From Parabacteroides acidifaciens (lineage in GTDB: Bacteria > Bacteroidota > Bacteroidia > Bacteroidales > Tannerellaceae), in contig NZ_QREV01000009.1 in the NCBI RefSeq assembly GCF_003363715.1, positions 1 to 64,000 of the forward strand: a stretch of DNA of 64,000 nt, written 5' to 3'. The notes under the pieces were generated by a model. The model was not told where the DNA came from, did not search any database, and saw only the letters and a program-made list of their open reading frames with translations. A program made the translations under genes and the position numbers. Of the stretch, positions 1 to 64,000 are shown one piece after another (positions within the stretch are counted from its first letter, which is position 1; every line of letters begins with the position of its first letter).

Positions 1-30
1 AATAAGCCCCCTCTGCCGCAGGCTCTCTTT

Positions 31-80
31 TGCCAAATAATGAATTTATTTATCCCCAATGATTATCGGGTGAGCCCCAG
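31..80. repeat. 47-bp box shared with 34269-34316; end of a dispersed-element copy
   Basis: Positions 31-77 are identical to 34269-34315. The preceding bases 1-30 (AATAAGCCCC, then a TGCCGCAGG block) resemble the right end of the dispersed element copy at 51577-51612. The window therefore probably opens inside a third copy of that element. Nothing coding is visible in 1-120. Confidence 0.6.
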
Positions 81-121
81 CTCTTCCTTGATGCCGAATT
101 GAGAAAAGACTACTGTGAAAA

Positions 122-162
122 GAAGAGGCTATCTCATCTTTTTATTTTGAGACAGCCTCTTC
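122..162 (-). terminator. Intrinsic terminator of the MORN-protein transcript
   Basis: A 15-bp stem (arms 122-136 and 148-162, one mismatch) has an 11-nt loop. On the minus strand it is followed by a moderately T-rich run. It lies about 40 bases downstream of the stop codon of the MORN gene. Confidence 0.6.
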
Positions 163-204
163 AAAAAATCTATTTCAAATAATAATTAATAATGATGAAG
201 TCTA

Positions 205-1281
205 TTATTCATACTGCGATTTTGTAATCGAACATCCACGAACCTCCCATTTTGTTCTGATTTGTCTCATTTTAGATTGAATGCTTGCATAATCAGCCGT
301 ATAATTATCATACTTCTCCGGATATGTACGCATTTTTATCAACTGTGTCTCATAATTAGAATAGGTGTTACTGTCGATGCTCCATGACGAACCGCAATTT
401 GACGCTTTTTTATTACCTTGCTTAGAACCGTTTTTGCTATTACCGGAAGAGCCGCTATTATCACTTGCCGCTAAACCGGATGAATTACCATCACTCTGCC
501 GTATAGCACGTGCACTATTTACCGCTCCGGCAGTAGCCGTAGCGGCCGCCGCAAAATTATCCATGATAAATCCAAATGATTGTTTATTAGCTAAACTTCT
601 GGAGTGCTCCACATCCCTATAGTTAGCTGAAGAACTGATCACATCGTAACTGTCATCCTTAAAATTAAGAGTTTCCCATTCACCGTCATACATAAGGTAA
701 AGGCCAACTCCCTGTTTCAGACCATTCCGAAAATTACCAAACCACAAGTCTCCGTCATTGAACACAATAACACCAAAACCATTGAAGTTTCCATCATTCA
801 CTTCGCCCAGAAACATATTGCCATCGCTATTTTCAAACAGAGAGAAATAACGCAGCGGGCTATCATCGGTAGAACCATATGCGTTTATAGGACGATCATC
901 TTTGAACTTCCCGGAATAAAGAACATCACCGTTTTTAGCATAACAAACACCTGAACCTGTTTTTTCCCCATCCTGCCAGTTCCCGACATAGACGGCACAG
1001 TTATCGCAATTGGACACAGAATTGCCTTCGGGAACCAATAACATTCCATATCCTGTCATTTCGCCTTTTGAAAAATCACCGATATACAAAGCACCGTCTT
1101 TCATCTTCAAAAGTCCCATTCCAGTACGCTTTTTCTTTATGATCTGCCCTTTATAAAGCTCTTTTCGCCCCTTGTCACTGACTACTTCTAATGATTTGCT
1201 AAAAATATCTTCTATTATATTTTGGGATAGTGATGATTGAGCCAAACAAGCGACAAAGAAAACAAATAAAATGATTCTCAT
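205..1281 (-). CDS. Exported MORN-repeat protein
   Basis: The 358-residue product starts with a signal peptide (hydrophobic stretch about residues 3-19). Residues 40-215 hold five or six MORN-like repeats of the Y.G.....G.G type, for example near YIGDFSKGEMTGYG, YVGNW and WFGNFRNG. A Ser/Asn/Gly-rich linker at about 265-300 follows, then a charged C-terminal domain with two cysteines. MORN repeats usually form beta-hairpin scaffolds or bind lipid or protein, and no catalytic domain is visible. The start lies 21 bases after the stop of the upstream small exported protein, so the two are probably cotranscribed. Cellular role is unknown. Confidence 0.8.
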   Translation of the reverse strand: MRIILFVFFVACLAQSSLSQNIIEDIFSKSLEVVSDKGRKELYKGQIIKKKRTGMGLLKMKDGALYIGDFSKGEMTGYGMLLVPEGNSVSNCDNCAVYVGNWQDGEKTGSGVCYAKNGDVLYSGKFKDDRPINAYGSTDDSPLRYFSLFENSDGNMFLGEVNDGNFNGFGVIVFNDGDLWFGNFRNGLKQGVGLYLMYDGEWETLNFKDDSYDVISSSANYRDVEHSRSLANKQSFGFIMDNFAAAATATAGAVNSARAIRQSDGNSSGLAASDNSGSSGNSKNGSKQGNKKASNCGSSWSIDSNTYSNYETQLIKMRTYPEKYDNYTADYASIQSKMRQIRTKWEVRGCSITKSQYE

Positions 1282-1302
1282 ATTTTCTATTATTAAAAAA
1301 CT

Positions 1303-1758
1303 TTACTGTTGGGCATACTCAGGCAACAAGAGACACTTCTTATTATTCAATAATTTATTGGCCTCTTTTTCGCTAAGTTCCTTAAATGTATAATCATTAA
1401 AACCTTTAGGCTTTATCTGAATATAATGAACAGAACCTTCCGATAAATTTAATTGAATCTCATCAGCATAATTATAGACTGTTCCTGTCGCCTGGTTGGT
1501 ACGGGAAAATTCAAAAGAAAAAATAACCTTGCCCTCCGAATTCAGAATGCATTTCTTTTTACAAGCCGAAAAACGGGCCGTCAGATCTTTCCCTTTAGGT
1601 GTTCCTTTCATTTCAAAGGCTTCCTGGCTGTTAATCTTAACAGGAATCGGAACCCATGCTTCTACTGCAAAAACATACACAATACTTTTTGCCGAAACCA
1701 TAGAGAAAGAAAGACAACTAAGGATCAAGCAAATAAAAAACATTTTCTTTGAGAACAT
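1303..1758 (-). CDS. Small exported hypothetical protein
   Basis: I prefer the start at 1758 (product begins MFSKKMFF), because it places a typical signal peptide ending near SMVSA at the N-terminus. An upstream start at 1788 would add ten non-hydrophobic residues. The mature protein is about 128 residues, rich in beta-prone segments, with two nearby cysteines (ACKKKC) that could pair or bind metal. I recognise no family. It lies just upstream of the MORN gene in the same direction, which suggests an operon. Confidence 0.65.
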   Translation of the reverse strand: MFSKKMFFICLILSCLSFSMVSAKSIVYVFAVEAWVPIPVKINSQEAFEMKGTPKGKDLTARFSACKKKCILNSEGKVIFSFEFSRTNQATGTVYNYADEIQLNLSEGSVHYIQIKPKGFNDYTFKELSEKEANKLLNNKKCLLLPEYAQQ

Positions 1759-1791
1759 GATGATATCCCTAATACGTGTCGGGCGCAACTT

Positions 1792-1911
1792 TTATTTGTT
1801 TATTATTTGATTTATAAATGAACTACAGTATGCCTTTTCAATATTTATCCGTTCAGCCCCAAGTGAAAAGGGGAGCAGAAACAAAAGGGAAAAGAATAAT
1901 AGCTTTTTCAT
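1792..1911 (-). CDS. Possible 39-residue secreted peptide
   Basis: A short open frame encodes MKKLLFFSLLFLLPFSLGAE followed by about 20 residues ending in INK. The N-terminus is a textbook signal peptide. The frame ends 33 bases upstream of the preferred start of the next exported protein. It could be a genuine secreted micropeptide or the surviving 5' end of a decayed exported protein. Support is the signal-peptide pattern and position only. Confidence 0.35.
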   Translation of the reverse strand: MKKLLFFSLLFLLPFSLGAERINIEKAYCSSFINQIINK

Positions 1912-2147
1912 ATACATAACCTAATTATAAGTTTATTATTTGCACAAATAAAGCTATTTTATATTTCAAAAAGGCACGTGGTTAAAACTCACTGCCATCA
2001 AGCGGTAGAATAATCATACATCCGGTTATTTTTAAGGGTTATCCGGTTGTTTTTATATGCCTAAGATATTATCCGCATAGTCGTTCATTGAAACATATAT
2101 AAAATAATTTCGTATGTTTGCACCCATAACATAAACAATAAAGACTT
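1912..2147. other. Divergent intergenic region
   Basis: This AT-rich spacer separates the minus-strand exported-protein group from the plus-strand lemA operon. Apart from the lemA promoter near its right end, I see no RNA gene or repeat in it. Confidence 0.5.
2088..2120 (+). promoter_or_regulatory. Bacteroidetes-type promoter of the lemA operon
   Basis: A TATGTTTG box at 2113-2120 matches the -7 consensus TAnnTTTG. A TTG at 2088-2090 lies 22 bases before it, close to the usual -33 spacing. The lemA start codon follows 28 bases later. Confidence 0.6.
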
Positions 2148-2705
2148 ATGACAGCAATCATTCTAATAGCGGTTATCGTGATCTTAGGAATCTGGATCGC
2201 TTCTTTGTATAACTCGTTAGTGAAACTCCGGAACAATCGTGAAAATGCATTTGCCGATATCGACGTGCAGCTTAAACAGCGCCATGACCTGGTCCCTCAA
2301 TTGGTCGAGACGGTCAAAGGTTATGCCGCGCATGAGAAAGAGACTCTCGAACGCGTGATCAACGCCCGTAACGGAGCAATCGGTGCCAAGACGATCGACG
2401 ACAAGATCGTGGCTGAAAATGCGCTCTCTTCCGCACTTGCCGGATTGAAGATCACGCTCGAAGCCTATCCCGACCTGAAGGCAAACCAGAACTTCCTTCA
2501 GTTGCAGGAAGAAATCTCCGATCTGGAAAACAAACTGGCAGCCGTACGCCGCTATTTCAATTCGGCTACGAAAGAACTGAATAACGCAGTCGAGACATTC
2601 CCGTCGAACCTGATCGCCGGTATGTTCGGTTTCAAGAAAGAAATCATGTTTGACTTGGGCGAACAGCGCGCAACACTCGAAGAAGCACCTAAAATCAAAT
2701 TCTAA
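2148..2705 (+). CDS. LemA family protein
   Basis: The 185-residue protein has one N-terminal membrane helix (about residues 2-22), then a long helical domain. The LemA signature appears as NSLVKLRNN, DIDVQLKQRHDLVPQLVETVKGYA and, later, RRYFNSATKELNN with FP and F near the C-terminus. LemA proteins are membrane-anchored helical proteins of uncertain function that are often paired with membrane proteases. Here the M48 protease gene starts 2 bases after the stop, so the two are almost certainly cotranscribed and may act together in envelope quality control. Confidence 0.9.
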   Translation: MTAIILIAVIVILGIWIASLYNSLVKLRNNRENAFADIDVQLKQRHDLVPQLVETVKGYAAHEKETLERVINARNGAIGAKTIDDKIVAENALSSALAGLKITLEAYPDLKANQNFLQLQEEISDLENKLAAVRRYFNSATKELNNAVETFPSNLIAGMFGFKKEIMFDLGEQRATLEEAPKIKF

Positions 2706-2707
2706 GA

Positions 2708-3673
2708 ATGCAATACGTAGGTATACAAACCCAGCAGAGCAGGAACAACTTACGTTCCCTGCTCCTGCTTTGTCTTTTCCCGATATTAGTATGCGTGTTG
2801 ACGCTGATGTTCTGTTACTTGTTTGTTATGGTATCCGAAGCAAGTAACCAGCCGGACGTTACACTTACACAATTAGCGATGAGCGTATTCGTACAGATCG
2901 CCCCTTATGTCTTGGGCGGCGTACTGATTTGGTTCATCATCGCCTATTTTGCCAATACCAGCATTATCAATTCGGCAACCGGCTCGCAACCGCTGTCGCG
3001 AAAAGAGAACAAACGGGTGTATAACCTCGTCGAAAACCTTTGCATGAGCCAGGGGATGAAGATGCCCCAGATCAATATCATCAACGACGACTCCCTCAAC
3101 GCTTTTGCCAGCGGGATTAATGAACGCACCTACACGATCAGCCTTTCACGAGGGATTATCGAGAAGCTCGACGATCCCGAGCTGGAAGCCGTCATCGCGC
3201 ATGAACTGTCGCATATCCGCAATCACGACGTACGCCTGCTTATCATCTCCATCGTCTTTGTCGGCATCTTCGCCATGTTAGCGCAGGTAGCCATGCGTTC
3301 CGCCTATTATTCTTCGATGAGTAGAAAAAGGGATGATAAAAACGGAGCGGCACTCCTCATGATCCTGATTCTTATTGTCGCCGCCGTCGGTTACTTCTTT
3401 TCTATGTTGATGCGCTTTGCCATCTCCCGTAAACGGGAATACTTAGCCGACGCCGGCTCGGCCGAGATGACTAAAAATCCGCTCGCCCTGGCCAGTGCAC
3501 TCCGCAAAATATCGGCCGACCCGGACATCGAAGCAGTCCACCGCGAAGATGTCGCACAACTTTTTATCCAGCACCCAGGCAAGCAAGCCAAAAGCGCACT
3601 AAGCGGACTGAGCGGTCTTTTCGCCACCCATCCACCAATCGAAAAGCGGATACAAGTGCTCGAACAATTCTAA
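2708..3673 (+). CDS. M48 family membrane zinc metalloprotease (HtpX-like)
   Basis: The 321-residue protein has four predicted membrane segments: two N-terminal at about 15-40 and 60-80, and two after the active site at about 175-195 and 215-235. The zinc motif HELSH lies in VIAHELSHIRNHD near residue 165. A downstream E in REYLADAGSAEMT supplies the likely third ligand. M48/HtpX enzymes degrade misfolded membrane proteins. The 2-base spacing from lemA marks a two-gene operon that recurs in many bacteria. The substrate is unknown. Confidence 0.9.
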   Translation: MQYVGIQTQQSRNNLRSLLLLCLFPILVCVLTLMFCYLFVMVSEASNQPDVTLTQLAMSVFVQIAPYVLGGVLIWFIIAYFANTSIINSATGSQPLSRKENKRVYNLVENLCMSQGMKMPQINIINDDSLNAFASGINERTYTISLSRGIIEKLDDPELEAVIAHELSHIRNHDVRLLIISIVFVGIFAMLAQVAMRSAYYSSMSRKRDDKNGAALLMILILIVAAVGYFFSMLMRFAISRKREYLADAGSAEMTKNPLALASALRKISADPDIEAVHREDVAQLFIQHPGKQAKSALSGLSGLFATHPPIEKRIQVLEQF

Positions 3674-3725
3674 ATTTAACGGAGATTTAACCCGAAGAAT
3701 CATTCCAATCCCGGCATTAATTTAA

Positions 3726-3733
3726 TATCTTTG
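3726..3733 (+). promoter_or_regulatory. -7 box for the M24 peptidase/alkaline phosphatase pair
   Basis: TATCTTTG fits TAnnTTTG exactly and lies 26-35 bases before the candidate start codons of the M24 gene. The -33 region is weak. Confidence 0.45.
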
Positions 3734-3760
3734 GTGCCGGATAAAAATTAAGTGTTGGAA

Positions 3761-4933
3761 ATGATACAAAAAGAATTGATTGGCGATTTCAAACTGAAAT
3801 GGGATCGCATACAGCAGGCGATGCAAAAGATGAACGCTGACGGATGCCTGCTCACCGTAGATGTAAACCTGTATTATACAACCGGACGTATCTATAGCGG
3901 ATACTTCTACCTCCCGGCAGAAGGCGCTCCCTGGTTCTTCGTGAAACGTCCGAACGGTCTGACCGGCGACCAGGTGGAATATATCCGCAAGCCGGAACAA
4001 ATGGCCGAACTGTTTGCCGCTCACGGATTGAAAATGCCGGAAAAGCTCCTGCTCGAAGCAGACGAGCTGACCTACAACGACTATATGCGCCTGCAAGCGA
4101 TCTTTAACCCGAAAGAGACGGCAAACGCCACTGCACTGATGCGCAACCTGCGTCAGATAAAGACACCGCACGAGATCGAAATGTTCCGCATCTCAGCCGA
4201 ACGTCACGCCAAGACATACGCCGAAATCCCCGAATGTTTCCGTCCGGGAATGACAGACCTCGAGTTCCAGTACGAGATAGAAAGACGGATGCGCAAGAAC
4301 GGCTCCATCGGAATATTCCGCGCCTTCGGTGCCAATATGGACATCTTTATGGGAAGCATTCTGGCGGGAGATAACGCCGAAAGCCCCTCTCCTTTCGACT
4401 TCGCCTTAGGTGGCGGCGGAATGGATGCGTCCTGCCCGTTAGGTGCAAACGGGACGGTTCTGAAAGACGGGACAGCCATTATGGTAGATATGGCAGGAAA
4501 CTATACGGCTTACATGACGGATATGACACGCGTCTTCTCCGTCGGCCGCCTGACCGACCTGGCTTATAAGGCACACCAGACAGCCTTGCTCATCCAAAGC
4601 GAAATCGAAAACATCGCCCGTCCGGGAACACCTTGTGCCGAGCTCTATAATATCGCCGCCAAGATCACTGAAAACGAAGGTCTCGGCGCCTATTTCATGG
4701 GAACCCTGCAGCAGGCGAAGTTCGTAGGCCACGGCATCGGAATCCAGATAAACGAACTTCCGGTCCTGACGCCCCGTTCGAAAGAACTGCTCGAGCTGAA
4801 CATGGTATTCGCGCTCGAACCGAAATACGTGATACCGGGCGTCGGTGCGGTCGGCATCGAGAACAGCTTCCTGGTTACGGAAACCGGACTGGAAAAGATT
4901 ACGCAGTTTAAAGAGGATATCATACAACTATAA
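3761..4933 (+). CDS. M24 family Xaa-Pro aminopeptidase-like metallopeptidase
   Basis: An N-terminal creatinase-like domain (to about residue 150) precedes a pita-bread catalytic domain. All five usual metal ligands can be placed: Asp in MVDMAG and in YMTDMTR, His in GHGIGIQ, Glu in FALEPKY and Glu in GIENSFLV. This family removes N-terminal residues next to proline. I prefer the ATG at 3761; an in-frame GTG at 3752 would add three residues. No signal peptide is present, so it is cytoplasmic. The alkaline phosphatase starts 12 bases downstream. Confidence 0.9.
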   Translation: MIQKELIGDFKLKWDRIQQAMQKMNADGCLLTVDVNLYYTTGRIYSGYFYLPAEGAPWFFVKRPNGLTGDQVEYIRKPEQMAELFAAHGLKMPEKLLLEADELTYNDYMRLQAIFNPKETANATALMRNLRQIKTPHEIEMFRISAERHAKTYAEIPECFRPGMTDLEFQYEIERRMRKNGSIGIFRAFGANMDIFMGSILAGDNAESPSPFDFALGGGGMDASCPLGANGTVLKDGTAIMVDMAGNYTAYMTDMTRVFSVGRLTDLAYKAHQTALLIQSEIENIARPGTPCAELYNIAAKITENEGLGAYFMGTLQQAKFVGHGIGIQINELPVLTPRSKELLELNMVFALEPKYVIPGVGAVGIENSFLVTETGLEKITQFKEDIIQL

Positions 4934-4945
4934 AATCACAAGAAC

Positions 4946-6640
4946 ATGAAAAGAACAATTACACTTTTCCTGCTGCTGGCCGTCATCTTCATGCCGGCAA
5001 AAGCCCAGGATGTAGAAAACGTCAAACCGGTGAAGAATGTCATTCTGCTGATACCGGACGGAACATCGTTGGCAACAGTCTCTATGGCGCGCTGGCTGCA
5101 ATGGTACAACAACCCCGATCAGCCGAAACTCAACATCGACCCGTATCTGTGCGGAACGGTCCGCACGCATTCCTCCAATGCTCCGATCGGCGACTCCGCT
5201 CCTACGACGTCCTGCTACATGACCGGACAGCCAAGCCGTACAGGTTATGTCTCCACCTATCCGGAAAACGACGGAGACAACGACATCTACCCGACCGATC
5301 CGGCACGCGCTTTCCAGCCGCTGACAACCGTCCTCGAGGCAGCCAAGATGCTCCAGGGCAGATCAACCGGTCTGGTTTTCACCTGCGAATTTCCGCATGC
5401 GACGCCGGCCGACTGTTCAGCCCACAGCTACAATCGCGGCAAGTATGAATGGATCGCTCCGCAGATGGCTCACAACGACCTCAACGTCGTAATCGGCGGC
5501 GGTGTTTCCCTGCTCCCCGAAGAAAGCGAAGCTTACCTGAAAGGAAACGGCTACGGCGTCTTCAAAAACGACATCAACGGCATGCGCAGTTATAAAGGCA
5601 ATAATATGTGGGCTTTATTCGGCGACAAAGAAATGGCCTACGACATCGACCGTAACCCGGCCGAACAGCCTTCACTCGAAGAGATGACACGCAAAGCGAT
5701 TGAAAAGCTGTCCCAGAACCCGAACGGCTTCTTCCTGATGGTAGAAGGCAGCAAGGTAGACTGGGCTGCACATGCCAACGATCCGGTCGGTATGGCAACT
5801 GATTTCTTAGCTTACGACCGCGCTTGCGGTGCCGCTTTGGAATTTGCCCGCCAGAATGGTGAAACAGCCGTTATCATGGTTCCCGACCATGGCAACAGCG
5901 GCATCAGCATCGGCCGTCGCGACTGTACAGGCTACGACAAACTGTCCAAAGACCAGTTGTTCCACCAGTTCTCTCTCTATAAGCTGACAGCCGAAGGATT
6001 TGCCAAAAAAGTAAACAGCCTGCCAAATTCCGAAGTACAGAATATCTTCCGCGAATATGCCGGCTTTGAGCTGACACCCGAAGAGTTGGATGCCTTGAAC
6101 CACTGCAAAGACTACAAGAACAGCCCGATCCCGGCAAGCGAACGTTCGACAGACGGTAAAGGTTCGCTTTACAGCGGTTCCCTGACCTCCTTCATGTCCA
6201 AACTGCTCACTTCCAAAACATGCTTCGGGTTTACGACTGGCGGTCATACCGGAGAAGATGTGTTCCTGGCCGCTTATCATCCGGATCGCGAAAGCCTGCC
6301 GGTCGGTATGCACACCAACATCGAGTTGAATCACTATCTCTGCGCCTTGTTCGGCATGACACACGGCACATTAGAAGATTTGACCGCCCAAAACTTCGTT
6401 CCCCACACAGAAGTTTTCAAAGATTTCAAATGCGAAATTATCCCGGCAAAAGACGAAAAAGGCTCTCCTTCGCTGGTGGTAAAGAACAAAAAGAAACAAG
6501 TCAATATTACCCCGTTCAGCAACATCGTGATACTCGGCAAGAAAGGCCAGGAAGAAGTTCGCCTGAACTCGGTAGTCGTATATGTTGACAAAAACAATAC
6601 ATTCTACCTGCCGGCTAAACTGGTCGAATATCTCCAATAA
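4946..6640 (+). CDS. Alkaline phosphatase, secreted
   Basis: The 564-residue protein starts with a signal peptide ending near MPAKAQ. Family hallmarks are visible in order: LIPDG near residue 35 (metal-binding Asp), DSAPTTSCYMTG near 90 with the phosphorylated nucleophile after the Asp-Ser pair, EGSKVDWAAHAND near 270, PDHGNSG near 320 and TGGHTGEDV near 435. It hydrolyses phosphate monoesters in the periplasm. It follows the M24 gene by 12 bases. A strong bidirectional terminator closes the unit. Confidence 0.93.
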   Translation: MKRTITLFLLLAVIFMPAKAQDVENVKPVKNVILLIPDGTSLATVSMARWLQWYNNPDQPKLNIDPYLCGTVRTHSSNAPIGDSAPTTSCYMTGQPSRTGYVSTYPENDGDNDIYPTDPARAFQPLTTVLEAAKMLQGRSTGLVFTCEFPHATPADCSAHSYNRGKYEWIAPQMAHNDLNVVIGGGVSLLPEESEAYLKGNGYGVFKNDINGMRSYKGNNMWALFGDKEMAYDIDRNPAEQPSLEEMTRKAIEKLSQNPNGFFLMVEGSKVDWAAHANDPVGMATDFLAYDRACGAALEFARQNGETAVIMVPDHGNSGISIGRRDCTGYDKLSKDQLFHQFSLYKLTAEGFAKKVNSLPNSEVQNIFREYAGFELTPEELDALNHCKDYKNSPIPASERSTDGKGSLYSGSLTSFMSKLLTSKTCFGFTTGGHTGEDVFLAAYHPDRESLPVGMHTNIELNHYLCALFGMTHGTLEDLTAQNFVPHTEVFKDFKCEIIPAKDEKGSPSLVVKNKKKQVNITPFSNIVILGKKGQEEVRLNSVVVYVDKNNTFYLPAKLVEYLQ

Positions 6641-6654
6641 ACATAGAGCCAAAC

Positions 6655-6692
6655 AAAAAAAAGAGACACGCTTAGCGTTGTCTCTTTTTTTT
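6655..6692. terminator. Bidirectional intrinsic terminator
   Basis: An AAGAGACA/TGTCTCTT stem around a short loop is flanked by eight A's on one side and eight T's on the other. It can end the alkaline phosphatase transcript on the plus strand and the AraC-type regulator transcript on the minus strand. Confidence 0.9.
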
Positions 6693-6709
6693 GTTTAGTC
6701 CAATATTGT

Positions 6710-7627
6710 TCAATTTTCCCCCGAATTCCTGTAGTTCGACGGAGACATACCCAAATGAGCTTTCACATATTTTCCAAGGAAAGATATATTGGAAAAATTA
6801 AACTCTTCCGCGATCTCCTTGATCGACTTCTCCGAATGCTTCAGCTGGTATTTTATAAGCTCTATGGTATGTTCGTTTATCAAATCCAGCGGTCCCCTTC
6901 CGCATACTTGTTTAATCACTTTGGATAGATACTTAGGCGTATAGAAAAGTTCATTTGCATAATACTGCACGGAACGGTGAGATCCGTTGTCCATTGACAA
7001 TTTCTCCATAAACCTCTTAAAGATATAATCCGCCTGTTTCATCCCGTCCTTTATTTTTTTCGCTTCTGCCGGATGATCGACATTCATTTTCAGATCGGCT
7101 ATCATCTCACAAAAAAGGGCGGAAAACAGATATTGCATGATCTCCTTTCCATAATACAATTGGGGTCCTTGATTAATCTTCTCTATAATTAAATCCGTAT
7201 ATAATTTGAAAATCAAATTCTCGCTTTCTTCCACATATTTAACCGGATTATTATATACATATGAAATAGTATTCCATGTTTCTTTGTCCATCTTTACTGT
7301 CCTTTGAAGAAAGCGGGTCGAGAATCCCATAATGCTTATTTTATGTTTGGGACTAATCAATGCATGACTTAAAACTGCAGTAGGTAAACAAATCATCATA
7401 TGATTAGCTTCAAGCAAATAAGTCTTGGTATTCATTTCCAACTGCACACATCCTTCAATGCAAAATACGACAAGGAAACAATTCAATCTTACCGTATCAT
7501 TACTGTTTGGAATATCTTCCAAACTGTTTATAACAACGAAGTCATCATCCACATAATCAATTATATGACTATTGGCCTTAAAATCTTCGATACCGATTGT
7601 CGTAACTGTCCCTTTTTTCATACTCAT
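6710..7627 (-). CDS. AraC family transcriptional regulator
   Basis: The product has an N-terminal sensing domain of about 190 residues with cupin-like beta segments. It ends in an AraC-type double helix-turn-helix of about 100 residues, with IKEIAEEFNFSNISFLGKYVKAHLG and MSPSNYR at the C-terminus. A start at 7663 is open, but I prefer MSMKKG at 7627 because a -7-like ATCTTTG lies just upstream of it. The gene is divergent from the RND efflux operon, and two direct repeats sit between them, so it probably controls that operon. The ligand is unknown. Confidence 0.88.
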   Translation of the reverse strand: MSMKKGTVTTIGIEDFKANSHIIDYVDDDFVVINSLEDIPNSNDTVRLNCFLVVFCIEGCVQLEMNTKTYLLEANHMMICLPTAVLSHALISPKHKISIMGFSTRFLQRTVKMDKETWNTISYVYNNPVKYVEESENLIFKLYTDLIIEKINQGPQLYYGKEIMQYLFSALFCEMIADLKMNVDHPAEAKKIKDGMKQADYIFKRFMEKLSMDNGSHRSVQYYANELFYTPKYLSKVIKQVCGRGPLDLINEHTIELIKYQLKHSEKSIKEIAEEFNFSNISFLGKYVKAHLGMSPSNYRNSGEN

Positions 7628-7741
7628 ATTATTTATGACGACAAAGATGTGAAATATGATCATAAGGAAAGTGTTTTATTTCCCGCCATTTATGTTCTAT
7701 TTTACTCCTAAAATAAGAAATAGTACTACATCAGACTATAA

Positions 7742-7771
7742 TTAGCGAAAATAGAACATCTTTAGCGAAAA
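7742..7771 (+). promoter_or_regulatory. Candidate AraC-type operator: two direct repeats 20 bp apart
   Basis: TTAGCGAAAA occurs at 7742-7751 and again at 7762-7771, exactly 20 bases apart, so both face the same side of the helix. They end about 30 bases before the -7-like TACCTTCG at 7802-7809. That is the place expected for an activator contacting polymerase. Confidence 0.5.
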
Positions 7772-7801
7772 ATAAATAATAGTCACTGTTCTACTTTCAC
7801 C

Positions 7802-7809
7802 TACCTTCG
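7802..7809 (+). promoter_or_regulatory. -7 box of the RND efflux operon
   Basis: TACCTTCG is one base off TAnnTTTG and lies 25 bases before the adaptor start codon. The -33 region is poor, consistent with activator dependence. Confidence 0.4.
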
Positions 7810-7834
7810 CCCCCATCATTTAAATAGTAAAGAA

Positions 7835-8938
7835 ATGGCAAAAGTAAGTGAGAAATGGATTCAACTGATAGGGATTATCAGTTGTGTATTATGGTTTACA
7901 TCCTGCAAGCAAACACCGGATGTACAGATGAACCCTAATTATGCAATCATGAAAGTAACTCCTACCGATAAGGAACTTTCGACTGCTTATTCGGCGACAA
8001 TTCGCGGACGTCAGGACATCGACATTTATCCGCAAGTATCCGGAATGATCGAAAAGCTCTGCGTATCGGAAGGACAAAAGGTCCGGCGCGGGCAAGTGCT
8101 GTTCATCATTGACCAGGTTCCTTATAAAGCGGCATTAAAGACAGCCATCGCAAACGTGGAAGCCGCAAAAGCAGGATTGGCTACAGCCGAACTGACCTAT
8201 AACAGTGCGAAAGAATTGTACGCTCAAAAAGTCGTTTCAGAATTTAATCTGAAGACAAGCCAGAACACCTATCTGACAGCTAAAGCACAGTTATCACAAG
8301 CCGAAGCGCAAGAGATCAGCGCCCGCAACAACTTGTCATACACGGAAGTCAAGAGCCCGAGTGACGGAGTTATTGGCATGCTGCCCTATCGTGTAGGCGC
8401 ATTGGTCGGCCCTTCCATCCCCCAGCCGTTGACGACGGTTTCCGACAATTCGGAGATGTATGTCTACTTTTCGATGACGGAAAATCAGTTGTTGAGCATG
8501 ACGCGGCAATACGGAACAATGGACGAAGCATTAGCAAACATGCCTGAAGTGGAACTCCAACTTAACGACAAATCCATCTATGATATAAAAGGAAAAATCG
8601 AATCGATCAGCGGAGTCATCGACCGGCAGACAGGTACAGTCGGAGTGCGCGCCGTGTTTCCTAACGAATCGCGTTTGCTTCATAGCGGAGCGTCAGGCAA
8701 TGTGATTATCCCGAACACCTATAAGAACAGCCTTGTCATCCCGCAAGGGGCAACCGTGCGGCTGCAAGACCAGACAATTGTCTACAAGGTAGTGGATGGC
8801 AAAGCCGTTTCCACATTAATAACGATTGCCGAAGTGAATAACGGACGCGAATACATTGTGCTTGACGGATTGAAAGCAGGTGATGAGATCGTATCCGAAG
8901 GCGCCGGTCTATTGCGTGAAGGAACACAAGTTAAATAA
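7835..8938 (+). CDS. RND efflux periplasmic adaptor lipoprotein
   Basis: The 367-residue protein has a lipobox ending in cysteine within WFTSCKQ near residue 25. It then has the membrane-fusion-protein order: barrel-sandwich half (VSGMIEKLCVSEGQKVRRGQ), alpha-helical hairpin rich in Ala/Gln (about 100-165), second lipoyl half (YTEVKSPSDGVIG), beta-barrel and C-terminal domain. It bridges the inner-membrane pump and the outer-membrane channel. The pump gene starts 10 bases downstream. Confidence 0.93.
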   Translation: MAKVSEKWIQLIGIISCVLWFTSCKQTPDVQMNPNYAIMKVTPTDKELSTAYSATIRGRQDIDIYPQVSGMIEKLCVSEGQKVRRGQVLFIIDQVPYKAALKTAIANVEAAKAGLATAELTYNSAKELYAQKVVSEFNLKTSQNTYLTAKAQLSQAEAQEISARNNLSYTEVKSPSDGVIGMLPYRVGALVGPSIPQPLTTVSDNSEMYVYFSMTENQLLSMTRQYGTMDEALANMPEVELQLNDKSIYDIKGKIESISGVIDRQTGTVGVRAVFPNESRLLHSGASGNVIIPNTYKNSLVIPQGATVRLQDQTIVYKVVDGKAVSTLITIAEVNNGREYIVLDGLKAGDEIVSEGAGLLREGTQVK

Positions 8939-8948
8939 ATGATCGAAT

Positions 8949-11900
8949 ATGAAAGGTAATATATTTATAAAGCGGCCGGTAATGGCTATATCCATCTCCG
9001 TGCTGATTTTGATTGTCGGATTGATTTCGCTCTTTACCCTGCCGGTGGAGCAATATCCCGATATCGCACCTCCTACGGTATATGTAACCGCCAATTATAC
9101 AGGTGCTGATGCCGAAGCTGTGATGAACAGTGTCATCATGCCGTTGGAAGAAAGTATCAACGGTGTGGAGAACATGATGTACATTACTTCCACGGCAAGT
9201 AATGCCGGATCAGCCGTTATCCAGGTCTACTTCAAACAGGGGACAGATCCGGACATGGCAGCAGTCAACGTGCAGAACCGTGTCTCGAAGGCCCAAGGCC
9301 TGTTACCTGCCGAAGTAACAAGAATCGGTGTGGCCACACAGAAACGCCAGACCAGTTTCTTGCAGATCAATACATTGGTTTGCAACGACGGGCGGTACGA
9401 CGAGACATTCCTTGCCAACTACCTCGACATCAACGTCATCCCGGAGATCAAACGTATCGAAGGCGTAGGCGATGTGCTGGAGTTAGGTAATACCTATAGT
9501 ATGCGTATCTGGCTGAAACCGGAACTAATGGCGCAATACAGCCTTATCCCGTCGGACGTAACAGCCGTCTTGGGCGAACAGAATATCGAAGCGCCTACCG
9601 GTTCGTTGGGCGAGAACTCGAAAAACGTCTTCCAGTTCACCATGAAATATCGCGGAAGATTGAAAAGCGTGGATGAATTTAAGAACACAGTCATCCGTTC
9701 GCACGCCGACGGTTCCGTCCTGCGTCTGCAAGACATAGCCGATGTGGAATTAGGTGCCCTCTCCTATGCTTTTCACGGAGAAATGGACAGCAAACCGGCC
9801 GTGACGTTCATCGCTTTCCAGGTGGCAGGCGCCAATGCGACCACCGTCAATGAAAAGATAACGAATCTGCTGAATGAAATGTCTGACAAGCTGCCGGAAG
9901 GGACCGAGTTTGTTACCCTGATGAGCTCGAACGACTTCCTGTTCGCATCCATCCATAATGTGGTCGAAACGTTATTTATCGCCATCATCCTGGTTATCCT
10001 CGTCGTGTACTTCTTCCTGCAAGACTTCAAGAGTACATTGATCCCATCCATATCCATCATCGTCTCGCTGATCGGAACCTTTGCCTGCCTGATGGCTGCC
10101 GGCTTCAGTATCAATATCCTGACGATGTTCGCCCTTGTGTTAGCGATCGGAACGGTGGTGGACGATGCCATCGTCGTGGTGGAGGCCGTGCAGGCGAAAT
10201 TCGATGCCGGCTATAAATCACCTTATCAGGCTACGAAAGACGCCATGAGCGATGTAACGATGGCGGTTATCTCCTGTACCTGCGTGTTCATGGCCGTATT
10301 CGTGCCTGTTACCTTTATGGGCGGTACTTCCGGTATCTTCTATACGCAGTTCGGTGTCACGATGGCTACGGCCGTAGGGTTGTCCTGTATCTGCGCCTTG
10401 ACACTCTGTCCGGCCTTATGCGCCCTGTTGATGAAACCTTCCGACGGGACAAAGAGCGAGAAAAGCCTGAATGGACGGGTACGTGCCGCCTACAACGCTT
10501 CGTTCAATGCTATGTTGGGCAAATATAAGAAAGGCGTGCTCTTCTTCATCCACCACCGTTGGATGGTATGGACGGCATTGGTTGCCACCATCGTCTTGCT
10601 CGCCTACTTCATGAACACGACCAAGACGGGACTTGTGCCACAGGAAGACCAGGGCGTTATGATGATTAATGTCAGCGTTTCACCCGGTAGCACATTGGAG
10701 GAAACAACGAAGGTGATGAATAAGGTCGAAGACATCATTAAACAGACGGATGAAGTGGAACACTACGCCAAGATCACCGGATACGGACTGATCGCCGGAC
10801 AAGGTACTTCCTACGGTACGATCATCATCCGTCTGAAGAACTGGGACGACCGGAAAGGCAGCGAACACACCGCCAACGCAGTGATGTCACGCCTCAACGC
10901 ACAGTTCCACGGAATCAAGGAAGCCCAAATCTTCTGTTTCCAGCCAGGTATGATTCCGGGCTATGGTATGGGTAACTCCATCGAGTTGAACCTTCAGGAC
11001 AAGACCGGCGGCGATATGGCTGTCTTCTACGAAAACACCATGAAGTTCCTCGGCGCCCTCAACCAGCGTCCGGAAGTAGCAATGGCCTACACCTCCTATG
11101 CCATGAACTTCCCGCAAGTTACAGTCGATGTGGATGCAGCCAAGTGTAAGCGTGCAGGCATCTCGCCGGCAACCGTGCTCGATGCATTGGGAAGCTATTG
11201 TGGTGGCGCCTATATCTCCAACTATAACCAATTCGGTAAAGTCTACCGTGTGATGATGCAAGCTTCGCCCGAATACCGCCTGAATGAACACTCGCTGAAT
11301 AATATGTTCGTCAGAAACGGAGCGGAAATGGCGCCGATCAGCCAATTCGTCACCCTGAAGAAAGTGCAGGGAGCGGAAGTTGCCAACCGTTTCAACCTCT
11401 ATAGCAGTATCACAGCCAACGTAAACCCGGCTGACGGATACTCTTCCGGTGAAGTGCAGAACGCAATCGAAGAAGTCGCCGCACAAGTCCTTCCAACCGG
11501 ATACGGTTACGAATATGGCGGCATGGCACGTGAAGAAGCCGGTAACAGCGGATTGAAGACACTCTTCATCTACGCCGTTTGTATCGTGCTTATCTTCCTG
11601 ATCCTGGCCTGCTTGTATGAAAGCTTCCTTGTGCCGTTTGCCGTCATCTTCTCGGTGCCGTTCGGACTGATGGGCAGCTTCCTGTTTGCCAAGATATTCG
11701 GATTGGAAAATAACATCTACCTGCAAACAGGTGTAATCATGTTGATCGGCCTTCTGGCAAAGACCGCAATTCTGATTACCGAGTTCGCCATCGAGCGCCG
11801 CCGCAAAGGAATGGGCATCGTCGAATCGGCCTACTCTGCCGCACAGGCCCGTTTCCGTCCGATCCTGATGACCGTGCTCACGATGATCTTCGGTATGCTT

Positions 11901-12152
11901 CCGTTGATGTTCTCCACGGGTGCAGGCGCCAATGGTAACAGTTCTCTTGGAACAGGCGTCGTCGGCGGTATGGCAATTGGAACATTAGCCCTGCTGTTTG
12001 TCGTGCCGGTATTCTATATCATCTTCGAATACTTGCAGGAGAAGATACGCAAACCGATGACAGAAAAAGCCGATATGCAAGTAGCGCTGGAAAAAGAAAA
12101 GAGCCAGAGTGAACGCGGCGAGTTTAATAAAGATAATAATAGTGAAGTATGA
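8949..12152 (+). CDS. RND family inner-membrane multidrug efflux pump (AcrB/HAE1 type)
   Basis: At 1067 residues this is full length for the HAE1 family. It begins MKGNIFIKRPVMAI, has 12 membrane segments arranged 1+5 and 1+5, and two large periplasmic loops. The fourth helix carries the proton-relay pair in GTVVDDAIVVVEA (two adjacent Asp). The family-type segment TFMGGTSGIFYTQFGVTMA also follows. It exports drugs, detergents or bile-type compounds by proton antiport. Its stop overlaps the start of the outer-membrane factor gene by four bases, indicating coupled translation. Confidence 0.95.
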   Translation: MKGNIFIKRPVMAISISVLILIVGLISLFTLPVEQYPDIAPPTVYVTANYTGADAEAVMNSVIMPLEESINGVENMMYITSTASNAGSAVIQVYFKQGTDPDMAAVNVQNRVSKAQGLLPAEVTRIGVATQKRQTSFLQINTLVCNDGRYDETFLANYLDINVIPEIKRIEGVGDVLELGNTYSMRIWLKPELMAQYSLIPSDVTAVLGEQNIEAPTGSLGENSKNVFQFTMKYRGRLKSVDEFKNTVIRSHADGSVLRLQDIADVELGALSYAFHGEMDSKPAVTFIAFQVAGANATTVNEKITNLLNEMSDKLPEGTEFVTLMSSNDFLFASIHNVVETLFIAIILVILVVYFFLQDFKSTLIPSISIIVSLIGTFACLMAAGFSINILTMFALVLAIGTVVDDAIVVVEAVQAKFDAGYKSPYQATKDAMSDVTMAVISCTCVFMAVFVPVTFMGGTSGIFYTQFGVTMATAVGLSCICALTLCPALCALLMKPSDGTKSEKSLNGRVRAAYNASFNAMLGKYKKGVLFFIHHRWMVWTALVATIVLLAYFMNTTKTGLVPQEDQGVMMINVSVSPGSTLEETTKVMNKVEDIIKQTDEVEHYAKITGYGLIAGQGTSYGTIIIRLKNWDDRKGSEHTANAVMSRLNAQFHGIKEAQIFCFQPGMIPGYGMGNSIELNLQDKTGGDMAVFYENTMKFLGALNQRPEVAMAYTSYAMNFPQVTVDVDAAKCKRAGISPATVLDALGSYCGGAYISNYNQFGKVYRVMMQASPEYRLNEHSLNNMFVRNGAEMAPISQFVTLKKVQGAEVANRFNLYSSITANVNPADGYSSGEVQNAIEEVAAQVLPTGYGYEYGGMAREEAGNSGLKTLFIYAVCIVLIFLILACLYESFLVPFAVIFSVPFGLMGSFLFAKIFGLENNIYLQTGVIMLIGLLAKTAILITEFAIERRRKGMGIVESAYSAAQARFRPILMTVLTMIFGMLPLMFSTGAGANGNSSLGTGVVGGMAIGTLALLFVVPVFYIIFEYLQEKIRKPMTEKADMQVALEKEKSQSERGEFNKDNNSEV

Positions 12153-13510
12153 AGAAAATAATCCTGTTAACAACCGCAACTGCCTTACTGAGCAGTTGCG
12201 GCATATACAATAAATATCAACCGGCAACCACCACTCCGGACAATCTCTACGGAGAAGAAGTGATGGCAAACGACACGGTAAACTTCGGTAATATGGATTG
12301 GCGGGAACTCTTTACAGACCCGCTGTTACAAACCCTCATCGAACAGGGATTGCAAAACAACACCGATCTGCAATCGGCCCAATTGCGCGTGGAAGAAGCA
12401 GATGCCGCCTTGATGTCGGCAAAGCTCGCCTTCCTCCCGTCATTCGCCTTATCCCCACAGGGAGCAGTAAGTAGTTTTGATGGTCATAAGGCAACGCAAA
12501 CCTACTCATTGCCGATTACCGCCAGTTGGGAATTGGATATTTTCGGTCGTCTGCGCAATGCCAAACAGCAAGCTAAAGCCCTCTACGCCCAGAGCAAGGA
12601 CTATCAGCAGGCCGTACGGACACAGTTGATTTCCGGAATAGCCAATACCTATTATACATTACTGATGTTAGACGAACAATTCGCCATCGCCGAGCAAACA
12701 GCAGAAGCCTGGAAAGAGACTGTCGCCTCGACCCGTGCACTGATGAATGCAGGCATGGCAAACGAAGCCGCCACCTCCCAGATGGAGGCCGCCTACTACA
12801 ACGTCCAGATGTCTGTCCTTGACCTGAAGGAACAAATCAATAAGGTGGAAAACGGACTTGCCTTGCTGCTTGCCGAGACGCCCCGCGCCTATGAACGCAG
12901 CAGCCTGGAAGGACAGCAATTCCCCGACGACTTAGCTGTCGGTATCCCCATGCAGATGCTTTCAAACCGTCCGGATGTCCGTGCCGCCGAGCGTTCGTTG
13001 GAACAGGCCTTCTACGGGACTAACCAAGCCCGCTCCGCTTTCTATCCGTCTATCGTGTTGAGCGGAAGCGCCGGTTGGACAAACTCAGCAGGAAGTATGA
13101 TTGTCAATCCGGGTAAATTCTTGGCTTCGGCTGTCGGATCACTTACGCAGCCGTTGTTCAACAAAGGGCAAATCATGGCACAATACCGTATCGCGAAAGC
13201 CCAGCAGGAAGAAATTAGCTTAGCTTTCCAGCAGACGCTTTTGAATGCGGGAAGTGAAGTAAACGATGCTTTAGTCGCCTATCAGACAAGCAAGGAGAAA
13301 ACGCTTTTGTTCGACAAGCAGATTCTTTCCCTGCAAAAGGCATTGACAAGCACTTCTTTATTGATGGAGCACGGCACGACCACTTATTTGGAAGTACTGA
13401 CCGCCCGCCAATCTTTATTAAGCGCACAGCTGTCACAAACAGCAAATCGTTTTGCAGAGATACAGAGTGTAATCAATCTCTATAAAGCATTGGGAGGAGG
13501 CAGGGAATAA
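12149..13510 (+). CDS. TolC-like outer-membrane efflux lipoprotein (NodT/OprM type)
   Basis: The 453-residue protein has a lipobox (LLSSCGIY, Cys near residue 17) and the duplicated outer-membrane-efflux domain. Signatures include DWRELFTDPLLQTLIEQGLQ at about 50-70 and SNRPDVRAAERSLEQA at about 275-290. It forms the outer-membrane channel of the tripartite pump encoded by the two preceding genes. The ATGA overlap with the pump gene makes the three one operon. Confidence 0.94.
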   Translation: MKKIILLTTATALLSSCGIYNKYQPATTTPDNLYGEEVMANDTVNFGNMDWRELFTDPLLQTLIEQGLQNNTDLQSAQLRVEEADAALMSAKLAFLPSFALSPQGAVSSFDGHKATQTYSLPITASWELDIFGRLRNAKQQAKALYAQSKDYQQAVRTQLISGIANTYYTLLMLDEQFAIAEQTAEAWKETVASTRALMNAGMANEAATSQMEAAYYNVQMSVLDLKEQINKVENGLALLLAETPRAYERSSLEGQQFPDDLAVGIPMQMLSNRPDVRAAERSLEQAFYGTNQARSAFYPSIVLSGSAGWTNSAGSMIVNPGKFLASAVGSLTQPLFNKGQIMAQYRIAKAQQEEISLAFQQTLLNAGSEVNDALVAYQTSKEKTLLFDKQILSLQKALTSTSLLMEHGTTTYLEVLTARQSLLSAQLSQTANRFAEIQSVINLYKALGGGRE

Positions 13511-13552
13511 ACCTGCCCCTTTCCATATTTCTACTTTGAGCCATTGGAGAAG

Positions 13553-13689
13553 GAGGTGTCAAAACTGCCCTGTTCCCGCGCTTGACGCGGGATCGCATTA
13601 AAACTGACCGTATAAACAACTAATTGATAAGGCCCGTTCTTTTGCGGCCCCGCGTCAAGCGCGGGGACAGGGCAGTTTTGATACATCCC
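13553..13689. repeat. MITE-like long inverted-repeat element, copy 1
   Basis: Two arms of about 38 bases pair almost perfectly. The outer part reads GTGTCAAAACTGCCCTG and the inner part CGCGCTTGACGCGGG. About 60 bases of spacer lie between them. It shares its outline with the element at 15151-15308: TGTCAAAA at the tip, then a GC-rich CTTGA core. It encodes no protein and may be a non-autonomous mobile element or a strong RNA hairpin. Confidence 0.65.
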
Positions 13690-13710
13690 CAATAGTTACC
13701 CTTCTCTTAA

Positions 13711-14502
13711 TCAGAGTATCCCCGGACGTTCATACGGAAGTCCCGTTTTCGGATCATGTTTGCTCATATCGCCTCCTGCCGTCTTACCGCCCTTGCCTTT
13801 GCCGTAGCGATTACTGAAGGTAACGCGGAATTTATCGATTTCCTCATTCCACCATGAAAATAAGATAATAAAATCCGAATCGCCATTGGCTTCTGCCAAC
13901 GAATTTAGACGAAAGACAAGATTATCATATGCAACGATTAAATTCTTACGTGAGACGGAAGTCCGAAGCGGCATGTTTCGTTTAGCCGATTCTATAGACT
14001 TGTTAGACGAACAGTGAGCACATTCGTTATTAGCTGTTTGCAGCTTTGTAAACGAAGCATCTAATTTTAATTGTTCAACATAGGTTTTAAATTCATCCGA
14101 ACGGGATGCCTCGATCAGGTTAAAGTAATACCCGGTCTGGTCGTCAAATGAATGATTATATATACCTTTATATCTATCGACCATCGGCATCAAGAAAACA
14201 GCTGCCTTTTTATTCTCCCCGTCTGGTTCTGCATTGTATCCTCGGATTATTGAGAAAATACTGGATCTGATTTGATTACGTACTTTGTTAGTAGAATACA
14301 TAGCGTCGGTCCACGAACTTTTTAAGATTTTCATACTTGAAGCATCAAGGTCAGCTATAGCTTCCTTAAATTTATCCAATTGTGGTTGAAATTTCGTCAT
14401 ATCTGCATTTGCAGTTAAGATTTGATTATAAACTGCCTGACAAAAGGATAGAAGTTCATTAATTTTGAGTCTCGATTTTGCAAAACTCTGAATCTTTGCC
14501 AT
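13711..14502 (-). CDS. DUF6261 family protein
   Basis: The 263-residue protein has no signal peptide or membrane segment. It is mostly helical, and residues about 195-245 carry the segment I associate with DUF6261 (YDNLVFRLNSLAEANGD, then WWNEEIDKFRVT). The Gly/Lys-rich tail GKGKGGKTAGG precedes DPKTGLPYERPG. Function is unknown; this family is largely confined to Bacteroidales and often has unusual upstream repeats. Here a 42-bp tandem array sits in the leader, and MITE-like hairpins flank the locus. Confidence 0.7.
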   Translation of the reverse strand: MAKIQSFAKSRLKINELLSFCQAVYNQILTANADMTKFQPQLDKFKEAIADLDASSMKILKSSWTDAMYSTNKVRNQIRSSIFSIIRGYNAEPDGENKKAAVFLMPMVDRYKGIYNHSFDDQTGYYFNLIEASRSDEFKTYVEQLKLDASFTKLQTANNECAHCSSNKSIESAKRNMPLRTSVSRKNLIVAYDNLVFRLNSLAEANGDSDFIILFSWWNEEIDKFRVTFSNRYGKGKGGKTAGGDMSKHDPKTGLPYERPGIL

Positions 14503-14525
14503 ACTTAGTTCTTTTTAAATTAGTA

Positions 14526-14840
14526 TTAATATGATTTAGAAAATAGTTTTATGTAATTGTATGCGTACGAAGGTAGTACCGGACGTACTTTTATACCTTC
14601 GTATGTGTACGAAGGTGTCATCTGACATACTTTTATACCTTCGTACGTGTACGAAGGTGTTATCGGACATACTTTTGTACCTTCGTATGCGTACGAAGGT
14701 GTTATCGGACGTACTTTTGTACCTTCGTATGCGTACGAAGGTGCTATCGGACGTACTTTTGTACCTTCGTACATGAGCGAAGGAAGTATAAATTGTATTT
14801 TACCGCCGCAAATATGTTGGATTGATATGAAGTGTTTCAT
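14526..14840 (-). CDS. Possible 104-residue leader ORF of 14-residue repeats
   Basis: This open frame lies between the DUF6261 promoter and the DUF6261 start, ending 24 bases before it. After 20 ordinary residues it consists of five near-copies of YEGTKVRPITPSYA. Because the DNA unit is 42 bp, other frames are also open and encode different repeats, so the coding status is doubtful. It may be a translated leader or merely a by-product of a DNA or RNA repeat. Confidence 0.3.
   Translation of the reverse strand: MKHFISIQHICGGKIQFILPSLMYEGTKVRPIAPSYAYEGTKVRPITPSYAYEGTKVCPITPSYTYEGIKVCQMTPSYTYEGIKVRPVLPSYAYNYIKLFSKSY
14559..14785. repeat. 42-bp tandem array with dyad at each junction (5 units plus part)
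   Basis: Units start at 14559, 14601, 14643, 14685 and 14727, with a partial sixth at 14769; the period is exactly 42 bases. Each unit begins with GTATGCGTACGAAGGT or a close variant and ends with ACTTTTGTACCTTC. Adjacent units therefore form hairpin-capable ACCTTCGTA/TACGAAGGT dyads. Units differ by a few substitutions. There are no unique spacers, so this is not CRISPR. Confidence 0.9.
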
Positions 14841-14908
14841 GTGTTTCTGTTTTTATTGATATTTTACCCTAAAATGACAAAAAACGTTTTTTTTCTTTTA
14901 GTTGTTCG

Positions 14909-14939
14909 CAAAGGTATGATATAACTTTTGAAAAACAAG
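14909..14939 (-). promoter_or_regulatory. Promoter reading through the 42-bp array into DUF6261
   Basis: On the minus strand, TACCTTTG (14916-14909) follows CTTG (14939-14936) after 19 bases, matching the Bacteroidetes sigma consensus. Transcription from here would include the entire repeat array before the DUF6261 gene. Confidence 0.6.
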
Positions 14940-15150
14940 CTTTTTTGCAAATAAAATTATTTGAAAGTCAATATTATATCCTTTGATTTTCAGAAAAATT
15001 AAAAAAAGACTGAAAATCCTATTTTCAACTATTTTTACTAATCTATCAAAAAGAGTAAAAAACAGCATCCTCGAGATTACCTCAAAATCTTATAAAATGA
15101 CAATTATTATCTCAAAGCTTTCTAAAATCCCTGTAAGATCGACAGATCAT
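14940..15150. other. AT-rich non-coding stretch
   Basis: This very A/T-rich DNA between the DUF6261 promoter and the second MITE-like element contains no convincing gene or RNA structure. Confidence 0.5.
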
Positions 15151-15308
15151 AAGGGGATGTGTCAAAAGTAAATTTTAATGTTTAGCGTGTCATTGCGGGC
15201 TTGACCCGCAACCTCATACTAAACTGATTTACAATGATTAGGATGAGATGGCGGGTCAAGCCCGCCAGGACACAGACGCTATAAATAGAACTTTTGACAC
15301 ATCTCCTT
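15151..15308. repeat. MITE-like long inverted-repeat element, copy 2
   Basis: Arms of about 70 bases, beginning AAGGGGATGTGTCAAAAGT, are inverted at the other end (ACTTTTGACACATCTCCTT). The inner GC-rich core is GCGGGCTTGACCCGC. The plan matches the element at 13553-13689, though the inner sequence differs. The whole 158-bp unit could fold into one hairpin. Confidence 0.7.
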
Positions 15309-15349
15309 AAAAAGCAATACCTCTTGTCTTCGAGCCCTGTAAGAGCTAA

Positions 15350-15410
15350 GAAAAAAGAAGCATCCCTTTAACCCAAGGCTTACGTCTTGGATTAAAGGGA
15401 TGCTTCTCTT
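15350..15410 (-). terminator. Strong terminator of the alpha-2-macroglobulin gene
   Basis: A stem of about 23 bp starts AGAAGCATCCCTTTAA and has a 7-nt loop. On the minus strand it is followed by TTCTTTTTTCTTAG. It sits about 50 bases beyond the stop codon of the large minus-strand gene. Confidence 0.85.
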
Positions 15411-15457
15411 ATAGGGCTAAGGCAGAGGTGAGACTTTATGATACAGGATATTACCTG

Positions 15458-18400
15458 TTATTCCACCGTCACCATCTTCCCTTCCGTATTCGCACGCATC
15501 AAATGGTCATACATCGCTTCGATGTAGACCGGCGGCAGGTAGAAGCGGCCGGGGTAGACGGCGCAGAGGTTGATTTTGACTGTCACCTGCCGTCCGGCGG
15601 GGAGGTGGTCGATGTAGCTGTAGGCACGGTCGTCGCGGATATCCTGGTAGTTGATGCCGGGCGTTTTCGCGTCGGTCGCATCCTCACTCAGGAAGCGGGT
15701 GTTGAGTATTTCCCATCCGGCGGGGAACACTTCGGTGAGCACTAAGTTGTTCACGCCATGCGACGAAGGGTTGCGGACGGTGACGACGGCGACAAAATTT
15801 GTGCCCTGCGGCAGTGCGGAGGCGTCGACGGGGTTACCTGCCTGATCCGTATAGCTGACGGCGAGGGAGAGGCCGTTTGCGTAGGCTTCCTCACGGCCTT
15901 CGGCGGGGATGCCTTCGGTGATGAGACGGGCGAAGAGCGTGGACTTTCCGGTGTTCCGGATCTCCAAAGGAGCGGAAGTGGAGGCCTTGTCGAGCAGGGG
16001 CTTTGTCCAGACGTTCTTTGTCGTCGAGACATCCTCCGTCTTGCCTGCGGAGGTGTAGGAGAAGTCCATGGAGGCGGCCGTCTTGTAGCGCTTCATATAG
16101 CCGGAAAGGGCGATGAGGCTGAAGGCCGTCTCCTGTGTGCTGAGCCAATCGTCGGAGGCGAGCGTCTTCGAGATTTCATCGGCCAGACGGGCGGCCGGGG
16201 CGCTTTCGTCGAGCAGGCAGAGCGTCATCAGGCGGATGGAGCGGTCGCGAAGGTCGCTGCCGAAGGTCTGGTCGTACTCCGTGTAGGCGGTCGTCAGCTC
16301 CGTTGTCTTGGCGGTCAGCTCGCGTGCGACGTCCGCCCGTCCGACAAGGGCGTAGGCGGAGGCCAACAGCCAGCGGCTCATGGGCTGAAGCGTCTTGCTC
16401 TCTTTTAAGCGGTTCATCGCTCCCACTTCGGCCGATCCGGCGAGGGCGAGGACGTAGAGGCGGTAGGCCTGCGTCATTTCTTCGGAACGTTCATAATAGG
16501 ATGTCACCGGTTTCCAGCCTCGAGCTGTGCGCACGAGGTTACCGACGACGCTTCGCCGCATGGCATCGGGCACGAGGTAGCCCCTTGCAGCGGCTTCTGT
16601 CAGAAAATGCGTGGCGTAGACCGTTCCCCAAGCATTGCTGCTTGTCCCGCCGGGCCAGTAGGAGAAGGCGCCGTCTACCGTCTGGTAGGAACGCAGGCGG
16701 CGGATGACTTCTTTCACGGCGTTTTCGACGGATTGTTTTTCGTCGGCGGTCAACGCGGTAAATTCATTCAAATATAATTGCGGGAACCCCTTCGACGTGA
16801 TCTGCTCCACACATCCATGCGGATAGCCCAACAGATAACCGAGGCGCGCTGACAGATTGACCGGCTGCACGTCCGACATTTCGAGCGTGAGGCTGTTCGT
16901 TCCTGTCACGCCCGGCATCGTGATGGTTCCTTTCCAGGATTTTCCGGCTTCGAGTGTGACGGGCGTCACTTTTACTTGCGGGCGACGGACACTGCGGATT
17001 TCGAGGTCTGTCTCGTAAACCGATTTTTCTCCCTTACCCGTGGCGGTGATCGTCACCCGTCCGGCTCCCGGACGGTCTTTCACGCGGATGCGGAATTGCG
17101 CGAGCTTGTCGCCCGTCTCCGTGAAGTTCAGCGTGCGGGCGGCTTCACCGACAACCTCCATATTACCGGAGCAGGAGATGGTGACACGGACGTCGCCGAC
17201 GCCTTTCTCCGTGGCAAAGACGGTGGCGGGAACGGCCATCTCCTCTCCCACGCCGATCACGCGCGGAAGGGTGCCGAGCAGCATCACGGGCTTGCGCACC
17301 ATCACGCTCTTTTCGGCATTTCCGTATGCTTCCCCGTCACCGGCGACTACCATCATGCGGACACGGCCGTTGTAGTTGGGCATCCGGAACGTGTGCTGCC
17401 GCTTCTCCCCTTTTCCGAGGGCGAACGGGCCGGCAAACCGGACGACGGGCTTGAAGCGGTTGACGATGGCTTTCGGGCCTTTGTTGAGCGCGTCGTCACC
17501 GCCAATGCTGAACAGCTGCTCGATGCGGCCGCCATACGCGCCAACGACGTAGTTATAGAGGTCCCAGGTGCTGACGCCCAATGCTTCGCGCGCGTTGAAC
17601 GCCTGCCAGGGGTCGGGCGTGCGGAAGCGGGTGAGGTCGAGCAGCCCTTCGTCGACAATCGCCAACGTATAGGCCATCGGGCGTCCGTTCTTTTCCGAAA
17701 CAGTGACGCTGTAGGAGGATTCGGGCTTGATCTCGTCCGCCGTCCGGATAATGGGCGCGAGGTGGCTCTCGGGGGATGTCACGGTGAAGGGGACGACACC
17801 GTACATGCGGATCGGCAGATCGTTCTTCGTCACGCCGTGGGGCTGGAGGAGCGTTATATATATGTACGCGTTGGGCTGCATCTCCGCTGTGACGGCAAGG
17901 CGGAGGGTGGTCTGCCCTTCCGTGCAGTCGTGTTCGCTGACGGAGAGCAGTCTTGTACCGTTCTCGATGCTGACGATGGCGCGGCTGCCTTTCACGGATG
18001 GGAAGGTGACGGTCATCTTCTCGCCTGGCGCATAGGTCTCTTTGTCGGTCTTGAAGCTCAACATCGTGGCGGATGAAGAGCCGTCGGCATCGCGCCGCCC
18101 TTCGCCGTAGGGCCAGTCGAAATAGCTCATCACGCCTGTTGAGTGCTTGCTTTCGGAGTCTTTCACCGAGATGAAGTAGGTTCCCCATTCGTTGTCGGCG
18201 AAGGAGAGGCGGAAGTTGGCGGTCCCGTCGGCGCCTGTCCGGAGGGTGAAGGTTTTAACGGGTTTGTTGTAGGAATCGGAGACGTAATTAGCCAACTGGC
18301 TGTTGTCGGAGCTCCACCACCAGTACCAATAGACTTTGTAGACCTTCACCTCGAGTTCGGTGTTTACCGCAGCCTGGCCGGTGTAGTCGACGGAGGCAAC

Positions 18401-20992
18401 GGTGTAGGTGTAGTTCGTTCCGGTGTTCAACTGTTCCTTATCCTGCTGGGGCGACTGGATGCCGGCGTAGCGCGTGTAGGGGGAATAGAGCGCCCGGTCG
18501 GCATCGATGCTGAAATCACCGGATTCTTCATAGACGCGGGTCACGAAGTTGGCGAGCAGCATGCCGGGGGCCGAGGCGCCGATCTCGAAACGGGCGGTGA
18601 CGGTGGCGTTGCCTGTCGCGTCGGTCACGCCGGAGATGAGCTTGCTTTCTTCGCTGTTAAAGACTTTCGAGGGATCGTCGAACGTGAAGTTCTTATAGCC
18701 TAAGAAGGTTGTCGGGGTCGAGATAAAAGTACCCTGGATGTCGTATTTGAGGTTGCGGGCGGTCGCGCCTTGCAGCCATTCGACGTGCATGGCGGCATCG
18801 AAGGGTTTGCCGCGGAGCAAATTTTTTTTGGGCATCGCGAGGGAGATCTTCAGGCGGTTCGGCTTGATCGTCTCGATACGGAGGCGCTTGCTGAAGGTGA
18901 CGCCGCCGACGCTCACGTTGACGTTCCAGGCGCCTGTCGGGGCATCGGCCTCGGTCGGCATGTCGAAGGCGTAGAGGCCGGAGACTCCCTTCGTCTGTGT
19001 CTGCCGGAGGTAGAGCTGGCCGAGGGGGTTATAGAGTTCCATGATAACGGGATGATTGGCGGGAAGCTTCCGGGTGCGGTCGTTCAGCATAAAGCCGAGG
19101 TGGAGCGTGTCACCCGGACGCCAGACGCCGCGGTCGCCGTAGATGAATCCTTTGATGCCTTTCTGGACGACTTCACCGGAGACGTCGAACGAACTTAACG
19201 AGAGCGCCGAGCCGCCGTCCACGCGGAGGTACGAGCGTTGTGCGCCGAGCGAGGCGACAAGGTAGAAGGGTTTGCCTGCCATGAGGGGCAGGACGACTTG
19301 TCCTTTGTCGTCCGTCGTGCCTCGGGCAAGCTCCTGGTGCTGGTAGTTGCAGGCGGTGACTTTCACGCCGCGTTCGGGATGGGTGCTGAGGAGGTTGTGG
19401 ACGAGGACGGTCATCGTGTTGTCTTCGCCGCTCATCGCCATGAGGCCGAGGTTGGTGGCGAGGACGTTCTTTCCGGTCGTCGTGTTGGAATAGTAGCTCT
19501 TCGAGCAGGGATTGTTGCGCTCCGAGTAGTTATAGTCGGACCAGTTGAAGTCGCCGTTGTAATAGTAGTAGCCGCCTTCGTCGAAACGGCTGCTTTCTTC
19601 CTTGAATTTGATTTCGTCTTCAGCAAGAATCTGCTCTTTGCTTGCCTTCACGAGGTCCGGACAGGGATAGGCGGAGAGATCGCGGTTGAACGACAGCTCA
19701 ATGCGGTAGATGGCACCCGGCTCGGGGTCGATCAGCGATTTCAGGTCGATGGCGTAGGTGTTCCATTCGGTGAGGTCGTGTGTCGGATCGTCGTCGAGGA
19801 AGATCGTTTTACGGGCGACGAGGCGGCCGACACGCATGAGGTCGCCTGTACCGTCGAGGTTGTTCACCTGGAGGAACTGCCCGATGTTTTGTTCGAGTAT
19901 CTTGATGACGCGCACGACCACGCCGCGGAGGTAGACGGCCTGGAAGGGCACGCTGAGCTGCGTGGACTGGGGGATGATCACGCCGTCGCCGATAAAGCGG
20001 ACGTCGGGCAAGGTCTGGTTGACTTCGACCTGGCGGACGATGCTTTCGCCGAGGGTCAGGCCGTTCTTGCTGCGTATGTTTTTATTCAGGTGGACGTTCA
20101 GTGCGCCTTTGGTGCCGGCGTCGGGATAGAGGCGGAGTTTATTGCCGTCTACGTTGACGGCGTCCGACTTGTTTTTGTCGATCCAGGCGAGTCCTTGCAT
20201 ATTCTGGGTGGCGTCGAGGAGTTTCGTGAAGGTGACTTCGATGTAGCGTTCGGGGTCCGAGACATATTGCACGTCATAGACGCCGAAATCGTTCATCGCG
20301 GGGATATCGACCGACAGGAGTTCTTCTTCGGGCACTTTCAGCTTGTTCGGTGCGACGGAGAGTGTGAAGGTGCGTGCTCCCTCCGCCCCTGCCTGGAGGT
20401 TGGCGATGGAAAGCTGGTGTTTCTTCCCGTCGGGGCTATGCTCCCAGACGGCATCGGCTTTCTCCGAGAAGCGGACGAGCGGCTCTACGACGTCGGGCGC
20501 TTCCTTGTCGGGGGTGAAAAGGGTGCAGACGAGGTCGTAGCCGTTCTCATTCTTCTCACTGATATCGATGGATTGGAGGTTACCGCGCAGGGCGAGTGGC
20601 AGGGTGGCGAAGTTGAAGGTGAAATGTTCGTCTTTGCCTTCGGTGTCGAACCATTCGGAGAGGTCGGCGCTGACTTCGTAGCGGGTGTCGCGCTCGAATC
20701 CTTTGGCGGGCTTGAAGACAATCGTCCGGTTGTTCTCGAAGGTCAGTTCGCCGGCTGTCTCGGGCTTGATGCGGATTAGCTTGCGAAGGTGGTCCGGCTT
20801 GATGCGGTCGGCGGGTATCGTCTGATTGAAGATCAGGTAGACAGGCGTGTACCTGGAGATTGTTCCGGAGGTGAAGGCCTCCACATACGGGCTGAAAGGC
20901 AGCTCCTCGCCTTCCTCGCTTCGCGTTTCCTTACATCCGCTGACTAAGATTAAAAGGCAGCAGGCATAAACATAATACAGATACTTTGCCAT
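15458..20992 (-). CDS. Bacterial alpha-2-macroglobulin lipoprotein
   Basis: The 1844-residue protein has a lipoprotein signal ending LILVSGCKE (Cys near residue 20). It then has a run of beta-rich macroglobulin domains with the family's REDRGVWRPGDTL-like segment (here YGDRGVWRPGDTL near 620). The bait-region and central A2M domain follows (FRMPNYNGRVRMMVVA near 1210). The thioester motif is YPHGCVEQ, with Cys at about residue 1394, followed by the alpha-alpha barrel domain. Such proteins trap proteases in the periplasm or at the outer membrane; the partner penicillin-binding protein PbpC is not adjacent. The gene is clearly GC-richer than those around 24-38 kb. Confidence 0.93.
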   Translation of the reverse strand: MAKYLYYVYACCLLILVSGCKETRSEEGEELPFSPYVEAFTSGTISRYTPVYLIFNQTIPADRIKPDHLRKLIRIKPETAGELTFENNRTIVFKPAKGFERDTRYEVSADLSEWFDTEGKDEHFTFNFATLPLALRGNLQSIDISEKNENGYDLVCTLFTPDKEAPDVVEPLVRFSEKADAVWEHSPDGKKHQLSIANLQAGAEGARTFTLSVAPNKLKVPEEELLSVDIPAMNDFGVYDVQYVSDPERYIEVTFTKLLDATQNMQGLAWIDKNKSDAVNVDGNKLRLYPDAGTKGALNVHLNKNIRSKNGLTLGESIVRQVEVNQTLPDVRFIGDGVIIPQSTQLSVPFQAVYLRGVVVRVIKILEQNIGQFLQVNNLDGTGDLMRVGRLVARKTIFLDDDPTHDLTEWNTYAIDLKSLIDPEPGAIYRIELSFNRDLSAYPCPDLVKASKEQILAEDEIKFKEESSRFDEGGYYYYNGDFNWSDYNYSERNNPCSKSYYSNTTTGKNVLATNLGLMAMSGEDNTMTVLVHNLLSTHPERGVKVTACNYQHQELARGTTDDKGQVVLPLMAGKPFYLVASLGAQRSYLRVDGGSALSLSSFDVSGEVVQKGIKGFIYGDRGVWRPGDTLHLGFMLNDRTRKLPANHPVIMELYNPLGQLYLRQTQTKGVSGLYAFDMPTEADAPTGAWNVNVSVGGVTFSKRLRIETIKPNRLKISLAMPKKNLLRGKPFDAAMHVEWLQGATARNLKYDIQGTFISTPTTFLGYKNFTFDDPSKVFNSEESKLISGVTDATGNATVTARFEIGASAPGMLLANFVTRVYEESGDFSIDADRALYSPYTRYAGIQSPQQDKEQLNTGTNYTYTVASVDYTGQAAVNTELEVKVYKVYWYWWWSSDNSQLANYVSDSYNKPVKTFTLRTGADGTANFRLSFADNEWGTYFISVKDSESKHSTGVMSYFDWPYGEGRRDADGSSSATMLSFKTDKETYAPGEKMTVTFPSVKGSRAIVSIENGTRLLSVSEHDCTEGQTTLRLAVTAEMQPNAYIYITLLQPHGVTKNDLPIRMYGVVPFTVTSPESHLAPIIRTADEIKPESSYSVTVSEKNGRPMAYTLAIVDEGLLDLTRFRTPDPWQAFNAREALGVSTWDLYNYVVGAYGGRIEQLFSIGGDDALNKGPKAIVNRFKPVVRFAGPFALGKGEKRQHTFRMPNYNGRVRMMVVAGDGEAYGNAEKSVMVRKPVMLLGTLPRVIGVGEEMAVPATVFATEKGVGDVRVTISCSGNMEVVGEAARTLNFTETGDKLAQFRIRVKDRPGAGRVTITATGKGEKSVYETDLEIRSVRRPQVKVTPVTLEAGKSWKGTITMPGVTGTNSLTLEMSDVQPVNLSARLGYLLGYPHGCVEQITSKGFPQLYLNEFTALTADEKQSVENAVKEVIRRLRSYQTVDGAFSYWPGGTSSNAWGTVYATHFLTEAAARGYLVPDAMRRSVVGNLVRTARGWKPVTSYYERSEEMTQAYRLYVLALAGSAEVGAMNRLKESKTLQPMSRWLLASAYALVGRADVARELTAKTTELTTAYTEYDQTFGSDLRDRSIRLMTLCLLDESAPAARLADEISKTLASDDWLSTQETAFSLIALSGYMKRYKTAASMDFSYTSAGKTEDVSTTKNVWTKPLLDKASTSAPLEIRNTGKSTLFARLITEGIPAEGREEAYANGLSLAVSYTDQAGNPVDASALPQGTNFVAVVTVRNPSSHGVNNLVLTEVFPAGWEILNTRFLSEDATDAKTPGINYQDIRDDRAYSYIDHLPAGRQVTVKINLCAVYPGRFYLPPVYIEAMYDHLMRANTEGKMVTVE

Positions 20993-21114
20993 ATTTCCTG
21001 AATTTTAACGGTTACACAGTTGACAAACAGTTTTTTTGCGAATATAAGTATTTTATATGAAGATTATCCGGTCATTTATTACCAAATGGTAATTTTTCAT
21101 CCGCTATAAAAGGC

Positions 21115-21122
21115 TACTTTTG
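21115..21122 (+). promoter_or_regulatory. -7 box upstream of the MATE transporter gene
   Basis: TACTTTTG matches TAnnTTTG and lies 26 bases before the MATE start codon, in the divergent spacer with the alpha-2-macroglobulin gene. Confidence 0.5.
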
Positions 21123-21148
21123 CCTCCCGGTATAAAAAAGAGAGAAGT

Positions 21149-22510
21149 ATGCAGAGGGATCGCATTGATTTTGGCAGTATGGATATTCCGGTGTTGTTCC
21201 GGAAAATCTTTTTCCCGACTTTGTTAGGAATGGTTTGCATGGCGTGTATCACCATTGCGGATGGTATATTCGTCGGGCGCGGTGTCGGCAGCGATGCGTT
21301 GGCGGCGGTAAACATCGTCGCGCCGCTTTTTATGGTGACGACGGGGGTCGGGCTGCTTTTTGGCGTCGGCGCGTCGGTCGTGGCGTCGGTGCATCTATCG
21401 CAGGGAAGGGTGAAGGCGGCTAATATCAATATTACGCAGGCGCTCTTGGTGTCGCTTTTGTTGATGGCGATGTCGATGACGCTAATTTTTATCTTTAATA
21501 AGCAGACAGCTTATCTGTTAGGCAGTTCCGGGCAGTTGCTTCCGCTTGTGTTAGAGTATATGGACTGGATCGTGCCGTTTTTTATCTTTAGCATGTTAGC
21601 GAATATCGGGATGTTTATCATCCGGCTGGATGGCTCGCCGAAGTTCGCGATGTTGTGCAATGTCGTTCCGGCACTGTTGAATGTGGTGCTCGATTATGTG
21701 TTCGTCTTTCCGATGCAGATGGGGCTGATGGGGGCGGCGTTGGCGACTGCGTTGGCACAGGTGGCCGGGGGTGTGATGGTGTTGGGCTATCTTTTGGGAT
21801 ACTCTAAGACGCTGCGTCTGTATAAGCTCAAAATGAGTATCAAAAGTTTGCTGCTGACTTGCCGGAACACGGGCTATATGGTCCGCTTGGGGGCTTCGGC
21901 GATGTTGGGCGAGTTGGCGATCGCCTGCATGATGCTGGTGGGGAACTATGCGTTCATCCGCGTGCTTCATGAAGACGGGGTGGCAGCCTATAGTGTGGCG
22001 TGCTACTGCCTGCCGATCGTCTTTATGATCGCTAATGCGATTGCGCAGTCGGCACAGCCGATCATCAGCTACAACTATGGGACCGGCGATGCGGCGCGGG
22101 TGCACACGACCTTCCGGCTGTCGTTGAAGACGGCTTTCGTGTCGGGGCTATTAGCGTTTGCGGTGATGTATGTTTTATGTCCGTATATCGTGGCGATGTT
22201 TCTGGAGCCTGGTTGCAGGGCGTATGAGATTGCGACGGGGGGAATCCCCTACTTTGCGGCGGGGTTCGTCTGCTTTGCCCTGAACATCGTCTGGATCGGG
22301 TATTACCAGAGTATCGAACTGGCACGCAAGGCGATGTTCTTTATGACCTTGCGGGGGATTGTCGGGATGACGGCGTGCTTCCTGATCCTCCCTCCCCTGT
22401 TGGGTGAAAAGGGGTTGTGGCTGGCTGTTCCCTGCGCCGAACTGCTCATCTTTATCCTGTTGACGGCGGATTACCAGTTGCGGCACAAGGTACGGCATGC
22501 GGTGCGGTAG
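21149..22510 (+). CDS. MATE family efflux transporter
   Basis: The 453-residue protein has 12 predicted membrane helices in two halves. The MATE N-half signature is visible as PTLLGMVCMACITIADGIFVGRGVGSDALAAVNI at about 15-48. IISYNYGTGD near 305 is the equivalent C-half element. It exports cationic compounds in exchange for Na+ or H+. The gene is divergent from the alpha-2-macroglobulin gene and shares its high GC. Its stop is three bases from the stop of the convergent aldo/keto reductase. Confidence 0.92.
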   Translation: MQRDRIDFGSMDIPVLFRKIFFPTLLGMVCMACITIADGIFVGRGVGSDALAAVNIVAPLFMVTTGVGLLFGVGASVVASVHLSQGRVKAANINITQALLVSLLLMAMSMTLIFIFNKQTAYLLGSSGQLLPLVLEYMDWIVPFFIFSMLANIGMFIIRLDGSPKFAMLCNVVPALLNVVLDYVFVFPMQMGLMGAALATALAQVAGGVMVLGYLLGYSKTLRLYKLKMSIKSLLLTCRNTGYMVRLGASAMLGELAIACMMLVGNYAFIRVLHEDGVAAYSVACYCLPIVFMIANAIAQSAQPIISYNYGTGDAARVHTTFRLSLKTAFVSGLLAFAVMYVLCPYIVAMFLEPGCRAYEIATGGIPYFAAGFVCFALNIVWIGYYQSIELARKAMFFMTLRGIVGMTACFLILPPLLGEKGLWLAVPCAELLIFILLTADYQLRHKVRHAVR

Positions 22511-22513
22511 GCT

Positions 22514-23401
22514 CTATCGCTTGGCAAGACGCATCACCCGTTCGATGGCGTCATCCATCTGGGCGATGGATTCCATGCCGAGGGTCATGCAGTGGAGATT
22601 GCTTTCGGTGATGGCATAACGGAGGGATTGCTCGCGTTCGTCGTCGGCCACGTGCTGTCCTTCGCCGAAGATCTTCATGCCGATGATGCCCTTGCCCTTC
22701 TCGCGGGCACGGCCGAGGAGGCGGTTGACGTCGTCGCGGCTGCCGTCCATATGGCTTTCAAAGGGATTCAGGCGGGCGAGGATCACGTCACACCAGGGGT
22801 TGTTGACGGCTTCCACCATCGCGTCCCAATTATGGCAGGAGACGCCGACAGCTTTCACGATGCCGTCTGCTTTGGCTTGTGCGAAACCATCCATGTAGAA
22901 CTTGCGGGTTTCGCCCCAATTACCTTTTGTCATGCAGTGCATCAGGAGGATGTCGAAATATTCGGTGTTGGCTTCCTTGCGCATGCGGTCGAGGGTTTTG
23001 CGGACAGGTTCTATCTTATCCGAGCCTTCGTCGTAGGTCCACATCTTGCTCATGAGGGTGAGTTTCTCGCGGGGCAGGCCTTCGATGGCTTTTCCGACGA
23101 AGGGCTGGGAACCGTAGGTGTCGGCCATGTCGAAGAAACGGATGCCGCGTTCGTAACCGTGACGGGCCATCCGGGTGAAATGATCCTGTCCTGCCCGTGT
23201 CTGGTTGGATTGGAAGTTCCAGCCTTTCGTTCCGGTACCCATAGCGATACGGGAGACCTTCAATCCGGTTTTTCCTAACTTCACCTTGTCGACCGATACG
23301 TCTGAAGGCAGTGACATTTGAATGTTTGCTAACCCGGTATGGGATAGAGAAAGGCCCGCTACTCCGGCTACTCCTGTCTGAATAAATTTGCGTCTGTCCA
23401 T
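22514..23401 (-). CDS. Aldo/keto reductase, Tat-type leader
   Basis: The N-terminus MDRRKFIQTGVAGVAGLSL is a twin-arginine-like leader. The next about 265 residues form an AKR barrel, with the catalytic Asp-Tyr arrangement in FFDMADTYGSQ near residue 110. Lys lies in LTLMSKMW and a His equivalent in LLMHCMTKG. It probably reduces or oxidises a carbonyl substrate in the envelope; the substrate is unknown. It follows the nhaA gene by one base on the same strand, so it may be cotranscribed with it. Confidence 0.87.
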   Translation of the reverse strand: MDRRKFIQTGVAGVAGLSLSHTGLANIQMSLPSDVSVDKVKLGKTGLKVSRIAMGTGTKGWNFQSNQTRAGQDHFTRMARHGYERGIRFFDMADTYGSQPFVGKAIEGLPREKLTLMSKMWTYDEGSDKIEPVRKTLDRMRKEANTEYFDILLMHCMTKGNWGETRKFYMDGFAQAKADGIVKAVGVSCHNWDAMVEAVNNPWCDVILARLNPFESHMDGSRDDVNRLLGRAREKGKGIIGMKIFGEGQHVADDEREQSLRYAITESNLHCMTLGMESIAQMDDAIERVMRLAKR

Positions 23402-23402
23402 C

Positions 23403-24752
23403 TTATGCTGTTTTAGGTAATACTTTCTTTAAGATCAAATAGCCGCACAAACCGGAAATAAACGAGCCGGCGAATACGCCTAACTTCGCCTGGTTCAACA
23501 AATCATCCCCCATACCGGGCATCCCGGCAAAAGAGAGGTTTGCGATAAAGAGGGCGACCGTAAAGCCGATGCCTCCCAGCATCGACACGCCGAACAACTT
23601 CGATTTACTGGCTCCTGCCGGCATAGCCGCAAAACCCAACCGGATGAAGAGGTAGGTAAACAGGAATATTCCCAACGATTTTCCGAGAAACAGGCCGAGG
23701 AATACGGCCAACGGTACGCCGGGAAGAGATGATATCTGTATGTCGCCAAAGGTTACGCCTGCATTGACAAATGCAAAGAGCGGCAAGATCAGGTAATTGA
23801 CAAGCGGATGCAGTTTGTCGGCAATGCTTTGGAGCGGACTGATCGTCTTGTCGGCCAACGAATGGATATTATTGAGTACCTGGATCTGCGTGGGTGAAAG
23901 GACTTCGGCTTTCCTGGAATGGCGCACTTCCGTATAATCGAGCATACTCAGATAGCCGGTCATCTCGTCGGTAAAAGCGTCCAGTTTGACAACCGGGCGG
24001 GCGGGTACGGTAAACGCAACCAGTACGCCGGCAATCGTCGGATGGATACCGGATTCGAGGAACAGCATCCAGACAAAGAACCCGACTACATAATAAAAGA
24101 ACATATTATTCACCCGCATCTTCCCGCCGGCATACAGCAATGCCAACAAAGCGAGAGAGATCAGAAGCGGCTCGAAAGCGATGTCACCGCTATAAAACAG
24201 GGCGATAATAATAATGCCGCCGACATCGTCCACCACAGCCAAGGCGGTCAGGAAGATACGCATACTGAGCGGAACCCGTTTACCTAACAAACCCAGGACG
24301 GCAAGCGCAAACGCGATATCGGTCGCCATCGGAATAGCGACTCCCCTCACCTCCGGAGCCGAATGACATACGATAAAATAGAAAACGACCGGGACGATCA
24401 TTCCGCCACAAGCGGCGATAATAGGTAATAAGGCTTTCCGCATCGAACTCAGCTCGCCAATCAGGATTTCCTGCTTGATTTCCAAACCGATCACAAAGAA
24501 GAAGACAGCCATCAGGGCGTCATTGACGAATGCCAGCATAGGCATCGGTTCGCCGTGGTGCATGAATGGAGTAAAATGCCCGATCTTCAAATCGATCGGA
24601 TGCGACAGGATATGATGATAGGATTCTGCCCAAGGAGAATTGGCGAATATCATGGCAAGGATCGTAGCCATGAATAACAAAACACTCGCGTTCGCTTTTT
24701 GCGTGGCAAAGCGACGCAAAGGTTTAAGGATAACGTTAATGGTTCTGTCCAT
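23403..24752 (-). CDS. nhaA: Na+/H+ antiporter NhaA
   Basis: The 449-residue protein has about 12 membrane helices. The ion-binding elements of NhaA are present: ATDIAFAL near residue 145 (transport Asp) and ALAVVDDVGGI near 175 (paired Asp). IGLEIKQE near 95 is also typical. It exchanges cytoplasmic Na+ for protons. A hairpin at 24774-24797 sits in its leader. A second antiporter gene of another family precedes it on the same strand. Confidence 0.95.
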   Translation of the reverse strand: MDRTINVILKPLRRFATQKANASVLLFMATILAMIFANSPWAESYHHILSHPIDLKIGHFTPFMHHGEPMPMLAFVNDALMAVFFFVIGLEIKQEILIGELSSMRKALLPIIAACGGMIVPVVFYFIVCHSAPEVRGVAIPMATDIAFALAVLGLLGKRVPLSMRIFLTALAVVDDVGGIIIIALFYSGDIAFEPLLISLALLALLYAGGKMRVNNMFFYYVVGFFVWMLFLESGIHPTIAGVLVAFTVPARPVVKLDAFTDEMTGYLSMLDYTEVRHSRKAEVLSPTQIQVLNNIHSLADKTISPLQSIADKLHPLVNYLILPLFAFVNAGVTFGDIQISSLPGVPLAVFLGLFLGKSLGIFLFTYLFIRLGFAAMPAGASKSKLFGVSMLGGIGFTVALFIANLSFAGMPGMGDDLLNQAKLGVFAGSFISGLCGYLILKKVLPKTA

Positions 24753-24773
24753 ACTGGTATTTTATATTTTATG

Positions 24774-24797
24774 GGAAGCGGCTTGCTGTCCGCTTCC
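24774..24797. other. Hairpin between two antiporter genes
   Basis: An 8-bp perfect stem (GGAAGCGG/CCGCTTCC) has an 8-nt loop and lies in the 72-base gap between the two antiporter genes. T's follow it only on the plus strand, where no gene ends, so its role as a terminator for the minus-strand gene is uncertain. Confidence 0.4.
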
Positions 24798-24824
24798 ACC
24801 AAGTTTTTTCCTAACAATAAATTC

Positions 24825-26018
24825 TTACTTGCCGGCTTTTTCCAGCTCGTATGCACTGCGGGTCAATTTCTCTACCCACACGACAAATATACCAGTTAAA
24901 ATTAAATTAAACACTATGGTAAGCACAGAAATCATCAAAGCGGGCCCTCCCAAATTGTAGCCAAGTGCGATAAAGATAATGCCGGCTCCCACCTCTCCGC
25001 GCGTGAACATACCGATCGACAAGGCCAGACGCTCGCGCTTCCGTCTCTCCCGGTAAAAAAACAGGGGGAATAATTTTCCGATATTGGACAGGAACGAAAC
25101 GATCACGACATGCAGGATGATCACCGGCCATGACATCATCGGCTGGGCACCTGTTATCGTCGTCGCTTCAGCCGATTGCGCCGCGAAGTCGACACCGAAA
25201 AATACCGGCATGCTGACCCCGACCAGAAACATGAACAGGAAGGAGACGGCGGTCGCCACATTGTGCTCTATCTTCGTGTCGATATGCTTATGCCTCATCA
25301 CCATCCCTAAAACAAAGGCGGGTAATAACACTTCGATATGGATGCTCGCATCCTCTCCGTAGAGGTATTTAGAGGCCAGGTAAACCGCTTGCGTAATCCC
25401 GCAGGTGACAACGGCGTAGAAAAGAATGGCTTTCCAATCCTGCCGCATATTATAGCTTCCCATCTTTTTCCATCCGACAACCAGCAGCACCATGACAATC
25501 AGTATGATCACACCCAGTTGCCAGCGCAGTCCGACCATCATGATCTGCAAGGGGATCATCAGCAAGATCGTATCCAGGTCGTCGAAGATAGCCAATACCT
25601 GCACCTTCTTATATACCCAGGATGATTTCAGCCCCGCTGCCGCAAGCATCGTAAAGAGGATGCCTGCCGATGTCGGCGCCGCGAACCGGCTCAACAAAAG
25701 ATTTTCTTTCCATGCCTCCCCACTACTCCAGTAAATATCGGGCAACAGGACAAACATATAGTACAAAGCAACCAATATCCAGGGGAAAGCAGCTGTCGCC
25801 ATTGCAATAAAATAGTCTTCGGTGTAAGACCGCCAACGGCTTTTATCCATTTCAAACTCCCGCCCTACATTGATCATGATAAAGGCAAGACAAACATATA
25901 GCAACGTGTTGGAAACCGTCTTTACCGATAAATAACTCTCACCCACCATCGCGGGCAGGAATTGAGAAACAACCAATCCCAACATCAGGAAAAAAGAAAA
26001 CAAAAGAATCTTCTTCAT
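24825..26018 (-). CDS. Cation:proton antiporter (sodium/hydrogen exchanger family)
   Basis: The 397-residue protein has 11-12 predicted membrane helices and a family-type central helix with FDDLDTILLMIP near 150. RGEVGAGIIFIALGY near 350 resembles the conserved Arg/Glu-containing helix of CPA transporters. It differs in sequence from the adjacent NhaA. It probably exchanges Na+ or K+ for H+. Placement next to nhaA suggests a shared role in ion and pH balance. Confidence 0.83.
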   Translation of the reverse strand: MKKILLFSFFLMLGLVVSQFLPAMVGESYLSVKTVSNTLLYVCLAFIMINVGREFEMDKSRWRSYTEDYFIAMATAAFPWILVALYYMFVLLPDIYWSSGEAWKENLLLSRFAAPTSAGILFTMLAAAGLKSSWVYKKVQVLAIFDDLDTILLMIPLQIMMVGLRWQLGVIILIVMVLLVVGWKKMGSYNMRQDWKAILFYAVVTCGITQAVYLASKYLYGEDASIHIEVLLPAFVLGMVMRHKHIDTKIEHNVATAVSFLFMFLVGVSMPVFFGVDFAAQSAEATTITGAQPMMSWPVIILHVVIVSFLSNIGKLFPLFFYRERRKRERLALSIGMFTRGEVGAGIIFIALGYNLGGPALMISVLTIVFNLILTGIFVVWVEKLTRSAYELEKAGK

Positions 26019-26102
26019 TATTAATGAACTGTTTTTGTTTAGAATTATAGTAATACAACAATTAATTTAAAAAATCGGTTCTGGGATTTCATCAAATGAT
26101 AA

Positions 26103-26702
26103 TTAATCCTTCAGATAAGCACTTTCGACCTTGAGCAGGCGTGCTTTCAACCGTTCGGCATCCCCCTTCCGGATGCGGAGCGTCATTTCGCAATCCATAT
26201 CAAACTTTTGGGAAACGACCGCCGGATTATCTTCCTTGACAATGCGCATAATACCATTCAGATAAGGATATTCGAATGCAACGGTGATATCTTCATCAAC
26301 GGTACGTTCGTCTATCTCGGCAGCTGCTATTGCTTCAGCCGCTGCTGTCCGGTATGCGACTATCAGGCCGCTCGTTCCCAATTCGATTCCGCCGAAGTAG
26401 CGGATCACAACGATCAGGATGTCCGTCAACTCGTTCGAATTGATCTGTCCCAGGATCGGTTTGCCGGCTGTTGAAGACGGCTCCCCGTCGTCATTCGCAC
26501 GGAAGTTCAGGCGTTCGGGACCTAACATATAGGCCCAGCATACATGGCGGGCGTCGTAATATTGCTTACGGTATTTATCCAGTTGCTCCTTGACCTCTTC
26601 CACTGTACGCACAGGGATGGCATACGAGATAAAGCGGCTTCGCTTTTCCGTATAATATCCTTCCGCTACTTGTTTTATGGTTTTGTAACTGTCGTCCGCC
26701 AT
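26103..26702 (-). CDS. YigZ/IMPACT family protein
   Basis: The 199-residue protein has the UPF0029 N-terminal domain with EKRSRFISYAIPV and DARHVCWAYML. The family hallmark FRANDDGEPSSTAGKPIL follows near 70-88. The C-terminal about 65 residues fit the DUF1949 ferredoxin-like domain. These proteins may act in translation or RNA-related stress responses, but their biochemical role is not settled. It is the last gene of a minus-strand series after the 72-residue hypothetical gene. Confidence 0.9.
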   Translation of the reverse strand: MADDSYKTIKQVAEGYYTEKRSRFISYAIPVRTVEEVKEQLDKYRKQYYDARHVCWAYMLGPERLNFRANDDGEPSSTAGKPILGQINSNELTDILIVVIRYFGGIELGTSGLIVAYRTAAAEAIAAAEIDERTVDEDITVAFEYPYLNGIMRIVKEDNPAVVSQKFDMDCEMTLRIRKGDAERLKARLLKVESAYLKD

Positions 26703-26705
26703 TCT

Positions 26706-26924
26706 TTAATCAGGTACGTGTGTTTGTTGTTCCTCCCGGAAAGCCCGGAAGTCTTTCATTATCTCTTCGATCTCTTCTATAAAATACGGATCTTTTACAT
26801 GCCCCTTTACCTCTTCGTAATAGGTTTCAATAGCCTTCAATGCACATATATCCTGTCCACGCAGCAGAAAGTAAGGCTCCTCTTTCTCCACGCACTGTTT
26901 AATCATTTGAATCGGATTCTTCAT
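26706..26924 (-). CDS. Small conserved-looking hypothetical protein
   Basis: The 72-residue acidic helical protein (MKNPIQMIKQC start) has no membrane segment and no family I recognise. It starts 6 bases after the uvrA stop and ends 3 bases before yigZ starts, so it is translated from the same message. The tight spacing on both sides is the main support for its being real. Confidence 0.65.
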   Translation of the reverse strand: MKNPIQMIKQCVEKEEPYFLLRGQDICALKAIETYYEEVKGHVKDPYFIEEIEEIMKDFRAFREEQQTHVPD

Positions 26925-26930
26925 ATCTCT

Positions 26931-29774
26931 TTATTTTTTTAATTCTTCCTTCAAAAACGGAGCCGTATAGCTCTTTGTTTTAGACTTGATCATCTTTTCG
27001 GGGGTACCGGTGAAAAGGATTTGACCGCCGTTGCGGCCTCCTTCGGGGCCCATGTCGATCAGGTAGTCGGCTGATTTGATGACGTCGAGGTTGTGCTCGA
27101 TGACGATGATCGTATTGCCTTTATCGACCAGCTTGTTCAGGACGCCGAGCAACACGCGGATATCTTCAAAATGAAGACCGGTTGTCGGTTCATCCAACAC
27201 GTAAAGCGTCTTGCCCGTGTCTTTCTTTGCCAATTCGGTCGCTAACTTGACACGTTGGCTCTCGCCTCCTGAAAGCGTTGTCGAAGGCTGGCCCAGCTTG
27301 ATATACCCCAGGCCTACATCCTGCAAAACCTTCACCTTGGAAAGGATAGACGGGACATTCTCGAAAAACTCGACAGCCATATTGATCGTCATATCCAGCA
27401 CATCCGCAATGGACTTACCGCGAAAACGAACTTCCAGCGTCTCCCGGTTATACCGTTTGCCATGGCATTCCTCACAGGGGACAAGCACGTCGGGCAGAAA
27501 GTTCATCTCAATCGTCTTATAGCCGTTCCCTTTGCAAGTCTCACAACGTCCGCCGGAGACATTAAAAGAGAAACGCCCCGGCTTATAACCACGCACTTTC
27601 GATTCCGGAAGCTCCACAAAAAGGTTGCGGATATCCGAAAAGACACCGGTATAAGTGGCCGGATTACTGCGCGGCGAACGTCCGATAGGCGACTGGTCCA
27701 CATTGACGATCTTATCTATATTATCAATTCCTTCAATCGATTTATAAGGCAACGGATCTTCCAGGGAGCGATAGAAATGCTGGCTGAGAATCGGTTGCAA
27801 GGTCGCATTAATCAACGTAGACTTTCCGCTACCCGACACGCCGGTCACACAAATCAGCGTCCCCAACGGGAAGGTGACATCCACATTCTTCAGGTTATTC
27901 CCGCTTGCCCCTTTTATGGTGATAAACTGCCCGTTTCCTTTGCGCCGTTCTTTCGGAACCGCGATCTCCATCTTTCCGTTCAGGTAAGCCGAAGTCAGCG
28001 TATCCGCTTTCAGCATCTCCTCCGGAGTTCCGGCATAGACCACTTCACCGCCTAAACGGCCGGCCTTCGGTCCCATATCGACCACATAATCCGCATTGAG
28101 CATCATATCCTTGTCATGCTCCACCACGACAACAGAGTTACCCGTATCGCGCAGTTCCTTCAGCGAATTGATCAGCCGGACATTATCCCGCTGGTGCAAC
28201 CCGATACTCGGCTCATCGAGGATATACAAGACATTCACCAACTGACTGCCGATCTGCGTAGCCAAACGGATACGCTGGCTCTCGCCACCCGACAAGGTTG
28301 CAGAAGCACGGTTCAGGGACAGATAATCCAATCCCACATCCAACAGAAACTTCAGGCGTGAACGAATCTCCTTCAATATCTCGACAGCGATCTGGCGCTG
28401 TTTGTCATTCAGTTTATCTTCGACACCATCCAACCATTCATACAGTTCGGAAATATCCATCGCCGACAGTTCGGCAATATTCTTTCCGGCAATCCGGTAA
28501 TTCAAGGCCTCCTTATTCAGACGCTGCCCGCCGCACTCCGGACAAGCCGCCATCCGTATAAACTGTCCCGCCCATTTCTGTGCGGAAGCAGAAGCCTCGC
28601 TCTCCTGTTGCATCAGGATATATTTGGCAACACCCTCGTACGACAGGAAATAGTTGGAAGAACCCAGCGAATCATTCTTGATCTGCAAGCGTTCGTCCGT
28701 CCCGTTCATGATCTCGTCGATCGCATCCTCGGGAATATCTTTGATCGGTGTTTTCAATGTCACGCCGTATTTCTCACAAATCGCTTCGATCTGCCAGAAA
28801 ATCAGGGAGTTTTTATATTTGCCCAAAGCCACGATACCGCCACTGTAAATGCTCAATGATGAATCAGGCACAATCTTATTCATATCCAGCAGGTTCACCT
28901 GCCCTAACCCTTTACACTTCGGGCAAGCGCCCTGGGGCGAGTTAAAGGAAAAATTATGGGGAGCCGGCTCGCTGTAAGACAATCCCGTTACCGGGTCCAT
29001 CAGACGGCGACTGTAATGGCGCACTTCGTCCGTATCGGCATCCAACACGAGGACAAGGCCGTCGCCCTGTTTCATGGCAACACGCAGGCTTTCCTTCAAA
29101 CGGCGTTCGTCCGATTCCGAGACTACCAGCTTGTCGATCACCACCTCGATGCTGTGCATCTTATAACGGTCGAGCTTCATACCGTGAAAAATCTCTTTCA
29201 TCTCGCCGTCCACACGGACATTCAGATACCCTTTCTTCCGCATCTGCTCGAACAGTTCCTTATAATGCCCTTTACGGTTACGGACCAGCGGAGCAAGCAG
29301 ATACGTCTTCTTTCCCCTATACTGATTCAGGATCAGCTCCAACGTTTGCTCCTCGGTGTACTTCACCATCTTCTCACCGCTCAGGTAAGAATAAGCCTCT
29401 CCCGCCCTTGCATAAAGCAAACGGAAGAAGTCGTAAATCTCGGTTGTCGTCCCGACGGTAGAACGCGGATTCTTGTTCGTCGTCTTCTGTTCGATCGAGA
29501 TAACAGGACTCAAACCGGTGATCTTATCCACATCCGGCCGCTCCATATTCCCCAGGAAATTACGGGCGTATGCGGAGAACGTCTCCACATAACGCCGTTG
29601 CCCTTCGGCAAAGATCGTATCAAAAGCTAAGGACGATTTACCGCTGCCGCTCATCCCGGTAATCACGGAAAGCTTGTTGCGCGGTATCTCGATATCTATA
29701 TTTTTCAAATTATGGACACGGGCGCCTAAAACGGAAATACGCCCGCCTTCCAATGCATTCTTATCGTTCATCAT
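26931..29774 (-). CDS. uvrA: Excinuclease ABC subunit A
   Basis: The 947-residue protein is full length. It has two ABC cassettes with P-loops [12 protein letters not shown] (near 40) and [10 protein letters not shown] (near 640), and signatures [12 protein letters not shown] and [12 protein letters not shown]. Zinc-finger Cys pairs are [15 protein letters not shown] and CETCKGNG...CEECHGKRY. It finds bulky DNA lesions together with UvrB for nucleotide excision repair. It lies 21 bases downstream of the lytic transglycosylase gene. Confidence 0.97.
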
Positions 29775-29795
29775 TTTCTGTTTTCTATTATCCTT

Positions 29796-30773
29796 CTATT
29801 TTACCACCCAGGCCGGATTATGCACATACGTGTTAGGCGTCTTATAATACATATCGGATTCCTTCGGGATCTGAAGCGTATAGGTCTTTCCCAACGTCAG
29901 CAACTTACGGTCGCGCAGCCAGGGATTGAAGCGTTTCAGGTCCGCATACGTAGCCCCGTTCTTTTGGGCAAAAGCGGACAAATCCTGGATATCGGTAGAG
30001 ACAGACACGTTTTCACAGGCAATCGGCTTGTACAAATCCTGCGCCCGCAAGACAAATCCATATTTATAAGGAGCTTCGAATATCTGTTTGATCGCCATGA
30101 TACGGTAGACGTAACGGGTTGTTTCCTCCACTAACCACAGGTCGAACGAACTGTCCGCCTCCTGCTTGGTCAGTTCGCCGGAGATGCGTCCCATACCGGC
30201 ATTATAAGAAGCGGCGACGATCGCCCAATCACCATATTTATCATAGGCGGCTTTCAGGTAACGGCAAGCCGCCTCGGTCGCTTTCGCCACATCGCAACGT
30301 TCATCCACGGTAGGCGTAATGGTCAACCCGTATTGCTTGGCCGTACCTTCCAACAACTGCCAGGTTCCGACTGCCCGTGCAGGCGATGAGACGCGGGGAT
30401 CGAGATGGCTCTCGATCACGGCCAGATATTTGAAATCGTCGGGAATGCCGTTAGCTTTCAGAATCGGTTCGATAACCGGAAAATAGCGGTTGGCCCGCTT
30501 AACCAACAGCATGGTGGTAGAATGGAAATAAGTAAAACTACTCAATTCCCGGTCCATACCTTCATGCATATTATAACGCGTCAAATCAATCTCTTTCCCG
30601 CAAAAAGAGGCGGAAAAGGGAACATCCGGCGATGTCGTCACCGAAGAGACTACAGGACGCTCTTCCTTTACTTTTTCCGAATCGCTCGAACCGATAGAGA
30701 GGCATGCCGTCAGACACACCGCACCACCGGCTATAAAACCTGCTATACTATTGTTGTTCAATAATTTCATCAT
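29796..30773 (-). CDS. Lytic transglycosylase with C-terminal LysM-like region (MltD-type)
   Basis: The 325-residue protein has a signal or lipoprotein-like N-terminus. The SLT/GEWL domain covers about 95-235, with catalytic Glu in LAVIESHLDP and partner motifs ARAVGTWQLLEGTAKQYGL and YNAGMGR. Residues about 260-315 look like one LysM peptidoglycan-binding unit ending KTYTLQIP. It cleaves glycan strands of peptidoglycan. Its start overlaps the 3' end of the upstream surface-protein gene by 26 bases; MKLLN at 30770 is an alternative start. Confidence 0.9.
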   Translation of the reverse strand: MMKLLNNNSIAGFIAGGAVCLTACLSIGSSDSEKVKEERPVVSSVTTSPDVPFSASFCGKEIDLTRYNMHEGMDRELSSFTYFHSTTMLLVKRANRYFPVIEPILKANGIPDDFKYLAVIESHLDPRVSSPARAVGTWQLLEGTAKQYGLTITPTVDERCDVAKATEAACRYLKAAYDKYGDWAIVAASYNAGMGRISGELTKQEADSSFDLWLVEETTRYVYRIMAIKQIFEAPYKYGFVLRAQDLYKPIACENVSVSTDIQDLSAFAQKNGATYADLKRFNPWLRDRKLLTLGKTYTLQIPKESDMYYKTPNTYVHNPAWVVK

Positions 30774-32109
30774 TTATCTTCTTTGGTCTAAGAATATTAA
30801 TCGATCCTTTCCTACTAAACTTCTCTCCGGCAGTTCCGGTTGCCTCTATCACGTAGAAATAGACGCCCGGAGCTACATATTTTCCTCCCTTTTTGCCGTC
30901 CCAACCTTCCGCCGGATTGGTAGAATGATACATTTCGACCCCCCAACGGTTGAATATCCAGCATTTATAATTGAGCAGCGACTGATAGGCTACACGAAAC
31001 TCGTCGTTAATGCCGGGTGTCGTTCCCGGCGAGAATGCATTCGGGATTTCCAAACGCGACTCGGTAATCTTAATCACAAAAGGGTCCGACACCGCTTCGC
31101 ATTCCCCCGTCCGGTCACTGACAGTCACTTCCGCAATATATTCGCCCCTCTCCGCAAAGGTATAATCCACTTCTTCCCCACGATAAAGGATCAAAGGATT
31201 TTCCGCGCCGTTCTCCACATCGCTCCTGTAAATCCTCCACGTGTACAAGCTTGCTACCGGCTCATTAGCATACGCCCGGAACGTGACTTCCGCCGGCGCA
31301 CACAGCAAATCTCCCTCACCCAACGTCATATTAGGGGCATTGTCCATAATAAGAGTCGTATCGGTATGCAACTCAACGGCCACAGCCTGATAGGTATCGG
31401 ATGTAATCGACTTTTCTATTCCGAAATGCCGGGCAAACTGGTCCCCCTTCAAAGTAACTTCCGTATCACACAAAGGCGGCATCACATTTTTGTTTTCCCC
31501 CTTCTTTTTAATGCTTCCGGAATAAGGATTCCCTTCCATCGTAACCGTTACCGGAGTCAGGGAAAATCTGTTATCATCCGACCAGGATAAAGTCTGGAAC
31601 GAAACCTCGAACTCCCGTTTCAACTCCACCGTCCGGCCGCTCGGCAGATTATATTGCATCCGCGCCGGTTCCGGACTTCCTTTTAGCAGGAAATTGTCAC
31701 AAGTACCTTCTACGGTGATATTCTGCACCTCAAAAGCATATTTGCTGTAATCGATAATCCAGACATACCTGGACAAGATATCGGACTCTTGTACAAAATA
31801 GCCATATCCTTCTTCCACATTCCGGATAGTAGATGTGTTTCCATTTTGTTCACAAGGGACAGACTCTGCCTCCAATGCTCTCGACTTATACCGATACCAT
31901 TTATGATTAGTAGATGATGAAGTATAGCTTATCGCTGCATTCCCCATCCCGTATAACAGATAAACTTCAAGTTTCTCACCGGTCTCATCCTTTGCCATCA
32001 ATGGCGTTCCCTGTCCCCCCGTTACCATATACTGCTGTGCCTGAACGGCGAGCACGGCAAACAAGAAACAGATCAATCCACCCAGCTTTCTAATTTTCGT
32101 TCTTAACAT
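30748..32109 (-). CDS. Surface protein with type B (gliding-motility) C-terminal sorting domain
   Basis: The 453-residue protein has a signal peptide ending AVQAQQ. The middle carries PKD-like beta segments (AEVTVSDRTGECEAVSDPF near 340). The last about 90 residues show the type B sorting signature: IPNAFSPGTTPGINDEF, IFNRWGVEMYHS, WDGKKGGKYVAPGVYFYVIEA. This domain directs export by the type IX secretion system in Bacteroidetes. No T9SS component genes lie in the window. Confidence 0.85.
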   Translation of the reverse strand: MLRTKIRKLGGLICFLFAVLAVQAQQYMVTGGQGTPLMAKDETGEKLEVYLLYGMGNAAISYTSSSTNHKWYRYKSRALEAESVPCEQNGNTSTIRNVEEGYGYFVQESDILSRYVWIIDYSKYAFEVQNITVEGTCDNFLLKGSPEPARMQYNLPSGRTVELKREFEVSFQTLSWSDDNRFSLTPVTVTMEGNPYSGSIKKKGENKNVMPPLCDTEVTLKGDQFARHFGIEKSITSDTYQAVAVELHTDTTLIMDNAPNMTLGEGDLLCAPAEVTFRAYANEPVASLYTWRIYRSDVENGAENPLILYRGEEVDYTFAERGEYIAEVTVSDRTGECEAVSDPFVIKITESRLEIPNAFSPGTTPGINDEFRVAYQSLLNYKCWIFNRWGVEMYHSTNPAEGWDGKKGGKYVAPGVYFYVIEATGTAGEKFSRKGSINILRPKKINDEIIEQQ

Positions 32110-32131
32110 ATATCCAACCTAAATTAGCTTC

Positions 32132-32139
32132 CAAAATTA
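32132..32139 (-). promoter_or_regulatory. -7 box for the surface protein-transglycosylase-uvrA group
   Basis: On the minus strand, TAATTTTG matches TAnnTTTG and lies about 22 bases before the surface-protein start codon. It would drive the series ending with yigZ. Confidence 0.4.
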
Positions 32140-32209
32140 CTATTTTATACGGAGATATATGCGTTTTTATTGTACTTTATGATACAAAACCGGTCGTAAT
32201 AATCCATAA

Positions 32210-32851
32210 TCAGTTTTTCCCCATCATCTGCTTCAGGCCATCCACAGATAACGACTTATCCCAGACAAGCATCATTCCCTGTTGTTTGAAAATAGCAATA
32301 TAATCAGCTATCGGCGGCAAATTGACCTCTTTCCGCAATTCATCCAGCTTATCCGGATTCTCAACCGGCCAAAGATAATAGACCGTCCCGTCATCCTTTC
32401 GTACACTGGCTGTTTGTGTTCCGTATATCTGCTTTTCACCTTTACGCATCAGGATACGGTCTTGTAAAGTCGCAGCATCGCCTTTACCTATAATTCCCTC
32501 ATCCGCCTTTTCTTTCACCATCGGATAATACTTTTCCTGTGCAGGAAGCGCAGCATGGTCAATCACAAGGAAAATGGCCGAATTTGCCAGGCTGCACAAA
32601 CCGGCAGGCCAGCCCTCCTTATCCAATATTCCGAACACGACAGCCTGATTCTCCTGATCGACCGCATTCATTTGTAAAGAAGCAGCCATTATACTATCCC
32701 GGTTACCGGATAAAAAGACGGATTGAATCCTTTGTCTTACCGACTGGTCCTTATCGTGGATCGCGCATAACAAAGAGTCCAATGATTGATTTTCCTGTGC
32801 AAAACAACTGCACGACACACATAATAATAAAAATAAAGTCCAGCGTTTCAT
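32210..32851 (-). CDS. DUF6624-like exported protein
   Basis: The 213-residue protein has a signal peptide with Cys residues (LLCVSCSCFAQ). DAATLQDRILMRKGEKQIYGTQ near 125-146 resembles the conserved strip of DUF6624 (LQDR...G..Q.YGTQ). PLPPIADY-like residues near 185 follow. Function is unknown. It is upstream of, and in line with, the surface-protein group, but a gap of 100 bases with its own -7 box separates them. Confidence 0.65.
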   Translation of the reverse strand: MKRWTLFLLLCVSCSCFAQENQSLDSLLCAIHDKDQSVRQRIQSVFLSGNRDSIMAASLQMNAVDQENQAVVFGILDKEGWPAGLCSLANSAIFLVIDHAALPAQEKYYPMVKEKADEGIIGKGDAATLQDRILMRKGEKQIYGTQTASVRKDDGTVYYLWPVENPDKLDELRKEVNLPPIADYIAIFKQQGMMLVWDKSLSVDGLKQMMGKN

Positions 32852-33282
32852 ATTCTTTCGATTTAAAGCCCTTGATGTTTAGAGTTCTAAAGATAGTCGT
32901 TTTTTTCAATCTACCATATATATTCCAATTTTACTTTAGACTTTCCCGACAACTCCGGGCCGCAGTCTTCTATAAAGAAAACAACCGAAGGCTGATAACA
33001 AGGCTAAGCCACAAAAGAAACAACCTGGTGCAGCTCCCAGGCAATCGTATCCACCAGGCGAATATCCTTTTTTAGCAAGTGAATCTTTGCATAAAGTTTT
33101 TTGAAAAAGGACTGACATACTATCATGCTTTCCATATGAGCATTGAATATCATAATATATAGCCATAATAATTCTTGTTTCAACTATCATTTAACCATCA
33201 TTAATATCCCGTTTAACTATCATTTTGTGCTATTTCATTGAAAAAACAAGGTGCCAAAAGTGTTAAAGCAGGCATTTATAAG
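32852..33282. other. Gene-poor spacer left of the dispersed element
   Basis: No convincing gene is visible. An 84-codon minus-strand frame here lacks recognisable features. Near 33180-33225 the motif AACTATCATTT occurs twice, inverted relative to the ATGATAGT cluster at 34064-34160. Confidence 0.4.
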
Positions 33283-33815
33283 AAGTTTTGAACCTCCTGC
33301 AAATAAAGAAAAAGACAATAACCCCCATTTCGGCCGTTTTTCTATTTCGTCCGAAATCTTAATCAATTTTGGTTTGACTCTTTTCATGGTTTTAACCTCC
33401 CCGATTGACACCGGACGAAATGAGGTGCCGGGGGCATTCCGAAAAGCGTGCAATTTGATTACCGAAAACCAGAAACGCCGCCAAAGTGATAAAGCTTAAC
33501 TCCCGGAGAATCGAATATTTCAAAATAAAACGGACGGTGTTCCAAATATCCCAAGGATATTTAGGAGGCTGGTTGCCGTAAGGTGCGCAGAAAATTGCCT
33601 TGACCCGGCACTTCATCGCTCTGAAGGTTGACTTCATGCTATATGAAGTCCGACTTCAGGGCAACAAAGTTCCGGATCAGAGCGATAAAGTCCCTCTTCA
33701 TGGTGATAAGGTGCCGGAAAAGAGGAAAAAGTCCCTTTTTGAGGCCAGAAAAGTGGGTTAACATTTGTTTGGTTTCGGATGTCTTTTGGATCTGAAAAAA
33801 GCGTTTTATACAATA
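33283..33815. repeat. Dispersed ~0.5-kb element, copy A
   Basis: It starts with AAGTTTTGAACCTCCTGC, the inverse of the sequence that ends copy B (51592-51609). It shares long matches with 51060-51590, including CTATTTCGTCCGAAATCTT, AACTCCCGGAGAATCGAAT and GGTGCGCAGAAAATTGCC. A central hairpin at about 33623-33668 has an imperfect stem. On its right is a run of 21-bp units. It has only short, frame-broken ORFs. Confidence 0.8.
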
Positions 33816-34063
33816 AGCCCCCCCAGATAGTTGAAAGTTAAGAGTTGAAAGTTGAAAGTTATAAGGGATCATCCCCCTTTGTTTTTAACAGAAAGTCGTT
33901 ATGCATTTTGTCGGAAATGCCGGTTTTGACGCCATTTACATCCGCATCCGGAAAGTATTGAGACCCGGGTCCCGACCGTACCGAGACCCGGATCTCAAGA
34001 AACACGAGTAGTTACTTTATTGAAATTCAGCGATATACATCATGGAAAAAGATAATAGCATTT

Positions 34064-34160
34064 ATGATAGTATGATAGTTGAAAATCCTGCTATCATACC
34101 TACTATCATTCGATGTATGCATTGATATTCATTACGTATTGAGGGACGAATGATAGTATG
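34064..34160. repeat. Hairpin-forming cluster of ATGATAGT motifs
   Basis: ATGATAGTATGATAG (from 34064) pairs with CTATCATACCTACTATCAT (34091-34109). A further ATGATAGTATGACAGT follows at about 34149. The motif also appears in inverse orientation near 33184 and 33214, on the other side of the dispersed element. Confidence 0.55.
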
Positions 34161-34268
34161 ACAGTATAATTTGAAAATGAATATATTATTTTAGCGTCCA
34201 CGGGCCTCGATTAACGCAGGGAAGTTTCGCTTCTAAGAAAAAGTGAACCATAAATGATGATTCAATCT

Positions 34269-34316
34269 TGCCAAATAATGAATTTATTTATCCCCAATGA
34301 TTATCGGGTGAGCCCA
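34269..34316. repeat. Second copy of the 47-bp box
   Basis: It is identical over 47 bases to 31-77 of the window. It directly abuts the transposase remnant, so it may mark a recombination or insertion junction. Confidence 0.7.
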
Positions 34317-34515
34317 GATTTACTCTGCAATTATTACTTATTGCGTTGTTGCCATTGCAGAAAAAGAATCACAACTGAAGATTTCTACTTACGATGTTTT
34401 ACGTATACTGAGTGTTGGATTATTAGATAAGAAACCTTTTAGAGAATTATTCGAAAAAACAGAAGTTGGGTGCCAAATTGACACCCAGCTAAATCTTAAT
34501 TTTTTTAGTGGACAC
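34315..34515 (+). pseudogene. C-terminal remnant of an IS4-like transposase
   Basis: An open stretch of about 67 codons without a start reads QIYSAIITYCVVAIAEK, then TYDVLRILSVGLLDKKPFRELF and QLNLNFFSGH. That is the usual C-terminal pattern of IS4-family transposases in Bacteroidetes. The catalytic DDE region is absent. The left edge coincides with the end of the 47-bp box, and the right edge runs into a GTAGGGGCGGGTT-type palindromic repeat at about 34515-34541. Confidence 0.7.
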
Positions 34516-34635
34516 GTGTGGGTTTGGAACCCGCCCCTACGATGCCGTTATCCTCTCACTGCAAATCTGCATTTACAGGTTCACTTTTTCTTATCATTGG
34601 CATATTGGTTCATTATTTCTTACTACTGAACACAT

Positions 34636-36339
34636 CTACAATTTTCCCCGGACCCTCTTCCAATACGAATCGACAGAGTTTTTCACCTCCTTATGCAGGA
34701 TCAGGATACCGATCAGATTAGGCAGTGTCATCAGGGCAACCGTCACACCAGAAAAGGCCCAGACGATAGTCGTATCGGTAAAGGAGGCTAAGAAAAAGCC
34801 GGCCACATAGATAATATGATAGGCACGGACATATTTACTTCCCCACAAATACGTGACAGCCCGGTCACCATAATAAGACCAGGCGACAGCCGTCGTAAAA
34901 GCGAACAATAGCAGGGAGAAAGGAATGATATATTGCCCCCAGTCACCAAAAAAACCTTTCTTAAAGGCTTCTGTAGAAAGAGGAGCCGAATGAAGCAGGG
35001 ATTTTCCGGTCAGGTACACCTGCTTATCTTTCAGTACGGGTAACGCCACATTTCCGTTCTGCACGGCTAAACTTCCCGTATAGGATTCTTTGCCGGACTT
35101 CACCCGCACATCCTCGGCAAAAGAGCGGGCATGGAGAATCGTGATTCCGGTTGTCAGAATCTTACCGTCTTCCACTTGTAACGTACCGGTGAAAAGCGGC
35201 AACGGTTGTTTGCCGAGGATATGTCCGGAGACGAGCGCTTTCTGCTCCGGTATCTTTTCCTGATAAGTCCCGGACAGGACAACAGTATCCGCCTGCTGGA
35301 ATTGGTTATCATATTTCTCCATCCAGGCCCCCGACGAAATCAGGACTAATCCGGTTATCAAACAAATAACGATCGTATCGATAAACGGCTCCAGTAAGGC
35401 AACCATTCCTTCCGACACAGGTTCTTCGGCTTTGGCGGCTGCATGGGCGATAGGCGCCGACCCCTGCCCCGCCTCGTTGGAGAACAATCCCCGGTTTACT
35501 CCCCGGTTAAAAGCCCAGACGACCGTAGCCCCCAAAAAGCCTCCGGAAGCGGCTGTCCCACTGAATATATTACCAAACACAGCACCAAAAGCAGGCAAAA
35601 TATTATCATAATTATAAGCCAACACACTGACTGCTCCCATTATATACAGAACCGACATAAAAGGAATCAGCCTTTCCGAAACCAGCGCAATGCGCTTGAT
35701 CCCTCCGATCACGATCAATGCCAGCAAAACAGCAAGAATAGCGCCCGTAATATAATGCCGGATTCCAAAAGAGGAAAACATCGCGTTGGAAATACTATTT
35801 ATCTGGGGCAGGCATCCTGTTCCGAACGAAGAGAAAATCGTAGCCACGGCAAACAAGGCTGCCAGCCAGGGCATATGCAGGCGATGCTTCATATAATACA
35901 TCGGTCCTCCCGAAATCGTCCCGTCTTCCGTTTGCTCCCTGTATTTATGGGAAAGCGTCACTTCCACCATCTTTGTCGTCATACCTAAAAAAGCCGTCAT
36001 CAGCATCCAGAACAAAGCCGAAGGGCCTCCCAGATGGATCGCCAGGGCGACACCTGCAATATTACCGGTCCCGACCGTACCGGACAAAGCGGTCGACAAG
36101 GCCTGGAAATGCGATGTATCGCCTATATCGTGCTTGTTGTCGTATTTCCCGCTGACAACCTTTAGGGCATGCCGGAAAAAACGGACCTGCGGGAATCTCA
36201 GATAAACCGTAAAAAACAGACCGGTTCCCAACAGCAGAAAAACAAACCATTGCGAACCGCCAAAGTGGGAATCGATAAGGGAAAGTATATTATTCAGTTC
36301 CTGCATAACAAATTTGATTAGATCGTATAGTGTCTGCAA
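34636..36339 (-). CDS. Alanine/glycine:cation symporter (AGCS) with an extra soluble insertion
   Basis: The 567-residue protein has AGCS features: [15 protein letters not shown] and [10 protein letters not shown] near 85-115, and [19 protein letters not shown] near 280. Usual family length is about 450-500. The excess comes from roughly residues 340-455, a polar beta-rich stretch ([31 protein letters not shown]) between two membrane helices. It imports alanine or glycine with Na+. The inserted region probably faces the periplasm. Confidence 0.88.
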
Positions 36340-36355
36340 GATACGGATTAATACG

Positions 36356-36391
36356 CAAAAAGCAACTTTCTGTTAACAAAAAGTTGCTTTT
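36356..36391 (-). terminator. Terminator of the 116-residue hypothetical gene
   Basis: AAAAAGCAACTT and AAGTTGCTTTT form the stem, with a short loop. On the minus strand the stem runs into T's. It lies just past the hypothetical gene's stop and before the AGCS symporter start. Confidence 0.7.
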
Positions 36392-36414
36392 GGTGACAAA
36401 ACAAATAATCCACT

Positions 36415-36765
36415 TTATACCTGCGACACCTTTTGGATGATGCCGATAAACTCGTCGTTCGTCATTTGGATATCCGGTTCTTTGTAGTTCACATAGTCTT
36501 CAAAATAATCGCTGGCAATATCCGCCACGATCTCCGAACCTTCCAGCCCGAAAGAATCCACCAGTTTCTCCACCTTACTGCGAATCCGGCGGATCACCTG
36601 CAGGCGGTCTTCATAACGGTCCGGCTTCTCCTGATCCGTCACATGCTCATTGCGCGCTATCAGATAAACCGCCGTATAAAACTTATCCACATTCCCGAAT
36701 ACAGGCGCGAACAACACTTTCTTTTCTTCCGGCAATGCAGCCAGTGTTTCCTGAATTTTTGTCAT
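36415..36765 (-). CDS. Conserved-looking hypothetical protein
   Basis: The 116-residue protein is helical and acidic, with no signal peptide or membrane segment (start MTKIQETLAALPEEKK). I do not recognise a domain. It has its own terminator, and a spacer of about 230 bases separates it from the divergent sodB gene, so it is a single-gene unit. Confidence 0.65.
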   Translation of the reverse strand: MTKIQETLAALPEEKKVLFAPVFGNVDKFYTAVYLIARNEHVTDQEKPDRYEDRLQVIRRIRSKVEKLVDSFGLEGSEIVADIASDYFEDYVNYKEPDIQMTNDEFIGIIQKVSQV

Positions 36766-36996
36766 GATCGTACTTATTCTAATTTGTTAGCGAAGATAGC
36801 ACATTCCGGTCATAGAAAACCTCTATCACACGATAAATAATATGCATTTCATTCCATGAACAAATATCAGACAGGGAATGTTAGAATAGTAGAAACAACA
36901 TAAAACAAATAGAACATGCTAACATTCTGTCTCAGCTTATTATTGTTGACAACAAATAATAGTAATAGTCTAATAACAAATAAAAAAGATAAAGTT

Positions 36997-37572
36997 ATGA
37001 AATTTGAATTAATTCAGTTACCCTATGCAGCCGACGCGCTGGAACCGGTTATAAGTAAAGAAACCATCGAGTTTCATCATGGCAAGCATTTACAGGCTTA
37101 TGTAAATAATCTGAACAACCTGATCGAAGGAACCAAGTTCGAGAATGAAACTTTGGAACAGATCGTGGCAGAATCCGACGGTGCCATCTTTAACAATGCC
37201 GGACAGACACTCAATCACAATCTCTATTTCACCCAGTTCTCTCCCTATGGCGGAGGCAGACCGACAGGCGCACTCGCAAAAGCGATCGACGAGACATGGG
37301 GTTCATTTGAGAATTTCCAGAAAGAATTCGTCGCTGCCGGAACAGGCTTGTTCGGCTCCGGATGGGTATGGCTGGCAAAAGATAAAGACGGGAAACTGTC
37401 CATTACCAAAGAGGCGAACGGCAGCAATCCGGTTGCCCACGGCTTGAAACCGATTTTAGGATTCGATGTCTGGGAACATGCTTACTATCTGGATTACCGG
37501 AACCGCCGTCCCGACCATTTGAACGCATTGTGGAAAATCATCGATTGGGACGCCGTTGCCAAAAGATATTGA
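36997..37572 (+). CDS. sodB: Superoxide dismutase, Fe/Mn family
   Basis: The 191-residue protein, starting MKFELIQLPYAADAL, contains all four metal ligands: His in EFHHGKH, His in QTLNHNLYF, and Asp and His in FDVWEHAYYLDY. It is cytoplasmic and converts superoxide to peroxide and oxygen. The longer open frame from 36916 would add 27 hydrophobic residues not typical of the family, so I place the start at 36997. Fe or Mn use cannot be decided by eye. Thioredoxin follows 14 bases later. Confidence 0.94.
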   Translation: MKFELIQLPYAADALEPVISKETIEFHHGKHLQAYVNNLNNLIEGTKFENETLEQIVAESDGAIFNNAGQTLNHNLYFTQFSPYGGGRPTGALAKAIDETWGSFENFQKEFVAAGTGLFGSGWVWLAKDKDGKLSITKEANGSNPVAHGLKPILGFDVWEHAYYLDYRNRRPDHLNALWKIIDWDAVAKRY

Positions 37573-37586
37573 AAGGAGAACAGAAA

Positions 37587-37949
37587 ATGAAAGTAACAGA
37601 ATTGACAAAAGCGGATTTCCTGAAGAAAGTAGCTAACTACGAAGCCAGCCCGGACAAATGGGTGTACGAGGGAGACAAACCCTGTATCGTGGATTTCTAT
37701 GCCACCTGGTGCGGCCCCTGTAAGATGGTTGCCCCAATCCTGGAAGAGTTAGCGGACGAATATGCCGGAAAAATCGATTTCTACAAAGTCGATACGGAAA
37801 AAGAGGAAGAGCTCGCCGCTTCTTTTGGCATCCGGAGCATTCCTTCCCTTCTTTTTTGCCCGATGGGCGAAACGCCGCAGATGGCAAAAGGCGCAATGGG
37901 AAAAGCTGATTTCAAAAGAGCTATAGATGAGCTACTTTTGAAGAAATAA
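37587..37949 (+). CDS. trxA: Thioredoxin
   Basis: The 120-residue protein has the active site ATWCGPCKM near residue 45 and the cis-proline loop RSIPSLL near 90. The start ATG at 37587 has a GGAG-like site (AAAGGAGAA) 8 bases upstream. An upstream frame from 37530 would overlap sodB and is not needed. It reduces disulfides in cytoplasmic proteins. Position after sodB suggests an oxidative-stress operon. Confidence 0.94.
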   Translation: MKVTELTKADFLKKVANYEASPDKWVYEGDKPCIVDFYATWCGPCKMVAPILEELADEYAGKIDFYKVDTEKEEELAASFGIRSIPSLLFCPMGETPQMAKGAMGKADFKRAIDELLLKK

Positions 37950-37978
37950 AGGACAATATCCTACTCTGAATAAATGAT

Positions 37979-38016
37979 ACTCTCCGAGGCCTATTCAAGG
38001 ATTCGGAGAGTTTTTT
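37979..38016 (+). terminator. Terminator of the sodB-trxA unit
   Basis: ACTCTCCGA and TCGGAGAGT pair, followed by six T's. It lies 30 bases past the thioredoxin stop. Confidence 0.9.
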
Positions 38017-38049
38017 ATGAAAAATATTTCACATTATCCCTCCAAACTA

Positions 38050-38079
38050 TTGCACAATTAAAAATAATGCCTACCTTTG
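38050..38079 (+). promoter_or_regulatory. tRNA promoter
   Basis: TTG at 38050-38052 and TACCTTTG at 38072-38079 are separated by 19 bases, a very good match to the Bacteroidetes primary-sigma consensus. The first tRNA starts 40 bases downstream. Confidence 0.8.
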
Positions 38080-38118
38080 CACCCGCAATCGAGAGAGATT
38101 GATTATTAAAAGAAGAAT

Positions 38119-38192
38119 GCCTCTTTAGCTCAGTTGGCCAGAGCACGTGATTTGTAATCTCGGGGTCGTTGGTTCGAATCCGACAAGAGGCT
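38119..38192 (+). tRNA. tRNA-Thr (TGT anticodon)
   Basis: The acceptor stem is GCCTCTT/AAGAGGC and the D arm GCTC/GAGC. The anticodon loop is TTTGTAA with TGT, and the T arm GTTGG TTCGAAT CCGAC. The anticodon stem CGTGA/TCTCG contains one T-T mismatch. No CCA is encoded. Confidence 0.95.
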
Positions 38193-38201
38193 CAAAATCT
38201 T

Positions 38202-38284
38202 GGGCAGTTACCAGAGTGGCCAAATGGGGCTGACTGTAACTCAGCTGTCTTTCGACTTCGGTGGTTCGAATCCATCACTGCCCA
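38202..38284 (+). tRNA. tRNA-Tyr (GTA anticodon)
   Basis: The acceptor stem is GGGCAGT/ACTGCCC. The anticodon stem-loop is GCTGA CTGTAAC TCAGC with GTA. A long variable arm, typical of bacterial tRNA-Tyr, and a T arm GGTGG TTCGAAT CCATC follow. It is nine bases downstream of tRNA-Thr, so the two share a transcript. Confidence 0.96.
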
Positions 38285-38325
38285 CAAAAAAGACTTGGAA
38301 GAATATCTTTCAGGTCTTTTTTGTT
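38285..38325 (+). terminator. Terminator of the tRNA pair
   Basis: AAAAGACTT and AGGTCTTTT pair around a loop of about 13 bases, with trailing T's, directly after the tRNA-Tyr gene. Confidence 0.75.
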
Positions 38326-38345
38326 TTCACTTCACCCGGATTATC

Positions 38346-38660
38346 CTAATCCATATGGAAAATTTCCTGCAGGGAAATAGATACCGGAGAGTTATCCGGA
38401 TTTACATCCAAAAGATCGGACATATAGTCCCACCATTTTTGCACAATCAGATTATCCCCCATATCCTGGGAAGACGCCTCCCCTTTTACCTTTTGGCAAG
38501 CAAACAAAACATTGGTCTCTTTATCCCAATAAATGGAATAGTCACAAACTCCATTATCAGAAAGCATCTTTTTCAGTTCCGGCCAGATGGCAATATGGCG
38601 TCTTTGATATTCTTCCTCACATCCCGGCTTCAAATACATCTTAAAAGCTTCTCGTTTCAT
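38346..38660 (-). CDS. rhaM: L-rhamnose mutarotase family protein
   Basis: The 104-residue protein matches the RhaM/YiiL family in length and pattern: MKREAFKMYLKPG at the N-terminus, EYQRRHIAIWPEL (conserved His), then YSIYWD and QKWWDYM. The family interconverts anomers of L-rhamnose as a small dimer. No other rhamnose gene lies nearby, so it may serve pathways elsewhere or act on a related sugar. Confidence 0.88.
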   Translation of the reverse strand: MKREAFKMYLKPGCEEEYQRRHIAIWPELKKMLSDNGVCDYSIYWDKETNVLFACQKVKGEASSQDMGDNLIVQKWWDYMSDLLDVNPDNSPVSISLQEIFHMD

Positions 38661-38770
38661 TGTCTTTCATTTTAGTCCTTATTCTTTGATGAGGCAAAAG
38701 TAGATATATTCAAACGAACACAATCTGGATAATTGTGCATATACTTTAAAAATTTGATACAGATAACAAC

Positions 38771-38802
38771 AAAAAAAGCCATCCCCTGTTCATGGAGATG
38801 GC
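38771..38802 (-). terminator. Terminator of the grpE-dnaJ operon
   Basis: GCCATC/GATGGC form the core of the stem. On the minus strand seven T's follow. It lies 24 bases beyond the dnaJ stop. Confidence 0.85.
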
Positions 38803-38825
38803 CTCTTGCCAACTAAAAAGAATCT

Positions 38826-39983
38826 TTAGTCAAACATATGTCTGAATTTATCGAAAATCTTTTCCTTTACAGACTTCTTAGGCTGGAAGTTTGGAGAGTT
38901 TTCCAGACCGTTCATGATATCCTTTTCCGAAGGAGACAATGTCTCAGGGATATAAACGCTCACATTCACAAGCAAGTCACCCGTGCCATAGCTATTGACG
39001 GAAGGAAGCCCCTTATTACGCAAACGAAGCACCTTACCCGGCTGTGTTCCCGGCTCGATCTTGACTTTCGCCTTCCCGTCGATAGTAGGAACCTCCACCG
39101 TGCCGCCCAGGGCAGCTTGGGGCACACTCAACAGCAAGTTATACAACAGGTCGTTTTCATCGCGTATCAATTCAGGATGCGGCTCCTCTTCGACCAAAAT
39201 CAGCAAATCACCATTGATACCGCCGTGACGGGCTGCATTTCCTTTTCCACTCATGGAAAGTTGCATGCCTTCTGCGACACCGGCCGGAATATTGATCGTG
39301 ATCACTTCTTCATCGCGAACAATTCCCTCACCATTACATTCACTACACTTCTTGGTGATGATCTTGCCTTCACCACCACAGGTCGGACATGTTGTCTGCG
39401 TCTGCATCTGTCCCAGGATCGTATTGGCGATACGCGTGACGACGCCGCTACCGTGACAAGTCTCGCAAGTTTTAGAACTATGGTCGTCCTCCGCACCACT
39501 GCCATGGCATTTGGAACACGTGACATATTTCTTCACCTTGATCTTCTTCTCCACGCCACCGGCTATTTCTTTCAGGTTCAGCTTCACTTTCACACGCAGA
39601 TCGGAACCCCGGTTCACACGACGCCCGCCACGCGAACCGCCGCCAAAGCCGCTGAAACCGCCAAAGCCACCGAAATGTCCGCCAAAGATGTCGCCAAACT
39701 GGGAGAATATATCATCCATAGACATTCCGCCTCCGAAGCCACCGCCCTGTGAAGCGCCTCCTACTCCGGCATGGCCGAACTGATCGTACCGCTGCCGTTT
39801 TTGTGGGTCGCTCAGCACATCATACGCTTCGGCTGCTTCCTTAAAGTTTTCCTCAGCCTGCTTATCACCCGGGTTCTTGTCCGGATGGAACTGAATAGCC
39901 TTTTTCCGGTAGGCTTTCTTTATCTCTTCTGTCGAGGCATTCTTCTCGACGCCCAGCACTTCATAATAATCTCTTTTAGCCAT
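38826..39983 (-). CDS. dnaJ: Molecular chaperone DnaJ
   Basis: The 385-residue protein shows the J domain with HPD (QFHPDKNPG near 33), a Gly/Phe-rich segment (about 75-120) and four CxxCxGxG zinc repeats: [24 protein letters not shown] and CSECNGEG (about 155-225). The substrate-binding domains follow. It delivers substrates to DnaK and stimulates its ATPase. The gene follows grpE by 42 bases on the same strand; dnaK is not in the window. Confidence 0.97.
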
Positions 39984-40025
39984 CTTTGTATCTGTCTGTT
40001 GTTATTTGCTTATTATCCTGCCATC

Positions 40026-40634
40026 TTACTCCCCGACAACCACTTTTGCATGACGGATCACTTTGTCATTCAAGGTGTAACCGGTTTGTACGCAATCCAG
40101 CACCTTTCCTTTCATATCAGGTTCCGGAGCCGGGATCATGGCAACAGCCTCAGATGTCTCAGCATCAAAAGGCTCACCAACCGTCTCGATCGGCTTTACA
40201 TTCTGCTGGGACAGGTAAGACATGAATTTAGAATAGATAAGTTCCACGCCTTCGGTAACAGCCTTTATATCTTCAGCTGTACGGATGTTCTGCAAGGCAC
40301 GTTCAAAATCATCGACAACAGGGAGCAGATGAGTCAGTGCGCTTTCGCCGCCATTCTTAATCAGCTCGGACTTTTCACGCAATGTACGTTTACGATAGTT
40401 GTCAAACTCAGCCATCAAGCGCAAATGAGAATCGTTCAGCTCGTTATACTTCTTCTTGAGTTCTTCCAATTCTCCCTGTCCGTCACATTCGTCCGTCACA
40501 TTGTCAGATGCAGCATTTTCGTCTGCCGCATTTACCTGTTCTTCCTGCAAATTTGTCGCATCATCAACACCCTGGCGTTCTTTTTTGTCAGCAGTTTCTT
40601 TCTTACTATTAAAATTCATCTTATTCATAACCAA
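40026..40634 (-). CDS. grpE: Nucleotide exchange factor GrpE
   Basis: The 202-residue protein has an acidic variable N-terminus and a long helix to about residue 105 (LMAEFDNYRKRTLREK is the family marker). A C-terminal beta domain follows, with LQNIRTAEDIKAVTEGVELIYSKF and the closing GYTLNDKVIRHAKVVV. It releases ADP from DnaK. It is the first gene of the grpE-dnaJ operon. Confidence 0.96.
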   Translation of the reverse strand: MVMNKMNFNSKKETADKKERQGVDDATNLQEEQVNAADENAASDNVTDECDGQGELEELKKKYNELNDSHLRLMAEFDNYRKRTLREKSELIKNGGESALTHLLPVVDDFERALQNIRTAEDIKAVTEGVELIYSKFMSYLSQQNVKPIETVGEPFDAETSEAVAMIPAPEPDMKGKVLDCVQTGYTLNDKVIRHAKVVVGE

Positions 40635-40784
40635 TTATATATTTTCATTACTATCTAATTGTCAATAAGATACCATACACATATCACACCATACATATAT
40701 ATGCCGGCATTATTCTTGTCGGTATCATTCACCAATATAACATCAAATATGCTGCCAACTGTTCTTACAGAACGAAAATATCTT

Positions 40785-40792
40785 TACCTTTG
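40785..40792 (+). promoter_or_regulatory. -7 box of the PDZ-protein gene
   Basis: TACCTTTG matches the consensus and lies 63 bases before the start codon. It may also serve mutS2 and corA downstream. Confidence 0.5.
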
Positions 40793-40855
40793 TGTAGTAA
40801 ATGATGATTTTATTGTCACATACAATATAGATTAATAAAACAATAGGAATTAATT

Positions 40856-42274
40856 ATGAAGAGAGCGATTTTGTCAGTCTTACTGCTATTTGCATTTCTT
40901 ACCGGTTTTGCTCAAAACCGGAATATCTGTCGGTTAGGCATCACATACGATATCAGTCAAAGCGATCATTGGGGTAAAAACAGGCCTGTTATTACCAGTA
41001 TCATTCCTTATTCCCCGGCGGAACTTGCCGGAGTGAAGACTAATGATATCATCATGGCCATCGACGGCGTCCAGACGTTGGATATCTCGCCCGAGGAAAT
41101 AGAAGAGATGTTGAACCCGGCCGGAAAAAATGAGGTGCTGCTCACTATCGGCAACCTGTCGAACCCTTCCAAGCAAGTCATGGTTAAAAAAGAATGCAAA
41201 AAAAGCAATGCCATCACGGAAGAACAACTGGCGACCGCTTTTTCCATGTATAGTCTGGAGACAACCAGCGAACGCGAATTTGTCTGCCCGTTCAAGACGA
41301 CAGTCACGGCCGATCCGGTCGATTTCGGAAAATTCAAGACTTTCGCATTCTCTGCCATAGACGAGAACAACAGTAAGCTGGAAACAGTTATCAACGAAAG
41401 CATTGAAAAGGAACTGACTAAAAAAGGAATGACAGTCGACGTGGACAGACCCGACATTCTGGTACAGACATTCTATTTCTTTGACAAGAATCCGAACTAC
41501 AAGGGAGCAAACAAAATACTGATTGAAAAAGAGCCCGTGTATCGTTACAACTTCCTCCAAAGCAAAATGGAAATATTCCCGTTCCTGAATCCGACAGCTG
41601 CAGAAACAGAGGCGGAATACCTGCTTCAGTTCGGTTTCCGCCTGATCGACCAGCGGGATGTGCCGGGCCGGATACTTTGGGAGTGTGAAGCAAACGAGTT
41701 GTTGGAAGATTCATACCGCCTGGACGAATATGCCCGTATCCATGCACCGTTGATGTGCATGCAATATCCGTACACCAAGTACCGCCGCAATGTGCCGTTC
41801 AAAGTCAACCAGAAGACATACAACTATACAGGTTTGAGCTATGACATCGACCGTATGGAACTGGTTACCGATGTCGACAAGAACTCTCCGGCCTATGCTG
41901 CCGGCTTGCGCCCGCGCGACGTTGTGGAAAAGATCAACAACCACAAGATGGATAACACGACGGAAGAGTTCTCCGCCGCTTATAAAGGATTTATCACCAA
42001 CACGATGAAATACCGCGATCCGAAAACCCGGTTTACGGATGCCAACGGATTTAAACGCTGTATGTTCTGGGATACATTCAAATACTCGCAGGTGGCCGAT
42101 GCGATCCAGAAGTCCGGAAACAAAGCCGCCTATTCTTACTTATATTATTACGCCCCTTATATCAACCCGTCAGGCAACAACGCCTGCACGTTCGATATCA
42201 AGCGGGGGAAGAACAAAATGGAAATCATCGTCCGTCCGACCATTCGCCGGTCTGTGACGGTCGAAGTAAAATAA
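40856..42274 (+). CDS. Exported protein with two PDZ domains and a DUF4136-like middle
   Basis: The 472-residue protein has a signal peptide ending LTGFAQ. A PDZ domain lies at about 25-110 (ITSIIPYSPAELAGVKTNDIIMAIDG). The middle (about 140-290) resembles DUF4136: DFGKFKTFAF and ELTKKGMTVDVDRPDILVQ. A second PDZ lies near 335-385 (VDKNSPAYAAGLRPRDVVEKIN). No protease triad is visible, so it is a binding scaffold rather than an HtrA enzyme. mutS2 starts 15 bases downstream. Confidence 0.8.
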   Translation: MKRAILSVLLLFAFLTGFAQNRNICRLGITYDISQSDHWGKNRPVITSIIPYSPAELAGVKTNDIIMAIDGVQTLDISPEEIEEMLNPAGKNEVLLTIGNLSNPSKQVMVKKECKKSNAITEEQLATAFSMYSLETTSEREFVCPFKTTVTADPVDFGKFKTFAFSAIDENNSKLETVINESIEKELTKKGMTVDVDRPDILVQTFYFFDKNPNYKGANKILIEKEPVYRYNFLQSKMEIFPFLNPTAAETEAEYLLQFGFRLIDQRDVPGRILWECEANELLEDSYRLDEYARIHAPLMCMQYPYTKYRRNVPFKVNQKTYNYTGLSYDIDRMELVTDVDKNSPAYAAGLRPRDVVEKINNHKMDNTTEEFSAAYKGFITNTMKYRDPKTRFTDANGFKRCMFWDTFKYSQVADAIQKSGNKAAYSYLYYYAPYINPSGNNACTFDIKRGKNKMEIIVRPTIRRSVTVEVK

Positions 42275-42289
42275 AGCATTTACAAGAAC

Positions 42290-44767
42290 GTGATATACCC
42301 ACAAAACTTCGAACAGAAAACGGGCTTCGATAAAGTCCGCCATTTAATTTCAGAAAAATGTTTAAGTCCGCTCGGAGAAGAGCGGGTGGCGGAGATGGAA
42401 TTCTCCGCCGACTTTCAAACCGTAACCGAACGCCTGGAACAGACAGACGAATTTGTCCGCATCCTGCATGGAGAAGACGAGTTTCCCGCCAGTTACTTCT
42501 TCGATGTGCGTTATTCGCTGAAACGAATACGCCCGGAAGGAACCTGGCTGGACGAAAAGGAGCTGTTCGACCTGAAACGGTCACTCCAGACTATCAACGA
42601 CATCATCCGTTTCTTCCGTCCCTCCATGGAAGAGGGAGAAGAGATCAAATATCCCGCCCTGACAGCTCTCGCCGGTGATATTATGGTGTTCCCGCAACTG
42701 ATCGGAAAGATAGATGCCATCCTCGATAAATTCGGGCGTGTAAAAGACAACGCCTCCCCCACGCTGGCACAAATACGGAAAGAGATATCCGCCACAATGA
42801 GCGGTATCTCGCGCAGCTTGCAATCGATCCTGCGCGCCGCCCAGTCAGACGGGGTTGTCGACAAAGATGTAACGCCGACCATGCGCGACGGCCGCCTGAT
42901 GATCCCTGTCGCCCCCGCCTTCAAGCGAAAAATCAAAGGGATCGTACACGACGAGTCGGCCAGCGGAAAAACAGTCTTTATCGAACCGGAAGTCGTGGTG
43001 GAAGCAAACAACCGTATCCGGGAACTGGAAGGAGACGAACGCCGGGAGATCATGAAGATATTAACGGAGTTCACCAATTTCGTGCGTCCGTCAGTGCCCG
43101 ACATCCTCCAATCGTACGAGTTCTTAGCCGAGATCGACTTTATCCGTGCTAAAGCCTTGTTTGCCGAACAGGTGAACGGGATCAAGCCGGTTGTCGAAAA
43201 CAAGCAACAAGTAGACTGGATCCGCGCCTCGCATCCCCTGCTCTACCTCTCACTGCAAAAACAAAACAAACAGGTCGTCCCACTGGACATCATGCTGGAA
43301 GAGAACAAGCGGCTGCTTATCATTTCCGGTCCGAACGCAGGCGGAAAATCAGTCTGCCTGAAAACAGTCGGACTGCTGCAATACATGCTACAATGCGGGC
43401 TGCTTATCCCGGTATATGAAAGTTCGAAAACAGGCCTGTTCGACAACCTGTTTATCGATATCGGCGACGAACAAAGCATCGAAAACGACCTGAGCACATA
43501 CAGTTCCCACCTGACGAACATGAAGTTCTTCGTGAAGAACTGCAACAGCAAGACGCTGATCCTGATCGATGAGTTCGGCAGCGGCACGGAACCGCAGATC
43601 GGTGGAGCCATTGCCGAAGCCCTGCTGGACCGTTTCAACCGGAACCACAGCTATGGCGTCATCACAACCCATTACCAGAATCTGAAGCATTTCGCGGAAG
43701 ATACGGAAGGGATCGTCAATGGAGCCATGCTCTATGACCGCCACCTGATGCAGCCCCTGTTCAAGCTGTCCATCGGAAACCCGGGCAGTTCTTTCGCTGT
43801 CGAAATAGCCCGGAAAATCGGTCTGCCGGAAGATGTCATTGCCGACGCATCCGCCAATGTAGGTTCCGACTATATCAATATGGACAAATACCTCCAGGAT
43901 ATCGTGCGCGACAAACGCTACTGGGAAAGCAAACGGCAGAACATCCGCCAACAGGAGAAAAAACTGGAAGATATCACCGCCCGCTACGAGCAGGACCTCG
44001 AAGCCGTAAGCAAACAACGGAAAGAGATCATGCGGACTGCCAAGGAAGAAGCACAGCGCATCCTCGCCGAAGCCAATGCCAAGATAGAAAATACGATCCG
44101 CGAGATCAAAGAGGCCCAGGCGGAAAAAGAGCAGACCAAGCTGGCCCGCAAAGCACTGGAAGAGTTCAAAGCTTCCGTGATAGCCGCCGAAGAGGAAGAC
44201 GACAAAATCGCCCGCAAAATGGCCAAACTGCAAGAGCGCAAAGAGCGTAAGAAGCAAAAGCAGAACACGCCGGCATCCAAGCAGACCTTCAACCGCGATG
44301 TCATAGAAGTGGGCGACAATGTCCGCCTCAAAGGACAAATGTCTGCCGGGACAGTTATGGAACTGCAAGGCAAACAGGCTGTCGTAGCCTTCGGCATGAT
44401 CAAAAGCACCGTCAAACTGGATCAACTGGAAAAGGTCAGCAAAGGCCAGATCAAGAAGGAAATCCAGAAAAGCACCTTTGTCAGTGTCCAGACAGCCGAC
44501 GATATGCACGAAAAGAAATTGAACTTTAAGCAGGAGATCGATGTTAGAGGTATGAGGGGAGACGAAGCATTGCAGGCGGTGACCTATTTTGTCGACGACG
44601 CCATACAGGTCGGTGCGGCCCGCATACGCATCCTGCACGGGACAGGGACAGGCATCTTGCGCCAGTTGATACGCGACTACCTGCACTCCGTGCCCGGCGT
44701 CCGCCAGTATCACGACGAACATGTCCAGTTCGGAGGTGCCGGCATAACTGTCGTAGAACTCGAATAA
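42290..44767 (+). CDS. mutS2: Endonuclease MutS2
   Basis: The 825-residue protein uses a GTG start (MIYPQNFEQK is the usual beginning in this order). It has MutS core and clamp helices and Walker A GPNAGGKS near 350. Walker B LILIDEFGSGTEP lies near 425, and THYQN near 460. A long coiled coil (about 520-660) leads to a C-terminal Smr nuclease domain with DVRGMRGDEAL and RILHGTGTGILR. MutS2 is linked to suppression of recombination and to ribosome collision rescue. CorA follows 13 bases later. Confidence 0.96.
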   Translation: MIYPQNFEQKTGFDKVRHLISEKCLSPLGEERVAEMEFSADFQTVTERLEQTDEFVRILHGEDEFPASYFFDVRYSLKRIRPEGTWLDEKELFDLKRSLQTINDIIRFFRPSMEEGEEIKYPALTALAGDIMVFPQLIGKIDAILDKFGRVKDNASPTLAQIRKEISATMSGISRSLQSILRAAQSDGVVDKDVTPTMRDGRLMIPVAPAFKRKIKGIVHDESASGKTVFIEPEVVVEANNRIRELEGDERREIMKILTEFTNFVRPSVPDILQSYEFLAEIDFIRAKALFAEQVNGIKPVVENKQQVDWIRASHPLLYLSLQKQNKQVVPLDIMLEENKRLLIISGPNAGGKSVCLKTVGLLQYMLQCGLLIPVYESSKTGLFDNLFIDIGDEQSIENDLSTYSSHLTNMKFFVKNCNSKTLILIDEFGSGTEPQIGGAIAEALLDRFNRNHSYGVITTHYQNLKHFAEDTEGIVNGAMLYDRHLMQPLFKLSIGNPGSSFAVEIARKIGLPEDVIADASANVGSDYINMDKYLQDIVRDKRYWESKRQNIRQQEKKLEDITARYEQDLEAVSKQRKEIMRTAKEEAQRILAEANAKIENTIREIKEAQAEKEQTKLARKALEEFKASVIAAEEEDDKIARKMAKLQERKERKKQKQNTPASKQTFNRDVIEVGDNVRLKGQMSAGTVMELQGKQAVVAFGMIKSTVKLDQLEKVSKGQIKKEIQKSTFVSVQTADDMHEKKLNFKQEIDVRGMRGDEALQAVTYFVDDAIQVGAARIRILHGTGTGILRQLIRDYLHSVPGVRQYHDEHVQFGGAGITVVELE

Positions 44768-44780
44768 AAAACATAAGGGT

Positions 44781-45863
44781 ATGAGGCGAAAAGAATCCGT
44801 GCGCCTACACAGGCACAAGCATATTTCAAACCGGCACCTGGCCGAACGGTATTATTATGCAGGTGAACATGAAACAGTCACGAACATTCGCCTCACCCAA
44901 TATAACGCCACCAACCTGCACACACGGAATCTCAGAACAGACGAAACATCATTCCGCAAATTGGCCGATGCAAACAGCATCAACTGGTTTCAAGTGAGCG
45001 GCCTGACCGATTCGGAAGCGATCACCCGCATGGTCAACGAGTTCGGGATGCATAACCTGGATGCCAAAGACATCCTGACGCCCCAGCACGTGGTCAAAAT
45101 AGAAGAATACGACAAGCACACGCTTATCATACTCAATTCTTCCTATTACAATGCCAATATGGAACTCAACTCCGAACATATCAGCCTGTTGATTACGGGA
45201 AATGTCGTGATCAGTTTTACGGAAAGCAATAATCCGGTGTTTGAAGACGCCTACAAAGCATTGGAATCCAATATGCTGAATATCCGGAAGAAAGGTAGCG
45301 GGCTACTGTTGGCATTCCTGCTTAACACCATTATCGCCAACCTGGTGGAAGCGGCCTCCAAAGTGGAAGAGATGCTTGAAGACATCGAGGAAACCCTGCT
45401 TGACATCAAAAACGACCAGGGAAACATGGGACAGTTGATCCAACAACACCGGAAAGAATATATGATTATCAGGAAAAACAGTCAGCCGCTGAAAGAACAG
45501 TTTGCCAAACTGCTACGTACCGAAAACGGGCTCATAAGCCCCGACATCCTGCCGATCTACAACGATTTGTCCGACCAATTGCTATTTGTTATCCAGACAA
45601 CAGAGAGCTGCCGGGAAATTATCTCCTCTCTGGTCGACCTGTATATATCCAATAACGACCTGCGCATGAATGCGATCATGAAACGTTTGACTATCGTTTC
45701 CACACTCTTCATTCCGCTCACATTCCTGGCAGGTATATGGGGTATGAATTTCAAGATTATGCCGGAGTTAGACTGGAGATACGGATATGGCATAGCCTGG
45801 TCGCTTATGCTGCTCACAGCAATTGTAACCTGGCTATACATGCGGAAAAAGGACTGGTTTTAG
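44781..45863 (+). CDS. corA: CorA family magnesium/divalent cation transporter
   Basis: The 360-residue protein has a large cytoplasmic N-domain, a long stalk helix (about 200-290) and two C-terminal membrane helices. The signature GMN is in AGIWGMNFKIMPELDW near 323. The tail ends YMRKKDWF. It moves Mg2+ or related cations. Its last codons overlap the end of the convergent recombinase gene by four bases. Confidence 0.94.
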   Translation: MRRKESVRLHRHKHISNRHLAERYYYAGEHETVTNIRLTQYNATNLHTRNLRTDETSFRKLADANSINWFQVSGLTDSEAITRMVNEFGMHNLDAKDILTPQHVVKIEEYDKHTLIILNSSYYNANMELNSEHISLLITGNVVISFTESNNPVFEDAYKALESNMLNIRKKGSGLLLAFLLNTIIANLVEAASKVEEMLEDIEETLLDIKNDQGNMGQLIQQHRKEYMIIRKNSQPLKEQFAKLLRTENGLISPDILPIYNDLSDQLLFVIQTTESCREIISSLVDLYISNNDLRMNAIMKRLTIVSTLFIPLTFLAGIWGMNFKIMPELDWRYGYGIAWSLMLLTAIVTWLYMRKKDWF

Positions 45864-46465
45864 AGTCCGTAGTTCCGTTTGAACATATAATACGTATTTC
45901 TGGAGACATTAAAACGCTTGCAAATCTCAATCACGGTGTCTCCGCGTTCGAGCATACTGATCACCTCCTCTTTATGCGCATCCAAGAAAGATTGTTTAGC
46001 GGCCGATCCTTTCGGACGCCCTAAAGGACCTCCCGTGTTCTTCTTGTGGGTCAAGGCCTCTTTTGTCCGGGTGGACATCAAACTATGTTCGATCTCGGTT
46101 ACCAGATTGAATACACTTCCCATAACTGGAAGATTTAAGGCGCCATCCAAGGCATACCGGTCTTTTATGCTGTAGACCTGAACTCCTTTTTCCATGCAGC
46201 GGCTCATGATTGCCATGACCTCCGACAAAGTGCGTCCAAGGCGGGAAATGTCCAAAAATATCAGCGTATCCCCTTTTTGCATACGGTCTACAACCATATC
46301 GATATTACGTTCGTCTTCCTTTCCTTTACCGAAACCGATAGTGACATCCGTAACCCACTTATCGACATTCATCTGATGATCCGACGCAAAGCGTTTTATT
46401 TCATCTTTCTGTATTTCAAGATGTTCTTTGTTAGATGTTCCAACTCTCAAATAAGCTATTATCAT
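45860..46465 (-). CDS. Mpi-family serine recombinase with altered catalytic motif
   Basis: The 201-residue protein has the resolvase/invertase fold order: N-terminal MIIAYLRV, LIFLDISRLGRTLSEVM near 75, then EIEHSLMSTRTKEAL near 130. GRPKGS near 155 precedes a C-terminal helix-turn-helix. The closest pattern I know is the Mpi master invertase of Bacteroides, which flips capsule promoters. The motif that normally reads RVST carries Gly at the serine position (RVGTSNKEH), with a Ser two residues later. Activity is therefore uncertain. Confidence 0.82.
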   Translation of the reverse strand: MIIAYLRVGTSNKEHLEIQKDEIKRFASDHQMNVDKWVTDVTIGFGKGKEDERNIDMVVDRMQKGDTLIFLDISRLGRTLSEVMAIMSRCMEKGVQVYSIKDRYALDGALNLPVMGSVFNLVTEIEHSLMSTRTKEALTHKKNTGGPLGRPKGSAAKQSFLDAHKEEVISMLERGDTVIEICKRFNVSRNTYYMFKRNYGL

Positions 46466-46768
46466 ATTTCCAGAAACTTAATAATTAAAAAACATAGAAC
46501 CAATGTTTAATTTTCGGTGAAGATACGAAAAGTAATAATAGTACAATAGCTAAACTTTCCATTTTATTTCAAGAAAATGTTAGGAACCCTCTCTTTTCCA
46601 CCACAAATCGAGTCGTATGCGAACAGTTATTCCACTAAAAATGACAGCCCGGACAAAATACCGGATAACCGGCGATTTATGACCCTTTCAATATCTTTCC
46701 AACTTCTATGAAATTCATATTTTTTCGTTAGCTTTGCAGTTTCAACCGTTAAATAACAATTTTCAGAA
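46466..46768. other. Spacer between recombinase and cobQ
   Basis: About 300 AT-rich bases contain the cobQ -7 box and no gene. I looked for a cobalamin riboswitch upstream of cobQ and for inversion repeats, and recognised neither. Confidence 0.5.
46729..46736 (+). promoter_or_regulatory. -7 box of cobQ
   Basis: TAGCTTTG matches TAnnTTTG and lies 32 bases before the cobQ start codon. The -33 region is weak. Confidence 0.5.
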
Positions 46769-48304
46769 ATGAAGCAGCACCTTAAACCGATCATGTTTGT
46801 CGGAACTTGTTCCGATGCAGGTAAAAGCGTTATCAATGCAGCATTTTGCCGCATATTCAAACAAGACGGATATCATCCGGCTCCATTCAAGGCGCAGAAC
46901 ATGTCGCTGAACTCCTACTCCACTCCCGAAGGCGGAGAAATGGGGCGTGCCCAGGTCGTACAGGCGGAAGCCTCGGGGATCGCCCCGCATACGGATATGA
47001 ATCCGGTGCTGCTGAAACCGACGAACGATAAGAACTCGCAGGTCGTACTGAACGGACGTCCGGTCGGGAATATGTCGGCCAAGGACTATTTCGGAATGAA
47101 AAGCCAGAAGGAGAAACTGTTCGAAGAAGCAGTGAAAGCCTTCAAACGCCTGGAAAGCCGCTACAACCCGATCGTACTGGAAGGCGCCGGAAGCATTTCC
47201 GAACTGAACCTACGCGACCGCGACATCACCAATATGCGGATGGCCATGCAGACCGAAGCAGCCACTTTCCTCGTTGCCGACATAGACCGGGGCGGCGTTT
47301 TCGGCTCAGTCTATGGAACAATCGAACTGCTGAGACCGGAGGAACGAGCTTTGATGAAAGGTATTATCATCAACAAATTCCGGGGCGACTCTTTTCTGTT
47401 TGATGACGGCAGAAGGATAATCGAAGAGCTGACAGGCATCCCTGTGGTCGGTGTCATCCCCTGGTTTCGCGATATCAAGATCGAAGAAGAAGATTCGGTC
47501 GCCCTCGACATGAAGCACAACACATACCGGGATGGAAAAATCAACGTGGCGATTATCCTGTTAAAACGGATGTCCAATTTCACTGATTTCGATGTGCTCG
47601 ATATGGACCCTCGTTTCAACGCCTATTACACGAACAACATCGACGAAATAGAAAAAGCCGACATCATCCTGCTACCCGGCTCCAAGAATACGCTTTCCGA
47701 CCTGCAAAGCCTGCGGGCGAACGGCATAGCCGACGCAATCATACGCGCTCATAAAGCAGGCAAAAAGGTGATCGGAATCTGTGGAGGCTACCAGATGATG
47801 GGCGCACGGCTGGAAGACCCGGACGGGATCGAAGGCTCTCTGCCGGCTGTCCCCGGATTGGGGTTATTGCCGCAATGTACGGTCATCGAACAAGAAAAAG
47901 TAACCCGGCAAAGCACATTCGCATTCCTGCCCGGAAAACATATAGAGACACACGGTCACCACGTAGAGACGCACGGCCGTGCGTCTCTACAACAACATTG
48001 TCATGGCTATGAAATCCATATGGGACGAACCGCCCTGCTCGGTGACGCACCCGAAAGCCCGGTGGCAATCCTCAGCGACGGACGGACGGATGGCTACTAT
48101 CTGGACAATAGCTGTTGGGGCAGTTATATACATGGAATACTGGACAATCCGGAAGTACTGGACAACCTGGCCGAAGGTTTCGACAAGACAGCCGAAAGCG
48201 CACCATTCGATTATGCCGCCTTCAAGGAAGAACAATACGACAAGCTCGCTGCCTTAGTACGCGAACATGTCGATATGGAGTATATCTACCGGCAGTTACT
48301 TTAA
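46769..48304 (+). CDS. cobQ: Cobyric acid synthase with palindromic insertion
   Basis: The 511-residue protein has an N-terminal ATPase domain with the P-loop GTCSDAGKS. AQNMSLNSYST and VLEGAGSISELNL are typical further on. A C-terminal glutamine amidotransferase domain has nucleophile Cys in GICGGYQMMG near 335 and His in GYEIHMG near 417 and YIHGIL near 453. It amidates adenosylcobyrinic diamide at four side chains. About 18 residues just before GYEIHMG are encoded by a palindromic repeat (47943-47990) that keeps the frame open. No other cobalamin gene is adjacent. Confidence 0.94.
   Translation: MKQHLKPIMFVGTCSDAGKSVINAAFCRIFKQDGYHPAPFKAQNMSLNSYSTPEGGEMGRAQVVQAEASGIAPHTDMNPVLLKPTNDKNSQVVLNGRPVGNMSAKDYFGMKSQKEKLFEEAVKAFKRLESRYNPIVLEGAGSISELNLRDRDITNMRMAMQTEAATFLVADIDRGGVFGSVYGTIELLRPEERALMKGIIINKFRGDSFLFDDGRRIIEELTGIPVVGVIPWFRDIKIEEEDSVALDMKHNTYRDGKINVAIILLKRMSNFTDFDVLDMDPRFNAYYTNNIDEIEKADIILLPGSKNTLSDLQSLRANGIADAIIRAHKAGKKVIGICGGYQMMGARLEDPDGIEGSLPAVPGLGLLPQCTVIEQEKVTRQSTFAFLPGKHIETHGHHVETHGRASLQQHCHGYEIHMGRTALLGDAPESPVAILSDGRTDGYYLDNSCWGSYIHGILDNPEVLDNLAEGFDKTAESAPFDYAAFKEEQYDKLAALVREHVDMEYIYRQLL
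47963..47990. repeat. Perfect 28-bp palindrome inside cobQ
   Basis: The 14-base arm GTAGAGACGCACGG is followed by its exact reverse complement. A degraded half-copy (TAGAGACACACGGTCAC, from about 47943) lies immediately upstream. The pair encodes the His/Thr/Gly-rich peptide ETHGHHVETHGRASLQQ in frame within cobQ. Confidence 0.9.
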
Positions 48305-48790
48305 ACGGTCCACCCGGGCCACGTCATCCATTTTCACACAGACTGTGGCCCCCAACTGTTCAAGGTAAAGGAGCAGATGGTTCTTCTTGACCTTCTTCAC
48401 CTTACCGGACACGTGCTTCATCGCCCCGCAAAGGATTTCCACCTCTTCGCCGGGACACAACGTATGGTTGGAGGCTTGCTCGAGAAACTCTTTTATGGCG
48501 TCGATCTCCCTTTGGCGCACGATGGCCGGTTTCCCGTTATAGTAGACAATACGGGCAACACCGTACACCCTGATCAAATTCCTTAACTCCGGATCGGTGC
48601 AACGTACGAACAAATAAGAATTGAATAACGGGACCTCCACAATCTTGACGCGGTCCGACCAGACCCGGGGTGCACGATGAAGCGGAAGCCAGCACTCCAC
48701 TCCCAACGCATCGATCCGTCCTTTCACCTGTTTTTCCGCACGCGGAGATGTATATAAAACATACCAATTAGTCTTATCTGCAACCTTCAT
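48296..48790 (-). CDS. UpxY-type NusG-like transcription antiterminator
   Basis: The 164-residue protein starts MKVADKTNWYVLYT. The NusG N-domain has the marker WYVLYTSPRAEKQV and VPLFNSYLFVRC. A C-terminal KOW domain starts near GEEVEILCGAMKHVSGKV. UpxY proteins let polymerase read through long capsule operons in Bacteroides. An upstream start at 48898 is open, but the -7 box at 48819-48826 lies inside that extension, so I use 48790. No polysaccharide genes follow, so this copy is an orphan. Its 3' end overlaps cobQ by nine bases. Confidence 0.85.
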   Translation of the reverse strand: MKVADKTNWYVLYTSPRAEKQVKGRIDALGVECWLPLHRAPRVWSDRVKIVEVPLFNSYLFVRCTDPELRNLIRVYGVARIVYYNGKPAIVRQREIDAIKEFLEQASNHTLCPGEEVEILCGAMKHVSGKVKKVKKNHLLLYLEQLGATVCVKMDDVARVDRLK

Positions 48791-48818
48791 GAACTCTTTT
48801 TTCTCTTTGATCCATATA

Positions 48819-48826
48819 CAAAGATA
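48819..48826 (-). promoter_or_regulatory. -7 box of the UpxY-type gene
   Basis: On the minus strand TATCTTTG matches the consensus 28 bases before the MKVADK start. It supports that shorter start over the one at 48898. Confidence 0.5.
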
Positions 48827-48865
48827 CAATAAATCCCCGACATAAGAATATATCCTCCAAATTCG

Positions 48866-48895
48866 CTTGAATCTCAATAAATATCTATAAATTTG
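48866..48895 (+). promoter_or_regulatory. Promoter of the histidine kinase gene
   Basis: CTTG at 48866-48869 and TAAATTTG at 48888-48895 are 18 bases apart, close to consensus. The kinase start codon follows about 30 bases later. Confidence 0.6.
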
Positions 48896-48924
48896 CATTA
48901 ATCAATGAATATGTCTGTTTCAAA

Positions 48925-51021
48925 ATGAATACATACGAATACACACGAGAAGATCTGATAGAAGAAAACATCAGCTCCAGCAAAGTCTTGGTCAATACAA
49001 TCGCATTGCGGAGAACGATCTCGGATGTCCTTACCCTTTTGCTTAGCGCCAATGACAATGCAGCCATTGACAACGCCTTATTATCCATTCTACGTTTTTT
49101 TGAAGTAGAGCGCGTATATATCGGTATTTTTGACGAAACCTGTTCCGTTGTCGACTTCACCCACGAAGTCACGTCCGACGGAATAATCTCCATGCGGGAA
49201 GATATTTTGCGGCAATTGACCGACGAGGATATTCCCTGGTGGATCGAACAAATTAAAACAGGAAAAGATATCATAATTTTCGATACGGCAAAAATGCCGG
49301 AAGAAGCGGCCACCGAACAACATATGTTGAAGCTGCAAGAAGTTCTTTCCCTTTTGGCATTACCGGTTTCCAGCGCAGGTAAAATCTGTGGATTCATCGG
49401 TCTGGACTCTGTCCGCCGGCACCGTACCTGGAATGCCCTCGACATTGAAAACCTGCGAATATTGGCAGATATCGTATCTATTGCCATTGAACGGGAACAC
49501 GACAAGCATGTCATGGAACACTCGGCAAACCTGATGCTGAAGAGCGAAGTCAAATTCCGTATCATCTTCGAAAAGTTGCCCTGGGGAGTCGAACTGTATG
49601 ATGCCGACGGCACCATGCTCGACCTGAATGATGCCGATTTGGAGATATTCGGAACGACACGCGAAAATGTGATCGGCGTCAATATGTTCCGGAATCCGAA
49701 CATCCCGGAATGGGTCAATCAGAAACTGAAAAAGGGAGAAGACGTGACCTTCACGCTGGACTACAACTTCCATATTGTCAGAGAAGAGGGATATTACTCC
49801 ACATCCATCGAAGATGAAACCAAGCATCTGCTGGTGAAAGGTGTCGCCTTAAAAGACATCCAAAACAAGATATTCGGATACCTGTATATCGTTTTCGACA
49901 ACTCGGAGGACCACCATAAAACAGAACAGATCGAATACAACCTGATAAAACTGAGAACTGCCGTCGACACCGGCGAATCTTTCATCTGGGAATATGACAC
50001 AGCCAAACAAACCTTTTCAGTGGATTTAAGCCTGAATAAAAATATAGACAAAAATCCAGCCCTTTCCTATCTGAAAAAGCATCAGCCCAGAACCCTGGAA
50101 GATTTTATCAGCACGCTTCATCCGGACGACGTAGACAAGATTTACAACCGGAAGCTCAAGCGTTTGATGAACGGAGAGATAGACAACTATATAGCCATCT
50201 ACCGACGTATCTTGGGCGGAAAACAGTTCTGGTTCAACTCCAATGTCCGCTCCTACAAATTTAATGAAGACGGCACACCCAGCAAAATCATCAGCTACAC
50301 CTCCAACATCACCGAACAGCGTGAAAAGGAAAACGAACTGATTCGCGTCAAGGAAGCCGACAAACTGAAATCGGCTTTTCTTGCCAATATGAGTCATGAG
50401 ATCCGCACACCGCTGAACGCCATTGTCGGCTTTTCCGATATCGTAGCAGAGACATCGGACGAAGAAGAACGAAAAGAATACTTGGAAATCATCCATAAGA
50501 ACAACGATCTGCTTCTCCACCTGATAGACGATATCCTGGATTTTTCCAGAATAGAATCGGGCACATTCGACTACCATATTACCGAAACGGATATCAAAGA
50601 AATCTGCGGGGAGGTATTCTTAGCAAGCTCGCTGAAGATGAAACCGGGTGTAACGTTGGTATTCGATAAGGACCTGCCTTCCATCCGTTTGAAAACCGAT
50701 CCCCAGCGCATCATGCAGGTTGTGTCGAACTTCGTCAACAACGCCATCAAATTCACCGAAGAAGGAAGCATCACAATCTCTTATAAAAAAGAGGGGAACA
50801 ACCTGCGCGTAAGCGTACAGGATACAGGTATCGGCATTTCCGAAAAAGACCGCTCCCGCATATTCGAGCGTTTCATTAAAATAAACGAATTCAAACAGGG
50901 AACCGGCTTAGGCCTCACAATCAGCAAAACAATCATCGAAAATCTGCAAGGCACAATCGGGGTAGATTCGGTTCAAGGCTCGGGCTCCACTTTCTGGTTC
51001 AGCTTGCCACTTACTTTTTGA
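48925..51021 (+). CDS. GAF/PAS sensor histidine kinase
   Basis: The 698-residue protein has no membrane segment. A GAF-type domain spans about 35-195 and a PAS domain about 210-330. A second PAS with PAC-like end covers about 335-465 (RRILGGKQFWFNSNVRSYKF). The HisKA domain has FLANMSHEIRTPLNAIVGFSD, with phospho-acceptor His at about 491. The ATPase domain has FVNNAIKF, DTGIGISEKD and GTGLGLTIS. It would sense a soluble signal in the cytoplasm. No receiver domain or response-regulator gene is adjacent. The gene is divergent from the UpxY-type gene. Confidence 0.92.
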   Translation: MNTYEYTREDLIEENISSSKVLVNTIALRRTISDVLTLLLSANDNAAIDNALLSILRFFEVERVYIGIFDETCSVVDFTHEVTSDGIISMREDILRQLTDEDIPWWIEQIKTGKDIIIFDTAKMPEEAATEQHMLKLQEVLSLLALPVSSAGKICGFIGLDSVRRHRTWNALDIENLRILADIVSIAIEREHDKHVMEHSANLMLKSEVKFRIIFEKLPWGVELYDADGTMLDLNDADLEIFGTTRENVIGVNMFRNPNIPEWVNQKLKKGEDVTFTLDYNFHIVREEGYYSTSIEDETKHLLVKGVALKDIQNKIFGYLYIVFDNSEDHHKTEQIEYNLIKLRTAVDTGESFIWEYDTAKQTFSVDLSLNKNIDKNPALSYLKKHQPRTLEDFISTLHPDDVDKIYNRKLKRLMNGEIDNYIAIYRRILGGKQFWFNSNVRSYKFNEDGTPSKIISYTSNITEQREKENELIRVKEADKLKSAFLANMSHEIRTPLNAIVGFSDIVAETSDEEERKEYLEIIHKNNDLLLHLIDDILDFSRIESGTFDYHITETDIKEICGEVFLASSLKMKPGVTLVFDKDLPSIRLKTDPQRIMQVVSNFVNNAIKFTEEGSITISYKKEGNNLRVSVQDTGIGISEKDRSRIFERFIKINEFKQGTGLGLTISKTIIENLQGTIGVDSVQGSGSTFWFSLPLTF

Positions 51022-51039
51022 ACCAAACAGACCTCGTAG

Positions 51040-51059
51040 GGGCGGTTCGCGAACCGCCC
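51040..51059. repeat. Perfect 20-bp REP-like palindrome
   Basis: GGGCGGTTCG is followed by its exact reverse complement, immediately after the kinase stop and abutting the dispersed element copy B. A relative (TGGGTTTGGAACCCGCCCC) lies at about 34517-34536. Confidence 0.8.
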
Positions 51060-51612
51060 TGCAAATTTTAAAAATAGACAATAACCCCCTGTTTCGACTA
51101 TTTTTCTATTTCGTCCGAAATCTTGATCGATTTTGGATTGACTCTTTTTGCGGTTCAAGCTCCCCTTTCTGACAATAGGAAAAACGAGGTGCGCAGCCTG
51201 TTTCGAAAAGCATTCTTTTTGATTGACAGAAAGCATAAATGCCGTCAAAGTGATAAACCTTAACTCCCGGAGAATCGAATATTTGCGGACGAAGGTGGAC
51301 GGCGTCCCAAATATCCCAAGGAAATTTTGGAGGCTTGTTGCGATGAGGTGCGCAGAAAATTGCCTTGAAGTAACGCTTCATCGCTCTGAAGGTTGACTTC
51401 GTGCTATATGAAGTCAACCTTCAGAGCAACAATGTTCCGGGTCAGAGCGATAAAGTCCCTCTTCATGGCGATAAGGTGCCGGAACATAGGAAAAAGCCCC
51501 TTTTTGACGGCTGAAAAGTGGGTTGACGTTTGTTTTGTTTCGGATGTTTTTTTACCCTGAAAAATACGTTTTTTACAATAAGCCCCATGCCGCAGGAGGT
51601 TCAAAACTTGCC
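51060..51612. repeat. Dispersed ~0.55-kb element, copy B
   Basis: It matches copy A (33283-33815) over most of its length. Its right end GCAGGAGGTTCAAAACTT (51592-51609) is the exact inverse of copy A's left end, giving an 18-bp terminal inverted repeat. A perfect 18-bp stem (51383-51400 with 51410-51427) sits at its centre. To the right of the stem are 21-bp units with related sequence such as GCGATAAAGTCCCTCTTCAT. No intact gene is present. Confidence 0.8.
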
Positions 51613-51652
51613 AAATTTGAGGATAACTCGGACAGTCCTATCATATAAAATA

Positions 51653-51687
51653 AAAGCCTGAAGTCGCAAAAGCGCGGCTCCAGGCTT
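51653..51687 (-). terminator. Terminator at the end of the GH92 pair
   Basis: AAGCCTGAAGTCGC pairs with a G/C-rich arm ending CCAGGCTT. On the minus strand an AT-rich, T-containing tail follows. It lies about 30 bases beyond the GH92 stop. Confidence 0.75.
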
Positions 51688-51716
51688 CTTATCAGGTTGT
51701 ATAATCTTTTTACTTA

Positions 51717-54017
51717 TTATTCAGGCATCGGGGCGGCTGAAGGCGGCGGGGTTGCGAGGCCCCATTCCTTATTCGCTTTCGGACCCATTTTCACATTCAG
51801 GATACCGCCGGATGCAATCTGGCTGTGGTCGAACCACGGCTGGTTCAACGTTGCGCCGTTCAAGGAGGCAGACTGTATATATTTGTTTTTGCCGGAAGCA
51901 CCGTCTGCTACGATCTCGAATACATTGCCGTTACCCAGGTCGATCTTCACGCTCGTAAAGACAGGGCTGCCGACATTATAGGTGGGCGATCCCGGAGTAA
52001 CCGGATAGAATCCCATCATACTGAACACGACGAATGCAGACATTCCGCCACCGTCTTCATCACCCGGAACACCCATCAGGTCGTTGCGGAACCATTGATC
52101 CAGCAACACGCGGATGCGTTTCTGTGTCTTCCAGGGCTGTCCGGCATAATTATACAGATACGGGATATGAAGGCTCGGCTCGTTTGCCATTGAAAACATG
52201 CCGACATTACCGGTATGATCCGGCAGGAAGGAATAGAATTGCCATTTGGACATACCTAACGGCGTGTCGAACATCGAGTCGAGATCGGCTGTAAAGGCTT
52301 CGTTGCCACCGACAAGCGAAACCAGGTCGCCGATGTTATGCTGCACGTCCCAACGATAGACATAACCGTTATTTTCGTCATAATAATCGCGTGCACCCAG
52401 GCCTCCGGAATAACGATAGTCCACGCCTTCGATAAACTTGCCGTCTTTATCCTTCGGATGGAAGAAACGGGTGGCAGGGTTAAAGAGGTTCCGGTAGTTG
52501 TAGGACTGGCGGAGGTAATAGTCTGCCTCATCTTTCTTGCCCAACTCGGCGGCGATCTGCGACAGACACCACTGATCGTAGGCCGTACCCAACGTAACGG
52601 CTACCGGCTGACGTTTTTCCCAAGGAGAGACATTTGCGACTGTTTCCTTTTCTCCGGGTTTCAAAGCCGGGATATAACCATGTTCGCGGTAGAACTCGTC
52701 CAACCAGCCGGACGGAGCGCCGGACCAGGGGATCAGCGTCTTTTCTTCGATACCGGCTTTGGCAGCCTGATACGCTTTTTCCAGATCGAAACCGCGCACG
52801 CCTTTCCGCCAGGCGTCGATGACAGTTGCCACGGCATGGTTGGAGTTCATGCGGCGTGAATCGCCTGTCACTTCCGGGAAAGTAGGCATCCAGTTCGTTC
52901 CCATCTGCTGGGCCATCAGCAGGTATGAGTTGATAATATCCGTCTCACGCTCGTTGTCGATCAGGATACGGAGCGGATGAGTCGCCCGGTAAGTATCCCA
53001 AATCCAGTCGTCGGTATAAAACGAATGGCCGCCGTCTTCGTGTATCTTTCCGTCGAAAGCGCTGTAATACTTTCCGTCTTCGCTCAGGTTGACCGGACGT
53101 TCATAGCAACGGTACAAAGAGGTATAAAAGACAGTCTTGTCGTTCTCTGTTCCTCCCGTCACCTGGATTTTACCTAACGCATCGTTCCAGTCGTTACGGC
53201 CGATCTCGGCAATCGCATTCACATCATAAGAAGCGATCTCGCGTGCCAGGTTCTTTTTTGCCTGCTCGGCGCTGATGAACGAGATGCCATAGCGAACGCC
53301 AACCTCTTTCTGTTTACCGTAAGACAGAACCAGGGCTGCGTTACGGCCTTCGGCTGAAGATTCGCCGTACTTCACTGTTCCGTCTGCCAGGACACCGCAT
53401 TTCTCAGGTGTCTTATCTGTTTCGGCATACAGGTAAACCTTTGTTTTCTTATCCACATACTGGAAACCGCTGACGGCATTTCCCTCCCATTTCAACTCTC
53501 CGTTGCGGCTATTGAAAACCAAATAGGCCGGAGCGTCTTTCTCGAATGTGAGGCTGTAAACCGCACTCTGGTGGGAAGGTGCAAAGTCCACATCGATATT
53601 AGCATCGTCCAGGTAGACCTGATAGCGGTAAGGCACGATCTTTTCCTGGTCGTAGCTATATTCGATGACCGGCTTCAAGCCGTTCTCCGTCCCCTGATAA
53701 GGGCTCAGGTTGAAAGCCGAACTTCCGCGGTGGCTGGTCACGATAAGCGGCAGTCCGCTCAATTTATCACCCGTAAAATCTCCCCGTTCGGGATAGACAC
53801 GCATCATGCTGTTAGGCAGATGAACAGTCGGATAGGTCGGGACCAGCAAGTGGCTGATGTTTCCCATATAGGGATTGACATATTCCACCGGGCCTTTCTC
53901 CATGCCGTCTGCCACAGCTTGTTTCCCTTTGACATAATACTTGTTGAATACCAACACCAAGGCAACCCCTACCAGGATGCCGAATAAAAACTTACCAATT
54001 TTTTGTAATCGCTCCAT
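51717..54017 (-). CDS. GH92 alpha-mannosidase lacking the alpha-1,2 His-Glu pair
   Basis: The 766-residue protein has one N-terminal membrane helix or uncleaved signal (FGILVGVALVLVF). The GH92 core includes NEPSLHIPYLYNYAG near 612 and GDEDGGGMSAFVVFSMMGFYPV near 652, holding the paired Asp (653, 655) of the catalytic base. Glu in DENNGYVYRW (about 548) aligns with the family's acid. The His-Glu pair that marks alpha-1,2 enzymes is replaced by Tyr-Ser in my alignment. The activity is probably an alpha-1,3, -1,4 or -1,6 mannosidase. It starts 3 bases after the first GH92 gene. Confidence 0.88.
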   Translation of the reverse strand: MERLQKIGKFLFGILVGVALVLVFNKYYVKGKQAVADGMEKGPVEYVNPYMGNISHLLVPTYPTVHLPNSMMRVYPERGDFTGDKLSGLPLIVTSHRGSSAFNLSPYQGTENGLKPVIEYSYDQEKIVPYRYQVYLDDANIDVDFAPSHQSAVYSLTFEKDAPAYLVFNSRNGELKWEGNAVSGFQYVDKKTKVYLYAETDKTPEKCGVLADGTVKYGESSAEGRNAALVLSYGKQKEVGVRYGISFISAEQAKKNLAREIASYDVNAIAEIGRNDWNDALGKIQVTGGTENDKTVFYTSLYRCYERPVNLSEDGKYYSAFDGKIHEDGGHSFYTDDWIWDTYRATHPLRILIDNERETDIINSYLLMAQQMGTNWMPTFPEVTGDSRRMNSNHAVATVIDAWRKGVRGFDLEKAYQAAKAGIEEKTLIPWSGAPSGWLDEFYREHGYIPALKPGEKETVANVSPWEKRQPVAVTLGTAYDQWCLSQIAAELGKKDEADYYLRQSYNYRNLFNPATRFFHPKDKDGKFIEGVDYRYSGGLGARDYYDENNGYVYRWDVQHNIGDLVSLVGGNEAFTADLDSMFDTPLGMSKWQFYSFLPDHTGNVGMFSMANEPSLHIPYLYNYAGQPWKTQKRIRVLLDQWFRNDLMGVPGDEDGGGMSAFVVFSMMGFYPVTPGSPTYNVGSPVFTSVKIDLGNGNVFEIVADGASGKNKYIQSASLNGATLNQPWFDHSQIASGGILNVKMGPKANKEWGLATPPPSAAPMPE

Positions 54018-54020
54018 CGT

Positions 54021-56330
54021 TTATCTCTTTTGTTTATCGTTCACTGAGAATGAATACGGGAAATCTTCCGGGTTCACGCCTCTCTGCATATTCGGCTTGT
54101 CGCCCATCTGGATGTCCAGCACACCGCCTTTCAACAGTTCGAAGTGTTCCAGGTAGTTCTTCGTATAGTTTTTTCCATTGAATGTCATCGATTCAATGTA
54201 GATGTTCTTGTCGCTGTTGGCGGGAGCATTGATCACCAGGTTCTTTCCGTTCTCGAAATGCAGTGTGGCTTTCTTAAACAGCGGAGCGCCGAGCACGTAC
54301 TGTGTCGTTCCGGGAGCAACCGGATAGAATCCGAGGGCGGAGAAGACATACCAGGCGGAAGTCTGCCCGTTATCCTCGTCACCGCAATAACCGTCAGGAG
54401 TCGGCGAGTACATACGGTTCATCACCTGGCGCAACCAGTATTGGGCTTTCCAGGGTTCGCCTGCATAGTTATACAGATAGATCATGTGCTGGATCGGCTG
54501 GTTGCCGTGTGCATAGTTACCCATGTTCATAATCTGCATTTCGCGGATTTCATGGATCACCTGCCCGTAATAACTGTCGTCGAATACAGGCGGCACGGCA
54601 AATACGGAATCCAGCATGGCCACAAACTCCTTTTTTCCGCCCATCAGGTCGATCAGTCCCTGCGGGTCGTGGAAGACAGACCAGGTGTAGTGCCAGCTGT
54701 TGCCTTCCGTGAATGCATCGCCCCATTTCAGCGGAGAGAAGGGGGCCATAAAGGTACCGTCCTGGTTCTTACCGCGCATCAGCTTGGTTTCCTTGTCGAA
54801 CAGGTTCTTATAATTCATTGCCCGCTTTGCATAGAGGTCCAGTTCCTTTTTAGGACGGCCCAGATCTTTGGCTATCTGGTAGATGCACCAGTCGTTATAG
54901 GCATATTCCAGTGTGCGGGCTGCATTCTCGTTGATTTTTACATCGTAAGGCACATAGCCCAGCTTGTTGTAGTATTCATATCCGAGACGGCCGGTAGAGG
55001 AAACGGTCGGATGTACATTTTCCGTTCCGTGGATCAGGCCTTTATAGAGCGTTTCCAGGTCGTCCACCTTTATGCCTTTCATATAGGCATCGACCAATAC
55101 GGAGGCAGAGTTGTTGCCGACCATGCAACCGCGATGTCCAGGACTTGCCCATTCGGGGAAGAACCCGCTTTCTTTATAGGTATTAATCAAGCCTTCCTGC
55201 ATCTCCTTCGCCATCGTCGGATACATCAGGTTCAGGAATGGGAACAGGCAACGGAATGTATCCCAGAAACCGGTATCGGTAAACATATAACCCGGCAGCA
55301 CCTCGCCGTTGTACGGGCTGTAGTGCACCACTTTTCCGGCAGCGTCGATTTCATAGAACTTGCGCGGGAACAGCAGCGAGCGGTACATACAGGAATAGAA
55401 CGTGCGGAACTGGTCCGTCGTCCCTCCTTCCACTTCGATCTTGCCCAGTTCCTTATTCCAGGCATCCTTGCCTTTCTGAACCAGTGTATCGAAGTTATCG
55501 TTGCCCAGTTCCTTCATGTTGACGGCTGCCTGGTCGAAGCTGATAAAAGAGGAAGCGACTTTTGCATGCACGATTTCTCCTTTAGCCGTCTTGAAACCGA
55601 TTACCGCTCCGACATGGTCGGAAGTCTGCTCGCGTGCGCCTTCTTTCAGGGCTGCATCCGCAAAAGTTGCTTCGTAGGTGAACGGTTTGTCGAATTCGAT
55701 GATGAAATAGTTCTTGAAGTTATCGGGAACGCCGCCACTATTCTTGGTCGTATAGCCGATGATCTTGTTTTCTTCCGGGATCACCTTTATGTAAGATCCC
55801 TTATCGAGTGCGTCCACTACGATGTAAGAATGTTCGTTTTCGGGGAAAGTGAAGCGGAACATGGCGGCACGGTCGGTCGGTGTCAGTTCGGTCTTCACAT
55901 CGTGCTCGGCCAGATAGACTTCGTAATAATACGGTTTGGCGATTTCGCTTTTATGTGAAAACCAACTGGCGCGTTTATCCTCGTTGAACTCCGGAGCGCC
56001 AACAACCGGCATGATGGCAAACTGTCCGTAGTCGTTGATCCAGGGGCTCGGCTGGTGGGTTTGCTTGAAACCGCGTATTTTGTTGGCCGTATAAACGTAT
56101 GCCCATCCGTCGCCCATCTTTCCGGTCTGCGGTGTCCAGAAGTTCATCCCCCAGGGACGCGCAATGGCAGGATAGGTATTACCGGTCGACAATTCAAAAG
56201 TCGACTGCGTCCCCATCAAAGGATTCACATACTCCACCGGGTCGAAAGCCGCATCTGCCGCAACGGCAGGCCTTCCTAAGCTGGTTAGCATAGCAATAAG
56301 GGCAAAAGCCCATATACTTTTTTTCTTCAT
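54021..56330 (-). CDS. GH92 alpha-1,2-mannosidase
   Basis: The 769-residue protein has a cleaved-type signal peptide ending PAVAADA. The expected residues fall in order: acid Glu542 in FTEGNSWHYTW, His593-Glu594 in VIHEIREM, and Asp651/Asp653 in GDEDNGQTSAWYVF. Their spacing (51, 58, 2) equals that of BT3990 (Glu533, His584-Glu585, Asp642/Asp644, from memory). That points to Ca2+-dependent exo-alpha-1,2-mannosidase activity. It follows the terminator after susD and precedes a second GH92 by 3 bases. Confidence 0.93.
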   Translation of the reverse strand: MKKKSIWAFALIAMLTSLGRPAVAADAAFDPVEYVNPLMGTQSTFELSTGNTYPAIARPWGMNFWTPQTGKMGDGWAYVYTANKIRGFKQTHQPSPWINDYGQFAIMPVVGAPEFNEDKRASWFSHKSEIAKPYYYEVYLAEHDVKTELTPTDRAAMFRFTFPENEHSYIVVDALDKGSYIKVIPEENKIIGYTTKNSGGVPDNFKNYFIIEFDKPFTYEATFADAALKEGAREQTSDHVGAVIGFKTAKGEIVHAKVASSFISFDQAAVNMKELGNDNFDTLVQKGKDAWNKELGKIEVEGGTTDQFRTFYSCMYRSLLFPRKFYEIDAAGKVVHYSPYNGEVLPGYMFTDTGFWDTFRCLFPFLNLMYPTMAKEMQEGLINTYKESGFFPEWASPGHRGCMVGNNSASVLVDAYMKGIKVDDLETLYKGLIHGTENVHPTVSSTGRLGYEYYNKLGYVPYDVKINENAARTLEYAYNDWCIYQIAKDLGRPKKELDLYAKRAMNYKNLFDKETKLMRGKNQDGTFMAPFSPLKWGDAFTEGNSWHYTWSVFHDPQGLIDLMGGKKEFVAMLDSVFAVPPVFDDSYYGQVIHEIREMQIMNMGNYAHGNQPIQHMIYLYNYAGEPWKAQYWLRQVMNRMYSPTPDGYCGDEDNGQTSAWYVFSALGFYPVAPGTTQYVLGAPLFKKATLHFENGKNLVINAPANSDKNIYIESMTFNGKNYTKNYLEHFELLKGGVLDIQMGDKPNMQRGVNPEDFPYSFSVNDKQKR

Positions 56331-56453
56331 AATATCGTTACTATTTATATTAAAAATTTAACCATGAATATCTTATAGCGTTTATTATTCAAACGACTCT
56401 AATTCATACAAATATAATGATTATTCCAATAATAAAAAAGCGCTGAAAAAAAA

Positions 56454-56482
56454 AGGGGAGACAAATAGAACTGTCTCCCCTT
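56454..56482 (-). terminator. Terminator between susD and the GH92 genes
   Basis: GGGGAGAC and GTCTCCCC pair around a 10-nt loop. On the minus strand nine T's follow. It separates the SusCD transcript from the enzyme genes, which need read-through or their own promoter. Confidence 0.88.
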
Positions 56483-56541
56483 CCAATAAATCCGTCTATA
56501 TTTTGATTTCCGGTTTATCCCTCCGGATAAACCGCCGTCAT

Positions 56542-58119
56542 TTATTTAAGAGAATAGCCGTCATTCTGGGTCAGACTCGGGTTGCGTTGGATTTCATTGA
56601 TAGAAATCGGCCATAACAGGTCTGTTTTCTTAAATGTAGCTCCCGATGCATTTGTAGCACCAACCAGCTCTTGGAAATCAACTTTGCCCGCTTCCGTCTC
56701 GGAGATTACCGGGAATTTGCCGGTACGCAGACAGTCATCCCAAATCTTAAATTCCAACGGGAACTCGCGCAAACGTTCCAACCAACATTCTTTTATAAAT
56801 AAATCTTTCGACAGGGCCTGCAACTCGCTTGCATATTGTGCGACGGTCTTGCCATTCATGTCGGCACGGGCTTTCACCTGCGCCAGGCAGTTGGCAGCTT
56901 CAGCCGTAACACCTGTGCTTTGTGCTATGGATTCGGCGGCAACCAACAACGCTTCCGCATAACGGAAGAAGTTCTGGTCTTTCGTTCCGCGTCCTGTTGT
57001 CAACAAAGCATCTTCATCAAACCAGTACCAACAGCCGGCTGCCGATTTCGATTCCCATACGGCTCCGGTATTCGGGTTCGTGTATTTCCAATGGAAGAAC
57101 TGATTCGGCTGGATACGCAAGTCTTCCTTGTCATATACATTCAGGAAGCGGTTGGTAGGACCGTACACACGTTCCATGATCGAATAGGTTCCGAATGTAG
57201 CCACGGCAGAAGCATCGCAGGAATAAGTAGGCCACCAGTCGCCGGTATGAATAGAAGCATCATATTCGACAGCATAGATCACCTCATCCAAATCGTCTGT
57301 CGTACGAAGTTTATTAAAGGCGCTATTCATGGCAAGATCCTCGTTAGCCGTCAGTTTGTGGGGAGATTCCACAACCATTTTGGCATAAGTGGCGGCATCC
57401 GCATACTTGCCTTGCTGCAAATAAACATCGGCCAGCATCATGGCAGCCGCATATTTCGTAATACGATGTGCGTTATCTGCAAACTTGGCAGCGGGAAGGA
57501 CCTCTACGGCTTCTTTCAAATCCGCCTCGATCAATGTATAAACAGTTTCAACCGGAGTACGTTCGAGATACAGGTTTTCGATCGACTCATACGGTTCGGT
57601 CGGCATCGGGACTGCTCCTAACATTTTCACCAGGTAAAAATAATTGAATGCGCGGAAGAATTTTGCTTCTGCAATCAATCTCGCGGATGTCGATTCACTC
57701 ATTGCGATGTCCGGAATATGCTTGATCGCGCCGTTCGCAATATTGATAGATTTATAACACTCATCCCAAACGCCATCTATCATACTGGATACAGTACTGG
57801 TATTCTGCTGGCGGGTCAGTTCGCGCGCATATTTACAAACAACTTCCTGTCCTTCATAACTGTTCGTAAAATATCCGGTCAGCATACCGGAGATCGAAGC
57901 GTTCGGACCGATATAAGCAGAGGGAGCCTGCGCGATACGCATAACGGCTCCATTGCGATACAAGTAATTGACATTCGCCTCTGCCTGTTCTGCAGTCTTG
58001 TAATAGTCAACGGAAGTCAAGGAAGATTTAGGATTTTCATCCAGGAAATTACAGGACGTCATACCTGCCAGGCCGACGCATAATATAGCGATTGTTAATA
58101 TCTTTCTCATTTTCTTCAT
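56542..58119 (-). CDS. SusD/RagB family glycan-binding lipoprotein
   Basis: The 525-residue protein has a lipobox in LAGMTSCNFLDENPKS (Cys near residue 23). The SusD order follows: TPR-like helices with YYKTAEQAEANVNYLYRN near 40, AEAKFFRAFNYFYLVKMLGAVPM near 160 and DDLDEVIYAVEY near 275. The C-terminal part ends in WPISINEIQRNPSLTQNDGY, the usual closing motif. It captures glycans at the cell surface and caps the SusC channel. The gene follows susC by 15 bases. Confidence 0.95.
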   Translation of the reverse strand: MKKMRKILTIAILCVGLAGMTSCNFLDENPKSSLTSVDYYKTAEQAEANVNYLYRNGAVMRIAQAPSAYIGPNASISGMLTGYFTNSYEGQEVVCKYARELTRQQNTSTVSSMIDGVWDECYKSINIANGAIKHIPDIAMSESTSARLIAEAKFFRAFNYFYLVKMLGAVPMPTEPYESIENLYLERTPVETVYTLIEADLKEAVEVLPAAKFADNAHRITKYAAAMMLADVYLQQGKYADAATYAKMVVESPHKLTANEDLAMNSAFNKLRTTDDLDEVIYAVEYDASIHTGDWWPTYSCDASAVATFGTYSIMERVYGPTNRFLNVYDKEDLRIQPNQFFHWKYTNPNTGAVWESKSAAGCWYWFDEDALLTTGRGTKDQNFFRYAEALLVAAESIAQSTGVTAEAANCLAQVKARADMNGKTVAQYASELQALSKDLFIKECWLERLREFPLEFKIWDDCLRTGKFPVISETEAGKVDFQELVGATNASGATFKKTDLLWPISINEIQRNPSLTQNDGYSLK

Positions 58120-58134
58120 CTGATTAATTGTTGA

Positions 58135-61100
58135 TTAAAAAGTCACATTCACACCGAACGTAAATGTCCGGGCTCTCGGATATGAGAAGAAGGTCATATT
58201 CTGACCGAATTTGTCCATCTGGGAAGAGCTTTCAGGATCATATCCGTTAAACTCTTTCGAACAAAGCAAGAATGCATTGTTCACATTTGCATACAAGCGC
58301 AAACCTGATAAACCGAGAGATTTAATCATATTCGGCTCAAAGTTATATCCGAGCTGAATCAGGTTACAACGCAGGTAAGAACCATCGGCCACCCACTGGG
58401 AATCTGTTTTTGTATCCTGTCCTGCATGGTCTATACCGTTATGCTTGCCGCTGCTCAGGTAAATCATCTGCTGCATCGCATCCGGGTTTGTTCCGTCATA
58501 AGCATCATACAAAATGTTGCTCAAACCGTTGGTAATACCAAAACGGTCGTAGGTAGAGTGATAAAAACGCTGCAAGGTTTCGACACCCCAGACAAACTGC
58601 ATATCGACAGTCAAATCAAAGTTCTTATAGCTGAATGTATTCACAAAGCTACCGGTCCAGTCAGGCAAACCTTTACCGATGATCTCTTTTTCTTCAGAAC
58701 GTTTGGCACGTCCGATCTGATTCTTCTCGCAGTTTCCTGCTTCAAAATCTTCTTTGGTATATACGCCGTAACGTTTGTATCCGTAGAAACTACCCATACT
58801 TTCGCCGACACGCAGGATGCTACCTCCGTTTACCCAATCGTACATGTAGATGTCTTCGTCGTTATCGCCCAATGCCAGGATTTCATTCTTATTATAGTTC
58901 AGATTCAGCGTAGAAGACCATGTAAAGTCGTGCGTCTGTACAGGCGTACCATTAATCATGATATCCAATCCCTGGTTTCTCACCGAGCCTATGTTCTTGA
59001 ATACAGAACTGAAACCGGTTGCATGGGGCAATGGACAATCCAGCAGCAAGTCTGTCGTTTTCTTATTGTAGTACGAAATATCGAAGTTCAGACGGTTCTG
59101 GAACAGGCCTAAATTGAAACCGACATCGAACTGTCCGGTTTTTTCCCATTTCAAATCCGGATTGCCCATTGTATTGATATACGACCACGGTCCCCGTTTG
59201 CCATCCAGCAAATCGGTTCCTGCATCCACATTCGCCAACGATTTGTAAGGATCAATTTCCGAGTTACCAGTCAGACCATAGCTGGTATGCAATTTCAGGT
59301 TACTGATCAGTTCGCTGTCTTTCAGGAAATCTTCCTGTGAGATATTCCATGCCAAACCGGCAGAAGGGAAGAATGCATATTTATTGTTTTCACCGAATTT
59401 AGAGGAACCGTCGACACGGGCCGTCACTGTTGCCGAATAACGGTCTTTATACGTGTAGGCAAAGCGCAGGAAGTAAGAGTTCATGGCCCATCTGTTCCAA
59501 TCGGATTCGGGAGCTGAAGGATTTGTTCCTACCTGCATATTGTTTTCTTCATAGAAATCATCCGAGAAACCTTCCGTATATGAGCGGTCATAGCTTCTTG
59601 TACGTTCCTGCCAGGAAAGACCGGCCATAGCGTTCAAACGGTGCTCACCAAACACTTTATTGTATGTCAGGTAAGTTTCTTCCTGCCAGTACAAGGTATT
59701 GGTGTGATTGATTTCGGCACGTCCCTGTTGCTGCATGGAGATGTTGTTCAGGTCGCGGGCTGAATATTCCTTATAAGTACGCTGGTGAGAGTCGATACCC
59801 AACTGGGTTTTCAGATCCAGGCCATCCAACAAATGGAATGTCAGGGCCATGTTTCCGAATATCTGGGTGTTATATCTCATTCTTTTCTGCTTTTCCAGAA
59901 TCATGACCGGATTCGACATACCTTCCAATCCGAACATATTGCTCTGTGTCATTGAAGTCGTACTGGTCGTATATTTGCCGTCCATATCCCGCACCGGATA
60001 CCAAGGCACCATTTCAATCATGGTACGGCGTGCATCCTGTCCGCCTCCGTCTTCCGGCGTATAGCGGCCCCAAGTATGGTTCACCAACAAGTTTACGGCT
60101 GTCGACAACCAGGTAGTCGGATTGGCATCATAGGCTACTTTGGCATTCAAACGCTTGTTGTAAGTATTCATCACAATACCCTGCTGATCCGTATAGTTCA
60201 GGAAAGCACCCATAGAAGAGTTCTTGCCGGCCTGCTGGATATTGATCTGGTGGTTATGGGAGATAGCAGTACGTGTCGCTTCTTTCTGCCAATCCGTATC
60301 ATAGAGCGGATTGCCATTAGCATCAAAATAATTCCGGTCACTGAACCAGTAAGAGCGGTCCAAAGACCAATCCTTACCCATGTATTCATTCTCATTGGCC
60401 AGACCGATCATGAAGGCATCACACCACTCCTGTGAATTTAGAAGATCCATGTAACGCGCCATCTGGCTAAGGCTTACAGATCCCTGATAGCTTACCTGCG
60501 TACCTTCACCACCTTTTTTACCACGTTTGGTTGTCACCATGATTACACCGTTGGCACCGCGCGCACCATAAATGGCAGCGGCAGAAGCATCTTTCAATAC
60601 TTCCATGCTTTCGATATCATTCGGGTTAACCAACTGGAAGTCTTCCATAACGACACCGTCCACTACATACAACGGATCGGAAGAAGAGTTGATGGTTGCC
60701 ATACCACGGATCACTACACGATTGGCATACGCACCCGGCTGGCTGGAGTTTGAAAAGATATTTACGCCGGACACTTTACCGCGAAGGTTTTCCAGTGCGC
60801 TGAAGTTTTGCGACTTTGCCAGTTCTTCGCCTTTGGCGACTCCGATAGAACCTGTAACATCCGATTTACGCATCGTACCGTAACCCACAACTACGACCTC
60901 TTCCAAAGCCTGTGAGTCTTCCGTCAGCATGACAGTAAAGGATGTCTGATTTCCAACCGGCAGTTCCTTTGTCAGATAACCGATAAAAGAAACTTGCAGG
61001 ACAGCACCCTCCGGCACATCGGAAATCGTAAAGTTTCCGTCCATATCCGTCATCGTGCCGTTAGTCGTGCCTTTAATAATAACATTGGCACCGGCTACCG

Positions 61101-61494
61101 GACCAAATTCATCATTTACGACACCGGTAATCGTTTTACCATTCTGGGCAACGACCGGACTTGCGTTCTTTGTCAAAACGATATAATCGTTTTCAAACGC
61201 ATACTTTACATTCGAACGACCGAATGCTTCACTTAAATACTGAGCGACAGTTTTATTCCCTGATTTAACGGAAACTGTTTCGTTCGTATTCACTTCATTT
61301 TTACTATAGACAAACAGATAATCCGTTTGTTTCTCTACCTGATCGATAAACTCACCGATCGTCAAATTCTTTCCGCTGATATTGACCCTTGCATTTTGCG
61401 AACTCGTTTTGGCTGCAAATGAAGAGAATACGCAAAGGAAAAGAAGGAAGGCTGAAATTCTCATGACATTTAGAAATTTCGGTTCTTTTTTCAT
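58135..61494 (-). CDS. SusC/RagA TonB-dependent receptor with STN domain
   Basis: The 1119-residue protein has a signal peptide. An STN domain at about 35-110 (VNISGKNLTIGEFIDQVEKQ) is the part that signals to FecR. A carboxypeptidase-D-like domain lies at about 118-195 (ITGVVNDEFGPVAGANV, MDGNFTISDVP). Next come the TonB-box-like EEVVVVGYGTMRKSDVTGSI, the plug (IRGMATINSSSDPLYVVDG, KDASAAAIYGARGANGVIMVTTKRG) and a barrel ending FGVNVTF. It imports glycans using TonB energy. Its start codon lies in the -7 box of a predicted antisense RNA. Confidence 0.96.
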   Translation of the reverse strand: MKKEPKFLNVMRISAFLLFLCVFSSFAAKTSSQNARVNISGKNLTIGEFIDQVEKQTDYLFVYSKNEVNTNETVSVKSGNKTVAQYLSEAFGRSNVKYAFENDYIVLTKNASPVVAQNGKTITGVVNDEFGPVAGANVIIKGTTNGTMTDMDGNFTISDVPEGAVLQVSFIGYLTKELPVGNQTSFTVMLTEDSQALEEVVVVGYGTMRKSDVTGSIGVAKGEELAKSQNFSALENLRGKVSGVNIFSNSSQPGAYANRVVIRGMATINSSSDPLYVVDGVVMEDFQLVNPNDIESMEVLKDASAAAIYGARGANGVIMVTTKRGKKGGEGTQVSYQGSVSLSQMARYMDLLNSQEWCDAFMIGLANENEYMGKDWSLDRSYWFSDRNYFDANGNPLYDTDWQKEATRTAISHNHQINIQQAGKNSSMGAFLNYTDQQGIVMNTYNKRLNAKVAYDANPTTWLSTAVNLLVNHTWGRYTPEDGGGQDARRTMIEMVPWYPVRDMDGKYTTSTTSMTQSNMFGLEGMSNPVMILEKQKRMRYNTQIFGNMALTFHLLDGLDLKTQLGIDSHQRTYKEYSARDLNNISMQQQGRAEINHTNTLYWQEETYLTYNKVFGEHRLNAMAGLSWQERTRSYDRSYTEGFSDDFYEENNMQVGTNPSAPESDWNRWAMNSYFLRFAYTYKDRYSATVTARVDGSSKFGENNKYAFFPSAGLAWNISQEDFLKDSELISNLKLHTSYGLTGNSEIDPYKSLANVDAGTDLLDGKRGPWSYINTMGNPDLKWEKTGQFDVGFNLGLFQNRLNFDISYYNKKTTDLLLDCPLPHATGFSSVFKNIGSVRNQGLDIMINGTPVQTHDFTWSSTLNLNYNKNEILALGDNDEDIYMYDWVNGGSILRVGESMGSFYGYKRYGVYTKEDFEAGNCEKNQIGRAKRSEEKEIIGKGLPDWTGSFVNTFSYKNFDLTVDMQFVWGVETLQRFYHSTYDRFGITNGLSNILYDAYDGTNPDAMQQMIYLSSGKHNGIDHAGQDTKTDSQWVADGSYLRCNLIQLGYNFEPNMIKSLGLSGLRLYANVNNAFLLCSKEFNGYDPESSSQMDKFGQNMTFFSYPRARTFTFGVNVTF

Positions 61495-61501
61495 AACTTT
61501 G
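61469..61501 (+). promoter_or_regulatory. Plus-strand promoter of the antisense RNA
   Basis: TAACTTTG at 61494-61501 matches TAnnTTTG exactly. TTTA at 61469-61472, 21 bases before it, is a 3-of-4 match to -33 TTTG. No plus-strand gene lies downstream before the terminator, so the product would be a short RNA. Confidence 0.5.
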
Positions 61502-61507
61502 CTTCGT

Positions 61508-61590
61508 TTACTTGTTAATACTTAATTTGTTGGAATTTTGTGTTAGCTTTAGGGCCGGTAGGTGCGGGAACACTTATCGGTCCTTTTTAT
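61508..61590 (+). ncRNA. Predicted cis-antisense RNA opposite the susC leader
   Basis: The unit runs from the inferred start of the 61494-61501 promoter to a strong terminator. The terminator stem (61551-61564 with 61571-61584) has 14 pairs, three of them G-U, a 6-nt loop and a T-rich tail. On the minus strand the three G-U pairs become A-C mismatches and no T-run follows, so the structure belongs to plus-strand RNA. The RNA would be wholly complementary to the susC 5' leader. DonS-type RNAs occupy this place in Bacteroides PULs and repress susC. Confidence 0.6.
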
Positions 61591-61644
61591 ATTTTCTGTT
61601 CTCTAAATCATAGGCAGTAGCATTAAATTAAAGATTAGACATGT

Positions 61645-62619
61645 TTAGCGTATTGTGATGCAATTCGTTTCCTCGTCCTTCACAAAAGAGAAATAATAGA
61701 CTTTCTGCAGGGTTTGGAGCACACTCTCTACCCCGTCGCGCTGGCGGAACTTACCACTGAACCGGTACTGATCCAGCTTCCGGTTTTTCTGTATGATCGT
61801 TATGTCATAATAGAGTTCGAGTTTCCGGATGATCTCGCTGAAAGGGACATCGTCAAAAGCATAAATGCCTTCTTTCCACAAAAGGAAATCGGTGTTGTCA
61901 TAATAGCTCTTTTCCAGCTTTTCCCCCGTCCAGAAAACACATTCATGCGGGGCGATCTGCAGGGCTTCCGCATCGTTATCGCCGCTATATACTTTGACCG
62001 AACCTTCGACCAGCGAGGCGTTAAACTCTTCATCTCCTTTATAGGCAAAGACGTTGAACTTCGTACCTAACACTTTTATATTGGCTTTCTCTGTCGAGAC
62101 GATAAAAGGGGCTTCTTCATTTCGCTTCACTTCAAAGAAGGCTTCCCCGTCCAGTTCCACCCGCCGTTCTTTCTTGTCGAAGTGGTTCGGATAACGCAAA
62201 GTCGAACGGGCATTCAACCATACGGTCGTCCCATCGTGCAGTTTCAATAAGGCACGCTGTCCGGAAGGGGTGGAAAACTCTTCATAAGCAATCACCGGCT
62301 GTTCTACGGCGGGTTCCGGCCGGTTAGTGACGAGCCAAGTCGAGACAACAGCTATGCAAACGGCAGCTGCATATCCTACAATATGCCTGTAAAGAATCGC
62401 ATGCGATTCTTTTTTCCTGGAGTGTTTAAACTCCAGAAGCTTTCCTACGGCACGCGGTTCATCTTCTTCCGCCGGCATCCACGAAGTCAGGGCACGAATA
62501 TTCTGTACTGAAAAGAATTCTTTCTTCAGTTCGGCATCCGTCTCCATTGCGGCAAACAACTGTTTTTTCTCTTTTGCAGTTATTTCCCCGTAAAAATATT
62601 TAGTTATCAGCTCATGCAT
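61645..62619 (-). CDS. FecR family anti-sigma factor
   Basis: The 324-residue protein has a cytoplasmic sigma-binding N-terminus and one membrane helix at about 83-102 (IVGYAAAVCIAVVSTWLV). The periplasmic FecR domain follows (FSTPSGQRALLKLHDGTTVWLNARSTLRYP near 135-165). A DUF4974 domain with KLELYYDITI near 280 comes last. It passes the SusC STN signal to the sigma factor encoded 70 bases upstream. Confidence 0.94.
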   Translation of the reverse strand: MHELITKYFYGEITAKEKKQLFAAMETDAELKKEFFSVQNIRALTSWMPAEEDEPRAVGKLLEFKHSRKKESHAILYRHIVGYAAAVCIAVVSTWLVTNRPEPAVEQPVIAYEEFSTPSGQRALLKLHDGTTVWLNARSTLRYPNHFDKKERRVELDGEAFFEVKRNEEAPFIVSTEKANIKVLGTKFNVFAYKGDEEFNASLVEGSVKVYSGDNDAEALQIAPHECVFWTGEKLEKSYYDNTDFLLWKEGIYAFDDVPFSEIIRKLELYYDITIIQKNRKLDQYRFSGKFRQRDGVESVLQTLQKVYYFSFVKDEETNCITIR

Positions 62620-62689
62620 TTCTTCTGCGATTATAAAAGGGGAGCGATTATCTTTTCAGTTACCACTAAAAGACAATCGTAAATAAATA

Positions 62690-63229
62690 TTATTTAACAC
62701 TAACAAGAAATAGCAACAGGGGCAGGTAGTCTTTCAGTTCGACACGAAGTTTCTTTAAAGCTATGGCGATATGGTTCTCCACCGTATTTGCCGAGATATT
62801 CAGTTCTTCGGCGATTTCCCGGTATTTCATTCCTTCAATACGGCTTTTTAAAAATATTTCACGACAACGTTCCGGCAGTTTATCAATTGCATTTGCAATT
62901 ACTTTCTCGATTTCTTCCTCTGATGAAAAGGTATAGTTCAGCTGTTCGAGAGACATCAGCTTAAAGGATAGTTCCTGTTTATATTCTTCCGCCACCACCT
63001 TATGGCGAAGATAATCGAGGCTCCGGTTCTTTACAAGTGAAAAAAGATAGGAAACCAAGCTGATGCGGATATCCAGCACTTCCCGCTTCTCCCATAGAAG
63101 AAGGAAAACATCCTGAACCACGTTCTCGGCATCTTCTTCAAACACGACATATTCTTTTGCAAAACGGAGCATACGCGAATAATACATGACGTATATTCTA
63201 TCAAAGCTATTCTGTATGTCCTTTCCCAT
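62690..63229 (-). CDS. ECF-type RNA polymerase sigma factor
   Basis: The 179-residue protein has region 2 (FAKEYVVFEEDAENVVQDVFLLLWEKRE near 22-50) and region 4 with IANAIDKLPERCREIFLKSRIEGMKYREIAEEL and NISANTVENHIAIALKKLR. Such factors are held by FecR and released on substrate sensing to transcribe the PUL. The gene precedes fecR by 70 bases. Confidence 0.95.
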   Translation of the reverse strand: MGKDIQNSFDRIYVMYYSRMLRFAKEYVVFEEDAENVVQDVFLLLWEKREVLDIRISLVSYLFSLVKNRSLDYLRHKVVAEEYKQELSFKLMSLEQLNYTFSSEEEIEKVIANAIDKLPERCREIFLKSRIEGMKYREIAEELNISANTVENHIAIALKKLRVELKDYLPLLLFLVSVK

Positions 63230-63277
63230 AGAAGTAGAAACGTTTATTGTTTAGACTCTTAATATATGCATCGAAGG

Positions 63278-63285
63278 CAAAGATA
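63278..63285 (-). promoter_or_regulatory. -7 box of the sigma/FecR operon
   Basis: On the minus strand TATCTTTG matches TAnnTTTG and lies 48 bases before the sigma start codon, in the divergent spacer with the symporter gene. Confidence 0.5.
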
Positions 63286-63355
63286 TAAAAGATTTGTAAC
63301 ATACATTACAGAAAGTGCGTTTGCATTTTTAACCAAAGACTGTTTTCTTTGTATT

Positions 63356-64000
63356 ATGAAACAATATAATACGTCCAAGAAAAATAAAAAATTCTCCTTT
63401 CCTCTTTATATGCAGATACTTGCAGGGATGATTATCGGGGTGATTATCGGGATTGCCGCCATACAAATCAACGGCGAAAAGTTCATACAAGACTGGATCC
63501 GGCCCTGGGGACAAATCTTTATCCGCCTGCTACAATTGATTGCGATTCCGCTTGTATTCATTTCGCTTATCAAAGGCGTTACGGGACTGAAAGACATCAG
63601 TAAGTTCTCCCGTATCGGAGGAAAAACAGTTCTTATTTACTTAGGGACAACGCTTGTTGCCGTACTGATCGGGCTCTTTATGGGACTGGCCGTAAAGCCC
63701 GGCAAGCTGGTCAACCGGGAACAAGTTGCCCACTTGCAGGAAAACTATCAGTCGATAGTCGAAGAGAAAAAACAGGCGGCAGTGGAGACGCACGACAAAG
63801 GCCCGCTTCATTTCCTGAACGATATCGTGCCGAATAATATTGTCAGTGCGACAGCGGACAACTCGAAGATGTTACAGGTGATCTTCTTTGCCATCTTCTT
63901 CGGAATAGCGGCATTAGCTGTTCCGGCGGACAAGATTGCGCCAGTCATCGCCCTATTCGACGGGTTGAACGATACGATACTCCGCATGGTGGATTATATC
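63356..64000 (+). CDS. Dicarboxylate/amino acid:cation symporter (DAACS), 3' end outside window
   Basis: The frame opens with MKQYNTSKKNKKFSFPLY and is still open at the window end after 215 residues. The first helices are visible (MQILAGMIIGVIIGI; the segment LLQLIAIPLVFISLIKGVTG), then a third helix (VLIYLGTTLVAVLIGLFMGL). The periplasmic loop and NIVSATADNSKMLQVIFFAIFFGIAA follow. This order is typical of glutamate, aspartate or C4-dicarboxylate symporters. It is divergent from the PUL sigma gene. Confidence 0.9.
   Translation, partial: MKQYNTSKKNKKFSFPLYMQILAGMIIGVIIGIAAIQINGEKFIQDWIRPWGQIFIRLLQLIAIPLVFISLIKGVTGLKDISKFSRIGGKTVLIYLGTTLVAVLIGLFMGLAVKPGKLVNREQVAHLQENYQSIVEEKKQAAVETHDKGPLHFLNDIVPNNIVSATADNSKMLQVIFFAIFFGIAALAVPADKIAPVIALFDGLNDTILRMVDYI

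Follow-up and report, generated by a model that had tools for sequence, protein, structure and literature searches.

A predicted antisense RNA facing the susC leader of a GH92 polysaccharide utilisation locus in Parabacteroides acidifaciens

The leader of a susC gene in Parabacteroides acidifaciens is faced, on the opposite strand, by a unit that is best read, from its sequence, as a cis-antisense RNA of the DonS type about 84 nt long. Comparison across genomes establishes the RNA-like character of this unit, its strand, its conservation and its link to the junctions between fecR and susC genes. A promoter on the susC start codon would give rise to an untranslated RNA that probably pairs in cis with the leader and thereby keeps the susC-susD-GH92 operon off. 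The antisense unit was judged not to be a product of chance because it is conserved with covariation and recurs at other junctions.

The locus and the predicted RNA

The window, that is, the whole stretch of 64,000 bases that was analysed, comprises bases 1–64000 of a contig in a 5.1 Mb genome. Its minus strand carries fecI, fecR, susC, susD and a GH92 gene in this order (Table 1). These genes make up a polysaccharide utilisation locus (PUL), the substrate of which is presumably a mannoside because of the GH92 gene. An orthologue of the locus, L021, is carried by Parabacteroides massiliensis on contig NZ_LT700189.1. An adjacent pair of plus-strand tRNA genes is found at 38119–38284 of the window.

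Table 1. Genes of the locus and predicted elements of the antisense unit, in window coordinates
Feature	Position	Strand	Basis
GH92 glycoside hydrolase (alpha-mannosidase family)	54021–56330	−	PF07971, TIGR01180
susD homologue	56542–58119	−	PF07980, PF14322
susC homologue with STN domain, presumed target	58135–61494	−	PF07715, PF07660, TIGR04056
TAACTTTG, match to TAnnTTTG (Bacteroides −7 promoter consensus), sharing a base with the complement of the start codon of susC	61494–61501	+	Sequence; consensus as given in PMC7366714
Predicted antisense RNA, ~84 nt, ends placed to within a few bases	61507–61590	+	Box plus 5 nt to T-tail
Stem 1: GTTAATAC (61514–61521) pairing with GTGTTAGC (61540–61547)	61514–61547	+	Folding; weaker than stem 2
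Stem 2: 14-bp terminator hairpin, loop CGGGAA	61551–61584	+	Folding; hairpin search
T-rich terminator tail	61585–61596	+	Sequence
GCCTATG, candidate −10 element of the susC ECF-type promoter	61609–61615	−	Invariant in 10/10 orthologues
fecR anti-sigma factor	61645–62619	−	PF04773, PF16344
fecI-type ECF sigma factor	62690–63229	−	PF08281, TIGR02985

The original prediction placed a box over the susC start codon on the opposite strand, and such a box is present: the first T of TAACTTTG is shared with CAT (61492–61494), the complement of the start codon. The consensus that it matches, TAnnTTTG, is described as that of the Bacteroides −7 promoter element (PMC7366714). Only one of the 42 genes in the window, namely this susC, has the box motif at its start; of 540 TATG occurrences, 4 have it. 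No clear −33 element was detected across 46 box-anchored leaders; by the account in PMC7366714, this element was likewise not found in Flavobacterium johnsoniae. The predicted RNA length is ~84 nt, or 85 nt by the rule applied to all leaders. For the 45 box-bearing leaders the predicted lengths range from 65 to 124 nt with a median of 90, the hairpin of L058 being probably mis-called. No plus-strand ORF of at least 80 aa overlaps 61237–61713, which agrees with the earlier statement that the strand lacks a gene here.

Also as predicted, a 14-bp stem with a T-rich tail follows about 50 bases on. The spacing between the box and stem 2 is 49 bases, the arms occupy 61551–61564 and 61571–61584, and the loop 61565–61570. 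Three of the 14 pairs are G-U pairs that form in plus-strand RNA only, so that the stem is complete on that strand alone. Folding of the plus strand of 61505–61600 gave −32.5 kcal/mol (z −5.7), a value reached by none of 200 shuffles, compared to −11.3 kcal/mol (z −1.9) for the minus strand of the same interval. Among 11 terminator-like sites in 54–64 kb, stem 2 is tied at the top in number of pairs (14) and is the richest in G-C pairs (7); the count of these sites is in itself not above chance (11 vs a shuffled mean of 9.0).

From its sequence, GCCTATG may be an ECF promoter element of susC, in which case the susC 5′ end would lie near 61602. A GCCTATG-like motif is found in 22 of 36 fecR-susC leaders of the P. 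acidifaciens genome. The candidate antisense and ECF promoter boxes of the window face each other at a distance of ~108 bp. The predicted RNA, which consists of the 5′ stem and the terminator hairpin, would end before the candidate ECF promoter; almost the entire susC 5′ leader, from ~13 nt upstream of the ATG to near the 5′ end, would therefore be complementary to it. An ~80-nt product fully complementary to the leader had been proposed; the present estimate of its length is ~84 nt.

Conservation and covariation among orthologous leaders

Matches in 15 of 38 genomes of the genus were obtained by a DNA search with the leader, and a protein search yielded 34 SusC relatives. The leader region is common to 11 loci, that of the window included, and fecI, fecR and susC are all present at ten of these (L001–L009 and L022; L003 and L021 are one locus, for which L003 was taken for analysis). 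The box, the 5′ segment, both stems and CATAGGC are kept in all ten, a result that is favoured by the way the set was assembled, since nine of the ten were found by DNA search using the leader itself, which diverged leaders would escape. The box reads TAnnTTTG in eight orthologues and TAnnTTTA in two, the variant being TAACTTTA. Loss of the stem and the box from homologous loci, named beforehand as the outcome that would count against the RNA, was thus not observed among these ten.

In an alignment of the ten orthologues, 98.1% of 207 cells are paired. Nine of the 14 pairs of stem 2 (23 cells) carry changes on both sides, compared to at most three pairs in a control in which the partners were slid by 1–3 columns. 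Of 220 pair cells, 33 are G-U and none is A-C, as expected if the RNA is the plus strand; other mismatches account for 4 cells and gaps for 13. Seven of the eight pairs of stem 1 are formed in all ten orthologues and the outermost one in nine, with nearly no covariation. Stem 1 being almost invariant, it is stem 2 that the covariation supports. The L005 terminator has the apical loop TTCCCG, the reverse complement of the usual CGGGAA, on an intact stem.

The eleventh leader-sharing locus, L010 (G031), has a SusC orthologue and no fecR match upstream; both box and stem are absent from it. Its leader keeps CATAGGC, and a GH18-like frame was read by eye upstream. Five SusC relatives found by the protein search have a detectable fecR. 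Box and terminator are present at three of them (L021, L022 and L052) and neither was found at L031 and L034, where fecR is only 27–31% identical. A set of 31 SusC relatives was tested, of which two lie too near a contig end, three have fecR and 26 lack it as judged by tblastn with the FecR of the window. The box was found at the susC start of none of the 26 relatives without detected fecR, and an antisense terminator at −15 kcal/mol in one (L042); one of the three fecR-bearing relatives of this set, L052, has both. At L011–L014, L017, L019 and L020 the DNA match is limited to the surroundings of the susC start, and no box was found there. L015 coincides with L112, and L016 and L018 were left out of the leader comparison.

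Two inverted copies of a 41-nt segment from the susC start were noticed at L030 and L027 (also L012/L017 and L013/L019). They are 85–88% identical to the window, their outer ends lie ~570–670 bp apart, and they are possibly an invertible or duplicated pair.

Recurrence at fecR-susC junctions

A covariance search for the stem had been suggested together with the original prediction. We built a covariance model, R1, from the RNA of the ten orthologues with the promoter box excluded. In the window it matches 61502–61589 with 91.4 bits, this sequence being among the ten used to build it. In the P. acidifaciens genome, at E of 1 or better, all eight matches fell at fecR-susC junctions, the fecR genes being found separately. 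Across the genus, at E 0.01, 18 of 38 genomes have a match and 20 have none. Forty loci, which cover part of the places matched in the genus search, were taken from R1 matches in this genome, the genus and the order; 37 of them are fecR-susC junctions and three are not (L112, L129 and L130). In the order sample, at E 0.001 and with filters that lose weak matches, 4 of 147 other genomes gave a match, two of these loci being fecR-susC junctions. When applied to the 38 fecR loci of the P. acidifaciens genome at E of 5 or better, R1 gave 17 matches, 14 of them at the junction; the others are at L058 (2831–2961), L082 (1299–1376) and L090 (2856–2923).

Since R1 is a genus-level model, the wider survey was done on the junctions. 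In the P. acidifaciens genome, 36 of 38 fecR genes have a susC match behind them and the remaining two were dropped. Terminators at −15 kcal/mol or better were detected on the antisense strand in 23/36 junctions, on the sense strand in 0/36 and in 2/720 shuffles. At a looser threshold of −8 kcal/mol the contrast is weaker (27/36, 6/36 and 134/720, respectively). At 23 of the 36 junctions the start codon of susC bears the box, and a terminator of −12 or better accompanies it in 21/23 leaders, compared to 3/13 leaders without the box (p 6e-5).

Two further samples consist of the fecR matches listed first, not of a random draw: an order sample of 60 loci from 47 genomes (52 usable, eight without a usable junction) and a sample of the family of Hallella multisaccharivorax, with 60 loci from 20 genomes (57 usable, three dropped). 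Some of the sampled genomes (G002, G028, G132 and G274) belong to the genus or family of the window, and L248 and L249 have identical leaders. As susC we took a tblastn match to the SusC N-termini of the P. acidifaciens genome. The box was present in 23/52 leaders of the order sample and in 18/57 of the Hallella family, counts that are raised because the script chose a boxed in-frame ATG when there was one. Terminators of −12 or better were found in 23/23 boxed vs 6/29 unboxed leaders in the order sample, and in 16/18 vs 9/39 in the Hallella family. When leaders shorter than 80 nt are set aside, the corresponding numbers are 22/22 vs 5/13 (p 5e-5) and 16/18 vs 9/25 (p 6e-4). On the sense strand, terminators at −12 were detected in 6/52 and 5/57 leaders. 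The layout of box and terminator is thus a majority feature in the P. acidifaciens genome and a minority feature in the order and Hallella family samples.

A strand-symmetric search of the box-bearing leaders produced 62 unique hairpins with 94 G-U and 18 A-C pairs; 43 of the hairpins lean to the antisense strand and three to the sense strand.

The apical loops of many sister terminators in L055–L090 look alike by eye (roughly RUGYUnnnRCAY), despite different target leaders, and may perhaps reflect a shared protein or RNA contact.

Proposed action, alternatives and known antisense RNAs

In the mechanism that we favour, a promoter with its −7 box over the start codon of susC would drive the untranslated RNA of ~84 nt from the plus strand, its transcription and exact ends being inferred from the arrangement of box, stems and T-tail. 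When the inducing glycan is absent, any susC mRNA that leaks through would be paired with the RNA in cis. The A-rich and otherwise little-structured leader would be converted to a duplex, so that translation initiation would be blocked and/or the mRNA exposed to RNase, and the susC-susD-GH92 operon would stay off. With FecI active, sense transcription would cross the antisense promoter and outnumber the RNA; we infer the pairing and the repression, and likewise this release on induction. The free sense leader of susC has no special structure (z −0.07), and a duplex with the antisense RNA would therefore be a large change. When 23 antisense 5′ segments were paired with non-cognate leaders (506 pairs), the median was −14.0 kcal/mol, slightly but significantly better than −13.45 for shuffled sequences (p 0.0007). 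Cross-pairing so near the background favours action in cis. Action in trans on other susC leaders was rejected, since the pairing is only slightly above that of shuffled sequences.

The arrangement of the two promoters could also act by itself. Candidate promoters that face each other ~108 bp apart, with the antisense box overlapping the susC start, are what would be expected if a convergent antisense promoter limited susC through polymerase collision and the short RNA were a by-product. We consider this transcriptional interference unlikely, because the conserved 5′ stem and a covarying terminator that stops short of the candidate ECF −10 element suggest that a defined RNA end matters; a terminator ending before this element also favours an effect at the RNA level over promoter occlusion.

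Somewhat less probable still is that the hairpin is an insulator only, stopping stray antisense transcription from susC before it reaches the susC promoter or fecR, with no regulatory RNA involved. Where the GCCTATG-like motif was found (26 of the 45 leaders), terminators do lie just before the candidate ECF promoter, the median gap between terminator end and −10 element being 28.5 nt, and most antisense starts of B. thetaiotaomicron may be noise according to PMC7366714. However, an insulator leaves unexplained the box on the start codon, the association of box and terminator, and the conserved stem 1.

We think it very unlikely that the RNA is an activator that stabilises or remodels susC mRNA without repression. 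Positively correlated pairs of antisense RNA and PUL are among those reported in PMC10994844, but DonS represses its PUL as described in PMC11697453. The leader without the RNA, in addition, has no special structure to speak for such a role.

It is hardly credible that CAAAnnTATG serves as a translation context and that the hairpin belongs to the structure of the susC mRNA leader. The motif does abut the start codon, and Bacteroidota start contexts are A-rich; but of the 42 window genes, the 41 other than this susC lack it, and so do all 26 SusC relatives without detected fecR. In addition, the hairpins favour pairing on the antisense strand by 43 to 3, and strong terminators at the 36 junctions of this genome number 23 antisense vs 0 sense.

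The repressive cis-antisense RNA can be set in a wider frame. In our judgement it is evenly balanced whether, across Bacteroidales, susC genes under ECF/FecR control often carry a built-in antisense switch as a standard PUL part. Its promoter would lie on the start codon and its terminator at the start of the leader, forming mutually exclusive transcription units, with the antisense RNA made at rest and read-through upon induction. PULs decide the glycan diet of gut bacteria, and if many FecR-controlled susC genes carry such a switch, antisense control would be a common layer of glycan choice in the order. The fixed geometry, with a box on the start codon and a terminator before the candidate susC promoter, offers a simple rule by which such RNAs can be looked for in sequence, and it points to leader changes that could separate pairing from transcriptional interference.

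PUL-associated cis-antisense RNAs of the DonS type, reportedly described by Cao et al. 2016, are known from B. fragilis and B. thetaiotaomicron, and the position of DonS is said to adjoin an anti-sigma gene. DonS is described in PMC7366714 as one of a family of 78–128 nt antisense RNAs divergent to susC, with ten more RNAs in DonS-like orientation in B. thetaiotaomicron, five of them confirmed by Northern. The RNA predicted here is likewise short and divergent to a susC homologue, and its ~84 nt fall inside that published range; the DonS-like placement that had been proposed for it fits these descriptions as regards divergence to susC. DonS is divergent to an N-glycan PUL, which it represses by a mechanism described as unknown (PMC11697453); the present RNA faces a GH92 PUL, in a genus other than Bacteroides. 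According to PMC10994844, the annotation of B. thetaiotaomicron includes 32 antisense RNAs associated with PULs, with both negative and positive antisense-PUL correlations, and PMC9723704 reports antisense RNAs for 15 B. fragilis PULs. Given the 32 RNAs so annotated, the proposed extension of DonS-type control to a GH92 locus in another genus is less of a novelty than it might seem. The comparison with DonS is made by description; the features established here for the predicted RNA are a box at the start codon and a terminator with covariation.

In a high-mannose N-glycan PUL, FopS acts beside the start codon of susC, and it is deposited in Rfam, as stated in PMC11697453. Like the RNA predicted here, FopS and GibS of B. 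thetaiotaomicron are described as having a single-stranded 5′ part and a terminator hairpin. In contrast to FopS, for which a shared seed and many targets are described, the present RNA is encoded opposite its presumed target, lacks an Rfam match and pairs with other leaders only slightly above shuffled sequences. At the gathering score, Rfam returned two tRNAs only for the window and one tRNA only for 20 sister loci; at 61400–61700 there were eight matches, all below the gathering score, the best with E 0.16. Membership in a known RNA family, FopS/GibS included, was rejected on the lack of an Rfam match at the gathering score, in a copy of Rfam that may lack FopS.

Plasmid and toxin-antitoxin antisense RNAs act on leader RNAs. 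They resemble the RNA described here in bearing hairpins and in being made opposite a 5′ leader; what sets it apart from them is that it faces a nutrient-import operon and that its promoter box overlaps the start codon of this target. In the literature searched, the founding 2016 DonS paper excepted, we recognised no description of such an RNA in Parabacteroides or of a promoter box at the start codon of susC. A promoter box locked to the start codon that goes with an antisense terminator across many loci, and a covarying fold, are what is added here, although they may already have been published.

At 1480–1640 of L112 (G020) the unit was observed in full, with its box, its two stems, the terminator and CATAGGC, and no susC or fecR match adjoins it. 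Its flanks were read by eye as DNA methylase and glycosyl hydrolase frames, and a 104-aa plus-strand frame (1322–1636) crosses the unit. The copy may be an orphan or trans-acting one, a remnant, or an assembly fault.
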